The notes below the pieces were generated by a model. That model was not told the DNA's origin and searched no databases. It saw only the letters and a program-made list of their open reading frames with translations. The position numbers were made by a program, and so were the translations under genes. From Aphrocallistes beatrix (taxonomy: Eukaryota > Porifera > Hexactinellida > Sceptrulophora > Aphrocallistidae): DNA of 64,000 nt. This document shows positions 1 to 64,000 of the stretch, piece by piece; the stretch's first letter is position 1; the number at the start of each line of letters is the position of its first letter. The stretch covers positions 1,736,001-1,800,000 of the forward strand of contig OY725496.1 of assembly GCA_963281255.1 (NCBI GenBank), given 5' to 3'.

Positions 1-117
1 AAAGACTCCCACATACCAAAAATCAGCTTTCTGTGCCCAGCATTATCTTCAATCAATTCGTTACAGATATATATATATATATATAAACAAACAATAATCG
101 AGTTTTAATAGTAAGGA
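1..117 (-). mobile_element. Helitron-like unit, 5' part (runs off left edge)
   Basis: First of three head-to-tail units. On the minus strand the unit begins TCCTTACTATTAAAACTCG (read here as its complement ending at 117), followed by an AT microsatellite and then the conserved TCTGTAACGAATTGATTG block. The rest lies left of the window. Confidence 0.6.
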
Positions 118-642
118 CAAGCGCGCTTCGCTTGCTTGCGCTGCACGGCTGGCGGACACTTTGTGTCCGTCGGAGGCTCCCTTCAGTCGCCTGAAGGTGA
201 CATTGGTCAATTATTAGGGAGAAATCATCTCTAAATATGTGCATCTTAGTTTTAAAATCGATATCACTCGAAAAATCACAAAATTTTGATGAGTAATGAT
301 GACGTCATAACAAAGTGATGAGTCATCATTTTTTGGTGATAGTTACATCATATGTGAGACGTGTTAGGATACAGATTCTATTAAAATTTCAGCCTTCTAT
401 CTCCTATAATGGCTGAGGTATTCCCGAATAACTAACTGTGTTGCTTAACTTTTAAAAATGTGACAATGATGTCATAATTCCATGATGAGTCGACATTTTC
501 GCCTGAGCTCTGAACTTACTGGAACCATAGCCAAAAGACTCCCACATGCCAAAAATCAGCCTTCTGCGCCCGGCAGTTTCTTCAATCAATTCGTTACAGA
601 TAGATATATAAATATACAATAATCGAGTTTTAATAGTAAGGA
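118..642 (-). mobile_element. Helitron-like non-autonomous unit, full length, tandem copy
   Basis: A 525 bp unit directly abutting its neighbours. On the minus strand: 5' TC start and TCCTTACTATTAAAACTCG block, AT run, conserved core with several TGACGTCA-like sites, then GC-rich inverted repeats and a terminal hairpin CAAGCG-aagcg-CGCTTG. There are no terminal inverted repeats. Isolated copies elsewhere sit between A and T. Together these features resemble Helitron/Helentron-derived (DINE-1/HINE-like) elements; the class is inferred and no Rep/helicase is present. Confidence 0.6.
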
Positions 643-1175
643 CAAGCGCGCTTCGCTTGCTTGCGCTGCGCGGCTGGCGGACATTTTGTGTCTGCCCGAG
701 GCTCCCTTCGGTCGCCTGGAGGTGATATTGGTTAATTATAAGGGAGATAACATCTCTAAATACGTCTGTCCTACAGTTATAATCGATATCGCACGAAAAA
801 TCACTAAATTTGTCAATTTTTATAATTTTGACGCGTAATGATGGCGTCATAGCAAAGTGATGAGTCATCATTTTCTGATGAAAGTCGTGTGAGGTATGTT
901 AGTATACAGATTCTATTAAAATTTCAGCCTTCTATCTCCTATAATGGCTGAGTTATGCCCGAATAACTGTGTTGCTTAACTTTTAAAAATGTGACAATGA
1001 CGTCATAATTCCATGATGAGTCGATATTTTCGTCTGAGCTCAGAACTTGCTGGAGCCATAGCCAAATGACTCCCACATGCCAAAAATCAGCCTTCTGCGC
1101 CCAGCAGTTTCTTCAATCAATTCGTTACAGATATATATATATACACAAACAATAATCGAGTTTTAATAGTAAGGA
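643..1175 (-). mobile_element. Helitron-like unit, full length, third in tandem array
   Basis: Same organisation as the preceding unit, 533 bp, with the 3' hairpin end at 643 joined directly to the 5' end of the neighbour (AAGGA/CAAGCG on the plus strand). The 5' end at 1175 runs into sequence of the older transposase relic. Confidence 0.6.
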
Positions 1176-1384
1176 TATATATAGTACGAATAAAATCACC
1201 TGGTCTATTATTTATTTCGGATTTAAATATGTCATATTTAACTATTTAAACCGATTCTCAACAATGGTATTGCTGTCAGCTTGAATTCTATCTTGCCTGA
1301 TTTTACATATTATTATACATGTCCAAAAAGGAAGATAGGGAGATAATTGGTTAATAGATATTCAAGTAAATTAGGATAATATGA

Positions 1385-1865
1385 TACATTTTAAATACTT
1401 ACTGAGCCTTTATCAGCTCTAATTTGATCTAAGCATTTTATATAGTTTTTGTCAAAATGTCTCCCAAAAGGAGATCTTTGCCTATAAGTCTCACTATACT
1501 CTTCACAATAGATTCTTCATCAATTAATTCAGGAACTTTATCATTAATTTCTATATTTCCTCTTACTAACGCCTCAAGATCTAACATTCTATTAGATACG
1601 ATTGGTACATAAACTCACTACCCAATAAATAACACAACGACTCAAATAGAAGATCTATTTCATTAATTTTAATGCTCTGTACCATTGTACCTAATACATG
1701 CAATATCACGTACTTCAACCTTTTATCAATCTTCTAACGCTTATCTAAATTATAACAAACCCGATGCATAATGTCCGCAGAACAAAGATGGATAACTGTT
1801 GTGATATCCAATTTTGACTTAAGATTATCAACAAACTCCCAACATTTATCTAAATAACTCATGAT
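1385..1865 (-). pseudogene. Relic of DDE-OTU transposase, middle part
   Basis: Reading 1865 to 1385 on the minus strand gives a broken protein that aligns with the transposase of the 6.1 kb element at 39985-46086. It starts SYLDKCWEF (compare TYLEKCWKL), continues VIHLCSADIMH (compare ILHLCSAHLIN) and ends TYRQRSPFGRHF (compare TYRDKSPFGKHF). A stop codon and frameshifts interrupt it. The second residue of the CxxH motif is D rather than H here. It continues the relic at 4436-5328, from which it is separated by later insertions and a gap of about 60 residues. Confidence 0.75.
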
Positions 1866-2206
1866 ATTTATCTTATAAAGGCTACACATCCTTACTATTA
1901 AAACTCGATTAATATATTTTTATTTATATATATACATATACACAGCCTACTTAACTATAGCCTGCTCACAGTACGAATTTTTCCTTACCATGGACTACTT
2001 CAAGTCTATTTTATAAACAAACCATAATGTTTGAAATCAATTTAACTACGATAAAATGCAGTGTATAATATAGGATAAGTATCGTTGTTTACAATATTTC
2101 ATACATTTTCTTCCTAATTTATTCATCCATACGTACATTTTTCTTAGCAGTATGCCAAATAGGTTTTGAAATGTGATTTGAAATGTTGAATCATTGATCC
2201 AAGGAA

Positions 2207-2416
2207 ATGCAAGATGAATGGCAAAGGTTTATCCATAGAGATTGTGCATGGAAATTGGCGAGAGTCTTCATCTGTGAGAGTCATTTTCGTGACGAGGATA
2301 TACTACTTTACTTCGATATTCCCCAGGGTAACGGTACAGTGAAGAAAGTTTCCAGAAAACTCTGGTCTTCGAAAATGCCAAGCCCATCAATATTCCGAAC
2401 TGTCCTTCATATTTAA
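2207..2416 (+). pseudogene. THAP-type zinc finger fragment
   Basis: The frame reads a C-terminal THAP half: the C-x2-H pair in VFICESHFRDEDIL and the PSIF motif that closes the domain (AVPxIF in the family). THAP domains are DNA-binding fingers found in P-element transposases and host regulators. The N-terminal CxxC half is not recognisable upstream. The downstream frame continues briefly (PNCPSYL-like in another frame) and then breaks. I infer a relic of a THAP-encoding gene or transposon captured in the surrounding TIR element. Confidence 0.5.
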
Positions 2417-2623
2417 GTGTGAATTGAAACTCCCAATTTTCATACATCCTGAAGAAGCAGCCGAACAAGTCGGCGAAGAAGACAGGCTACGGGAAAGCAT
2501 GAACTGGTGATGTGGAAGAGTTTGAGAAGATGGGTTAGATGGGCCTAGAACTGTAGATGACCAGCAAGACTGCTTTAGCAAGTTTATTGTGGTGAGAGCG
2601 CTTAAAAAGAATTCAGCTGAGGT

Positions 2624-3118
2624 ATGCGAGCACCTCACATCTTCCAGACAGATAACGGAGGTGAATTTACTATTAAACTGCTGAATACGACACTGCGCAA
2701 TGACGGCTACAGGTACTTCTTACTCATAGTTGAACTATTTTCACATTACGTCGAAGCAATCCCGTTGAAAGACCAGACCGCCACGTCCATCGTTAACGCA
2801 TTCATGGAAGGATGGGTCTATTGTGGAGATGGAATGACTGAAAGACATGTCGACTTTGTCAACCAAGTGATACGTTGCTTGATGCTCGAACGCTACCTAG
2901 AAAAGGGTTGCTGGCCATCGTTGTTGCAAGAAATTACTTTCTACTGCAATTATCTGGACAATGCGTCGAGTAAAATATCTCCACACATGTTAGCGTTTGG
3001 CCGTCAGCCGAGAGCACCAATCGATATGCTCATTAGCACTGGTAATACTCCAACAAAAGTTACAGGGTCATCCAGTCAATTTCTCGAAACAACGGTAAAG
3101 AAGAGGCAAGATGAGTGA
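2624..3118 (+). pseudogene. Retroelement integrase fragment (Ty3/gypsy-like), rearranged
   Basis: Contains the integrase-core signature YFLLIVELFSHYVEAIPLKD, which normally precedes the first catalytic D region, and a C-terminal SPHMLAFGRQPRAPIDML typical of Ty3/gypsy integrases. A second motif, IFQTDNGGEF, normally follows these but here lies upstream. The piece is therefore a rearranged mosaic or a fusion of two related integrases. No protease, reverse transcriptase or LTR is seen. It is not expected to work. Confidence 0.6.
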
Positions 3119-4059
3119 GATTGCACTAGAAAACCTAGTGTGCACCCAATCGGGGCTAATAAGTATGCTAAAGCAAGAAAACATCCAACATAACCACGGG
3201 AGATTGGGTCATAATTGATATGAAGTACTATTCGTATACGTACATGTTTATTTTGTAGTAAGAGAGAACTATCACAATTATCCACCTCTTTTGTATTAAT
3301 ATTCATTACACTCAATTAAATTTGAGCAAAATATAGATATGCTATACAATTTGTATTTTGCACTTAAGAAGTAATCCATGGTTAAATACCGTGAAAAGGC
3401 TATAGTTACATAGGCCGTTGTACATATATATATCTATAACGAATTGATTGAAGAAACTACCAGGCGCAGAAAGCTGATTTTTGGCATGTGGGAGTCTTTT
3501 GGCTATGGCTCCAGTAAGTTCTGAGCTCAGACGAAAATGTCGACTCATCATGAAATTATGACGTCATTGTCACATTTTAAAAGTTAAGCAATACAGTTAT
3601 TCGAGCATAACTCATACCTCAGATATGATGTAACTATCATCAAAAAAGGATGACTTATCACTCTGTAATTACGTCATCATTACACATCAAAATTTTAAAA
3701 ATTGACAAATTTGGTGATTTTTCGTGCGACATCGATTATAACAGTAGGACAGGCGTATTTAGGGATGCTATCCCCCTTGTAGTTAATCAATATGACCCCA
3801 GGCGCCCGCAGGGCGCCTTCCGCGGACACAGTGTCCTCCAGCCCCGCAACGCAAGCAAGCGTAGCGCGCTTGTATACTATGTATCATCGCCCAACTATAA
3901 TCCATTTCAACCTGTGTAATAAATATTTAACGCCTTGTGTAATACTAACTAAGAAGTTAAAACCCATTTATTCAAAAATGAGATATTTCAGCAGTCCCAT
4001 GATCACTGCTGATAATTTCTGCTACTGGTATAGGGCTTGTATTAAATTCTGGATGCTGT

Positions 4060-4435
4060 GAAGCATATGTGGACAAATTGCGGCTCGCTCGCTAAGTTTA
4101 TGCGGCCCGCGGGGTTCGTTTGGAAAGGGCATGAATGCGGCCCGAAGAACTAGGACACTTTTAGCCCTTACTTGAGAGGAGTAGATTTTATTTTTCCATT
4201 CATAAATCCCTGTCTATAATTCTATAATTCTATTGTACTCCAAGTACATTTTTAGTTGCAAATGCACTTGAATTATTATTCCACACCTAAATTCTATAGA
4301 CGTGTGTACTTGTATGTATTTGTTCGTTTTTCATGGTAGCAAAAACATTCTCAAATTTTGTGGCCCGCAAAGTCGCCTCAAAGTTTCACTGCGGCCCGAA
4401 AGCTAACTTTTGTGCCCATCCCTGCTGTAAAGTAA
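4060..4435. mobile_element. hAT-like MITE relic
   Basis: Two GCGGCCCG-rich blocks (about 4080-4145 and 4362-4400) face each other around AT-rich filler. The right edge reads GCCCATCCCTGCTG, the complement of a CAGGGATGGGC-type hAT terminus. The left terminus is degraded, so the limits are approximate. Confidence 0.4.
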
Positions 4436-5328
4436 GGGCATGGTGATAAATTTTATTAGTAACTTTAGATGACTTACTTATAAGTGAGCAAGTTGTATCT
4501 AAATTCAATACAATGTCTTTCTTTTGGAATCGTTTAAATAGTTCTATCTGGTTTTGAGAATATAGATGGACTACAAATGGTTCCTGGACTATATATACTG
4601 AATATACCGTGAAACAGGAACTTCTGTTAGGAATGAACGAAAATATTCCTGTGTCGCTATAATATCTGTCATATCATTGTTAGAAAATCTATATGAGGAT
4701 TTGAATTCAGATTTAACCCGTCTTGAACATTTTTTTGATTTTAGATGTGTAAAATTGTCATGAAGGAATCCTTCTATATTATCCTTATCAGTAAACTGTT
4801 TATAAAAAGTATTACTAGCAGGATTATTAATCAAAATCTTACCAATATTTTCTCTTTCAACACTCGAAAAATGTCGAGAATGGGCAGTCCTACAATCTGA
4901 GTGTGCTAATGATAAAACTCCTTTAAACTCGTATTTAACTGGAATTATATTATTATCTATTAACTTGTTAATATCTTCAATAGAAAAATAAAGGATGCTT
5001 TTTAAATTTGCATACGACCCATGCTTGAAAGAATGGACTATTTGTTTTCCTACTACTACTTTTCTTTATCCAATAAATTTAAGTACGCATTTGGGATTTA
5101 TCTCAACAATATGTCTTATAGCGAATATATAGGTCCAATTTCTATCTAACCTATATTTTCCAGCAACATCCTTATAACATATATTATTCCAATCATCTAA
5201 TTCAAGTAAAAACTCGCCAGATCCCTGATTATTAGAACAGGAAACATCTGAATCTGAGCCTGAATCACTAGATTGTTCCTGGACGTCTATTACTTTAATA
5301 AAAGATCGTAAATTTTCGAGTTCAAACT
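4436..5328 (-). pseudogene. Relic of DDE-OTU transposase, N-terminal half
   Basis: Read from 5328 down, several frames together give a protein parallel to that of the 6.1 kb element. GEFLLELDDWNNI matches GEFNFTLGEWENI. NNPASNTFYKQF matches TDKSVGNYFYEQF. RFSNNDMTDIIATQEYFR matches RFSNDNWSELSGLQEYYR. EPFVVHLYSQNQIELF matches DPFIVHMYSQDQIQVL. DIVLNLDTTCSLI matches KVIVHLDSTGSII, the presumed first catalytic Asp. Frameshifts and stops show it is dead. Together with 1385-1865 it forms one old copy on the minus strand, split by the Helitron-like unit and a hAT-like relic. Confidence 0.75.
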
Positions 5329-5339
5329 AAAGTTTTCTT

Positions 5340-6180
5340 GCACCCTTTGTTTTATAATTACAAATTTTATTTATTATTAGCCGCTTTACTGTCTAATTTA
5401 ACTAGTATATCTACTGTTCTGTGTTAGTAACTATTGTACTGTTGAAGTCTCATAGCAATTGCATATTATACTTTCAATGAGGAGCTGGATACGATATCTA
5501 GTATATTTCAATTGACTAGTACAAGCAAACTTGCTCATAAGAGGGGGAAATGTCTTAGTTTAGCATATGGCAAGATTTCTAATGCTATGAAATCTTGTTA
5601 AAGCACTTATTACTCTGTATCATATATCATTCTACAGAAATAATATTGAAACTCGGGATTCTCAGTTCATCTCATGATGATAAGTTGGCCAAACTTCCTC
5701 TATAGTAGTAACAGTCCGGTTTAGTGGAGAGATCGCAACTACACGATAGTATCCAGGCAAAAGAAGTTCTCACCCTTTGCCGCGTGAAAGGACGAGCTGA
5801 AAAAAGCGTCATAACTACCATAACAGGCATTTTTTCAAATATTTATGCAAATCTTCTTTTTAGGAGATTACCTTGCGCCTTTATGGGCGGGATATTTGGC
5901 ATAATTTTAACCATTGAGTTATGATGCCATTCGAAGATTGGAATTTTGTTAAGGATTGAATTTAAAGTCATTGAAATATGTGGGTATTTCGGTCAAAGAA
6001 TCTTCAAATTGTGTATGGGAAAGATTTTGTTCAAAACGACGAATTTCATCCGAAATCTCGCCCAAAGTGATCTTTTTTGCAATTTCAAAATCTACCACTT
6101 ATCTTTACGTATATGCTTCTTTTTTGAACAAATTTATTATTCAATTAAGTTTACAATTAGTGTTTTCACGACTGTATTGA
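5340..6180. other. No recognisable gene
   Basis: AT-rich sequence. The open frames between 5724 and 6185 show no motif I recognise and overlap one another. It may be upstream intron of UBR4. Confidence 0.4.
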
Positions 6181-6182
6181 TT

Positions 6183-6539
6183 TAAATTTCAGCCTTCTAT
6201 CACCTAGAAGGCTGAGTTATAGTCAAAAGACTGAATTTTCTTATTATACAAAATTGGTAATATACACATTCGAGCGAACGTTTTTGATGGGAGTTGTATC
6301 ATAGTTGAGATATATTAATATACACAGTCTATTAAAATTTCAGCCTCCTATATCCTAAAATGACTGAGTTTAGTGGAAAACTGAAATTTCTAATTATAAA
6401 AGGTGACAATAACGTCATAATTCCATGATGAGTTGACATCTTCGTCTGAGGTGGGAACTTATTGGAGCGATATTGAAAATATCCCCAAATGCAAAAAATC
6501 AGCTTTCTGTGCCTGGCAGTCTCTTCAATCAATTCGTTC

Positions 6540-6579
<40 letters not shown>

Positions 6580-7041
6580 AATTGATTGAAAAAACGGCTG
6601 ATTTTCTGCGTGTGGGGGTCAATTCGCTATGGCTCCAATAAGTTCTAAGTTCAGACCAAAGTGTGAACCCATCATGAAATTATGACGTCATTTCACCTTT
6701 TTAATAATTAGAAATTTCAGTTTTTAATCAATAACTCAGCTATTTTAGGCGATAGAAGGCTGTTACTTCATATAATATGTATATTAATATTCCTCACATG
6801 TGATACAACTATCATCAAAAAATGATGACTGATCGCTCTGTTATGACGGCATCGTTACGCATCAAAATTTTAAAAATATAAAAATTTGGTGCTTTTTCGT
6901 GCGATATCGTTTATAACAAGACATATTTAGAGATGTGATCTCCGTTATAATTAATCAATGCGACTCCAGGCACCCATAGGCGCCTCCGGCGGATTCAAAG
7001 TGTCCGCCAGCCCCGCATTGAAAGCAAGCGAACCGCGCTTG
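6183..7041. mobile_element. Helitron-like units in head-to-head pair
   Basis: A minus-strand unit (core about 6305-6545, with extra fragments from 6183) and a plus-strand unit (about 6575-7041, ending CCGCGCTTG then T) share one (TA)n run at their 5' sides. The CAGCCTTCTATCACCTA block appears at 6190 and again near 6340, so the left unit carries a partial duplication. Confidence 0.55.
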
Positions 7042-7052
7042 TATTATATATA

Positions 7053-7528
7053 CACTGCCCTACCAAAAGTATTCGTCCACCTCAATATTTCCCATTAATA
7101 TAGTACTAAAATGGCTATATTAAAGAATGATCATGCAGTTAAAATATAAGAGATATAGTATATTTGATTTCAGATTCGTATTCTACGCATTTGACTTACC
7201 TATTTTCGAAGTTTCAAATCTATTGCTAATTGCCAAGGTTAAAATTCCCGACCTGTGCCACCATGTACCACTTTTCTAGAGTCTCCACCACTGTAGCAGA
7301 TGGTGATAGGTGACACAGGGTAGCACAGGATGATAAATTTCAGCATAGTTAAAACTTAATTGATTTGAAAACTCTAAAATAGGTAATTCAAATGCGTAGA
7401 ATACGAATTTGCAATCAAATATACTGTATCTCGTATAGTTTAACTGCATGACAGTTCAGTAATAGGCGCATTTAGTACTATTTAAATGGGAAATATTGAG
7501 GTGTACGAATACTTTTGGTAGGGTAGTG
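7053..7528. mobile_element. Tc1-type MITE, complete, TA target duplication
   Basis: The ends CACTGCCCTACCAAAAGT and its complement form inverted repeats extending well over 100 bp, flanked by TA (7051-7052 and 7529-7530). The centre carries a block with GTGCCACCATGTACCAC, also found in the sister copies at 46.1 and 55.1 kb. Length 476 bp; non-coding. Confidence 0.8.
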
Positions 7529-7589
7529 TATAGGTAAACGGAAGCTTGTTCGTCGCCAATCATCAGCCATATATAGTATATACATATAT

Positions 7590-7922
7590 ATATATATTGT
7601 TTCTTTTACTATAACTCAGGCATTTTAGCCGATAGAAGGCTGAAATTTTGATAGAATGTGTATATTAATATTTTTCACGAGTGATACCACTATAATCTAA
7701 AAATGATGACTCATCACCCTGTTACTACGTCATCATTATGTACCAAAAAATTAAAAATTGACAAATTTTGCGGCTTGCATATACGTAACGTATTGATTGA
7801 AGAAACTGCCAGGCACAGAAATTTTCTTTTTCCATCTGGGAGTCTTTGGGAAATGGCTCAACTAAGTTCTGACCTCAGACGAAAATGTTGACTCATCATG
7901 GAATTATGATGTCATTGTCACC
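7590..7922 (+). mobile_element. Helitron-like fragments, scrambled
   Basis: A middle segment (7610-7772) precedes a 5'-side segment (about 7786-7922, starting GTAACGTATTGATTGAAG), the reverse of their order in intact units. This suggests two fragments joined by rearrangement. Confidence 0.5.
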
Positions 7923-7924
7923 AT

Positions 7925-8046
7925 GAGTACATCAAAAATAGAGTACTTCTTTCAGTTAAAGAACATATTTCTTTATTAATAGACCCAAGAATACTATTTA
8001 GATGGAGATTTTCGTGATGGTTAATTACTTTTGTCTGGGTAGTGTG
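7925..8046. mobile_element. Right end of a Tc1-type MITE
   Basis: Ends TTTTGTCTGGGTAGTGTG, the right terminus of the 7053-7528 family. The left terminus is missing. Confidence 0.5.
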
Positions 8047-8049
8047 TAT

Positions 8050-8920
8050 ACACCACCAAGTTTCAACTATAAAGATGCTTCACTTCTCTATTTCCTCCTC
8101 TCCCGAAAGAGATATTTTAAACACATTTTCATTTTTTTGACTCTACACCGTACCGTGATTTAATCTTAACCATCAACTATTTACATTGTACTCTAGTCTG
8201 TCTCAATATTTGTTTAGCGTTATTTATTTAGATATACTGTATTAGATTCTCAGTACATACAACCAAACACCACAAAGTACTAAACATTGATGCTTCATTC
8301 CGCTATTTATTGCCTATTTTGACATATTATAAGAGATTATTTATTGAGCATGACATTTTGCCAAAATCTCTGTGATGACATTCTTTTCAAACTTATAGTA
8401 TACTAAGTTATTTAAAAAGATTTTGTAGACTTTGTTTTCTTTGAACTACTAAATTACATAATGTCATCTGTTTATAATTTAACTTAGCTAATGGTGTTTT
8501 GTTGAGTCATTCCCGGTTTAACCCATTTTGAACGAAGAACCACTACAAATTTGGGGTCTGACTATAAATAGAAAAAAACACCAAGCCAGCCTAGGATTTA
8601 TATTAAAATTAATATATTCTTTACTGGTTAATTATTTGATAGATACATTTCCTCCCAATATTTAAACATCATATAGCCTAATTATCAAAATAGCCTAATA
8701 TATAAAAAAAGTATTTTCCATTTGGATAATTATGTACCCTTACCGTATAGAATGTGAATACACCACGCTTTCCCAAATTACTTACTACTGGTTTGATATT
8801 TCTGATATTAAAAATTTATTTACTGTGTTTGTTTGTTTTTAATTTCATTATTCATGGTTCGAGAATGAATTTTAAATTCTCATTTTTTTATGTTAATTTA
8901 TGTTAAATCTTATTCTTAAG
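8050..8920. other. AT-rich sequence before the UBR4 exon
   Basis: No coding signature. A degraded copy of a dispersed repeat lies at 8500-8590 (TCATTCCCGGTTTAACCCA and CTATAAATAGAA); sister copies are at 20050 and 39400. A polypyrimidine stretch leads to the splice acceptor at 8919-8920. No upstream UBR4 exon could be identified in the window. Confidence 0.4.
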
Positions 8921-9110
8921 GAAAAGCTTAAATTTTGGGAAGAGGTAGAATCACTTAAAGAAGAACATGGACTTATTTGCTGTATTTGTATGGAAGGCTA
9001 CTGTAATCATCCAAGAAAGATTCTTGGTATATATACTTTTTCGAAAAGTTCAATTTTAGAAGAATTTGAAAACAAAATGAAAAAAACTCAAGGGTATTCT
9101 ACTGTGTCAG
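8921..9110 (+). CDS. UBR4: UBR4 exon: start of the hemi-RING E3 domain
   Basis: UBR4 (Drosophila poe/pushover) is a giant N-recognin ubiquitin ligase of the Arg/N-degron pathway and protein quality control. This exon follows acceptor TTCTTAAG and ends at donor GTAATA (9111). It begins in phase 0 and leaves one base (phase 1). It encodes a short helical lead-in, then GLICCICMEGY with the first zinc-binding cysteines, and ILGIYTFSK...KKTQGYSTVS. These are hallmark UBR4 C-terminal sequences. The frame continues exactly into 26282 to give VSGFNIVHFDCH. Upstream exons must lie farther left. Confidence 0.93.
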
Positions 9111-9253
9111 GTAATAATTTATCATTTTAAAGCTGAATTATTTGTAAAGATTATCAAATAATTCGTGATATCGTTCATGAACTTACTAAATGACCTTTTG
9201 TTGTATATGGAATTTGTTCTAAAAATTCATTTCCACTCCTTAATTTGGAGGTA

Positions 9254-10214
9254 CGAAGGTCAGACTGAAAGTTTTTAAACTTGCACATTTATTGTTCAGT
9301 GCCATGTTTTTTGACTATTTTTTGAGAGATGTGAGTGCTTCACAGTCATTTTCAACTTATTTCTGTTTTGGAGATCCAGTTCCATCCCGCGCAACAGTTT
9401 CCAACTGCTTTGCTGAATTTGGAGGGAAGATCACCATTGTCCGCTGAAGTGCTCCTTGGACAGTGGTAGCACCCGAATACCTCGCGAAAGTAAAGAAAAT
9501 CATTAGTTAGATCAGAGGATCACCTATAAATGGATAATGGAGGAAATCAATATAGGAAAAATGCTATTACAAACATCCTTCATGATTATCTGGCTGTCAG
9601 GAAGGTGTGAGCCCATTGGAGAGTTGGATTTACTATTCTGATCCCGAACCAAAGCAACAGTCGAAAGTTAAACTGTTCCGGAGTGCGAGAAAGCAAATGG
9701 TCGCAACATTTATGTCAGAAAGTGGTCATATTATTGCTACCATCACTCAATTGGAGGGTAAGACAATTAAGGCGCGTTGGTATATCGATGCATGCATAGC
9801 CCAAGTCTTGCCGAAGTGGATGACTTTACATCCAAGCTCGAAGACATCGAATCTCTTCTGGCATAATGACAATGCAAGTTCACACAGCCATAACAAATTC
9901 AGATTTTGTTTAATACTTCATCCAAACTCTTCCTCCTCCGCCACATTAACCATATCTTGAACCCTTCGACTTTTCTGTATTTCCAGAATTCAAAAACAGA
10001 TCTGAAGGGTGACTCAATAGTAACCCTGTAACTGCGGCCTACAAGTCAACCTACAATTCTACGATTTTAGACCTCCTCAAAGAACAGTGGAAAGAGTGCT
10101 TAAAAGTGGTTCTGGTGGATACTTTACGTTGATTGTAATGGGGAGTATTTTAAAAACTGAAATATTATAGCTAATTATAATAACCTTAGAATCTAAATAC
10201 TTTCGGTCTGACCC
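9254..10214 (+). pseudogene. Mariner element, internally deleted and degraded
   Basis: Inverted ends CGAAGGTCAGACTGAAAG and (right strand) CTTTCGGTCTGACCC are flanked by TA and give a 961 bp element. From about 9373 the translation resembles the mariner N-terminal helix-turn-helix region (PSRATVSNCFAEFGG). The 9607-9960 frame contains SWIYYSDPEPKQQSKV after the first catalytic region (the usual GDE is lost to a deletion), MVATFMSESGHI, and LFWHNDNASSHS with the second catalytic Asp. The last acidic segment and the C terminus are eroded. A typical mariner is about 1.3 kb with about 345 residues, so this copy is shortened. Confidence 0.8.
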
Positions 10215-10404
10215 TATTATATTAAATATATTTTAGAAAAATTAATGCCATTCTCTGAACATAAGGAGTGTAACGACATTCTGTCTCAAATTCAGCCAGC
10301 CGACATCGATTGACTCGTTAACAATATCCGCTATGGTACTTATTTCGAATTTGCTAAATCGGATACGTTATTTATGTGGTCTGCTAATATATAGAAGTAC
10401 TACA
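10215..10404. other. Unassigned intronic sequence
   Basis: No recognised element between the mariner end and a Helitron-like 5' block. Confidence 0.3.
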
Positions 10405-10462
10405 TCCTTACTATTAAAACTCGATTAATATGTGTTTATGTATATAGTATATATTTTGCAGG
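10405..10462 (+). mobile_element. Solo Helitron-like 5' block
   Basis: TCCTTACTATTAAAACTCG followed by an AT-rich run, then cut off by unrelated hairpin sequence. Confidence 0.5.
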
Positions 10463-10469
10463 CTAAATG

Positions 10470-10545
10470 CGTTTTCAGCCCAAACGCGTTTAGCCTGGAA
10501 AATTAGGCCAAACACGTTTGGCATAGGCCAGATGCGTTTTCATTA
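10470..10545. repeat. Hairpin cluster with repeated ATGCGTTT-like motif
   Basis: GGCTAAATGCGTTT pairs with AAACGCGTTTAGCC a few bases later, and two more variants (CAAACACGTTTGG, CAGATGCGTTTTC) follow. Non-coding; origin unknown. Confidence 0.5.
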
Positions 10546-10949
10546 TTTTCTAAAACCCTTGGGTGTATTTCTAATTAAATAAATTTGTAATATTTGCATG
10601 TTATACTACTATTAGTAATCATAAGAATATCTTACAAACCTTTACCTATTTCTCAAAATTATATTTAGTCATAATTTTAATTACATACGATATATTTTAA
10701 ATGCAAAGTTATTGATTCAATATACTTCTAGTTGTACTCGATTTTATAAGATTCGTAGCTCTGCCAATTTGTTTGGTATCTCGTCTTATCAAACTCTAAA
10801 ATACCTAGACTAAATTTAGATTTCCTAGAGCTCCTCTATTAACTGAATGGAATTTAAATAATAAGATTTCTTAAACGAACGAATGCCATAAAGTAGGAGC
10901 ATTCCTTTGTCTAATCCTCTTTCTAAACAACAAATAGTTGATATAAATA

Positions 10950-11220
10950 CAGTGGAACCTGTCTATAGCGGCCACCCAAGGGACTGGACAAAATTGGCCG
11001 TTATGCACATGTGACCGTTATATACAGGTGATTGTCTTAACCCTATCTAGAATGAAACATAGTTACTATATGTATTTCCATTACTTGAAGTAATTACATG
11101 AAACTTGTTTATCGTTCGTAACAGGTCCTGTAATAAACATATAGAAAGGTGAAAAGGGTGATGGGCGTTATAGACAAGTAGTGGCCGTTATAGACAGGTG
11201 ATGGCCGTTATACACAGTTT
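10950..11220. mobile_element. Pogo-like terminal repeat with iterated GGCCGTTATAGACAGG
   Basis: Starts CAGTGGAACCTGTCTAT, a pogo/Tigger-type terminus. Near 11160-11215 it carries repeated units of the form GGCCGTTATAGACA. The right terminus is not clear. Confidence 0.45.
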
Positions 11221-12690
11221 AGGGTCAGTTATTCGTTTGTCTGGGACATCTTCAGGGAATAAAACGTGGGAAAGAGATGGCTCAAATTTTTTTGAGGTAT
11301 AGAGATTATTAAGTATCCTGACAGCAGTTCCGGTTTGGTACATTCCTCTAGCCTTTGCATTATAACTCCCGGGATATTTGGGGATCGATTGGTAATCTTC
11401 TATCAACCTGAGGAATAGAGATAAGAACATTTTGTCCAACACCGACCAACTTAATCTTTTTGTTGGATTGGTTTATCATTCGTTGGATCTGTTTTTCTTG
11501 TCTCCTCTTAGCTGTTAACCTCCCTTGCTGAACACCATCAGCTCTATATTCAAGCCAACACGAGATGCACCATGCACCACAACCATAGCCTTCCATCAAC
11601 AGTCTGTCCACAAATTGTATGGATTGCCCTGTGATAACCTGGACACCTGTGAGCACCTGTGCATTCCCCTTCACAAACTATGCATCGCAAAACACATCTC
11701 TATATGGTGCGATGATGTTGGAATGTACAAGTATGAAGGACGTGGCGAAGATGGATCAGCTGGTAGTGAGGTGTTAAACGGTTGTTGTTGAAGTGAACAT
11801 TCCAGATCTGGAGATACTGAATTATGCCCTCTCCCTGGTATAGGGATCTTCCAATCCAAAATCTGAAAAGACCTCTAGACTCTCAACATTAGGAGAAGGA
11901 ATATACAGATCAGTAAGACTCCCCCCGCAGGAGTGTTGTTGGTCGATCCGATATCAGGGTATTCGTCTTTGAATTATCTGTTTTGTCTATCAAAATATGC
12001 AGTGTTCATAATTGAAACTTTCTTATATTGCTAACTACTGACTATTTTATTGCTCTAAGGTAAAATCAATTATAGTCTAGCTACTAAAGGTGTTAAAATC
12101 ATAAAATATAGTTTGTTCATAGGAAATGTAAATATTAAGCTAGCATATATTTGTTCACAGTAAGCAACCCGATTAAATATGAATCTCCTATTAGTTATAT
12201 GATACTACATATGCATTTATAAGATAACCTCCTGTGTTTAATCACATGACAAATACATTTTTTATCATCTCCCATCCATCCTAATTTTCAAGCTAAAATT
12301 TGTTTAGAACAAATAATTTTACAGTGACTTAATTTAACATAATATAACTCACATTTTCAAATCTTCGTCGGTGGTTATGTCCTTTGAAATATTATCAGGA
12401 ATCCCGAATTCATCAATACTTCCTCTTGCCTCTTTTCCAAACAGCACACTGTAGGGAGATTTATTTCCGAGAGTAGAGTGCGGACTTGTATTTATGGAAT
12501 GTTGAGCAAGAGAGACATACTATCTCACCCAACTGGGGTCATTACTTTTCCTTTTTAATTCTTGATTTACTCTCTCCACTGAACCCTGGCTCTGTGAATG
12601 CCTAGGCTTTCCGTGCATTATTCTACAACTGGGCCACAGTTCTTGTAGCATTTTTGCCAAATTAACATTTTCAATTGGATCTTTTCAATA
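11188..12690 (-). pseudogene. Integrase-type element relic (KRBA2/Ginger or Ty3-like)
   Basis: On the minus strand, 12690 to 12355 reads LWPSCRIMHGKPRHSQSQG then SVERVNQELKRK, the integrase segment with the final catalytic Glu, followed by SPYSVLFGKEARGSID. Nearer 11674-11188 the reading gives RRQEKQIQRMINQSNK, VGVGQNVLISIPQVDR and ARGMYQTGTAVRILNNLYT. In KRBA2-like integrase proteins these sit C-terminal to the core. Stop codons, a frame change near 11360-11440 and about 500 bp of unrelated sequence at 11800-12350 show that it is dead. The first two catalytic Asp regions are missing. Whether it came from a Ginger-type DNA transposon or an LTR element cannot be decided here. Confidence 0.65.
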
Positions 12691-12739
12691 AGAGAGATGT
12701 ATTCTAATTCGGACAGATACTAATTTAGGATTCAAAATA

Positions 12740-13076
12740 TAGATATTCGAATTATAAATAGTTTAAGATTTCTGATAAATTGCTCTGCCCAAAAGTAAAA
12801 TTATCAACTTTTGCTACCAGAGGTGATTCATTACCATTATGTATTGTGGTAAAATGGGCATATTTAGCACTAAAGTCACTGTGTGATCTTTTGAAAACGT
12901 TAGGAATGAATATTTGAATATAAATATTATATACTAACTAATTTGAATGCCCATATTTCGAATCTGAAATCCGATTTTTATATTGCTTACCGTTTATGAG
13001 TTTAAATCTTCATGAATAGACCCATTTAGTATTAAATTCACGTGAAATAAAGTGTACAAATACTTTTGTCCGGGTA
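12740..13076. mobile_element. Tc1-type MITE, right part
   Basis: The right terminus TTTTGTCCGGGTAGTG (to 13076, then TA) and internal inverted sequence around ATTCGAAT and TTTGAATGCCC match the 7053-7528 family. The left terminus is eroded. Confidence 0.5.
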
Positions 13077-13082
13077 GTGTAT

Positions 13083-13350
13083 ATATCTCTGTAAAGAATT
13101 GATTGAAGAAACTGCCAGGAACAGAAAGCTTATTTTTCGAAGTTGGGAGTCTTTTGCCTATGTTTTCACTAAGTTTTGACCATGATGAGTCGGAAATGTC
13201 GATTCATCATGGAATTTTAACATCTCTGCCACCTTTTTTATTTTTTTCGTTTATAACTAAGCCATTTTTGGTGATACAAAGCTGAAATTTTAATAGACTC
13301 TGTATATTAGTAATGTACTTCCCATATGGTACAATTATCATCAAAAATTA
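13083..13350 (+). mobile_element. Helitron-like unit, truncated
   Basis: Contains GAATTGATTGAAGAAACTG and GTTGGGAGTCTTTTG and then core sequence that stops near 13350. The GC-rich 3' hairpins are missing. Confidence 0.5.
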
Positions 13351-13740
13351 TGGGATAGTTACAGTATGTATATGTAGATTTACTATAGAGTCTATGTTTG
13401 GATCAATTTTCCAAGTTTAAAGAAATTTACTCATTCTTATGTGTATTATACAGTACATACGTAAACGCGAATAGGAACACTTTATTCTTAGCTTCCGAAT
13501 GCCAAAAATCTCGTTTGTTTCCCCTTTACTTTTCAATCTCCCTTTCAATGTTTAAGAAAATATTTTAAAAGCAATATAGCGAAAAATAACTTTAATCTAA
13601 ATTTTCTCATAATTTTCTTTTAAACCAGTGTAACCGTATTCTGCACACCATTTTTTGACTTGTCCCTTTATGATTTCAATGCCATTTCAAAATGTCGAAG
13701 GACATCCGCGACATCATCACGATTGTAACATTAGCAAGTA

Positions 13741-13980
13741 TCCTTACTAATAAAACTCGATTAATGTCAATATATATATACCAAGGAATTATCTAGGAGC
13801 GCGAGACGCTCCTTTAGGCGTGTGATTTTAAGCTGCAAAGTGTTTAGGAGCGTGAAAATTCAGAAAAATGCCCAATTTACCCAATATTATAATGTCATTT
13901 AGCGATTTAGGCGTATGAAAATTTAGAAATTTTAGATTAGGAGCGTATCTCTGGAAGGCTGTATAATACCCTGATATATA
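13741..13980 (+). repeat. Helitron-like 5' block followed by AGGAGCG motif repeats
   Basis: TCCTTACTAATAAAACTCG starts at 13741. After a TA run, the motif TTAGGAGCGT or TTAGGCGT recurs about five times to 13955, including the hairpin AGGAGCG-cgaga-CGCTCCT. The motif run appears inserted between two Helitron-like pieces. Confidence 0.45.
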
Positions 13981-14970
13981 CAAGCGCGCTTCGCTTGCTT
14001 GCGCTGCGCGGCTGGCGGACACTTTATGTCCGCCGGAGGCTCCCTTCGTTTGCCTGGGGTCACATTGGTTAATTATAAGGGAGATAACATCCTAAATACG
14101 TCTGGACAACTGTTATAATCGATATCGCACGAAAAATCATCAAATATATCAATTTGTAAATTTTGATGAGTAATGATGACGTCATAAAGTGATGAGTCAG
14201 CATTTTTTGATGATAGTTGTATCATATGTGAGGTATGTTAGTATACAGATTCTCTTAAAATTTCAGCCTTGTTTCTCCTATAATGGCTGAGTTATGCTCG
14301 AATAACTGTATTGCTTAACTATAAAAAATGTGACAATGACGTCATAATTCCATGATGAGTCGACATTTTGCTCTGAACTCAGAACTGACTGAATCCATAT
14401 CCAAAATGAGCTTTCTGTGACTTGTTGTTTCTTCAATCAATTCGTTACAGATATACTAGTATATATATATATATATCTGTAACGAATTGATTGAAGAAAC
14501 AGCCAGGCGTAGAAAGCAGATTTTTGGCATGTGGGAGTCTTTTGGCTATGGCTCCAGTAAGTTCTGAGTTCAGAGCAAAATGTCGACTCATCATGGAATT
14601 ATGACGTCATTGTCACATTTTTTATAGTTAAGCAATACAGTTATTCGAGCATAACTCAGCCATTATAGGAGATACAAGGCTGAAATTTTAAGACAATCTG
14701 TATACTAACATACCTCACATATGATGCACCTATCATCAAAAATGATGACTCATTACTTTGTTATAACGTCATCATTACGCATCAAAATTTTTAAAATTGA
14801 CAAATTTGGTAATTTTTCGTGCGATATCGATTATAGCATTAGGGCATGCGTATTTAGAGATGTTATCTCCCATATAATTAATCAATGGTGACCACAGGTG
14901 CCCAAAGTGCGCCTCAGGCGGACACAAAGTGTCCGCCAGCCGCACAGCGCAAGCAAGCGAAGCGCGCTTG
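13981..14970. mobile_element. Head-to-head Helitron-like pair, 990 bp palindrome
   Basis: A minus-strand unit (from CAAGCGCGC at 13981) and a plus-strand unit (ending GCGCGCTTG at 14970) mirror each other around a short TA run at about 14455-14478. Neither keeps the TCCTTAC 5' block. The whole stretch is a large inverted repeat. Confidence 0.65.
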
Positions 14971-15780
14971 TTTTTATTAATTAGCCAGAGTAAATGCATA
15001 ATTGTAATGCCGCTACTGACTCTTATTGCCTTTATTCAGATTAAAATTTAACTGATAACCGCCCGAAATTGCTTCATTTTCTCGTCCCAAATGCTGCTTA
15101 TGTGCAGTATTGTTTTCTAGTCTTTCAATTTATTACAGGCCGGGAATCCATGGTATTTTTTGGAACAGTAGTCAAATTCTAAAATATCCATTTGTTTATA
15201 AATCCTATTAAGACTTTAGTTTAGATTACGTAATAATTTAGGGCGAATACCGCTTCCCTAAGGATGAATCCCGAACTCCAATGTTAGGACAAATTCAAAT
15301 TTGAAGTTTCGATAATTTTCTACACTAAGTATGCTTTGGTGACGCGTTAAAATTTTAATCTCGAATAACCGAGCAGACAATGTGTGACTTCTTTGATACT
15401 GAAATATCTTTTTGATACGTTTATTATCTACTCTTGAAACAAATATAAAAATGCCATGTTGAATATTCTTCTAATTATAAGCAGAATAATAAAATCATAA
15501 AATGCTTCCGAATCTTTATAATTTAGCACATTTTAGAGATTAAATTTTAATATACATACTGTCCCATTTTGCCTCATTATCTATTGAACAGTTGCTCGGA
15601 GATTTACAGTCAGTCTGAAAGAAACAACGCTCATTTTAGAATGTATAATTATACAATTGTATCCGGTCTATACTACTGGATAATACAAATATAGTAATGT
15701 ATAATAATGCACCCTAAATATTATAGAAAATGTTTACAACTGATTTAGCAACTTGCACGAAATTTAAAATAATATTCCCG

Positions 15781-16588
15781 CATAGCCTACTGTATATAAG
15801 GCCTCACAGTAACTTGCGGATTTGGGACTAGGGATGCGGAGGAAGACCGTTGAACTAATACATGAGCTGCCTTAAATCATTTACAAAGCACAATAGAGCT
15901 TAGGAATGTATTATCAGCATATATAAATATGGTGTCAAAGTATCCATAACCGTTGTTAAAAATTTGACTAGTCACCATATGGTTGCGCAATAGGTTATAT
16001 TTGTGACAAATTTGGTGATTTTCAGAGGCCGTTTAGGGGCACTTCTAAGTGTTTTTATTGTAAAATATTTCGCATAGAACTGAGATGTGAATGGGTTAAT
16101 ACGAAAAATTTGGAATTTTTTCATGGACTGTTGGTACATTCCAGTGTTGCTATGGAAACGTGTTTTGGTCAGTTGGCGTTATATCTTGAAAACTGCAATT
16201 GCTACACATTCAAATGTAATTCCATTTGATAGCGAATATACTACTTCATATTAAGTGATAGTATAATTTCGACCTCTAAATTCAATAGTTTATGAGATAT
16301 TCGACAAATTATCAAATGTGACCAATATGGTACATTGTCGCCACTGAAAATCACAAAATTTGTCACAAATATAACCTATTGCGCAACCATATGGTGACTA
16401 ATCAAATTTTTAACAACGGTTATGGGTACTTTGATACCATATTTATATATGCTGATAATACATTCCTAAGCTCTATTGTGCTTTGTAAATGATTTAAGGC
16501 AGCTTATGTATTAGTTCAACGGTCTTACTCCGCATCCCTAGTCCCAAATCCGCAAGTTACTGTGAGGCCTTATATACAGTAGGCTATG
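15781..16588. mobile_element. Foldback element, 808 bp, with 7-bp target duplication
   Basis: Arms of roughly 250 bp start CATAGCCTACTGTATATA and end with its complement. ATTCCCG flanks both sides (15774-15780 and 16589-16595). The centre has no open frame of note. The superfamily is unknown. Confidence 0.75.
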
Positions 16589-17271
16589 ATTCCCGATTTT
16601 TATTCCGAAATCGCTTATTGTAGAGCCCGATTTGATCAAATAGAGAGCATTCTGTTAAAAAGATCTGCGATTGCAATTCGATTATCAATCTATTATTAAC
16701 GATCTTTATGCTTCCAAATTGAGTTTAACAATAAATAGTGGGAACATTTTCAACTGTGTAAAGTATTTGCTGAAAGGGGGACTAGATTGGTCGAGTATCA
16801 AGTTCAACTCAAATTTGTCTTTGTAGATGCTCTCAACTCAAGTTGTTAATAATTGAATCTTCTTCTACGGTATATTTCCTTCCCGTTGACTAACTTTTGA
16901 ATGCATTAGATGAGTTGAAATGGAGTTAAGACGGCTTAAAATGACCATGTCACCACAGTTTGAGGTAAAATTCAATAATTTCTTTTCTTTAAACAACAAT
17001 TTCCCTGCGAATACAGATTGGATTGAGCTGTAGCTTGTAGATTATCATTGACTAACAATATATTCTCAATGTGCATACGTTCAGGAAAATTGTAGAAGGG
17101 TGATTGAAGATTTGGCTTGTTCACCATGAAATTGAACAGCGAAGCGATATTCAATCGATTGATGATTTAACATGGGTAATATGGAAGATGTGATATCAAA
17201 ATTCAATTTACAATTTCTTTAGATTTTCTGTCGTCTATCATGTTATCATCGTGATGACGCAAATTTTTGTT

Positions 17272-17529
<258 letters not shown>

Positions 17530-17652
17530 GCTTGAAAGTGTTCTTAAAGCAGATCAGAAAATCCCAAAATTGGTCCTAAAAAGAATATTGTGCAATGTCA
17601 TGACGACTCTCACATATTTGAAAACAGATATGTGCACTTAGATACCATATTT

Positions 17653-18202
17653 AGTTTGTCCCATAATTATTGTTACCTGAGGGATTTCATTTTTGTTTCT
17701 AAACGTTATATTTTCGTTTTGAATATGAAGCAAAAAATTTAACAGAACTAGTGCAATACATTATTGATCAGTAATTAATACTATTTCCATCATTCTTGAG
17801 TACTAATTCACACTGACGCTTCATTGACTTATAATATGGTTGTAAGAACTCTTGCGTTTTAGATTCCCTCATTTCAAGAAGCTCAGTCTTAAGTTCGTCC
17901 AAAGTACGAAAACGCTTCCTAGATAACTTTTGCTTCAACCAGGAAAACACATTCTCATTAGAGTTTAGATCAGAGCTCTGACTTGGCAACACGAGATGTG
18001 TGCTTAGGGTCATTGTCATGAATGAGAAACCAGTTATCCTCTTGGAAAGCTCTAGCTTGATCGAGTTAATGCTGTTTGAAGTATATTGAAAAACAATTTC
18101 GAAAAACAGCGATAAAAATAGGCTCTGAAGATTAAGTAATTGAAAACTTTGAATTAAGGTAGCAATTTAAATCGAGTGTTACAATAATTATGGGACAAAC
18201 TG
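17653..18202 (-). pseudogene. Tc1-like element, deletion derivative
   Basis: The ends GTTTGTCCCATAATTATTG and complement are TA-flanked, giving about 550 bp. On the minus strand, NWFLIHDNDPKHTSRVAK carries the second catalytic Asp of Tc1 transposases. After a frame change, SQSSDLNSNENVFSWLKQKL is the third catalytic region (normally PDLNPIENxW). The C-terminal tail ELVLKNDGNSINY is typical of the family. The N-terminal DNA-binding half and the first catalytic Asp are deleted. Confidence 0.8.
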
Positions 18203-18204
18203 TA

Positions 18205-18885
18205 TGGTAGTAGTACATCTTTGAGGTATATCCTGCATGGTTGACGATTTTTAGTACTATTGACTCATTGGTTTCGGTTTACCCCAGGTCAAAAATTTTG
18301 TATCAATGAGTTGGCCTTATATAACGAAGGTCACGGTTTAGCATAGTCTTTGTTCTCACTATTCACTAAATTAATTGTATATTCCATCACATAGATTAAT
18401 CTTTAAATATGATAAATTAGGAGTGATTTGCCAGCACTTTCAATTCTTAAAATCAATTAAGGCAAAAGGGCGAGGCCACTTATTATCCACAAATGATACC
18501 AACTTCAATTATTTAATAAAACAAACAGCGTAAACGTAACTGAACAAATTTGAAACACCCATATCCTAGACGTGCGAAATTCAATTCTAACCCAAAAGGC
18601 ACCCACCCTTGACTTGTGGTATAATATAAATCCAAACAAAAACACTTGCTGCGCGTTCATGGCAGCGCGAATGAATTAAAATATTATTCAGCGTTATCCT
18701 GCAATTCAAACTTGAATAGCCTAACCACTAAGCAAAGAATCAAACTAACTCGACCCTACTCATTGACCTTAACACGTTTTCGCATTGCTATTAGAGTCTT
18801 TGGAGAAAATATCCGAAAACATATGAAATTAATGGCAAAAATGGATTCAGTTTGGTTAATAGAGAACTATATCCAATAGAGTTAT
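18205..18885. other. No recognisable gene
   Basis: AT-rich intronic sequence. The short open frame at 18646-18879 has no recognisable motif. Confidence 0.3.
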
Positions 18886-18887
18886 TC

Positions 18888-19260
18888 AACAAATTCAAAA
18901 GTTTGAATCTTTAGATGTTTTCCCTTCAAATAGTTTACTTTGATCACCAAATGTTCACCATAAAAGATTCAAGTACTTTGGTGATTATTTAGTGGTCTCG
19001 CAAGGTAGGCTTCTCTTAATGCAGATTTATAATGGGATTTTACCGGTTTAGTGATAAAAGGTATAAGTAAAGTATCTAGCAAATTTGATTGAGATATTTG
19101 GATGTGGTTTCAACTCAGCTAATATTTCATTTTGGTGAGAGAAAAACTACCGGTTTGGAGATATTGGTGAAATCAGTTGGGACCAGCCTTCGTACTTGTA
19201 ATTATTAATGGCCCCAACTGATTTAACCAATATCTCCAAACCGGTATTTCAAAGGCACAA
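18888..19260. repeat. Palindromic dispersed repeat, copy 1
   Basis: Left part matches 55440-55615 (CTTCAAATAGTTTACTTTGA and following). The palindrome near 19151-19243 has arms CCGGTTTGGAGATATTGGT and complement around a loop of about 30 bp containing CCAGCCTTCGTACTTG. The copy at 56 kb has that loop in the opposite orientation. Confidence 0.65.
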
Positions 19261-20049
19261 ATTTAGCACCCTCTTTGGGCCAGATTGTTCGAGAGCCGGC
19301 TAATATTCAAGTATATATGGTACTATATGCAATGGTATGAAAGAGAGAAAAAGTCAAAACCGCAAAAGAAAACCAATATGTATTGCATTTCGATTCAGCA
19401 TATGTGATTTCCTATTCAAAGATAGTACGTTTGCCATGTCTAACTAGAGCCAGATTTGAGTAAGATGTAGTACACCATGTATAAGGTGTGAAAAATAAAA
19501 TAGAGGCCCAAGTCAAGATACATACTTTTAATGTAGGTCCTGATTTTAAATGAAACCTCATGCTGTATAGAATCACTGTGCCAAATTTCATGGTTTAACC
19601 ATAAAATGTAATTCCTTCGCTACTATGCTGTACTAAAAGCCTACGTTTGAGGCTTTTAGGGTTTAGTAGATAGAGACGAAGTAATTTTAAAAAATTTATT
19701 TCCAAAACTAAACCTTTTGAACTTTTAAAAATCGACCCCACCAAATTATAACCTTAATTAATAGTAATAATCGTTAAATCAACAAAATTTAAAAATACAA
19801 AACATCATTTTTTGCGAAATACATGTTGAACTTTTCTACCAACAACAACCAAAGCCTTCTTTGGATGCTTTTGTGTTCTAAAATTGTCGAATGGATCAAC
19901 AATTTGGAAATTGATTTTATGCAAAATCTTCCAACAAAGCATTTGTGAGCGCTATATTTCTGCGAATTTTAATTCAATCGTGATTTTCATGGTTTTAATC
20001 AAGAAGAAATCGTCTCATCTTTGGTCATTTTAAAGTGTTATCCTTATCT

Positions 20050-20165
20050 TGGAGGCCATTATTGACCCACGCTTGCTACAGGAATGTGTTGCGTCATTTC
20101 CGTTTTAAGCCATTTTCAATGGGGAAGCCATATAAGTTTGGGGTTACTACTATAAATAGAATAAT
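20050..20165. repeat. Dispersed repeat with TATA-like motif, copy
   Basis: Shares CCCACGCTTGC, GTCATTTCC, AAGCCATATAAGTTTGGGG and CTATAAATAGAA with 39401-39530 and, more weakly, with 8500-8590. Confidence 0.6.
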
Positions 20166-20296
20166 CCCAAATGCTTTCAAGAGTTATTAATAGGTACTAG
20201 TCAATCAAATATATCTTTTTCTAGATACAATTGACCACTTTCTGCTTTATGAGCAACACCGTGTTTCGCATACTTCCGCTGCACGGCTAACGGACA

Positions 20297-20931
20297 TCAG
20301 TTTCTTCAATCAATTCGTTATAGATATAGATACTATATACACACATAAACACATTAATCGAGTTTTTATAATAAGGACAAGCGCGCTTCGCTTGCTTGCG
20401 CTGCTGGGCTGGCTGACACTTTGTGTCCGCCAGAGGCGCCCTTTGGGCGCTTGAGGTCACATTGATTAATTATAAGGGAGATAACATCTCTAATGACTTC
20501 TGTCCTACTGTTATAATCGATATCGCACGAAAAATCACCAAATTTGTCAATTTTTTAAAATTTGATGCGTAATGATGACGTCATAACAAGGTGATGAGTC
20601 ATCATTTTTTGATGATAGTTGCAGCATAAGTGAGGTATGTAGTATACATATTCTATTAAAATTTCAGCCTTCTATCTCCTATATTGACTGAGTTATGCTC
20701 GAATAACTAACTATATTGCTTAACTTTTAAAAATGTGACAATGACGTCATAATTCCATGATGAGTCGACATTTTCGTCTGAGCTCAGAACTTAGTGGAGC
20801 CATAGCAAAAAAACACCGACATGCCAAAAATCAGCTTTCTGGGCCTGGCAGTTTCTTCAATCAATTCGTTACAGATATATATATATACACACATACAAAC
20901 ATACACATTAATTGTGTTTTAATATTAAGGG
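20297..20931 (-). mobile_element. Helitron-like tandem: partial plus full unit
   Basis: The 5' end of one unit (20297-20377, ending ATAAGGA) abuts the 3' end of a full unit (20378-20931, starting CAAGCGCGC), the same junction as in the array at 118 and 643. Confidence 0.6.
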
Positions 20932-20969
20932 CAGTTTAACTTCAAAAGATAATCCTTTATATGTATTTA

Positions 20970-21343
20970 ATCTCGATTAATGTTTATATTTATATTTCAC
21001 TGTAGCGAATTGATTGAAGAAACTGCCAGGAACAGAGAGTTGATTTTTAGCATGTGGGAGTTTTTCGCCATAGTTCGTATTGACCTCAGTCGAAATTGTC
21101 GGCACATCTTGGAATTATGACGTCATTTTCATCTATTTTATGATTATAAATTTTAGTTTTACTTCTATAACTCAGCCATTTTAGGTGATAGAGGGCTGAA
21201 ATTTCAATATAATTTTCATCAAAATATAATTGCTCATCACTCTATTATGACGTCCCTATATTTAATCAATGTGAGCTTAGGCGCCCTTTGGTCGCCCATC
21301 AGTGTCCGCCACCCTCGCAGCGAAAGTAAGCGAAGCGCACTTG
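20970..21343 (+). mobile_element. Helitron-like unit, shortened
   Basis: Starts with the CTCGATTAATG part of the 5' block and ends GCGCACTTG at 21343, followed by T. An internal deletion removes part of the core. Confidence 0.55.
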
Positions 21344-21491
21344 TTCTATTAAAATTTGCAATTTTCTTTGTTTTTGAGTTTAATTATCTTGCTGATAGAA
21401 TTTGGGTACAGTAGAACGTCAATTATCTGAACGTTATAGGGCCAAAGGGTTTTTAGAAAACTGAATTTCAAATGCTGGAGTACAGTTAAGG

Positions 21492-21708
21492 CAGCGGTTC
21501 CCAAACTGGGGTGCATGAACGCCCTAGGGGTGCACCGGTCCTTAGTCGGGGGTGCACGGGACAAGGATTCCTCCTTATTATTAGTCGTCCTTATTGCAAT
21601 GACAAGTCGGATCAATAGAGTTTTTCAGACTTAGGTGGGTCCTGGGGTGCACAAAATAATTTTTAGGTGTCAGAGGGTGCACGAGGTAAAAGAGGTTGGG
21701 AACCACTG
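21492..21708. mobile_element. hAT-like MITE, 217 bp
   Basis: The ends CAGCGGTTCCCAAACTGG and (right) TTGGGAACCACTG are typical hAT termini. The flanks are AGTTAAGG (21484-21491) and AGTTAAGT (21709-21716), an 8-bp duplication with one change. It sits within a pogo-like stretch beginning ACAGTAGAACGTCAATTATC near 21409. Confidence 0.75.
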
Positions 21709-21892
21709 AGTTAAGTGAATTTCTACAAGAGAAAATATCATCTATGTTGAATTGAGACTAATTTATATCTGGTTTAGTAACGCGTTTTTAAAAGTGGAGA
21801 AATGAACCAGGAATGTGATGTTCCACATATTTATAAGATATTCTTAATTTATTGGGTTAGATTTACAGCAGATTGTGATGTGACTCTTCGGA

Positions 21893-21938
21893 GTGGTTGG
21901 AAATTTGGTGTCTTTCATTCACCAAATTTCTAACCACT
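21893..21938. repeat. Short hairpin, 18-bp stem
   Basis: GTGGTTGGAAATTTGGTG pairs with CACCAAATTTCTAACCAC across a short loop, with one mismatch. No poly-U tract or gene adjacent; function unknown. Confidence 0.6.
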
Positions 21939-22650
21939 AGACCATTAAATCAAAAACCTTAAACGATACGATACCTTTGAAATGTATTATTACTATATGC
22001 ACCATTATATCAGAGTATCCAAATCAGCTGTCAAAAATTCGATATGTCATCATGTGATTGCACAATTTACTTTATTTAGGGCGAAATATGCTTGTTCTAG
22101 CACTTTTGAAACATCCTAACTGGATTTTAATGCTTGATTTTTGCCTATTTAGAAAAATCTCAAAATCTTGATTGGAATGTCTATGCATTCCTGAGTTACT
22201 ATGGAAACAAACATTTGAATGTTTAAGCCATTTCTCAAAATGTATAGATCGTAGACACTAAGAAGTTATACCATTCAATCATATCACTTCCTATATGATA
22301 AGAATACTGTTCGTGTAGGTTTTCATTTATTTTGAGTTATCTAGGATTTAGAAACAGAAGAATGCTTAGACATTCCAATAAAGATTTTCAGATATTTTGG
22401 ATTAAGGCCTTCCTATTGTTGTTCTATAAAAAAATCAAGCATTAAAATGCGGATGATGTTTAAAATGGGCTAGAACAACCACATTTTTTGCTCTAAAAAG
22501 AGCTTATTGCGCAATCACATGATGACATATCGAAATTTTGACAGCTGAATTGGGTACTCTGATATAATGTTTGTATATAGTAATATTACATTTAAAAGAT
22601 CTATCGTATACGGTTTTAGATTTATCGGTCTAGTTAGATATTGATTGTGT
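21939..22650. mobile_element. Foldback element, about 710 bp
   Basis: Left sequence through ATTATATCAGAGTATCCAAA, TGTCAAAAATTCGATATGTC and TCATGTGATTGC is mirrored on the right (GCAATCACATGATGACATAT onward). The mirror extends out to GGTCTAGT on both sides. A half-copy is at 47040-47345. No coding content; boundaries approximate. Confidence 0.65.
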
Positions 22651-22814
22651 TAAAGCATTCATTTTATGGCCTTCTCGGTGACATATATTGGCGTATATTA
22701 AGTAGGCCATGAGTATGATCATTTCCAAATTTAAAACTAGTCCGGTTAACCAACGGAGTTCGGTTAACTGACAATATGGTGTATATATTTAGCCATTAAA
22801 TATTGCTAACCATA

Positions 22815-23529
22815 CAAGCGCGCTTCGCTTGCTTGCGCTGCGCGGCTGGCGGACACTTCGTATCCGACGGAGGTGCACTGCGGGCGCCTGGGGTCACATT
22901 GATTAATTATAAGGGAGATAACATCTCTAAATACATCTGTCCTTCTGTTATAATCGAAATCGCACGAAAAATAACTAAATTTGTCATTTTTTCAAATTTT
23001 ACGCATGATGATGACGTCATAACAGAGTAATGAATCATCATTTTTTTATGATGGTCGCATCATATATGAGGTATATTAATATACACATTCTCTTAAAATC
23101 TCAGCCTTCTATCACCTAAAATGGCTGAGTTATAGTCGAAAAACTGAAATTTCTAATTATAGAAAAGGTGACAATGATGTCATAATTCCATGATGAGTTA
23201 ACATTTTGGTCTGAGCTCAGAACTTATTGGAGCCATAGCCAAAAGACTCCCACATGCCAAAAATCAGTTTTCTGCGCCTGGCAGTTTCTTCAATCAATAT
23301 ATACAGTCGACTCCGCATAATAAGGCCACTGTTTAATTGGGTCAACCGCTTAATCGGGCCACTTTTGGTAGGACCGGAATAGCTCTTACACATAGAAGCT
23401 AGTACAAAATCGTTTCAGTTAATAGGGTTCTCCGCTTAATCGGGCCAAAATGTCCTCTGACCGATGTGACCCTATTAAGCGGAGTCGACTGTATTTATAT
23501 ACACATTAATCGAGTTTAAATAGTAAGGA
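22815..23529 (-). mobile_element. Helitron-like unit with pogo-like MITE in its microsatellite
   Basis: Starts CAAGCGCGCTTCG at 22815 and ends at the AGTAAGGA block at 23529. Its TA run is interrupted by 23304-23491. Confidence 0.65.
23304..23491. mobile_element. Pogo-like MITE, 188 bp, TA target
   Basis: The ends CAGTCGACTCCGC and complement are flanked by TA (23302-23303, 23492-23493). Internal repeats of CTTAATCGGGCCA form the subterminal structure typical of pogo/Tigger derivatives. Confidence 0.75.
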
Positions 23530-24169
23530 TAAAAAATAATATGAAATTCGTTTTCAATAAATAAAACTATTCGAATAGCATTTGCATACCGTCGTTCATC
23601 ATTATTAAACGCATTTTTAATCTTGACATGATTCATGACTTGTTTGGAAAGATTTATGAATGTAAAAAGTTCATTAATAAGAATAATACTTAAAAACATT
23701 AGGTATTGTATCCGAGGAATTTTGTATCGATTATTAATTTAACTTTGGATTTGACATGCTTGGAGAACTATTAACTTGATCCTACAAACGCCAATGGATG
23801 GATAGCAATACAAATCTTTGCGTGGTTACTTTACGTTCAAGTTTCTGAAGTTTTAAAGTAAATATTTCAAGTTCCGAATGCTCTTAATGCACTATCAGCA
23901 CTCATTTCAATAATTGGCATTCTGTTCAATGGTATTAAAGCAAAATTGGTGTACAACTTATGCGGGAAGCAGGCATAGATACCAAGTAACCAAATTATTC
24001 AAAATCAAATGACTAAATTCAATCGGTGTAGATAATTTCATTTTCCCAAATTTTAAACTGATTAATTCTTGCATCCTGTGCGATCATTATCCTGTAAAGC
24101 TACAGTAGATTTGAATCAGAAAACTAAACTGATAATTATTCTGAGTAAATTTTTATATTTATTTACAAA

Positions 24170-24926
24170 TAAGCCCGCTTCCCTTCCTTGCGCTGTGCGA
24201 CTCTGTCAGACGCATCCTTTGGGTATCTAGGCTCACATTGATTAATTATAAGGTAGATAACATCTCTAAATAAATCTGTTTTATTTTCATGATCGATATC
24301 ACCCAAAAATCACATAACTTTCAGTTTTCAATTTTTGATGCATAATAATGAAGTCATAACAGAATGATTAGTCATCATTTTTTGATGATAGTTGTATCAT
24401 GCGTGGAGAATATTAATATACAGTCTTTTAAAATTTCAGCCTTCTAGTATTACCTATAATGGCTGAGTTTTAGTTGAAAAACTGAAATTTATATTATAAA
24501 ACAGTGACGTGGCGTTATAATTCGATGATGAGTCGATGTTTTCGTCTACATATTTTAATTACTCATAATTGATAGTTTCAACTCAATAGCTTATTCTCTT
24601 GTAGAAAATTATCAACTTCTGCCACTTTGTGTCACTAATCGCCATCCTGTGTAATTGCCGTAACTTGAGACAGGTAGTATCAGGTATAATCAAGGTTGAT
24701 ATTGATAAACTTGGGAGTTAGTGAGTTGATGATCTCAATTATGAGTAATTAGAATCTGTATTTTACGAATTTGAAATAAAAAATAGAGAATTTCTTAAAG
24801 TTTGGGAACATATTCCTTAATGAATCAGATCCACTTTAATACTATTTGTATGAGGTTTCTGGTGCTGAATAATTTTGATACTGTATATATACCCACATTA
24901 ATCGAGTTATAATCAAGTACTAAGGA
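24170..24926 (-). mobile_element. Helitron-like unit interrupted by Tc1-type MITE
   Basis: GC-rich 3' end (degenerate) near 24170, core to about 24554, and the 5' block ending ACTAAGGA at about 24926. Between them, 24560-24890 carries inverted ACTCATAATTGA/TCAATTATGAGT arms and the GCCACTTTGTGTCAC core seen in Tc1-type MITEs, though its termini are eroded. Confidence 0.5.
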
Positions 24927-25133
24927 TAATAAAATGCGGATGACAAGTCTTTTACTTCGTGCCTTTACAATAATATATTCTTAGATAGATGCTCAATTGA
25001 CTTTCCCTCTGAGGCGCTGGTGGTCAACCAAAGACTAATTGAGTTTTCTCTAATAATGAGAAGATACATGAGAATATATTCATTAAATTAGTTCTTATGT
25101 GAATATTTTGTAATAATTATATTCTATTATATT

Positions 25134-25628
25134 AGTGAACGACCGAAACTAGTATTTTACCGAAGCCGAATTTCGGCCAAAATTGGAATTTTCCACCGAA
25201 ATGCAGAAACCGAATTTCGGTATTTCGGCCACAATTTGTAAGACAATATATATTATTTATATTTAATCAAGGTGCATAAACATAACTAATCACTAATTCA
25301 TTAAGTACGTGTATGTAGATATATTGTGTAACTAGATTATATGATAGAAAGTATCATGTTTGTACGATGATACTGCATATGTTAATACAATGCCATTGTA
25401 CAAACATGAGTTCCCCATAGAAATGCAGCATATGTATGGTTATCCAATTAAAGGCTATGTAGTAGATTGTGTGTAGATTATATATTTATCACTCTTAGTA
25501 GTTATTCTTTCATTACTCAGAAATTCTAGTCAGAATTTAATCATGATTTCGGTGAAGTCACCGATACCGAAATTCGGCCGAAACCGAAACCGAAATTTCG
25601 GCCGAAATCAATTTCGGTCGTTCACTAC
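25134..25628. mobile_element. hAT-like MITE with CCGAAATTTCGG repeats, exact 8-bp TSD
   Basis: The ends AGTGAACGACCGAAA and (right) TTTCGGTCGTTCACTAC are flanked by ATTATATT on both sides (25126-25133, 25629-25636). Both subterminal regions carry repeated CCGAAATTTCGG-like palindromes. Non-coding. Confidence 0.75.
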
Positions 25629-25657
25629 ATTATATTCTAGTTACTAATTTTAATTTA

Positions 25658-25708
25658 TCCTTACTATTAAAACTCGATTAATGTATATTTCTTTATATAT
25701 TTATACTA

Positions 25709-25742
<34 letters not shown>

Positions 25743-26234
25743 GTAACGAATTGATTGAAGAACCTGCCAGTCGCAGAAACCTGATTTTTGGCATGTGGGA
25801 GTCTATTGGCTATGGCTCCATTAAGTTCTGAGCTCAGACGAAAATGTCGACTCATCACGGAAGTATGACGTCATTGTCACCTTTTTTATAATTAGAAATC
25901 CCAGTTTTTCGATCATAACTCAGCCATTTTAAGTTATAGAAGGCTGAAATGTTAATAGAATGTGTATATTAATCTATCTCAAATATGATACAACCATCAT
26001 CCAAAAATGATCATTCATCACTCTGTTACGACGTAATCATTACGCATCAAAATTTTAAAAAATTGACAAATTTGGTGATTTTTCGTGCGATATCGATTTT
26101 AACAGTAGGACCCACGTATTTAGAGATGCTATATCCCTAATAATTAATCAATGTGATCCCAGATGCCCAAAGGGCATCTCCGGCGCACTTAAAGTGTCTG
26201 CCAGCCTCGAGCGCAAGCAAGCGAAGCGTGTTTG
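25658..26234 (+). mobile_element. Helitron-like unit, complete, 47 bp upstream of a UBR4 exon
   Basis: Starts TCCTTACTATTAAAACTCG after A, with a TA run, full core and GC-rich hairpins, and ends GCGTGTTTG before T (577 bp). The acceptor of the next UBR4 exon lies only 47 bp further on. Confidence 0.65.
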
Positions 26235-26281
26235 TAGTGATTATATGACAATACTTATTTCAAATTTTACCTTTCTCCTAG

Positions 26282-26495
26282 GTTTTAATATTGTTCATTT
26301 TGATTGTCATAATACTGCAATTCGAACGAGCCGTCAATCAAGAGGTAAAGACGAGTGGGAGTCTGCTATGATTCATAATTCGAACATCAAATGTAATAGT
26401 ATTATGCCTATCTGGGGTCCCGAAGTGCAGGATAATGGATTTTACAGCTGTCTTGCGAAACACCATTCATGTTTACAGGATGCAACTGGATGCAG
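26282..26495 (+). CDS. UBR4: UBR4 exon: hemi-RING, second half
   Basis: Acceptor TTTCTCCTAG precedes 26282 and donor GTAATT follows 26495. The exon starts in phase 1 and ends in phase 2. It encodes GFNIVHFDCHNTAIRTSRQ, DEWESAMIHNSNIKCNS, IMPIWGPEV and FYSCLAKHHSCLQDATG. The conserved ligands of the UBR4 hemi-RING zinc site (HFDCH, IKC, SC-LAKH) are all present. This module binds the E2 and directs ubiquitin transfer. The longer open frame upstream of 26282 reads into the intron and the Helitron-like element, and is not coding. Confidence 0.93.
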
Positions 26496-27389
26496 GTAAT
26501 TTATAATATCATTTATCTGCTTTGTTTTAATTCATGTCGAAGGATGTAAATTTAAATGTCACTCTTTGAGGATTTTAATTGAGTATCTCGTTAATATCCG
26601 TATGTCACTATCAGTGAACGACTAAACTGTACATAATAAGTCTAAATTAAAGTACTCAATGTTAGTTATTTCTGAAATTCATTTATACACGTACGTTATA
26701 GTCTTTATATTACCAAATTTGACCTCAAGAAACATTAGCATGAAAACAAGTAGTCAAGAGTTCATACCAACTGGTGAACTTTTTAAATGTTGTTGTTGTA
26801 GTATTAATTTGTTTAGGGCTTAGCCATAAGTTTAATACATTACCAAAGCCGAAGTGTGTTTAAAGTGTAGAAATAATGACTCTTTGTACATTGCATTTGA
26901 CTAGGCTGAAGGCCAGTTATATTTAGCCATTACGATTTGAATTCCTTTCTTTGTTAATTAGCTATCCAATAGTATCTAAATTTAGCCTCTAGTAGTCTAG
27001 TTCATCATACCATTTTATTATCTTATTTTGTAAAACTGCTTTTTCTAACATGCTAGCGATGAAGACTAAGTCTACAAATAAATTTGTGGTTGAAACAGAT
27101 GCATGATGCTATTTATCATCAACCCAGCCTAGAATAGAAATGCTCGTCAATTAGAAACAACATTAAAAATCGCATTAAACTATTTCAAAGTATTAGGTTC
27201 AAAAATAGTATAATGTAATATACAAACTATCATCAAATTCTGCTTATTATTAGCTATGAGTAAAATTACTATTCTCAGAGAGTTGGTCGGGAAGATTTTG
27301 GATATTAGAAAATGGGTAGCTTTCTCATCTTCAATTGCGTCTTGTTTTAATCACCTGAGCAAATATTCTTATTATATTTTTTTTTCTAG
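26496..27389 (+). other. UBR4: UBR4 intron, 894 bp
   Basis: GTAATT donor and TTTTTTTTTCTAG acceptor. It holds no recognised TE, unlike its neighbours. Confidence 0.85.
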
Positions 27390-27809
27390 AGAACCTAATT
27401 TTTGGTCAAGTATACATGATATTAAACTTTTAATTCTGAGATTTACAACTGAGGCTTCATTTTGTCAAGATTCTGGCGGTGGAAGTAAATATAGTAATAT
27501 TCGTTTTCTCAGTTATATGTTTGGATATTCTTTCTATTTACTGCAAGCATCCAGAAGCTTTCAGAAGGAATTTAATAACTTAGCACTATTTCTGGAAAAT
27601 GAATCTGAAAAATGTATTACATCTTCTTATGAATTGGATGGACCAGTCTTTTTTCTTGTATCCTCCATATTTCTGATGTCAGGTGAAGAATGGAGTTTAA
27701 ATAAAATAAAGTTTCTCCGGCGTGTTATAATAACTGGTCATGCAAGGTGCATATCATCTAAAGTGCAGAGTGGAAATGCTCAAGAACCTTTAGATTTCAA
27801 CTTTTACAG
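27390..27809 (+). CDS. UBR4: UBR4 exon: C-terminal E3 module
   Basis: Follows acceptor TTTTTCTAG and ends at donor GTATAA. Phase 2 in and out: AG|A gives Arg at the left junction and AG|G gives Arg at the right. It encodes REPNFWSSIHDIKLLILRF, SGGGSKYSNI, LENESEK, SSYELDGPVFF and WSLNKIKFLRRVIITGHAR. These match, in order, conserved UBR4 segments around the UBR zinc-finger-interacting region. The open frame begins earlier, at 27256, but that stretch is intron with no UBR4 similarity. Confidence 0.92.
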
Positions 27810-28710
27810 GTATAATTAATGATTATACATTTATTAATCGTTTAAGAAATTGGATGTTTACTGTATTCCAATCATCATTAATCATTTTATCCTTTAGACC
27901 TCAAACATTTTTATCTAAATAATTAAAAGCAACTTTGTTGCATGTGCTAATTTTGAAGATCTTGAGTCATAAATTATAATTTTCTTTCCAAATTTTTAGA
28001 GCAAACATTGTAGAATCATGTGTTTGAAGCTACGACAAACTAGTACATGGTTCCCCAAAGTCATACAGTGATTTACAGTGTGCTTTCCACGCATTTGGAA
28101 GCGGTATCAGTCCATTAGACTTGATTCCCATTTGGTATATAGCTTTTTGCCTCGATTTTGAAGTTATCGTTCGATTCGCCTTGATTTTAAAATATTTCTT
28201 GATGTGTCTTGAATTTAATGAATAACAGGTTTATTTATCACGATCATGGTTAATAGTCTGTCAATATATATTCAATATCATGGCCAATCGCCTGATATAC
28301 CATTAGAGCCAAAAGTCAATCAGACCGATAGGCCAAAAATTCTCTGAAGAGCAGGGTTACATCTATCCATCCCCCATGAAATTTTTAAATTATTTAACTC
28401 CCCTCGGAATCCGGGTCTAGATTCGACCGTGCTGGTGAGAGCCCTGTCCTATTTTGAGTGACCTTATGATGAAAATATTTATTCACTAAATTTATATTCC
28501 AATTCAATGAACTAACACCAAGAATTTACAATTTATGCCTTAAATATCAAAATGTACAAGACATTAATGTATTGTCATCAACGAAAGGCTGGCTAAGCAT
28601 TTCTATTATAAACAAAGCCAAAGTTACATTCTTTAAAAATTAATCAAAATGTTTGGTCGCGTATTGAACCCTGATATTTGTAGCAGATTTACATGCATTA
28701 ATAGCTTATA

Positions 28711-29042
28711 CTGTACACCCTCGCTAATCCGAACAGCTCTGCGCCAATGATCGAAAAAATCGTTCGGATTAGTGAATTTGTTCCGATTAGTGAAATAACA
28801 CTAATTCAATGGAGTATTTACTATAATAATTTACGTATATTATTAGAATATTAAGAATAATATTTTGTTATGATTGGTTTTTTAACGAGGTTTCTCTATC
28901 ATTAAAATATATAATATTATAAACGTTGATTTAAAGCACAAGCCGAATAAGATTATATTTTGGGTGTTTGGATTTTAAGAATGAAGTGTTCGGAGTAGCG
29001 AGGGTTCGGACTAGCGAGGTTCGGATTAGCGAGGGTGTACTG
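28711..29042. mobile_element. Pogo-like MITE, 332 bp, TA target
   Basis: The ends CTGTACACCCTCGC and (right) GCGAGGGTGTACTG lie between TA dinucleotides. Subterminal GGATTAGCGAGG-type repeats lie on the right and CTAATCCGAAC on the left. Confidence 0.7.
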
Positions 29043-30917
29043 TATTACCTTAATTGTTAATGTTAATTATGTAAACTAAACACAATTTATTATGTTAGTG
29101 CTCGTTGTATTTGATCAAACAAAATGTTACCAGCAAATTTCTTCATATGCTTGCTCACTTACCCTATCATCCGCTAATCCCTACATTGCTTTCGCCTCTA
29201 AATCCTCATGGGTATCCTCAAATATTTTTCCCCGGATTTCATCAGCAATTCTCCATAAATACCTATACATTCAGAGCTCCTCTAGCGGAAACCTATATTA
29301 CCGGTCACCTAAGAACAGTCCTGTCCCTAATATTCAACCTGGGTATAACGATCACCTGTTCAGCACTACCAGCAGTCACCCTTTTCGATCCCTGACAGCT
29401 CCTAACACTGTCGATAACTGTCAACAACCAATTCATTTTAGAACTACATACAAAACATAAGGATCCCCAAATACATAGGAAGTATAGACTTTCAAAAAAA
29501 GGGTTTTGTCTGATTTAGAAGGGGGGGCCTCAAGAGGGTCGCACAGTTAGTGTACCAATGAGATGACAACATTGTTTGATTCAAAATTTCTATTTTGGGT
29601 ATTTTGACCCGACCCGAACCCGAAATTGTCAATGAGCTTAAACCCGACTATATATTACGCGTATATCAGTTGATAGCTAGAGATTGTCATTGTCACTCAC
29701 TAAAACAAACGTTGGTAGTGAAATATATGCTCAGTAATTCTGCTTTTGCTGTGGAAGGCCTGATTCAAATTGAGCCTAACCAAGCTTGAACCCAACTCGA
29801 ACCGATCCCTGAGCGAGAGATATTGATTTGATTCATACCAATATGCATTTCTATAACAAAAATTAATCATGACAATAAGATCTACGTACAAGCTCTACAT
29901 CTGTAGCTGCTAATGGTTCAAAAGTTTTTCCTTTCTCAATTTATAATAAGCCCTTTGCTCTTCAAATAATTTTCGCTGTACATCATTTTCTAATTAGGTT
30001 GATTTGTGTTGGTAATTTACATGTTTTGCAGCTAGTTAATCAACTCTTTTGACAGTTTGTAGTCAAAACTAGCGTTACCAAAGGAATATGCAAAAAATGG
30101 GTATCAAATGAATTCTCAAGTCGTTTGTGAAATGTTATGATCATTTAATTGTACATACGATCTAAAGTTATCTAATTTCTATCTATCTGACAAAATCTGA
30201 CTATTTTTGCTACGAAAGATATTTACAGGGGGGAAATCATATATTTACGGAAATTCTCAGTAGAAACAATGCAAAGGACCCTCAACCTGAGAGGGTTCGA
30301 AAGACAAAACTACGTATATTATAATGGAATTATCTATTCGTCAAAAAAATGTGAAAGACATAAAAATTGAATGACAATACTTATAGGCGCTAACACCTAG
30401 TCATTTTAAATATATGTATTTTTGAGTCAAACTATGAATTAATTTAGGGAAGAGGGCCCGTAATCATGTCAGTGCTGGGCCCGTGTTCGCTCTCGGGCCC
30501 TAAGTGTCTCAACATTATCTACGACACACCAACAGAGTTAGAGTCACTTCCAATCCTATTACCTCCCTATATGGATGATAGCATTAACCTTTGACTTTGC
30601 GGCTAGTTTCATGTTGTTCCACTTTTTTTGCCTCATCAAACTCTTTATTACTTGCAGGCAAGGAATTTCCTTTTCCCGCGATGTTAATAAACAGTGCATT
30701 TTTTCTTTTTGATTTCAGCGTTGATACCTGACCCTCAAATCGAATCACCAGCTGGCAGCAATTTGTTTTGCACTTCTTCCATTTCTTTGTCCGAGCTTTT
30801 TATGATATTTTTTTTTATTTCTTTGATGTAGTATACATTAGTCGTGTATTTTTGTTCGTTTGATTTGGTTACTCATGTGAAAATAAATGTAATTGATCTC
30901 TTTAGAATACCATCCTT

Positions 30918-31250
30918 CTAAGGAATCCTGTGTTTGTATTTAAGCTTAACAATGAAATCATCGGAATTATGCTGCCTCGTTATCCTTATTGGAGATGTCT
31001 CAAGGAGCACATCACTAGGCTTTGACATTCTAGTGCCAATTTCAAGTTTGTGAAGAGCAGATACACATGATTTGCACAATATACATGGAAGGAAAGGAAT
31101 AACCTCTGGAGAATATGCTATTTCCTCTTCTATATCGATATCGTAGCATGACTTTATTTTGGATATATGCGATATAATATCAACTGATTGGAGTTTCAAA
31201 ATTTTCGAAGAACATAGTCGACAAATATTTTCACTGCTTCTAAATGATAT
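30918..31250 (-). pseudogene. Fragment of a C2C2 zinc-finger (ZAD-like) TE protein
   Basis: Read down from about 31250, the frame contains SSENICRLCSSKILKL, then about 45 residues later LPCILCKSCVSALHKLE, the CxxC...CxxC pairing of ZAD-like fingers. It ends at a stop at 30918, with no ATG upstream in frame. The sequence just upstream (31284-31350) is repeated at 50990-51060 next to another CRLC-containing relic. I therefore read both as remnants of the same unnamed TE family. Confidence 0.45.
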
Positions 31251-31283
31251 GATGACTTTATGATATAGAGTGGATTAATATGT

Positions 31284-31460
31284 GTATTTTAGTGAAATAA
31301 ACTAATTATCTGAGTTTTATTTCAGAAAGCACAAAAGTTCAAATAGGTGGATGAAAAAATTCAATTTCTGCATACGCCTATACATAGCATTCTATACACT
31401 AAGGCAATGGTGCTGATTGGTGGACTTGGACTAGGGATTGGTTAGATCAGTTAGTTTACT
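31284..31460. repeat. Dispersed and inverted repeat segments
   Basis: 31284-31350 (AAATAAACTAATTATCTGAG and following) recurs at 50990-51060. 31376-31455 (GCATTCTATACACTAAGGC, GGACTTGGACTAGGGATTGG) recurs inverted at about 34640-34715, and a piece recurs at 61255-61290. These may be terminal regions of one TE family. Confidence 0.55.
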
Positions 31461-31910
31461 TTTATATCAAAATTCTAATACAACTGTAACTTTACTGTAA
31501 CTACCCATCTTAAGTAAATAATTAATAACCTACTTCCCTTTTATGAAATCATGAATGTCTGGAGATTATTTTATATATAGTGGACATGTAATAAGTAAAT
31601 TAATAAATAAGCAGAAATTATAAGCATAATTGCTAAGAAATGTGATTCACAGATAAATGAGCATAGAGGCAGTTTATAAAGTCGAGTAGAAGCGAGATAT
31701 AATGTGATAAGGGTAGAATGTAACTCCGATGCGTCTTGAATAAGTGTCATTGTAGCTGCTAGTGAGTTCCTCGATAATAATAATGATAATGATAAAGTAG
31801 ATATTTCATTCAGACGGTTGTAGATACAGGAGTGATAGATCATGTCGGAGGATTTATCTATAAGAATATAATACAATAATTAGGTATAGAAGAGATAATT
31901 ATCGGTCATA

Positions 31911-32167
31911 CAGGATGTTTCAAAAGTCTTGGCACCTATTCTAATAGAGCCAAGAAAACAAACTTAGAAATCAAAAAATTATCAATCGGGCCGCTAAAAT
32001 AATAATATCGAAATCATTCTTAGATAATTAAGTGAGTTGTATGCCAAATCGAATTAGGAAATTGCTAGAATTGAAAGGTGATTATATTGGCGAATGAAAT
32101 TCAGCATGTCTTTTATGTAGTATATAAGTTAAAATGTTCAAGTGGCCAATACTTTTGAAACACCCTG
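31911..32167. mobile_element. Mariner-type MITE, 257 bp
   Basis: The ends CAGGATGTTTCAAAAGTC and (right) TTTTGAAACACCCTG are flanked by TA at 31909-31910 and 32168-32169. No coding frame. Confidence 0.7.
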
Positions 32168-32172
32168 TAATG

Positions 32173-32934
32173 CAGCGGATCTGAACCTGGAGTAAGCGTA
32201 GCACCCCCAGGGGGGGTTTAAAATTGAGTGGGTACGTGAACCCCATGTTGACACAGTGCTGCCAAGTGAGTTCAGAAAAATTCCTGGAGATTGACCATAA
32301 AATTTACGGAGAAAAAAATTTTTTACGGAGCATTCTATAATCCCTTAACCCTAATTGGACTTGGAATGTTGAAGTGAAAGTGAAAGTTAATTGAAAGTGA
32401 ACTGAAAGTGAAAATGAAAGTGGGAATTTTCTATTTATACCTTTGACCCCAAGTCCAAGTAGGGTTAATGACCCAACAGGTCTTAATTTACTTTTACAAA
32501 TAACATAAATTAACAACTTTGTATGTATAATCATAAATAAAGATAATTATATGGACGCTTTCGAAAACTATCAAAGCCTATTTAATATGGTCGTACATAC
32601 TTTGTGAAAGAATTAAGCCCAAATCCATTTTAAAAGTTTGGATGTCAAATTTGTCAACTGATTATATCTCGCGATCTAACATAATTTGAAGAGTATTAGT
32701 AATGTGATATAATCAGAGTGATAACATGGTTCACTAATAATAACAAAACGCAGTTAGATGTTTTAAACAAGAAGTATTAAATGTATTACGCAAGAAATAC
32801 GTATAAATCGGGTCTTCATACGTAGACACGTAGATTGCAGTCAAATTTACGTAGTTAACGTAAATTTACGGAGACTTTGCAGCACTGTGTTGACACCAAG
32901 GGGTACCACTGACTGAAAAGGTTCAGAACCACTG
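32173..32934. mobile_element. hAT-like MITE, outer, hosting a second one
   Basis: The ends CAGCGGATCTGAACCTGG and (right) GGTTCAGAACCACTG. The flanks CTGTAATG and CTGTAGAG match at 6 of 8 positions. It is interrupted by 32254-32887. Confidence 0.6.
32254..32887. mobile_element. hAT-like MITE, inner, exact 8-bp TSD
   Basis: The ends CAGTGCTGCCAAG and (right) TTTGCAGCACTG are flanked on both sides by TGTTGACA (32246-32253, 32888-32895). 634 bp, inserted into the outer hAT-like MITE. Contains iterated GTGAAAGTGAAA-type sequence near 32370-32420. Confidence 0.8.
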
Positions 32935-34802
32935 CTGTAGAGCCTCAACAAATAGATAGCAACTCTCGATATAACTTAATGTTTTAGTCATAATTGGAAT
33001 TAAATCAACCGCGGAGGAAAACCCTAACGGAATTGGACGAACAATGGTTGGAAATACAATTGTGGGGGATCACTTGGATTGTCGATGGCGTCAAAGTTTT
33101 ACCTCATTTATAAGATTCCACACTACGAATCTGAACTTCATCCATTCGAAGTATCACATGGCGTTCGCTATGGCTAAATTTGGAAGTTAATTACCCTTGG
33201 AATTTGAAAGTAATCACCTCCAAAATCCATAGTATTGTTTATACTAATAATATTTCTCTCATGTAGTAAGATTAAGCAATGAGATGACTGAATAAATCGG
33301 TAATAAGCAGGTGATATTCTATGTATTTTTAATGAAAATACATGCTTAAGGTGATATATAACGACGACGACTTTTAGAATTTATCAAATTTCTAAGTTGC
33401 CCAACTAAAAACTGGAATGAAATATTTAAAGATACACTGTAAAATGCATTTCACCTATGTCTAGGTCTGATGAGTCAATGAGCTTAATTAATTGCTCACG
33501 AGTCTCGAGGTTATTTGAATACAACATTAAGTTTGAGAGCTATTAAGTTGAAATATTGGTAAATACTTATCAACCTCATTGAAGATGGTCTCAACTTGGC
33601 GAGTGTCATTTATAGAAATTTGCGAGGTTGGAATTGTGACGTTTTTATTATCAAATGCTTTGATATATAATTCGTCGTTAATTGACATGGATCAGTCATG
33701 AAAGGCCCGGTTTCTGAAATAACTATCATCATATTAATAAAAAATGAAGAGTTGTTGCACATGAGCTATTCAGCCGTTTCGTAGGTCGATTATATTTAAT
33801 TTAGAAAGAAGATCTGGAAATAAACTAACTAAGAACTTATCTACCTTTTCTTCGTATGTCAGTTATGCTCTTAGAGTAGGCAGATTCCATCAGCGAACGT
33901 TCTTTGTGATCCAAAGATAGTCTCTTAGCTTGGAATTGGATTCACATAGATAGGAAGGAAGGTTGGGGAATGTACTGGGTACTGCAGTTTTATTAAGAGC
34001 TATTCTATCTACGAAGCCCGTCACTGTAGGTAATGGTTCTCTCGAATCTCGATGTCATCTGGTTTGAAATGATGTCCACATACCTAAACGGTGAGTAGAA
34101 GTGTAAATGTGACAATCAGTAAATGAAACATAATTATAGAAACTTACTCTTATTTGCGTGTTTACATACGTAGTCCTTCCGTGGGCGTGGAATTGCTCCA
34201 AACCATTCTTCACGTAGTTTCAGATTTTCAGAGGTAGATTCTGCTAGACTTCTATAATTAGACTTGCAGCCTGGGACGACAACACACGATTGTCGATCCG
34301 AAAGAGTAATAATAATTTGATACGTATGAGGAGTCAGAGTGTTTCAGATTAAATTTGATTTGCGCATATGAAAAGACAGTGATTTGTAGAACTTTACAAC
34401 AAGGTAGTAAATAAATATATAATTAACGTGCTTGATTTTAAAACAATAGAAATAAGTAGTATGTTAATGCATATAAGTAATGTGGTTGGTTTAAATTAGT
34501 TTAACCACAAATTCTCTACAGTGCTATCCTCAACCATTTTGATGTAAATCGATGTAGAATTCATGAAAACGATCAGTATATAATGTACGAAGCTATATAC
34601 CAGCAGAATCGGACCATTTTTAGGAAATCAAATTTGACTGATCTAACCAATCCCTAGTCCAAGTCCACCAACCACCACCATCGCCTTAGTGTATAGAATG
34701 CTACGGCCTATATATGCTATCGAAAAATTAACATAATTCTGGTGTCTCTCCAAAGGATTGAAACTTCATTTTTCAGGTAGTATATTAAACTCGATTAATG
34801 TA

Positions 34803-36142
34803 CCGGGTGGTCCAAAAAATGGAAACTCCTTAATTATGGTATTTTCAATATACGCATTTTTTGGTGAAAATAATCAAAAGCCTACAACTATATGTACTAT
34901 ACAATTTTCTAGACGTATAGGCATTTTTATTAGATCTAAAAATGGTTAAGGGTTGATTCAGAGCATATGTTCGAAATGGCCATTTGGGAATCTAGGCATT
35001 TTCTTAATCTGAGAGTGAAGTTATGCCTGACTTTTGTAAGAACTTTAGTCAATATAGCCCTTATCTCTACCCTGATCTTTTCTTTCAGTTCTACGAGCTT
35101 TCTGGGCTTCTCCGCGTAAACTCTATCCTTAACAAAATAGCCGCATAGATAGAGATCGGGGGGCTAAGGTCCGGAGAATACGGTGGCCACTGAAAGTCAC
35201 ACCTTTTCCTAAGGATTCTCGAGTTTATGTGTTGTTTTAGCTATTCAATGGAGATATTCGGTGGTGCATCATCTTGCTGAAACCATTTTCTGTTGGTATT
35301 TGTTCCACATAACTGCTTGAGTTCCAGCCAGAACTTGTTCAACACCGCTACATATCGCTCAGAGTTTATCATAACAGTTGAGTCATTTTCGTCTTCAAAA
35401 AAACATTGGTCCGATAATCCCTCTTGCCGACATCAAACTGTGACCTTTGAAGAATGTAGAGACCTTTCACGAACCTCATTTGGGGAACAGGTTCCCCAAA
35501 GACATCGTTCTTGGAATTAACTTGGCCATCATGGTAACAATGAGCTTCGCCCTTAGAAATTGGGAAGGAAACTCTTGCAGAGTTCAATCTTGTCAGTCAA
35601 AACCTGCACTAGCTCCAACCTTTTCTTCTTGTCTGCTAAAGTCAGCTTCTGTGCAATCAAGATTCTATAGAGAAACATGCTTAGGTCATCCTTCATAACT
35701 CTGAGCATTGTTGAACGTGATATTGGTAGGATTTGTGTACTCTTTCTTGACGAACGTTTGGGCGATTTTTGAACCGACATCCGGACGAGTGAAATTACTT
35801 CATGTGAGCTGGGGAGTCCAGAGTGACTCTCACGAGTGTCAGACTTCTTGTTTAGGTTCTCACGAGTCCAGTGAGTCCTGAACCTCTTCATCATCTTGTA
35901 AATCGCTGACTTTGTAGGAGCTGTATCTGTCCCGAACCTATACCTAAATTGTTTCGTGACTTTCACATAACTCTTTGTCTCAAGATATATCTGGACGCAC
36001 CAAGCACACTGCTCAGGGGTTCAACTCCACAGCCCAGGGAGCCTAGGATTTGTATTTGACATTTTCTAAGAAGTATATTTGTTTCAAGATTAATATTGTG
36101 CACAAAGAGATCACAAACAATAATGGGTTCCCATTTTTTTGG
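34803..36142 (-). pseudogene. Tc1/mariner element, near full length, degraded
   Basis: TA then CCGGGTGGTCCAAAAAATGG on the left and CCATTTTTTTGGTATA on the right mark the ends (about 1.34 kb). On the minus strand, 35966-35553 gives the N-terminal paired helix-turn-helix region: FRYRFGTDTAPTKSAIYKM, SVQKSPKRSSRKSTQ and RSTMLRVMKDDL. Then come DEAHCYHDGQVN-like text around 35500, with the first catalytic region, and near 35150-35050 SPDLSICGYFVKDRVYAEKP. That is the third catalytic region, with Asp or Gly where family members vary. Frameshifts separate these segments. The type is the mariner-like group with a long N-terminal HTH common in arthropods. Confidence 0.75.
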
Positions 36143-36364
36143 TATATAATCATTTTTCGGCGGACATGTCTCTTTAACTGTTTGATTTAATGATGTACCT
36201 ACTCATGCGAACAAAACGTGTTCTCCTGCCGCCTAGTGAAGTGCTCTAAACGCACATGTAGATAAATGAATGTAATTAGAGTTTTTATAATTTAGATAGG
36301 CAATTGTGATTTATAGAAGTAAACTACATTGTAAGAATTCAATAGATAAATTATTTTACTTTAA

Positions 36365-36868
36365 TCCTTACTATTAAAACTCGATTAATATATGCTATAT
36401 AGTATATCTGTAACGAATTGATTGAAGAAACTGCCAGGCGCAGAAAGCTGATTATTTCATGCGGGAGTCTTTTGGCTATGGCTCCACTAGGTTCTGAGCT
36501 CAGGCGAAAATGTCTGCTCATCATGGAATTATGACGTCATTGTCACCTTCTTTATTTTGAGAAATTTCAGTTTTTCGACCATAATTCAGTCATTTTAAGT
36601 GATAGAAGTCAGAAATTTTAATAGAATGTGTATATCAATTTATCTCACATCTGATGCAACATGTTATGACTTCATCATTACCATCAAAATTTAAAAAATT
36701 GGCAAATTTGGATTTTTCGTGCGATATTGATTAGAACAGTAGCACATAGGTATTTAGAGGTGTTATCTCCCCTACAATTGATCAATGTGACCCTAGGCCC
36801 CAAAGGTCGCTTCTGGCGGACACAAAGTGTCCGCTAGCCGCGCAGCTCAAGAAAGCGAATCTCGCTTG
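36365..36868 (+). mobile_element. Helitron-like unit, complete, 79 bp upstream of last UBR4 exon
   Basis: Starts TCCTTACTATTAAAACTCG after A and ends TCTCGCTTG before T. It lacks part of the core. Its 3' end lies 79 bp before the acceptor of the final exon. Confidence 0.65.
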
Positions 36869-36947
36869 TTCTAATTATAATTGTAAATTCTTAAATAAAC
36901 TTTTGTTTGATATTGTTTCAGGATATTATTATTTTCTGCTTTTTCAG

Positions 36948-37239
36948 GTCATATTTGATGATATTTGGACTAGTCTGTAAAATACAGTTGGATTTAAAGA
37001 CGTTTTGCATTTGTAAAGGTGAAGAAATGATATCTAAAATGGTGGAAGAATATCGAATAAATGATAGAACTATTCTAAAATTATTTGAGGGTATTTTACA
37101 AAATTATGAAGAAGATTTTTGTCCAATTGAGAGTTTTACTGAATTTTGTGATGTATCGGATTTACTTCAAATTCTAAATGACCCGAATGAATTTCTTGGC
37201 ACTGTGATATCTTCCAGTTTCAAAACATTTTCAAATTAA
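36948..37239 (+). CDS. UBR4: UBR4 last exon and stop
   Basis: Acceptor CTGCTTTTTCAG; the first base completes Arg (AG|G). It encodes SYLMIFGLVCKIQLDL (compare a conserved hydrophobic UBR4 helix), EEMISKMVEEYRIND, ILKLFEGILQNYEEDF, and the C-terminal SFTEFCDVSDLLQILNDPNE and FLGTVI, closely following the UBR4 C terminus (FSEFLDV...DPESFL in vertebrates). TAA at 37237-37239. The four exons together give 371 residues. Nothing suggests a pseudogene: all phases fit and no stop interrupts. Confidence 0.93.
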
Positions 37240-37244
37240 TTCCA

Positions 37245-37250
37245 AATAAA
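37245..37250 (+). terminator. UBR4: UBR4 poly(A) signal AATAAA
   Basis: Canonical AATAAA six bases after the stop codon. A very short 3' UTR or a later signal remains possible. Confidence 0.6.
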
Positions 37251-37509
37251 GGATTCCATTTAATGTGTTTAATATAAATTATTGAGAACTTATTTTAGTC
37301 ATATTTTGAATTACTATTTTAATGTTGTTCTAAATGATATGAAGGTATACTTAGTCAAAGGCTATTAGGAGCCAATTAAGTGAAGTGGGATTTGCAGTAT
37401 ATGCACTAGTATTTCGATGATTTCTAGTCCAGTCCCAGACAACATAAATATGAACAATCGAAAAGCCTAGTTGGTGTCCAATCGATAAGAAGTTCTCGAA
37501 ATTTTTATA

Positions 37510-37870
37510 TACCAAGGGGACAAATGTATTTGAACACTTTATTATTTCACAGTACTAAAATGGGTCTATTCACGAGGAGGATTACTTCTAAACAGTATGG
37601 AATACTACTAATCGGATTCATGATTTCTAATCATATACATTCGAATTAGTCACAGTTTAATTTTTCTAATTAATCATTCATTCCGAACTTTAGTAATAAT
37701 CAATCAATGCCACATACGCCCATTTTAACAACTATACAGAATGGCAATAAATTTTTCATGATGGCTCAAGCTGTTAAGATTATTCATAGAGTTGAGTAAT
37801 TTAATAGATATGTTCAACCATTACTAATTCCAATGTGTAGTTTTCGACTTTTAGTATCTCTTAGAATTTG
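37510..37870. mobile_element. Tc1-type MITE, left part
   Basis: The left terminus GGGGACAAATGTATTTGAAC and the internal GTACTAAAATGGG match the 7053-7528 family. The right terminus is lost before the Helitron-like unit. Confidence 0.5.
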
Positions 37871-37891
37871 CACGTAGTTTCTTCATAAAAA

Positions 37892-38370
37892 CAAGCGCGC
37901 TTCGCTTGCTTGCGCTGCGCTGCTGGCGGACATTATGTCCGCCGGATGCGCCCTTTGGGCGCGTGTGGTCACCATTATTTAGTTATTTGGGAGATATCAT
38001 CTCTAAATACGTCTGTCCTACTGTTACAATCGATATCGCACTAAAAATCACCAAATTAGTCAATTTTTAAAATGTTGATGCATAATGATGACGTCATAAC
38101 TAAGTGATGAGTCATCATTTATTTATGATAGTTATATCATGTGAGGAATATCTTTATACACATTCTATTAAAATTTCAGCCTTCTATCTTCTAAAATGGC
38201 TGAGTTATAGCCGAAAAACTGAAATTTTTAATTATAAAAAAGGTGACAATGACGTCATAATTCCATGATGAGTCGACATTTTCGTCACTCTGAGCTCAGA
38301 AGTGGAGTCATAGCTAAAAGACTCCCACATGCCAAAAATCAGCTTTCGCGCCTGGCAGTTTCTTCAATCA
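37892..38370 (-). mobile_element. Helitron-like unit truncated against a mariner relic
   Basis: Begins CAAGCGCGCTTCG and runs to TTTCTTCAATCA at 38370, where mariner sequence takes over abruptly. The AT run and 5' block are missing. Confidence 0.6.
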
Positions 38371-39335
38371 AGAAAGAATGAAATGTTCAAATACCTTGGT
38401 CCGGTTGGTGTAGAATATTGTTGAAAGAGTAATTTTCTTAAGCATCCCACGCCTATTTGTCTTTATTGAATAACGTAATCTCGTCATTAGATTAGCATAA
38501 TATGCTCCAGTAACAGTTGTATTCTTTGGGAGGTAATCTAGCAACAATGGTCCCTTAGAATCCCAAAATATTGATAGCATCACCTTTGATTTCGACTTTG
38601 GACAAGGATTACCAAGTCGAGGGACTTTGGGCTTGGGGGAATCTTCATGTCTCCCTTCTGCGGCCTCGTTAATAATTAAAGGATCATGGTAGTATATCCA
38701 GGTTTCATCTCCTGTAACCAGTCTTGCGTGAAAATCTGGATTGGACATATACAGGTCAAGCATTCTTTTGCTAGTCTCCACTCTGACCCGTATTTGATCT
38801 TCAGATAACATTTTTGGTATCCACTTTGCTTTGAATTTCTTGAGCCCAAGTTGGTCATGAATAATTGAGTGAATAGTCCCAATTGATAAATCTACTCTAT
38901 TCGCAATATTTCTTATCGATATGCAGTGATCCTCTCTATCATATCAGTAATAGAGTGGATCGTGTCTGGATGGTGTGAACATTGGGATCTTCCTGATCGA
39001 GGGTTATCTGTTATACTTTGTCTTTCACGTTTGAATTCAGCATGTCATTTTGCAACCATAGATTGACTTGGGGCATTGTCATTGAGAACCTCTCATCTCT
39101 TTAAACGTTTCTGTATCGCTAAATCCTTTTTTACAGATGAATTTAATGACTGCTCTAAATTCTCAAAATTCATTTTTTCTCAAACAACACAAAGGAAGAT
39201 CTGAATATTTATCAGAATATCGTTGCTAGGAAAAATCTAAGTAAATACAAAAAATATGATTAAAGTATCCTAAGCTAAAGATACCCTCTATTAGTATTCT
39301 AAATACTATTTTCCACGAACTTATTGAACACCCTG
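38371..39335 (-). pseudogene. Mariner transposase relic, C-terminally truncated
   Basis: The right terminus reads (minus strand) CAGGGTGTTCAATAAGTTC next to TA at 39336. On the minus strand the N terminus reads MNFENLEQSLNSSVKKDL, then a helix-turn-helix-like stretch with frame breaks (DNPRSGRSQCSHHPDT). The 38811-38368 frame gives ARLVTGDETWIYYHDP (first catalytic Asp), KSKVMLSIFWDSKGPLLLDY and the TGAYYANLM box typical of SETMAR-like mariners. The second and third catalytic regions are missing: the gene stops at the junction with the Helitron-like unit. Confidence 0.85.
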
Positions 39336-39400
39336 TAACTCCTATACATTAATTTGTGGAAAACAATTAATGGGAGCAGACGAACTATGGTCTCCTAGAT

Positions 39401-39530
39401 TAACCCACGCTTGCCACAGGAATGCGCCGCGTCATTTCCGGTTTAAGCCATTTCAATGAGGAAGCCATATAAGTTTGGGGTTAATACTATAAATAGAAAA
39501 ATCCCAAATGCTTCCAAGGGTTATTAATGC
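39401..39530. repeat. Dispersed repeat with TATA-like motif, copy
   Basis: CCCACGCTTGCCACAGG, GTCATTTCCGGTTTAAGCC, AAGCCATATAAGTTTGGGG and CTATAAATAGAA are shared with 20050-20165. No pol III boxes recognised; could be a promoter or LTR-derived fragment. Confidence 0.6.
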
Positions 39531-39984
39531 GTGACAATTCAAACACATTATTTCTCCTTACAGTTGTACACATCTTTAAACTGAAATTTGAAATCGTTTT
39601 AGGCTTATAGCATACTTTGGATGCTTCGGATAAGGTTATCTAGGATCTAGCCCTGGATCTCTGAGGGGGGCTAAGAATGATGAAAATATTTTCAGGAGGT
39701 CCTTGTTCCCACCTTCGAGGGGTAGTAACTTCAGTGTTGGATATATTTCCGAACCTCAGAGGTGGGTAAAGGAGGTCTAAAATATTTTCAGGAGGCTCGA
39801 TGCAACCCTGATTCCAAGTCAGGAGTATTAACTGGGTACAACTACACTGCCTGAACAAAAGTATTCGTACACCCCATAATTCCCTATACAAATAGTTATA
39901 ATACTGATTTATTTAGAGAGTCAAGGTATTTAATTGGTAAGAGATACGCTTATTTTAACTTCAAATTCGAATTACTCACTTTTT

Positions 39985-40800
39985 ACGAGTGTTATCTTAG
40001 CGGCGGATTCGCATGTCACGTTCAAATATGAATAACTCAGCAAGCATGTGTCCTAGATGAAATCTAATTGCACCATTGTGTAGAGGAGCATTGGTGCATT
40101 CATATTTGATATATGAAATTTTAATATCCTGCGTGATGAGTAAGCAGTGACACTTTTAGTCCATGTCACGTATCTGGTGGAATAAGTCAGTAAATATGAA
40201 TGGTAGCAATTAGCCCTTTTAACCACATGAAGATGAGCTTTGGTGCACCCCTGAAATCCATTTTCAAGACTAAATTCGGAAAACTGGCTGAATGGCAGGG
40301 GGCCAAAGTTTGTTGTCGTAGCGGCGGATTCGCATGTCACGTTCAAACATGAATAACTCAGCAAGCATATGTCGTAGATGAAATCTAATTGCACCATTGT
40401 GTAGAGGAGCATTGGTACATTCATATTTGATATATGAAATTTTAATATCCCGCGTGATGAGTAAGCAGTGACACTTTTAGTCCATGTCACGTATCTGGTG
40501 GAACAAGTCAGTAAATATGAATAGTAGCAATTAGCCCTTTTAACCACACGAAGATGAGCTTTGGTGCACCCCTGAAATCCATTTTCAAGACTAAATTCGG
40601 AAAACTGGCTAAATGGCAGGGGGCCAAAGTTTGTATTTACTAGTTTGGTAATAGGCATAACTTCATACTGGTATCCAACTAGGATGTGATCTAGACAAAC
40701 TTAGCTATTTATCCATAGTTATCTACGCTCTTGATAAATGTCACTGAACAATTGATGCATAATTCGTGGTGGTCAATTCATAATTAATTAAATATTCCTC
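39985..40800. repeat. Left terminal arm with 321-bp tandem duplication
   Basis: Copy one runs from about 40001 and copy two from about 40322, differing at scattered positions. The arm is inverted relative to 45573-46086. The tandem copies keep an open minus-strand frame (40658-40053), which is more simply explained by copying of one arm sequence than by coding function. Confidence 0.8.
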
Positions 40801-40831
40801 CTTTTTTATTTTGATCCCAGCCTAATTAGTA

Positions 40832-40839
40832 TATATAAA
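40832..40839 (+). promoter_or_regulatory. TATA-like box upstream of the transposase gene
   Basis: TATATAAA about 165 bp before the first ATG, at the inner edge of the left arm. AT-rich context makes chance occurrence likely. Confidence 0.25.
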
Positions 40840-40893
40840 TTTTTTTTTTTCGAACTAACATTATTCAAACTTGACGTTCTCATACATTTTTTT

Positions 40894-40949
40894 TCGCATT
40901 TCGCATTTCCCATTTCGTAATTTGCATTCCGCATTTCCATTATCGTTCG
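40894..40949 (+). repeat. Iterated GCATTTC motif upstream of the transposase
   Basis: CGCATTTCGCATTTCCCATTT followed by GCATTCCGCATTTCC: four to five imperfect copies of a 7-11 bp motif between the left arm and the gene. It could be a subterminal transposase-binding array or a promoter element. Confidence 0.5.
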
Positions 40950-41004
40950 CTTTTTTCTTCTCGATTTTTCCTCTGACTACTTCCATAATTCTAAGTCAGA
41001 AAAG

Positions 41005-41248
41005 ATGAATAATACGGAGAGTATTACTTTTTGTCAGGCCTTACTCCAATTGGGATACGATTCTTTTGAATCTTTAAATTCAGCATTAATTAAAGAAAAC
41101 AGGAGAGCAAGCAATTCTCTTTGGGGAAAATTGTGCCTTTCGATGTACGGAGTCAACAGAGAGAGGAAACGCACGTTACTCTATACTAATTGGATGAAGA
41201 ATCGCGGTCAGATAAAGGACGTAGTAGCTGCTGAGATGTCATCTAAGG
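41005..41248 (+). CDS. DDE-OTU transposase, exon 1
   Basis: Opens with ATG at 41005 (AAAAGATGA context) and encodes an 81-residue segment. MNNTESITFCQALLQLGYD is followed by a basic helical stretch, LWGKLCLSMYGVNRERKR then LLYTNWMKNRGQ, suggestive of a DNA-binding helix bundle. The frame stays open to a stop at 41320, but a consensus donor GTGAGT begins at 41249. Joining there to 41307 (after TTGATAG) or 41319 (after GAAGATAG) brings the reading into the main frame. Splicing is inferred from sequence only. The alternative is a frameshift between overlapping frames. Confidence 0.6.
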
Positions 41249-41306
41249 GTGAGTTGAACAAGTCAGACGATAAGGTGGTATATCAAGGGAACTCATATCT
41301 TGATAG

Positions 41307-44278
41307 GAGTGAAGATAGCTAAGAGTGGAAATAATGATAGTTGTCTTGAGTCAACCCCCATGTTAGATATTCCACAATCTAATCAAGAACTGGAACTTGA
41401 TTGCTTAAACGTTGAAATAACTAATACTAAAAGTGATCGAAATCTCAACGATGCGCTAAATCTCCCTAGTATTTCTAATGGAGAATTTAATTTTACTTTG
41501 GGTGAATGGGAAAATATAGCGATGTTACAGGGCAACCGAGCTATCTTTTCGAAGGATTGGACCAATGTCTTTAATGCTAAGATCGAAGATAAATTTGTTT
41601 GTGTTTTTTGCTTTAAATGCAAAAAAATAGGTAAAATTAATAGTAGGAAAAGCAATACTTGTTTTTTCACTGCTCATGCAGAATGCAAGTTTTCTAATTG
41701 TCTTCGTTTTAAATTTACAATACAGAATGAACCTTTTACCTCTCGGCCTGTTAACATTACTGTCAATTATGAAGTAATGGGTACCTTATCCCCTGAGCAT
41801 TCAAATGTGGACATTGTCTATTCAAGAAAATTGTCGAATAGTTTAAGATTGCAGGTAGCCTCTAATTTAACTGATAAATCAGTTGGTAACTACTTTTATG
41901 AACAGTTTCCCCATCCCAATTGTGAGAGCTCTGCGTTATCTTTTGGTAACTTTAACAATGTAGGAAGTGCCTGCGTCTTGAGGAAGGCTAAGTTTGATTT
42001 GTCTTGTCTTCAAAGGTTTTCTAACGATAATTGGAGCGAACTTTCTGGTTTACAGGAATATTATAGAAATATTACAGTTAATAACATACTTCGAGGGTAC
42101 ATCCAGTCTTTAGGCCATGATCCATTCATAGTTCATATGTATTCTCAAGATCAAATTCAAGTTTTGAATTATTTTAAGGGTAAGAAAGTAATTGTGCATT
42201 TAGATTCTACCGGGTCTATTATTAGAAAAATAAACTCGAGCCAAAAGCGTGTTTTTTATTATACATTGACTATTCGTCACCCTGAGGTCACAACCAGCCC
42301 TTTGCCATTAGCTGAAATGATTAGTTCAGCTCATTCTTCTGCAGAAATATCTTATTTCTTACATAAATGGTCTCTTGACTCAAAAAAGGTCTTAAGTAGA
42401 GAAATTAATATTGGCCATGTAGAGATTGATTATAGCTGGGCCCTTATTCATAGTGTTTGTAACGCTTTTATTAAATCTGATATTTTCACATACTTGGAGA
42501 AATGTTGGAAGTTATTATTTAGTCAGGAGGAGGTTTGTATGCAATCCGGTGTTATTCTTCACTTGTGTTCCGCTCACCTAATTAATGGAATAGCTTTTAA
42601 TGTGGATAAAAAGTTTAAGTTATCTAAACCAGTTCGAAAATTGTTTCTTCATACTATAGGATATATGATAAATTGTACGCAAATGATAAATTTAGATAGT
42701 GTTTTTATGGATTTGTGTTATGTCTTTTTAAACCGAAATTTCAATAAGAATGTTGAGAAGCATATACAAAATTTAGAATCATTTATTAGTTATAGTAAAA
42801 GTTGCGATGATGAATATGTTGAACCCGAGGATAGTAATGATTTGACATCTTGTGTGGAAAATGAGGGTAAAACCTATCGCGATAAATCCCCATTTGGTAA
42901 GCATTTTAACACAATTTATGAGAAGTGTAAATCCGAAATTTTACTTTTGAATGATGAGAAACCTTGTTTGGAAGCCAACCCTTGTTATAACCCCGAAATT
43001 ATTGAATATCTACTTACCCATTATATGGCTATAATTCCACTATGGTCAGGCATTATTTTGGGGTTTGGTTCCAGTGAATCCGATGTTTACATGAGTCATT
43101 ATAGTAATGCAATTGTAGAAAATTGGATGCGTATAGTAAAGATAGACATATTAAAGTCTCGTACTGGTTTAAGACCAGGGGATCTGATAAGGATTATGCA
43201 TCCTAACATAATTAAAAGATTAGCAGCTTTTTGCTTTGCTTTTCATCCTAGAGCTAAGAAGGTATTTAAAAGTTATAAGCGTAAAAGAGATCCTTCTGAG
43301 GAGAATTGTCAGGAGGAATGGCAGAGAAGGAGTAAGAAGAAATGTAATAGCTATTTAGTATCTAAATCTATCAGTTTTTCTCAAGTTAGGCCATTAGTAA
43401 ATAATAAAAATAAAAGAAAATTAGATGCAGGAAATGACATAAATGAAACTGAAAAAAAGAAATGTAAAATTAGTGTAGATAAAAATGAAAAAACAAAGCT
43501 AAAATTTGTACCTAGGTTGCGTCAGAGATTATCTGATTTGAAAAAACGTGACTTTTCTGTCTCACGAATCAGTGATAATATCGACAGTGACGCTGTCGAT
43601 ATTATCACTGATTCAGATCTTGTAGAACAAGATATTTTACGTTTAAAGTTGCCTCCCTTCCGCCCGCCAAATAAAGACTGGCAAAAAAGTATATGTAGTA
43701 AATGGAATATTTTGGTTTCTAATTATATTAATTATGAAATCGATCCTCAGTTGGATCAACAAGATCTTAGAGAATGTAAACCTTGTGTTGTTGAAAACAT
43801 AGTGGGTGATGGAAATTGTTACTTTCGAGCTCTTTCGTTTATCCTTACCGGTAGTCAGGAAAATCATTTTAATTTACGCACAATTATAGTTAATAACATG
43901 TTAGGTAGATTAAAAAATAGTTGTGACGCCTTTTTAAGGACTAAATATGTTTACCAGCAAAGTAACTACAGAAGTGTAAAGGATTGGGTAAATAAGACAG
44001 GGATGGATAAGAATGGGAAGTGGGCAGCGGATTTGGAAGTATTTGCGACAGCGTTACTTTTTGAAACCGATATATGGGTATATTTAGGACCTGGAGGTAC
44101 ACGCTGGATTGGATTTTCTGGTAAAGGGAAAAAATTAAATGAATTTTCGATTGTCCCTCTATATTTAGAATATATCTACAAAATACTGGCTGTCATTATG
44201 AACCTGTTTTGTCTGTTAATAATATGTAATCCAATTCTTCAATTAAGCCAATTAAATATATTCAACTTCTATATATGA
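41307..44278 (+). CDS. DDE-OTU transposase, main exon
   Basis: An open frame of about 990 codons. Regions in order: a cysteine/histidine cluster (VCVFCFKCKKIG, then TAHAECKFSNC) near codons 99-134, likely zinc-binding. Next is a DDE/D-like core: VIVHLDSTGS with Asp at 42203, HVEIDYSWALI with Asp at 42428, HLCSAHLI giving the CxxH typical of Mutator/hAT folds, and SNAIVENWMRIV with Glu at 43118. A lysine/arginine-rich linker (43255-43560) could serve nuclear import. The OTU domain follows, with VGDGNCYFRALS and catalytic Cys at 43817. OTU enzymes cleave ubiquitin chains. The motif CHYEPVLSV that should supply the OTU His occurs in another frame at 44191-44217. The first ATG within this frame is 41360. 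Confidence 0.8.
43566..43614. repeat. Perfect 22-bp inverted repeat inside the transposase gene
   Basis: GAATCAGTGATAATATCGAC plus AG (43566-43587) is exactly complementary to 43593-43614 across the 5-base loop TGACG. It encodes an acidic stretch (ISDNIDSDAVDIITDSD) between the basic linker and the OTU domain. Confidence 0.95.
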
Positions 44279-44279
44279 C

Positions 44280-45269
44280 TTTATTTTATTTTGTATCCGT
44301 GCTGTTGTTGTCATTGTTATTGTTTTTATTTTGTATTCATGTTGTTTTTGTTTTTTCTTTTTACCTCTTCATAGCACTTAGTGATATTATTTATCAAATG
44401 CAATCAACTCATTCTCATTTGTTGTCATAACCTGGAAGTGTAGAGTGCGTCAAACACACATTTCTAAAGAATGTACCACACAAGAAGTTTCTATTTTTCA
44501 CAAATCAACATAGTCTATTTATATATCAAATATTTGACTTGCCCGAAATTTGGAACCAACAAACTTCTGGTGATTCAAAAGAAGCATTCCACGCATACGT
44601 AATTACACTTCAGCAGATTTCTAAAAAGGGAAATTAGACGATTTACTCGCTCAAAATGGAAGTGCATTACAATAACAACACTGGCAGGGTGCTATACTTG
44701 TTAATTTTAATTAGTCAATAGCTTAGTCCAGAACCTCAATTGAATTGACTTTATTAATCAGAGTTATTTTAAGCATATTAATAAAGATGGTAAATTTACA
44801 ATTACAATTATTATTCATTATTTATCAAAAAGACAAAGCCGTGTGGTAAATGCATGTTAAATTCATTATAGTGGAACGAAATTACCTGATAGGTTTATTA
44901 GCAAGTATTTGTTTACTATTAATGCTCGTTATACAAAATTAAACTTCAAAAGTTTATAATATGTCCTAAAGCGAAAATAAATATATTAAAATCGGGAGCG
45001 ATTCCAATTTCTATTTTGACATTATGAGGCCTTTTTACGAAATTTCAATTTTTAGGTTGACTTGCATGAATTTTATGTCATCAGTGTATGATAAGGCTGT
45101 CCAAACCCTATCTCCTCGGGCAGCCACATTCCATTATTGGGGTCGCGGGGCGAAAATAAATGTAGATTCAGAAGTTAATATAAAATAATATGGCAATTAT
45201 TTCTCAAATGATAAATAAAAATAACTTATTTTTTAAATATATCAGTCAGTGAACTGAAGACAAGACTAC
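44280..45269. other. 3' region of the transposon, mostly non-coding
   Basis: T-rich then AT-rich sequence. AATAAA at 44976-44981 is a possible poly(A) signal. A short hAT-like GC-rich piece (CCTCGGGCAGCCACATTCC) is at about 45110-45150. Confidence 0.35.
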
Positions 45270-45467
45270 CTAATTATCTTCAACTCTAGGCACTTTGAGA
45301 TCAATGGATTTTCTCGAGAATGTTTGCAATACCTGTCTCAGAAATCCATTCACCTGCACATTTTGTATTCCCCTCTCGTGAGCAGTTTGGTAGTGGCTAC
45401 GGATATTATTACCTTGTATGCTGAGAATACCAGCACAAATCAAGCATTGGGGGTTTTCCATGATCAT
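45270..45467 (-). CDS. Possible small C2H2 zinc-finger protein of the transposon
   Basis: A minus-strand frame from ATG at 45467 (65 residues) with NPQCLICAGILSIQGNNIRS then HYQTAHERG, i.e. C-x2-C-x12-H-x4-H, close to a C2H2 finger. An in-frame stop lies about 70 bp upstream of the ATG, so it is small unless spliced. It lies just inside the right arm and converges with the transposase gene. It might be a second element-encoded DNA-binding protein or a remnant. Confidence 0.35.
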   Translation of the reverse strand: MIMENPQCLICAGILSIQGNNIRSHYQTAHERGIQNVQVNGFLRQVLQTFSRKSIDLKVPRVEDN

Positions 45468-45572
45468 ACCTGACAACCCTTTTAGAGCATTTCGCAGAAT
45501 TTGAACAGGAAATCCTTAAATAATCATCTTAACAATTTTATCCGTGAATAATAAATTTTGGTCTGTTCTTAC

Positions 45573-46086
45573 GAGGAATATTTAATTAATTATGAATTGA
45601 CCAGGAATTATGCATCAATTGTGTAAACAAATTCAGTGACATTCATCAAGAGCGTAGATAACTATGGATAAATAGCTAAGTTTGTCTAGATCACATCCTA
45701 GTTGGATACCAGTATGAAGTTATGCCTATTACCAAACTAGTAAATACAAACTTTGGCCCCCTGCCATTTAGCCAGTTTTCCGAATTTAGTTTTGAAAATG
45801 GATTTCAGGGGTGCACCAAAGCTCATCTTCATGTGGTTAAAAGGGCTAATTGCTACTATTCATATTTACTGACTTGTTCCACCAGATACGTGACATGGAC
45901 TAAAAGTGTCACTGCTTACTCATCACGCGGGATATTAAAATTTCATATATCAAATATGAATGTACCAATGCTCCTCTACACAATGGTGCAATTAGATTTC
46001 ATCTACGACATATGCTTGCTGAGTTATTCATATTTGAACGTGACATGCGAATCCGCCGCTGAATCGGCCGCTAAGATAACACTCGT
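45573..46086. repeat. Right terminal arm of the DDE-OTU transposon
   Basis: 514 bp, complementary to the left arm apart from the left tandem duplication and small differences. An extra 12-bp step (repeated CCGCT/GGCCGCT) lies close to the tip. It carries an open plus-strand frame (45722-46096) equivalent to that in the left arm. Confidence 0.85.
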
Positions 46087-46696
46087 CGCTTTTTAATCTT
46101 TCAACTTGTTTATACTCTCACAAGGTTAAAATTTTTCAAACTGTGCCACCTCATACCACCAATCATATACAATGGTGATCACTCGCGACATGTGGCATAG
46201 GAAAGCAAATGCTGAAAAACTTAATCTTGAAGAAGAGTAATTAAGTTGAAAACTTATAAAGTGGGTAATTTGAATGTGGAGAATTCAAATTTGAAGTCAA
46301 ATTAAGTGTATCTCTTACCAATTAAATACCTTGACTCGCTAAATAAATCAGTATTATAAATATTTGTATGGGGAATTATGGGGTGTACGAATACTTTTGT
46401 CCAGGCAGTGTATATCATGCATGGTTCGAACCATAACAACGGATAAGATACATTATCTAGGTTTTAATAGAATGATATATAATATCTAAATGGGTAAATA
46501 ATCTTCATTATACGATAAATATAAATTATGTGATTGTAAATAGTGATAAAGATACAGTAGTACCCTTAAGCTAGAAATTTCCTCTCATACTCTATATTGC
46601 AGTGGTTTTCGGAACCCCAAGTATGTTGTTACAATCAACCGGAACGCTACCGTCCCCGGAATCCCCGGAAATGCGTCCCCGGAACCCTTAAGAATC

Positions 46697-46760
46697 GTTC
46701 GCGGGTAGTTCAGTGGTATTCTTTGCATACGCAGTTCAAACCGGTTTTTACCAGGTTATT
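46697..46760 (+). ncRNA. tRNA-like sequence with A and B boxes, shortened
   Basis: TAGTTCAGTGG is a perfect A box and GTTCAAACC a good B box, but they start only 28 bp apart, against about 44 in a tRNA. It cannot fold as an intact tRNA. It may be a decayed tRNA or the head of a tRNA-derived SINE. Confidence 0.35.
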
Positions 46761-47039
46761 AGTCTCTTTTATTACTGTGAATCTATAAAAAATAGTAAGA
46801 AAAACGGCTTCGAGTATTATTAAGTTAACAATTGCAAATATTAATATGTTCACTCTTTGTAAAATTCTCTCCCAAATTGAAATATACTAGAAACACTCGT
46901 ACATATAGGCCACTTTTCATCATTTTCTCTATTTTACTCTACTATATGAGCGAATTAGACAAATATAGTTCGAGAATTGGAAGGGAGGAAGTGCTTTGAC
47001 AGTATAGGAGACATCTCTTTTATTTAATAATTTCCAAGA

Positions 47040-47345
47040 TTACCACCTAAACAAACTCAGAACATATTGAAAATAAACAAGTGAATAGTATTATTCTTAT
47101 ATAGGAAGTAATAGTTTGTGGATTGAATGGTGTAATTGCTTAGTGTCTACGGTTTATACCTTTCGAGTTATGGCTTAAACATGCAATTTTTCTGTTTGCA
47201 GATAATGTTTAATATGCAAGAACTTAATCGCTCTAAAAAGAGCCTATTGCGCAATCACATGATGACATATCAAATCTTTGCAGCGGAGTTGGATACTCTG
47301 ATATAATGTTTGTATATGGTAATAATACATTTCAAATGTCTATCG
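47040..47345. mobile_element. Half copy of the 21.9 kb foldback element
   Basis: Shares CTCTAAAAAGAGC, GCGCAATCACATGATGACAT and CTCTGATATAATGTTTGTAT with 22480-22580, plus weaker mirror sequence upstream. The other arm is absent. Confidence 0.55.
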
Positions 47346-49546
47346 GAAGCAGTTTTTGATTAATCACATCAATAGCTCGAGCTTCATAGCTTCTAAGTAA
47401 TTTACTTTCCTGAATCGATGGATCTATAGGTATTATCATTAGGTTATTGAGTCTTTCTTGTGTCATAGTAACACGGTGATGCAATAACCGTTCTTTTACA
47501 CAAGAAATAGAGAAATTGTTGATGCCTTCCATGGCGTTTTGAACATGGATAGTTCGGTATATAATTCAGATCCCTGAAGATCATCCCAATAATGGTCTAT
47601 AATTTCCTGTAAGTCTGTACTTGTATTTTCTCTAAATGTTGCTTTGCGGAAGACTTCTTCCACTCTACTATACAAAATAAATGTTGGTGACTGAAATCTC
47701 AGCTCTATTTCAGCAATTAGTTTATCCACAATTTCAAAGTATTGTTTGCGATACAATTCTTCGACTGTTTGTTCATGATATGTGTTAGATGCCGTCTCAA
47801 CATAACGAGCAGTTGCTCGTCTCTTTCGTCCTAATTTTGGCCGATCTACCCCCAACTCTAGTGCTTTTTGATTAACCTCTTTCCAAAGATTTCTCAAAAC
47901 AATCCTCAGAACGTGTTCTCAGGCATGAAATGCAAATCGCAGCCATAGTTTTTGCTTCAGAAGCACAAATAGTATTCTTCTGGAATGCTTTGCTAAGGAC
48001 ATCATTGATCGAAAAAAATCTTTCTGAACCAATTGCACCAAACAAAAAGGAAAATCTTTGCATTGTGACCACAATATCTCGAGCTATTTTTGTACATTCT
48101 GTGTTTCCACTATATTCTTGAAGAATCTCCACTAAAACAGACAAAATAACTTAGTAATTTTACAAAATGGATCTAATTGACTCTGAGCGTACAGTCCATC
48201 GAGTTGGACAGAGTGGTCTTATGCCAGGTGTATTTAAAGAGATCTCTGATTTCAATTTATGAAGTATACCCTTTTTCTTGGCACTATATTTAAAAAAACT
48301 TGGCGAATATCAGGATAGTATCAAAAGTATCTCTCATTATCCTCAAATTGCGCCAGGTGTCCTGAACAGCAAGATTCAGTGAGTGAGACATACAATGTAT
48401 ATAGACAGCTCGGTGCTCTAGTTGTTTAATGTGTTGCAACGTATTCCAGTCATATTGGCCGCACCGTCGTAGCATTGACCTCGACAGTTACGAAGTGGTA
48501 GTGCGGAGCGATTTAAACAATCTTTGATTAGACAAGTCAATTGATCAGCATTGGTTCTGTCGATGGAATAAAGACCAATACAATCTTCAAATACTTCTTA
48601 TGTATCTGGTGAGAAGCACCGCAAGCAGATTACGAGCTAAAAAAATAATTGTAAATCAAAGTTGATTGAAATAGTCCCTCCAAATAATTTGAGATTACGT
48701 GAATACGTGTACGTACTACTATATATTACGTAGAATATTATCAGTACTTGTACAAGTACGATATATTAATTAAATAGTAGTTTTACCTGCATGCTAAACC
48801 ACGTACTAGCATATACTTCTTTCAAAATCGATCCCAGGATTTCCTGCGACATGATTTTAAGCATCTCGTTTTTGTAACCAATCTTTCAACTCATCAGAAT
48901 CATTTCCTCGAAGCTGTAATAATCGGTAAAAGTTTCCGCTGTCCCCTTCTGCTTGACATGCTAAGTATTAATTAGTGAAAAAGTTGAGTTTTAACGCTTG
49001 TACCTTTCACATGATAATTCCACTTTATTATTGCTTCTTTATGGCAGGCACTTTTACGATGCTGTTCAAAAGCTCTCATTGCATCTTTCCAAGTATTAAG
49101 CGTTTCTTTACTCTTTAATGGGTTAAATTGGTTGAGTTCACATTTCGGCATATAATACAATAAATCTCATTTATGGATTCCCAGTGATGCGATTTGCTCC
49201 ACATAAGATTATCAAACCATGAACTCTGAAAGGAACGATATTCGGGATTCTTCTGATAAAACTTCCTTTTAGGAAACACTACTTGGGAACGGGGCTGGTG
49301 CGGCTCCTAAACTACTCCAAAGTCAAAAGATTTTCCAAAAGAAGTCTCGATAATAGCCCTTTAATCGATTTCTACTCTTCTTTCGATATTTACTCCATCT
49401 GTTTCAGACAATTGCCTAAAGTCGCATTCAGTCTCGATTTCATCATTCCCATTGCTAGTCTCGGGCATGCATTCATTTCCAATAATAGCAATGTCTTCGA
49501 CCAAGTTTTCTTTCTGAAAAGTGTCCAATAGATTCCTAGAAGCCAT
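47340..49546 (-). pseudogene. hAT transposase relic with zf-TTF (ZMYM1-like)
   Basis: On the minus strand, in order: an acidic N terminus (49546 down), then around 49330-49150 the TTF-type finger region FQSSWFDNLMWSKSHHWES and EIYCIICRN. KDAMRAFEQHRKSACHKEA follows at 49100. Near 48560-48400 are EDCIGLYSIDRTNADQL, GQCYDGAANMTGI and VYIHCMSHSLNLAVQD, the central hAT/DUF4371 motifs including the D and CxxH region. SERFFSINDVL follows near 48050, then the C-terminal dimerisation-type segment TMTQERLNNLMIIPID at 47450. Several frameshifts separate these. The element ends were not found. Confidence 0.75.
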
Positions 49547-49750
49547 TAGTAGTCGTATCTACCTCGGTCACTAATTCACAAAAGATATAACATAATAATT
49601 TGAAAAGAAATTATTGTTAAACAACAAAAATTAAATTGAGAGGTGTCAAATCCATACTGGGACAAAATTCATATCAAATCTTTAAAAAATCCTCAGGTAC
49701 AGTCCAAACTGTTGGAGGGGAGGGTGAAAATATGATGAAGTGCGGCGTTG

Positions 49751-50960
49751 TCAGACCTCATGAGATGAATGAAGTACGGCGTTGCCGGACCTCAAGGAAT
49801 CCAATGAGTTAGTTGTGGATCCCACGCGTACGACATTTTGAATATCCCAACGTACCACTTTCGAAAGGGTGTACCGCGCAAGTGTAACCTTTAATAGATA
49901 ATTGAAGTATAAATTATCTTTTTTTCTAAGATGCACCCTATACTTTGTGTGTTAAATTCAACGACATCTCTTGGAACCTTGTTTGCTCCATTGAAGCGAC
50001 CTAAAACTTCTTTAAACGAACGATGATATTATTCAAGTACTGATTCTGGGAAATATCCAAGGCCCAGAGGTTGTGAAGCTGGACGATTAGCATTCACAGT
50101 TCGTCAGAATTCCTCTAGATGGTCAAGTAGTATGTGAAGCTTTGTGCTTGGTATTAAATTATGGATGATATTTTGCTGAACTTTGATAGATGTGTCTTTT
50201 GTTGATTCCAATTTCAAATGCTCAAACTCTGCCTCAATTCCAAGTTCAACTTCCTTTCGATCAGATTTTGCATTATCTTGTCCTATTCTTTGTTGCATAT
50301 CAAAATAAACCTTTTGAAATTCTTGCATAGAAGCTTCCCAACCTAACAGTATTTTACCAAAAACTTTGTGAATTAACTTACTTGCAGACCGTAGAACAGG
50401 TATGAGGGGACTAAGAGCAGGAAATTCTTGTATATTAATCTGTTCATAGTTGTCAATTAGCTTCCTTGATTTATCACCTGTATATGTTCCACCATGATAT
50501 TGCTGCCTTAATGGTACTATAAATTGCATGTACTGCAGCTATGGGAAAGGATTGGAGTGAACTTTGGAATTTAGTGAAAATTCTAGCGCGAAAAAGACCA
50601 GCACATTTTTGGCACACTGTTAGACACTTTTAAATTGTTCTTTAAATTTCTTATACATTTTATCAAAATGGGTTCCAGTTTGCGAAATTCCAGGCTCACC
50701 GTTAATTTTATTGTACAAACAATAAGGACAAAGATGACGAGCATTTCCACCTTTGATTCCTAGAACCTGATACAAACCTTTAAATCAAAAGTTAGTATAT
50801 CATTTGGTTTATCAAAGGTTAAATCAAGGAGCCCAATATTAAATGGAGTATAATACAATATGTTACTGCCACTATTAATGCTCCTTTTACACAATCGACA
50901 TACTGAAGACCGTGAATTGGGCAAAGGAACTTTCAAACAACCCGGCCATGATGAATACCA
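49751..50960 (-). pseudogene. Transposon protein relic with ZAD-like and CxxC fingers
   Basis: On the minus strand: SRSSVCRLCKRSI near 50930, GGNARHLCPYCLYNK near 50740, a long frame 50529-50104 (FPALSPLIPVLRSASKLIHK, GWEASMQEFQKVYFDM, LIPSTKLHILLDHLEEF), and GYFPESVLE then YHRSFKEVLGRFNG near 50030. Proteins with this order (CPYC, KxHILxxHxEE, then E..H motifs) occur in invertebrate genomes as transposon products. I cannot name the superfamily. Stop codons and frame changes show decay. The upstream 50990-51060 segment is shared with 31284-31350. Confidence 0.5.
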
Positions 50961-51060
50961 TAACGATTTAGTTAACTTATATATGTGTATTTTAGTAAAA
51001 TAAACTAATTATTTGAGTTTTATTTCAGAAAGTCACAAAAGATTAAATGGGTGGATTAAG

Positions 51061-53360
51061 ATATTCACACACTAATAAATATTCAACAGAGCTTAAATAT
51101 TTATTCGAATTCAACAAGAATTCTGATACATACGATAAATACAGATAATTCAAACATGATTAAGGAATACTGCATAATTGTATGTACGCAAGAAAAATTT
51201 AAAACACCAATCTTTTGAAATTTGAAAACAGAATAAATATAATTCGATCATTTTCTACTGACTGAATTTTGTTCCGATATTGCTAGTTATTCAACAAATC
51301 CCAATAAAAATTCCAATAATAGACAAATATCATCCTTTTAAGACTTATGGCTTTCGAATTAATAAAGGAAAAAGAAACGAATCAACGAGCAAATAATTCT
51401 GTTTTTTAAATAGTAAATGCAACATTAACTGGATATTTAGGGGGTTAACTCATAAAAATCAAAATAAATACCGTCCAACTAGTGATATTATATGGTAGCC
51501 CGCTCAGTAATACAATGTATTTAACACAATTTTTTTAAAAATTTATTTTCACGTCAGGCAAAGTTTTTGAGGGCGGTATCCTTAAACAACAAGGGGCGAA
51601 AATTATCATGTCCGATACCATGCGAATAGTTACTATTACTTGTAAAATATATTAGAAGGTTTTAAATTAAAAGATAACCATTAATCATGATTGGTCTATA
51701 CGATATATTGAACTGATTGTGTTTAAATTTGCAAAATATGCTAGGAAAAGCTTTGTGAATAAATTAAACAAATATCTGCTGAGTATTGTGGGAAATCCAA
51801 AGTTCAAGCTCCTAATTCAGAAAACCTTTGTATTTAGACAAATCTATTGTTACTATCATATTAAACATCATTTATGTCACAGAGTAGATCAAATAGTGGC
51901 ATTATTTTGGTTGACAAATTGTTTTAGAAAAATTAGGTATTCTATTTCACCCCGGATTCACCATCAGATAGGTATGGAACACCACTGATCCATTCTACGT
52001 ATAATAGCTCACAATGGGATTAATCACATTTACTTGAAACTATTCTACTGAGGCAGTATTTGTTGAAAGTGTTGTAATAATCCCTTCAATGGTAGAGACG
52101 GCACTGCCAAAGCCTGGACGTTTACGTTCAGGCTGATTTCAATAGTCGAAATATTGGTAAATATTTTTTTAATTATTAAGGCTAGCTAGCGTAGCCCACT
52201 ATTGTATTAGGCTGTATAGGTAACTCTATACTAGTACAGTATACATGAATCCTTACTATAGTCGTTACATGGACTAAGAATGAATGTAATTCTGAATGCT
52301 TTAAATATTGTGCATATTGAAAATTGACTTGGAATTTTTTGGTTTTCTAATTTTGGCTTTCATCATCCGTAATACAACGCATAAAATTTTTTTCAGGAAC
52401 ACATGCCTAGATTTTAATGATCTAACTTTTAATTCTGGTTCTTAGTGATATTTGCAACTTGTTATCGAGTGAATTTTCACATAGAGTTGCTTTATTAGAA
52501 AATATATTGGAAGATTGTTGCTGATCTCTGATTTTAGCGGTTTTTTCAATATTTTTACACCAAACCTGTCTCCCATTTTAATCCTAGGCAATTAAAAAAA
52601 AATCCGGCTCGATAGATTGTAAGTTTCAAACCTATTTTACACGAATTAAATCATATTAGCCCCTTTCTTAACCTTATCTTTGGCCTAAAAAATGTTTAGA
52701 ATCCTCTGATTGTCTAATATTGAAATGCTGATAAAATGAAAAATAAAGTATATTATTTTTCATTAATTATAGCCTAGTCATAATGTACTTTTGGAGGTGT
52801 TTGGGGTTGAAAATTCGAAAAATTTTGACCTTCATATATACTTACTAGATGAATATTAATACTTAAATCACTATAAAAAAATCAAATTAAAATTTTCAAA
52901 AAAATGAATAAAAAGTTCATTTAGTGGGCTCTGCCAGCCAAAAGTCAATGGATTTGAGCGTTTTGTGAATTATTTGGACCAAATGGATTCGGAATGAATG
53001 AATGTAAGTGTAAAATATCTTTTTTGAAAAAGTTATGTCAGATTTGATTATTTAATACTATTTCTCATGACTTCTCTATGTTCAGAAGAACCAGAAAAAT
53101 AAATTAAACTATATCCTCAAGGTCTCGTAAGAGGGAAAAAAGTCATTTCTAAAAGTTGGGGATTTATCATTACCTTTTAAACAAAGACTACCGAAATGTA
53201 TAACAGTGGTACAACTTTATGGCATATTTCCAATTGAAAATGGCTGGAGACATCCGCGATATCTAGAGTTTTCGATAATCTAGGGTACATGTAATTGAAT
53301 TTAGAACTTTTTCCAAATACACTTTAATAAAATGATTGAAATGCAAGGTGCACATCTACT
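51061..53360. other. AT-rich, no gene or element recognised
   Basis: 2.3 kb without coding signature. The open frame at 51719-51988 has no recognisable motif. Confidence 0.4.
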
Positions 53361-53362
53361 AT

Positions 53363-53925
53363 CCTTACAATTAAAACTCGATTAATGTATATTTATCTAT
53401 TGATTTATTGATTTATAAATATAGATATACGTATATATATATACAAGCGCGCTTCGCTTGCTTTCGCTGCGCGGCTAGCGGATACTTTGTGTCCGCCAGT
53501 GGTCACATTGATTAATCATAAAGGAGATAACATCTCTAAACACATCTGTCCTACTGTTATAATCGATATCGCACGAAAATCACCAAATTTGTCGTTTTAT
53601 TATATTTTGATGCGTAATGATGATGTCATAACAGAGTGATGAGTCATCATTTTTTGATGATAGTTGTATCATATGTGAGATATATTAATATACATATTCT
53701 ATTAAAATGTCAGCCTTCTATCACTTAAATTGAGTTATGGTCGAAAAAATGAAATTTCTAATTATTAAAAGGTGACAATGACGTCATAATTCCATGATGA
53801 ATCGACATTTTCATCTGAGCTCAGAACTTAGTGGAGCCATAGCCAAAAGACTCCCGCATGCCAAAAATCACCTTCTGCACCTGTCAGTTTCTTCAATCAA
53901 TTCGTTACAGATATGTATATATATA
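53363..53925. mobile_element. Helitron-like 5' block (+) facing a minus-strand unit
   Basis: A plus-strand TCCTTACAATTAAAACTCG block at 53361-53430 runs into the 3' end of a minus-strand unit (CAAGCGCGC at 53434) that continues to the TTCGTTACAGATATG side near 53915, without its own 5' block. Confidence 0.55.
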
Positions 53926-53926
53926 T

Positions 53927-54666
53927 CCTTACTATTAAAACTCGATTAATGTGTATATATGTATATATATACAGTCAGGTTCGATTATTATGAATCCGCT
54001 TAATATGAACATTCGTTTATTATGAACTAACTCTCTGGTCCCAATTCAACTGGTTCTAGTATAGGATTTATATTAGGTCAAGTTCGCTTAATATGAAGTC
54101 TCCCTATTATGAACAGATTTTTTGGTCCCCAAAGTGTTCATAATAAGCGACTCTGACTGTATATCTGTAACGAATTGATTGAAGAAAATGCCAGGCATAG
54201 AAAGCTGATTTTTGGCATGTGGGAGTCTTTTGGTTATGGCCCACTAAGTTCTGACCTCGAAAATGCCGACACATCATGGAATTATGACGGCATTGTCACC
54301 TTGTTTTGAATAAAAAATTTCAGTTTTTGACTATAACTCACCCATTTTAGGTGATAGAAGGCTGGATTTTAATAGAATGTGGATATTGATATATCTCACA
54401 CATAATGTAACTATCATAAAAAAATGATGACTTCTCATTCTGTTATGATATCATCATTACGTATTAAAATTTTAAAAATTGACAAATTTGGTGATTTTTT
54501 GTGCGTTATCGAATATGACAGTGAGACAGACGTATTTAGTGATGTTATCTACCTTTTTATGTTATCTACTTTCATAATTAATGTGCGCCTAGACCCTCTT
54601 TGGACGCGTCTGGCGGACACTAAGTGTCCGCCAGTCGCACAGCGCAAGCAAGCGAAGCGCGATAGT
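53927..54666 (+). mobile_element. Helitron-like unit with pogo-like MITE in its microsatellite
   Basis: The 5' block TCCTTACTATTAAAACTCG starts at 53927. The TA run is interrupted at 53972-54159. The core and hairpins follow, to a degraded end GCGCGATAG near 54666. Confidence 0.65.
53972..54159. mobile_element. Pogo-like MITE, 188 bp, TA target
   Basis: The ends CAGTCAGGTTCGATTATTA and (right) CGACTCTGACTG lie between TA dinucleotides (53970-53971, 54160-54161), with iterated TTATTATGAA motifs inside. It has the same length and the same type of insertion site as the MITE at 23304 but a different sequence. Confidence 0.75.
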
Positions 54667-54866
54667 ATTAGATTAAACATGATCAGTTATCTTTCATTAT
54701 TTTGAGGATAGCCGGGAAACAAAAGAATATTCAAGTGAAGTATATGCACATTATAATACTGAAGTATTTTACGATTAAATTAATTCATTAGAATAAATTA
54801 TATATTGGTCTATTTGTCTCTCTTATTCTATTTTCAAGGTTAGATCTCTCTGATGCTTACTGTATA

Positions 54867-55326
54867 CTCTAATCGGACAGATGTGTTTGAAATCCTTACT
54901 ATTTCGCATCATAATTAGTTAGAGAGTGGGTCTACTCATGAGTGAAATGTAATCAAAAACTGTTACATATTTTATAATTTCGATTTCAAATTCATATTCT
55001 ACACATTCGAGTTACTCAGGTTAGTTGCCTTTTATTGATTTATTCTTTTCCAAGGTTAAGATTCATCAAACTGTGCCACTTTATGCCACTCCTCGTCATC
55101 ATGTCTAATGGTAATGGGAGTGAAAAATGGCACAAAGTTACATAGAATGATAAAAATTCAACTTATGAATGAATATAGCAATAGAACGCTTCAAACCTTG
55201 AGTGATTTGAATGTGTAGAATATGAATTTGAAATCAAAATGACAGTATCTGTTACAGTTTGATTACATATATAACTAGTTATGATGGAAAATAGTAAGGA
55301 TTTCAAATACTTTTGTCCGCTTAGAG
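54867..55326. mobile_element. Tc1-type MITE, complete, 460 bp
   Basis: The ends CTCTAATCGGACAGATG and (right) TTTTGTCCGCTTAGAG lie between TA dinucleotides. Long arms continue through GAAATCCTTACTATTTC, and the central block GTGCCACTTTATGCCACTCC is shared with the other copies. Confidence 0.7.
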
Positions 55327-55429
55327 TATATTCAAATACGTGGAAAGAGAAGATCTGTACAAAGACGGAATATACATATTTTATGTTAACTATCAGATGT
55401 TTATTGACAATAGAGAGTGTAAATATATT

Positions 55430-56410
55430 AGTGTTTCAAAAAATTCAAAAGTTAGAATCTTCAGATGATTACCCTTCAAATAGTTTACTTTGATCACCAA
55501 CTGTTCACCATTAAAAATTTGAGCAATTTGGAGATAATTTAGTGGTCGCGCAAGGTAGATTTCTCTAAGGGCTGATATATAATGGGATTTTTCCGGTTTA
55601 GGAATAAAATCGCAAAAAGTGTACTTCTGATATATGCAATGGATCTAGCAACTTTGCATTGCAGCGCCGGCGCCACCGGTCCGGTTGGTCCGGTTTTCAC
55701 CGGCCCACTTTTAAGAAAAAGCTAAAGTGGTCCGGATAGGTCCGGTTGTTGCGCTTTTAATACGATACGCTAGATCATACACTTCATTCAATAAGATTGA
55801 ATAATGTCTACATCTAGTAGAAAAGAGTGTTGATTGTACTAAGATAGAAATGTGATGACAACTGTTACTATTAGTATAGAACCAATTTTTCCACATACTT
55901 ACTGTTGCGCTTTGATGACTGGCCACCGAAAAATAGCCACATTCGATAGTATACGCCTGAAACCCAGATCAATAGCTTCTTTGAACCATGTCAGATCATT
56001 ATTCAATGCTAAATTCGTGCTCAGCACTAGATTTAGAGCAATTTGATATATACTATATTGACCATATTTGGAGAATCTTTTGGATGTCCGTGCATAGCAA
56101 CGGCCTGGAATTTTTTCACATTCCTGGCCGTTGCTAGGAACTAAACTTTCGTAGTTAAGTTCAACCGGACCACTTCAAATGAGGTGGCGCCGGCCCTGTA
56201 TTGAGATATTTGGGTATGGTTTTATATCAGCAAATGATATTTTAATGGTCTAAAATCTACAGGATCGGAGATTTCGGTGAAACCAGTTGGGGCCATTAAT
56301 AATTACAAGTACGAAGGCTGGTCCCAACTGAATTCACCAAGATTTTAGCCCATAAAAATGTATTATTTGCTGATATAAAACCACACCCAAATTTCAATAC
56401 ATAGTTGTTA
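55430..56410. repeat. Palindromic dispersed repeat, copy 2, with insertion
   Basis: Left part matches 18890-19060. The palindrome near 56255-56345 has arms with CGGAGATTTCGGTGA and complement around a loop beginning GCCATTAATAATTACAAG, the reverse complement of the loop in copy 1. Interrupted by 55662-56198. Confidence 0.65.
55662..56198. mobile_element. Non-autonomous TIR element with GGCGCCACC ends
   Basis: The ends CAGCGCCGGCGCCACC and (right) GGTGGCGCCGGCCCTG. Copy 1 of the host repeat (near 19090-19110) provides the uninterrupted sequence, which locates the insertion. The flanks CATTG and TATTG suggest a target duplication of about 5 bp. Inside, 55985-56147 is a copy of the palindromic core also found at 62.4 and 63.6 kb. 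Confidence 0.65.
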
Positions 56411-56429
56411 GATCCAGAGCCTACGAGAG

Positions 56430-57022
56430 GGTGGGACAGCCAGGGCACTGCCCCGGGGCCCCATATCCCGAAGGAACCTAAAATTAGAGGCTAAAATTTG
56501 TCATAAAAGTCATTGAATCTAATTGCAAATTTAACTCAAATTGATAGTAGCATTACTTTCTTACCACAATGTGATAAAACTACTAGTGTTAAAATTTAAT
56601 TTTTAAGGCTAGAATCTAGAACCATTAAAACTGAAATTATTATATCAATGGTTTTCTTAACATACTGTGATAATTAGATTGCATAATTGCAGTATAATTA
56701 TCCCAATTTAAATGCAATATAATTATCACAATATGTTATGCAAATTATTACATAGGTATTGTGTTACTTCATTGTAAAATTACTTTGACAGTGTGTATGT
56801 GATAATTATTCATTAATTACTTTGTTATACTTGTGTTGTATATATACATACTACATGTACAATGTACATGGCCGGCGCCATGTTTTATCGGCAGTGGGTG
56901 TCCTAAGAGGGATTTCTCTGAAAGTGGATGTCCATTTATGGAGGGATATATATTTTACAATATGATAAAACAGGACGCATAGGGGTGTCTGGACACCCAG
57001 GACACCCCCGGTGGCTCCGGCC
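56430..57022. other. TE debris
   Basis: GCACTGCCCCGGGGCCCC at about 56445 resembles a hAT-type terminus. 56866-57022 has GGCCGGCGCCATG and (right) CCGGTGGCTCCGGCC ends, like a small relative of 55662-56198. The AT-rich remainder is unassigned. Confidence 0.35.
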
Positions 57023-57172
57023 CTGATGTATTTTCAAATAAATTTCGAAACAAATTTGTATCGTACATATCCCATATTTCTCCCGAAAATGCACAAATCT
57101 TGAGCTCAAAAAAGACACGAGAGAAGAAAGAGAGAGGAGACTGCAGAGAAAGGTAAAATCTCGTTATTTGAA

Positions 57173-57478
57173 ATGGGCATTACATCTCACAAGTCTCAAT
57201 TGGCAGTTTCATCAAATCTTGAAAATTTGTCCGTTGATTCTGAATCAATGTCAGTTGCAGTTACAGTTGCATATATTTCTAATGATGAACTAAATTTTCA
57301 AGCTGATATTAGAGAAGCAGAAAAATCACTGGCGACAAGTATTATATCACTGCCCTTTGCAAATGAAGATGTATCTGATCAAGTTGATGGACTCGATATT
57401 GGAATGATTACCACACTAACGAATGAAACTATTGAAAGATATGTACTAAATAGTCACCTTGTGGTTGTCACAATTTGA
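57173..57478 (+). CDS. Hypothetical frame, possibly an exon or relic
   Basis: A 101-codon open frame starting MGITSHKSQLAV with ATG at 57176-57178 region context, acidic (DIREAEKSLATSI, NEDVSDQVDGLDI), ending TAG-free up to a TGA near 57476. Composition is more gene-like than its surroundings, but I recognise no family. There are no clear splice sites, and the Tc1-like element starts 70 bp downstream. It may be a fragment of a larger disrupted gene. Confidence 0.25.
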   Translation: MGITSHKSQLAVSSNLENLSVDSESMSVAVTVAYISNDELNFQADIREAEKSLATSIISLPFANEDVSDQVDGLDIGMITTLTNETIERYVLNSHLVVVTI

Positions 57479-57547
57479 ATTTATGCGGTACCGATTCTGC
57501 AGAATGTTGTTTAGTAGCGATTACTTTATTTGGCACCATTCAATATA

Positions 57548-58890
57548 CAGGGTGGAACATAAGTGCTGTCCTATTGAGTTATGTCAAATAAATGGAATTT
57601 TAAGTTATAGTATGCTATGATTCACTTATCAATATAATCTCCATCTCTTTCTATTACAAGTTTGATACGATTAGGCATATCTGCCACCAAGTTCGTCAAA
57701 ATGTCTGGATCTATCTGACTCCACGCTTTTTTAACTATTTTCACAAGGGTATCAATATCACTTGGTTGTCCCATCTCATCGACCTTGCCTTTGACGATTG
57801 CCCAAAGATTCTCGATGGGATTTAAGTCTTGGGAGTTGCCTGGCCATTCTTCCTTCCTCCAAAAGTGGGGGAAATTGTTTTCGCACCACTCCTGAGTCAA
57901 TTTAGCCGTGTGGGCGGGGGCGCCATCTTGTTGAAAGATAATCTCGGACATGTTTCTTGACATCGCAAGCTTTAGGATTGAGCCCTTCTTGGCCCTACGT
58001 TTGAGAGCATCCTTACAAGTGTTTGCCAGAATAAAATCACGATAATAAGCTCCGGTTATAGTTTGGCCTTTGGGTACAATGTGCAGATCTGACAGAGCCT
58101 GGTGTGACATTATACCCCACACATGGACTTTAGGAGGAAATTTCACCTTGTAGCAAGGTGGGACAACTTCAGGGTTTCGTGCCCAAACACGATCATTTTG
58201 GCGATTAGGGGTAGAGAATAACTCAAAAGGACACTCGTCTGACCATAAAACCCTTTTAAAATCATCAACAGTCCACTCTTGGCGCTCTCTGGCAAACTTG
58301 AGACGATTTTCCTTCTGACGATTCGTTAGTTTCGGCCTTTTCATCCGTTTGTAAGATTTAGTACCTAAAGAATTCGCCAAATATCTTCGAACAGTGGTGT
58401 GAGTGATCGGATAGCCCATGCTTGTTATTCTTTTAGCCAATTTTCTGGTAGATTGCCTTCTTTTAGTAACTGATTTAGCAATTACGATTTTTGCCACACG
58501 GTGATATTTCGGCGGTCGTCCAGACCACGCTTTTGTCTCTAGTGTTTTCCCAGAATTGTGAATGCTGTACCAACGTCTAATCGAGCGTTCACTAACGTTA
58601 AGGGTCTGAGCAACTTCTTTTTGCGTCATACCTGCTACAACCATGCCGATTGCCTGAGATCTGAGCTCTAAACCGTGGTCATTGACATCCATATGCAAAA
58701 AATAAGCGCCAGAAATAAGGACAATATATAAATTTCAAAAATTAATAATTCAATTAGGAAATGCTATATAACATGACCTAATTGATAGTTTAAATGATTT
58801 TTGAAGTATAAAGCCTGTTATACTTATTGTTGCATAATAAGAGCAATTTCTAATTTATTTGATATAGGACAGCACTTATGTTCCACCCTG
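57548..58890 (-). mobile_element. Intact Tc1-like (DD37E) transposon, 1343 bp
   Basis: The terminal inverted repeats CAGGGTGGAACATAAGTG...CTAT match their complement on the right (ATAGGACAGCACTTATGTTC and on) without obvious mismatch over 27 bp. TA lies on both sides (57546-57547, 58891-58892). It contains one uninterrupted transposase gene. Matching ends and an open gene suggest a recent insertion. Confidence 0.92.
57622..58692 (-). CDS. Tc1/mariner-superfamily transposase, DD37E, full length
   Basis: 356 residues from ATG at 58692; an in-frame TTG two codons upstream is not needed. A homeodomain-like helix-turn-helix (GMTQKEVAQTLNVSERSIRR) starts near residue 21. A GRPPK hinge comes next, followed by a second HTH (RKLAKRI...TVRRYL). 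The catalytic triad follows: Asp152 in WSDECPFE, Asp256 in FQQDGAPAH, and Glu294 in DLNPIENLWAIVK. With 37 residues between the last two, this is the DD37E class known from mosquito ITmD37E and Traveler-type elements. It excises and reinserts the element at TA sites in the nucleus. No frameshift or stop, and no missing motif, so it may be active. Confidence 0.93.
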   Translation of the reverse strand: MDVNDHGLELRSQAIGMVVAGMTQKEVAQTLNVSERSIRRWYSIHNSGKTLETKAWSGRPPKYHRVAKIVIAKSVTKRRQSTRKLAKRITSMGYPITHTTVRRYLANSLGTKSYKRMKRPKLTNRQKENRLKFARERQEWTVDDFKRVLWSDECPFELFSTPNRQNDRVWARNPEVVPPCYKVKFPPKVHVWGIMSHQALSDLHIVPKGQTITGAYYRDFILANTCKDALKRRAKKGSILKLAMSRNMSEIIFQQDGAPAHTAKLTQEWCENNFPHFWRKEEWPGNSQDLNPIENLWAIVKGKVDEMGQPSDIDTLVKIVKKAWSQIDPDILTNLVADMPNRIKLVIERDGDYIDK

Positions 58891-58892
58891 TA

Positions 58893-59285
58893 TATATACT
58901 ATATTCAGTTTCAGTCCTATAAGATGGGAAATTCCCAAAAAAATACTGTCATAACAAATCCCTACATAGTAAATCTGGGACTAGGTGGTCAGAGAGAATA
59001 AGCAGTGTGAAGCCTTTTGCAGCAACCAAATGGTATTAAAGAGGCACTTAAAAAACTTTTGTAGCTTAATTTAACTCCGAAAACTAGAACTGAAGTGAAT
59101 GGAGCTATTAAATATGTCTCGTCCTTCCGTTACATCCTAATGTCATCAATCTGGTTCAAGATTTTAGCGCCAATTGATACTTGTAACAAAATCATCCAGG
59201 GCAAGAAATGCTAGTTGATAGGGAAGTTAGTAATATTGAAATTCTGAAAAAAACCTGCAAAATCTACGTTCAGATTTTTAAAAAA
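58893..59285. other. No recognisable gene
   Basis: AT-rich flank of the Tc1-like element. Confidence 0.3.
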
Positions 59286-59289
59286 TATT

Positions 59290-59910
59290 GTCTGAAAAAA
59301 TTGCCTTATTAGCAAGATTCGCTTATTAACAAGTTTTTTCAGTGCACAGAGCAAAGGTATAGGGATTTATGTATAAACAAGTTCGCTTATTAGCAAGTTT
59401 TTTTAAGGTCCCAATGGACCAAAATGTATTAATTATGTTCCCTTATTAGCAAGTTCGCCTATAAGCAAGTTTTTCTCGTGCAAAACACGACTTGCTAATA
59501 ATTACACGAACTTTTAGTTCGTTTATTAGCAAGAAAAAATTGCTAATACACGAACTTTTGGTTCGTTTATCAGGAAGAACTTGCTAATATAGATTATTCT
59601 GTATTATGTATTAATTAATTTACATTCTTCAATTTGAAGGAAATTGTGGTTGCTTTTGAATAGAGTAGAAGTTTCGTAAGTATAATATGTACAGTAGAGT
59701 TCGCTTATTAGCAAGTTCGCTTATTAGCAAATATTTCTCGTGCAAAACCCGACTTGCTAATAAGCGAACTCTACTGTATTTTGTCCAAAATCACTCAGAT
59801 TTTCTTCATCAAATTTTCATTCATCGAAGAATCGCTTTTTCCTTTGTCTTTCAAACTTAATTTCAATACCAAGATTATTTGCTACATCCTTTAATAAGCG
59901 AACTCTACTG
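59290..59910. mobile_element. Cluster of pogo-like ends with TTCGCTTATTAGCAAG repeats
   Basis: TTCGCTTATTAGCAAGTTT-type units recur many times in both orientations. 59692-59776 is an 85 bp near-perfect palindrome: CAGTAGAGTTCGCTTATTAG, complement at its end, TA on both sides. A further right-type end (AATAAGCGAACTCTACTG) occurs at about 59892-59910, so a larger element to 59910 is also possible. Confidence 0.65.
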
Positions 59911-59914
59911 TACT

Positions 59915-60425
59915 GAGGAAGAAGTTCATTTTAATAACTATGTATTCAATGTAATAATTGATAGTGTAAGACTTAAAATAGATTTGAGGCTGCAAAATAA
60001 ATATCATCAAGGTTTTTGTTGTGGAAATATTTGAGCAAAACTGAAGAAGAGCTGATAGAAAATCCAAATTTTTTAGCAGATATTTACGCGAAATACCGGC
60101 ACCAATTGTGGGCAATTTAAGGAATAAGGTTCCGCACCACCGTATTAGTTCAAACATTTTGGAACGCATTCCTGGTGCATTTTAGAAATTTAGAATACAG
60201 AGGGCTATGGCTTAATTTATAATCTATATATCTTGAAAATAAATGTAAAACCCAGCATTAGCTGTCCATAATTTATAATTCGACAGAGCAACTTGAGAAC
60301 GTGGGTAAATCTTGCATTTGTATCAACCACATTATTATACGTTGAATAAAGCTATTAAATTACAGAATTGATTCTAATATTATAAATTATATAAATCTTA
60401 ACAAATGTCAATACATTAGCTAAAT
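59915..60425. other. 3' flank of ALG14, no feature recognised
   Basis: AT-rich. The minus-strand open frame at 59891-60169 overlaps pogo-like sequence and has no family motif. No clear minus-strand AATAAA seen. Confidence 0.3.
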
Positions 60426-61052
60426 TTATAAAACCTTTCCCAAATATTGAACGTTTTGATACTTATCACTTAATCTCTTCCATTGAACAAAGAAATGATC
60501 TGAGAAGGGATAAATTATTTTACCTGAAAGGGAAAGACTTTCGACACGGCAAATACTCTCAATATATACTATACTTATATATTTGAAATAAAGGTTCCTA
60601 TATAGAACTGATGCTAGACAAAGAGGAACGCAAGTACCTGGACCATTACATAGTAATACATTGGGCCTTAAACGAACTAATAATAAAAAACTATAAAATA
60701 ATGCACTTATTGTCTTGATTGTGGCAACTAGATAGCTCTGGCCTACTTCTCTTGCCCGCGGAATCTTTTCTATTCTGAAAGTAAAATGTTTAAGAATTGA
60801 ATCATTCGTTGCTAATTTTTCATATGTAATTTTATCATTGAAAGCAATGACAAAGTGAAGTTGTGAGAAGATTGAAGAGTCAAGTCCGGTTAAGATCGAC
60901 ATCATTTCTGTTGTATGACCCCCAGAACCAAAGACAACTAATGTAACAAGCTTTTGGCGCCTTAATCTTTTTGTTATTGATTTCTTGTAAATCTGAACCA
61001 GTGAAAAATATATCAAAATGATTATAGAAATGAGCACTATAATGAAATTCAT
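60426..61052 (-). CDS. ALG14: ALG14, UDP-GlcNAc transferase membrane subunit
   Basis: 208 residues, single exon, ATG at 61052 and TAA at 60426. ALG14 anchors the catalytic ALG13 to the cytosolic face of the ER. Together they add the second GlcNAc to dolichol-PP-GlcNAc in N-glycan assembly. Residues 2-22 form a hydrophobic N-terminal membrane segment (FIIVLISIIILIYFSLV). GSGGHTTEMMSIL (about 43-55) is the conserved family motif, followed by PRAREVGQSYLVATIKT, LLCNGPGTCVPLCLASV and the C-terminal signature IESICRVESLSLSGK...FSDHFFVQW. The length matches the family (about 210-240). No partner ALG13 is seen in the window. The gene is compact and lies between TE clusters. Confidence 0.95.
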   Translation of the reverse strand: MNFIIVLISIIILIYFSLVQIYKKSITKRLRRQKLVTLVVFGSGGHTTEMMSILTGLDSSIFSQLHFVIAFNDKITYEKLATNDSILKHFTFRIEKIPRAREVGQSYLVATIKTISALFYSFLLLVRLRPNVLLCNGPGTCVPLCLASVLYRNLYFKYISIVYIESICRVESLSLSGKIIYPFSDHFFVQWKRLSDKYQNVQYLGKVL

Positions 61053-62146
61053 CTGTTAAAATTCATAAATCATTAAATTTTGTCAATAGAGAAAAGACAA
61101 TATTATGTAATCTAGAAACACTGAAATCAGAATAAACTTCATAAGCAACTATAAAAACTATAAAATTTCACGTTGACAATAACAGTACTAATTTAGCAGT
61201 TTTATGATCAAAGTATTTAACCAATTCATGGTACTAATTTTTTGGAAACTACCATTGCCTTACTAATATATAGAATGCTATGGCCAATCTGTATACCCAT
61301 AAGAATAGAGGGGGACACAAAAGTCAGGATGGTACATTTTTGTTCATTATACACTGCATGTACGTATTAAAAGGATGCATAAGTGTCCGTTCAATTAGCG
61401 ATACCCCAAATCTAATTTCTGTTCCATTTTAAAACGTTAACACTAGAGCCGATCCAAAAGCATTGATTCACCGATATCAGACTTTGAATATTTCTGCCAA
61501 TGTTGATGCATTTCGAAAACCTTTCTTTCACTACTTGCATTTCCTCGATTATTAAGCTATTTTTGCAGGTGATATATAAAAGAATGGTCGTGATTTTGTA
61601 ATTATAATTTGGAGTCGAAGACGTCAAAATGAATGACAGATAATATTAGTATTCGTATTTTATTAATTGATATTCTATCAAAAGTGGTAAGCTCAAAATC
61701 AATAATAGACGCAATTTTTCTTTTCTCTTTAATTGCAGATGATAATCGGTATGTCGAAGAAGAGAAAGTATGACGAATCATTCATTCAGTTTGGATTTGA
61801 TTTCGCAGTTTGGGGGGTGTTCACAAGCTTAAATATATTTTTGCATAAGCCAATGTTCGGTCAATTCTTGAACATTTCTAAATATCATTATTAAAATTTC
61901 CTAATCTCCAGCTAAAATCCTCAAAAGATCCTAAAATCGTCACATGAGGCAAAAACTTAGAAAAATTTCAGGCTATCCTGATTCCCTTGTATAAATCGAA
62001 CCAGAAATGTCTCGGCAAATATTATGTTTAAACAAGGCTTTTTACAAATTTAAAATTAGGTAGATATCATCTCTAAAGAATATCGCCCGCAAAAAAACAT
62101 TAGATTATGCTTACAGCAAACGATGAAAGGAGAGCTATAAGAAATG
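61053..62146. other. Upstream of ALG14, no gene recognised
   Basis: AT-rich. 61250-61290 carries a piece of the repeat at 31376/34640 (TATAGAATGCTATGGCC). No further coding signature. Confidence 0.35.
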
Positions 62147-62150
62147 TTAA

Positions 62151-63355
62151 GGTTGGTGTTTCTTATGGGAAACTTGTTTTTACTAAAAATGTGCCCAAAT
62201 TTTTATCAATTTTTGATCCTTATAGGGGTTATAAACAATACTTTCGATTTTTATAACTCCAGCCCCAATATTTCGGCACTTTGAGCCACTTGTATCACCT
62301 AGTGTCGCTCTGAAAACGAGACATTTTGAGTGCGAAATGTCCCACAGCTATAACTTCTTTTAACAGTGCCAGATCATCTTTTTAATGTTGAATTCATGCT
62401 CAGCACTAGATTTCCAGCAAATTGAAATAAATATTGACCGTATTTGGAAACATATTTGTTTGACCGTGCCTAGCAACGGCCAGGAATTTTTTCACATTCC
62501 TGGCCGTTGCAAGAAACAGGCAACCAAAATATTCTCCAAATATGGTCAATATATATGTCAAATTGCTGGAAATTTAGTGCTGAGCACGAATTCAGTATTA
62601 AAATAACGATCTGGCATGGTCAAATAAAGTTATAGATATGGGATTTCGGATACTATCGGATGTGGTCATTTTTGGGTCCCAGTCATAACTGACAACTTTT
62701 TCACACTTATGGAGGTGTCATGATGTTAAAATTTTTGATATGCCATATTTTGAGGTTAAGTACTACTATAAGTTGTTAATTAAGGATGTTTGGATGTTAT
62801 TAAATATTAGGATACAGCAAAAACTAATGAAAATCAAGCCTTTGCGAAGAAAATTGCTTTGTAGCCTTTTTTTAGCACTTCAAAAAATCAATTTTACAAA
62901 GGAGGTATCTTTAGTTACAAAGGTCGTAGAGTAAAAAACTCGACGGTTTTGGAAAGATCTCGTCACGTAGAACAAAATGTTAAAGACAGATATACGATAT
63001 TCTACTTTAGAAAACGTTAAAATATTTTTCCTTATGAAAATCTGCTTCTAAATATTGCACCAACGAAATTGGATAGAAAATTTTAATTAGGTTAAAATTG
63101 AAAATTTATTTTCTATTATTTTCTTTATTTAACCATATCGTACAAGAATAATTGAGTAAAGTATGCATGCCATTGAAGTTTCCTTGAATGTCCTCTATAA
63201 ATTAGGTGAGGTAAGTAAGTGAGATAACTTTTTGCTTCTTGAGCTCCCAAAAGGTGTATTTTGCGTATAACTCATCGAGAACAGTTTCCACAAAAGATTT
63301 CTGGAGAAAAATAATGGAAAACTTTTTGAGTTAGTTCTCGTAGGAAACACCAACC
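62151..63355. mobile_element. TTAA-flanked non-autonomous element, copy A (1205 bp)
   Basis: TTAA at 62147-62150 and 63356-63359 flank ends GGTTGGTGTTTC and complement. TTAA targets are used by piggyBac and Kolobok; a GG start fits Kolobok better. The element holds a palindromic core around GCCTAGCAACGGCC, and no transposase. Confidence 0.7.
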
Positions 63356-63359
63356 TTAA

Positions 63360-64000
63360 GGTTGGTGTTTCCCATGCGAAACTTGTTTTTTATTATAAAT
63401 GTGCCCAAATTGCTTTTTTATCATTTTTAGATCCTTATAGGGGTTCTAAAAAATAATCCCGATTTTTATAACTCCAGCCCCAATATTTCGCCACTTTGAG
63501 CCACTTGTATCACCTGGTGTCGCTCTAAAAACGACACATTTCAAATGCGAAATGTCCCACAGCTATAACCTCTTTCAAAAGTGTCAGATCATCTTTTTAA
63601 TGCTGAATTCATGCTCAGAACTAGATTTCCAGCAATTTGATATATATATTGGCCATATTTGGAAACATTTTTGTTTGACCGTGCCTAGCAACGGACAGAA
63701 ATTTTTTAACATTCCTGACCGTTGCTAGGAAAAGGCAACCAAAAATATTTCCAAATATGGTCAATATATATATCAAATTGCTGGAAATTTAGTGCTGAGT
63801 ACGAATTCAGTATTCAAATAACGACCTGGCATAGTCAAATAAAGTTATAGGTATGGGATTTCGGCGGAAACTGTCGGACATGGTCATTTTTGGGCCCCCA
63901 GTGATAACTGTCAACTTTTTCACACTTTTGAAGGTGACATGATGTTAAAATATTTGATATGTCATATTTTGAAGTTAAGTATTACTATAAGTTGTTGATT
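63360..64000. mobile_element. TTAA-flanked element, copy B (runs off right edge)
   Basis: Begins GGTTGGTGTTTCCCATG directly after the TTAA that also ends copy A. It follows copy A closely in order: CCCCAATATTTCG, GTCCCACAGCTATAAC, then the palindromic core near 63690-63730. Confidence 0.7.

Follow-up and report, generated by a model that had tools for sequence, protein, structure and literature searches.

The stretch of DNA analyzed in this work (64,000 nucleotides, referred to below as the window) contains at positions 39985–46086 one copy of a multi-copy cut-and-paste DNA transposon. We consider it probable that this element represents a cut-and-paste transposon family of Mutator/Rehavkus-like anatomy, in which a DDE transposase is joined to an OTU domain working in cis as a deubiquitinase.

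Boundaries and Copies of the Element

The element is 6,102 bp long and is oriented along the plus strand. It starts with ACGAGTGTTATCTTAGCGGC at 39985, the inverse of this sequence ends at 46086, and the 20 bases at one end are the inverse of the 20 at the other. When the ends of other copies were aligned, they were found to stop at the same terminal sequence; judged by this sequence and its inverse, the boundaries proposed in the sequence-only reading of the window are correct to the base. A search of the genome (100.5 Mb in 28 contigs; copy counts are lower bounds) revealed matches with at least 97% identity over 5.2–6.2 kb at 12 places, the window copy included, along with numerous shorter pieces. 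Thus the element, earlier described as a complete-looking transposon, is indeed a multi-copy one, as borne out by its shared termini, its other copies and the empty sites described below.

The long inverted arms noticed earlier are present and pair over 429 nt at 99% identity and over 315 nt at 97%, the second pairing arising because a 321-bp unit occurs twice at the left end. The left arm (39985–40800) includes two such units in tandem (39990–40634), and the right arm (45573–46086) contains one. Arm length varied from 338 to 835 bp among seven other copies of the same family (family A), and terminal inverted arms of 190 to 1,087 bp were found in all 16 elements measured. It should be mentioned that the two ends of the window copy differ in length just inside the terminal 20 bases (39985–40010), the left one being shorter by about 12 bp, and that the same offset occurs in locus L012.

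Other features of the window include a Tc1-like transposase (DDE_3, HTH_Tnp_Tc3_2; 57622–58698, minus strand), a mariner-type fragment (Transposase_1; 38368–38811, minus strand) and two likely host genes, Alg14 (60426–61052, minus strand) and a segment with a match to the ubiquitin ligase UBR4 (27256–27819, plus strand).

Target Site Duplications and the Empty Site

In total, 28 loci of the lineage were considered (L001–L028, L001 being the window copy), and 23 of them, 12 from family A and 11 relatives, have both ends; L009, L010, L015, L020 and L028 have one end or none, and duplications were counted without them. Before counting, the BLAST ends of L012, L013 and L022 were shifted by one to three bases onto the shared terminal motif, and for L018 terminal-motif sites served to define the ends. 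An exact 9-bp target duplication was revealed in 17 of the 23 elements (7/12 in family A and 10/11 among the relatives). Three more elements were one edit off (L001 and L027 with 8 bp and one mismatch, L026 with 10 bp and one mismatch), as expected for one-base slips, and the remaining three of the 23 (L003, L025, L013) had no target duplication. For comparison, random 9-mers from the same flanks agreed exactly in only 3 of 190,759 cases.

The flanks of the window copy, CACTTTTT(A) and CGCTTTTTA, correspond to a 9-bp site in which one base was substituted and another lost. As indicated by uninterrupted copies of the host repeat and by the 9-bp duplications of sister elements, the left duplication CACTTTTT (39977–39984) has lost its ninth base (A), and the right one, CGCTTTTTA (46087–46095), differs by one substitution from CACTTTTTA. 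The 8-bp flanking repeat with one mismatch that had been described earlier is therefore right for the window copy but not for the family, whose duplication is 9 bp long.

The element is inserted in a palindromic repeat, whose interrupted arms are located at 39843–39982 and 46273–46412. When the element and one duplication were removed, the flanks aligned across the junction over approximately bases 14–476 of 486 with 92–97% identity (40 candidates scored of 1,319). The restored 31-base junction was found at 243 genome sites with at most one mismatch, versus none for the reversed pattern; among the 100 of these sites that were listed, it reads CACTTTTTAATC at 99 and CGCTTTTTAATC at one. Thus the search for matching empty sites was successful, since the joined flanks restore the middle of a repeat that is uninterrupted at these sites. 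The repeat itself is about 465 bp long, is present in hundreds of copies and is probably a miniature element.

Structure of the Transposase-OTU Protein

The gene of the window copy (41005–44278, plus strand) is broken into two open frames, 41005–41322 and 41300–44278, and its frame breaks again inside the OTU domain, as a result of which the OTU histidine is out of frame. Comparison of eight copies revealed an intact single frame of 1,074 aa in three of them (L002, L004, L008), and in the intact copies that were read the gene is one open frame without introns. The earlier proposal of one gene with a product of about 1,070 residues thus holds for the family, in protein length as well, but not for the disrupted gene of the window copy.

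To describe the protein we used an alignment of six full-length proteins, namely those of families A–E of this genome and P0002, in which the five relatives (33–54% identical) retain all catalytic DDE residues, the CxxH motif and the OTU signature residues. All features listed below lie on the plus strand. The protein begins with a helical domain (residues 1–80; 41005–41244) seen in the AlphaFold2 model with a mean pLDDT of 63–84 per block of ten; as a guess, it may bind DNA. It is followed by a Cys-rich, zinc-finger-like region (residues 155–258; 41471–41782), in which C198, C226 and C231 are invariant in the six proteins, as is H264 just past it; this region would bind zinc.

The putative catalytic core, recognized earlier as DDE-like with a CxxH motif, was confirmed in its key residues. 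The first catalytic Asp is D399 in HLDSTGS (42203–42205), invariant in the six proteins and conserved at 90% or more in a 22-row alignment. The second, D474 in EIDYSWA (42428–42430), and the CxxH motif with C520 and H523 in HLCSAHL (42566–42577) are likewise supported by both alignments. The presumed catalytic Glu, E704 in SNAIVENW (43118–43120), is invariant in the six proteins and in the core model is located past an all-helical insertion. Between the core and the OTU domain lies a basic, fast-changing linker (residues 761–884; 43289–43657) with 14–36% identity between families and pN of 0.45–0.46. The OTU domain occupies 43658–44208, with D935 and C938 at 43808–43819 and H1064, out of frame in this copy, at 44194–44196.

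With a mean pLDDT of 55.8, the full-length AlphaFold2 model did not show the core well enough, and we relied on it only for the N-terminal and OTU regions; the core modelled alone gave a better model. It is RNase-H-like, with helices inserted after the second Asp and before the Glu. In structural alignments the best solved folds for this model were the P element and ISCth4, followed by Hermes, at 10–12% identity, and Foldseek gave no PDB match for it at E 0.001 or below. By its motifs and predicted fold, the protein is a DDE transposase. Comparison of the core with a viral structure library gave a sole match at E 0.001 or below, the uncharacterized bracovirus protein O92526 (E 2.7e-9), which may be a related transposase.

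Identity and Conservation of the OTU Domain

The C-terminal OTU domain, also proposed earlier, matched the PF02338 profile significantly (E 7.2e-7; 30.2 bits with a cut-off of 23.3). All 14 Foldseek matches of the domain at E 0.001 or below were OTU structures, and the PDB matches of this fold are titled as deubiquitinases and viral ubiquitin/ISG15 proteases. The domain occurs in the same frame and at the same position in the six full-length proteins, where D935, C938 and H1064, which we take to be its catalytic residues, are invariant; the DGNC and HxxP signature is kept in five families of this genome. Judged by profile, fold and the D/C/H residues of intact copies, this is a predicted OTU cysteine protease, presumably with deubiquitinase activity.

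Comparison of families D and E gave pN/pS of 0.183/0.781 for OTU and 0.217/0.734 for DDE, and comparison of families A and B gave 0.292/0.695 and 0.266/0.767, respectively; since synonymous sites are near saturation, only the contrast between domains counts. In the same comparisons, pN of the linker was 0.449 and 0.457. The OTU domain thus tolerates amino acid changes about as little as the DDE core does, and the linker next to it drifts. In young pairs, dN/dS of the OTU domain was 0.13 on nine changes (D–D2) and 0.77 on four changes (C–C2), too few to tell. The order of identity between families is much alike for DDE and OTU, and the families pair alike by both domains, which suits a single old fusion of the two.

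Related Families in the Same Genome

The element families form a lineage rather than a single family. A protein search of the genome revealed relatives with 54%, 58%, 38–39% and 34–35% identity that reach the end of the OTU domain, most of them with long open frames, as well as broken pieces; one further frame, present in five copies, has 38% identity to the query in the core and 27% in the OTU domain. In this sister family (family E), the five copies share an identical 981-aa frame and are 99.8–100% alike over 5.5–6.7 kb in four comparisons, and the four copies with both ends are flanked by different exact 9-bp duplications. Identical copies with differing duplications indicate recent movement. 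Tandem repetition within the inverted arms was observed in several families; in family E, a 185-bp unit is repeated 8.8 times in one inverted end and 5.6 times in the other.

The terminal motif of family A given above is related to those of families C (ACGAGTGTGAAGTTGGC), D (ATGGATGTGAAGTTAGCAGC) and E (ATGGGTGTGAAGTTAGCAGC). Genome-wide, with at most one mismatch, 159 end sites of the A/B type and 67 of the D/E type were found, and none for the reversed patterns. Pairing of 167 sites (100 of the 159 A/B-type and all 67 D/E-type sites) gave 46 facing pairs within 11 kb, and 24 of them enclose an OTU match. Eleven of the 46 pairs span just 295–3,001 bp without an OTU match, as non-autonomous derivatives would. 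In addition, three end motifs of the same orientation were observed on contig C8 (1793084–1803745) with a spacing of exactly 5,321 bp, as if a part of the element had been amplified in tandem.

We also analyzed the distribution of OTU and MULE sequences in this genome. At least 149 OTU matches were found, 107 of them not beside any DDE relative revealed in this work and many in frames of about 140–300 aa. The idea that most OTU matches come from the element lineage was rejected, since just 42 of the 149 are located within 4 kb of a DDE relative on the same strand. In addition to the OTU lineage, the genome contains many ordinary MULEs (121 matches to the canonical profile PF10551). That canonical MULEs carry OTU is unsupported: the 149 OTU and 121 MULE matches formed only five pairs (four OTU matches) within 12 kb, in mixed orientation.

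Relatives With a ULP1 Domain

A close homologue, P0015 from the glass sponge Oopsacas minuta, is 55% identical over 38% of the query and stops before the OTU part. P0003 is identical to L012 of this genome in the compared core and is therefore not an independent relative.

A wider profile search, in which the candidates sharing most words were scored, gave P0016–P0022 (P0016 is from Lucilia cuprina). A Peptidase_C48 (ULP1) match was over the Pfam cut-off in P0017, P0018 and P0019 and below it in P0022; Pfam gave no such match in P0016, P0020 and P0021, of which P0016 and P0020 align to the ULP1 parts of the other relatives and P0021 is cut short. P0016–P0020 and P0022 share with the element a homologous core in which D-[AS]-T-G, D-x-S-[WF]-A and CxxH are present, as is the E in rows that extend to it, but have a C-terminal ULP1 in the position of OTU. 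In the core tree (21 rows, P0007 omitted for length, midpoint root) these six proteins are separate from the OTU group with support of 100/99, and P0021 forms a long branch of unsure placement. P0017–P0020 end in a Cys-rich stretch that looks PHD-like by eye, for which Pfam gave no PHD match. In the genome studied here, ULP1 is rare (9 matches), in contrast to the frequent OTU. Thus one branch of this transposase lineage carries OTU, and another carries ULP1. With ULP1 at the OTU position in distant relatives, the likely target common to both is ubiquitin-family signalling, and the alternation of the two suggests that the pathway matters and not the particular protease.

Possible Role of the OTU Domain

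We suggest the following mechanism. The N-terminal helical and Cys-rich domains would bind the terminal repeats, and the DDE core would excise the element and insert it at a 9-bp staggered cut. The OTU domain, as a deubiquitinase in cis, would strip ubiquitin (or its relative) from the transposase, or from chromatin or repair proteins at the cut. Such removal could keep the complex from degradation or dismantling until strand transfer and repair are done. That OTU might free the transposase or host proteins of ubiquitin had already been proposed in the sequence-only reading.

It is unlikely that the domain is instead a processing protease or a non-catalytic ubiquitin-binding tether. The variable basic linker in front of it would agree with these roles, but the titles of its PDB fold matches and the invariance of the presumed catalytic residues speak against them, and its replacement by ULP1 in relatives favors ubiquitin-like substrates. 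Even less probable is a passenger OTU, that is, a captured fragment of a host gene without function in transposition. MULEs tend to acquire host gene fragments, as noted in a survey of the group (PMC6446971), and OTU domains are abundant in this genome; a passenger, however, is at odds with the constant frame and position of the domain and its invariant D935, C938 and H1064, with restraint similar to that on the DDE core next to a drifting linker, and with the parallel pairing of families suiting one old fusion. Moreover, ULP1 in relatives and the same two alternatives in Ginger1 make a shared ubiquitin-family function likelier than a passenger domain. That the element is itself a Ginger1, a Gypsy-integrase-like transposon with OTU, is very improbable: the C-terminal OTU or Ulp1 of Ginger1 transposases is a true similarity, but their CCGG/CCGT duplications, as given in the article describing them (PMC2836005), contrast with the 9-bp duplications of mixed sequence found here, and the modelled core with its long helical insertion and CxxH aligns best with the P element and ISCth4. 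Finally, a host gene or tamed transposase family, to which the long open frames kept in several families might point, is refuted: the copies have matching termini and lie at different sites within exact 9-bp duplications, empty sites exist, some copies are recent and identical, and there are short derivatives bounded by the element ends.

A cis-acting deubiquitinase thus remains the preferred reading. Ubiquitin/SUMO proteases have been tied repeatedly to DDE transposases (in Ginger1, in Mutator elements with Ulp1 and in the lineage described here), and a role for them has been proposed in the literature. For the elements described here, the ends are defined and empty sites are available, young copies are identical, and intact genes encode protease and transposase as one protein; with this set the need for cis deubiquitination in transposition becomes directly testable.

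Comparison With Known Systems

By the core model and its structural alignment, the P element, ISCth4 (presumably of the IS256 family) and Hermes would resemble the element in the fold of the core, in which helices are inserted ahead of the Glu, at the low identity given above. Duplications produced by the P element and Hermes are 8 bp long, and to our knowledge none of the three carries a protease.

In its anatomy the element is closest to Mutator/Rehavkus. The CxxH motif between the second D and the E is a MULE trait, and it is found here together with the DDE triad (D399, D474, C520xxH523 and E704). In the 2019 overview, MULEs are described as having target duplications of 8–11 bp and usually, if not universally, long TIRs (PMC6446971), in agreement with the 9-bp duplication (17/23) and long arms (16/16) of the elements studied. 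With E values up to 1 allowed, neither P0001 nor any of the 11 other A2 members matched the MULE profile PF10551. No match was found by hhalign against A4 (four PF10551-bearing proteins of the same genome) either, which is weak evidence because the A4 alignment is small. As there is no MULE profile match, we call the element Mutator/Rehavkus-like in anatomy and working, without assigning it formally.

Rehavkus elements are described as having a 9-bp duplication, TIRs of 26–400 bp, a minisatellite and a PHD finger (PMC6446971); in Rehavkus-1_TC from Tribolium, a 164-bp repeat is reported, mostly in five and eight units (PMC10218199). Likened by these descriptions and not by sequence, the element shares with Rehavkus the 9-bp duplication and tandem units in the inverted ends, as in family E, but has OTU instead of the PHD finger, for which Pfam gave no match in the OTU families.

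The sequence-only reading had stated that no DDE-OTU transposon family was established, which is contradicted by two published cases. In the description of Ginger1 (PMC2836005), some families have C-terminal OTU and others Ulp1, never both in one of the proteins described there, and an active role of these domains via DNA repair factors was suggested; Ginger duplications are specific to CCGG or CCGT. The element is similar to Ginger1 in combining a DDE enzyme with a C-terminal OTU (or Ulp1) and differs from it in its 9-bp duplications of mixed sequence and probably in its core, predicted to contain a helical insertion, in contrast to the Gypsy-integrase core of Ginger1. The second case is MuDR-6_HM, a Repbase entry (HM stands for Hydra magnipapillata), for which the 2019 MULE table lists ‘Ovarian Tumour Gene’ under group 14, Cnidaria, with one gene and with neither duplication nor inverted repeats in the entry (PMC6446971). 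By this description, not by sequence, it resembles our element as Mutator-like, with one gene and an OTU domain; beyond the table entry, the data presented here include the two ends, the 9-bp duplications and the empty sites, and they cover several families. In a work on arthropod MULEs (PMC13359780), the words OTU, ovarian, protease and peptidase are absent from the main text.

It is possible, if somewhat doubtful, that the elements constitute an old lineage of their own that still moves and lies next to Mutator, Rehavkus, P and hAT, outside any named family, and in which a ubiquitin-family protease would be obligatory, with OTU and ULP1 interchanged, and would act in cis on the transposition complex. 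DDE-OTU fusions were already known; in the present case, a single genome contains several such families, their ends are intact, some of their copies are recent, and relatives elsewhere bear ULP1 at the position of OTU.
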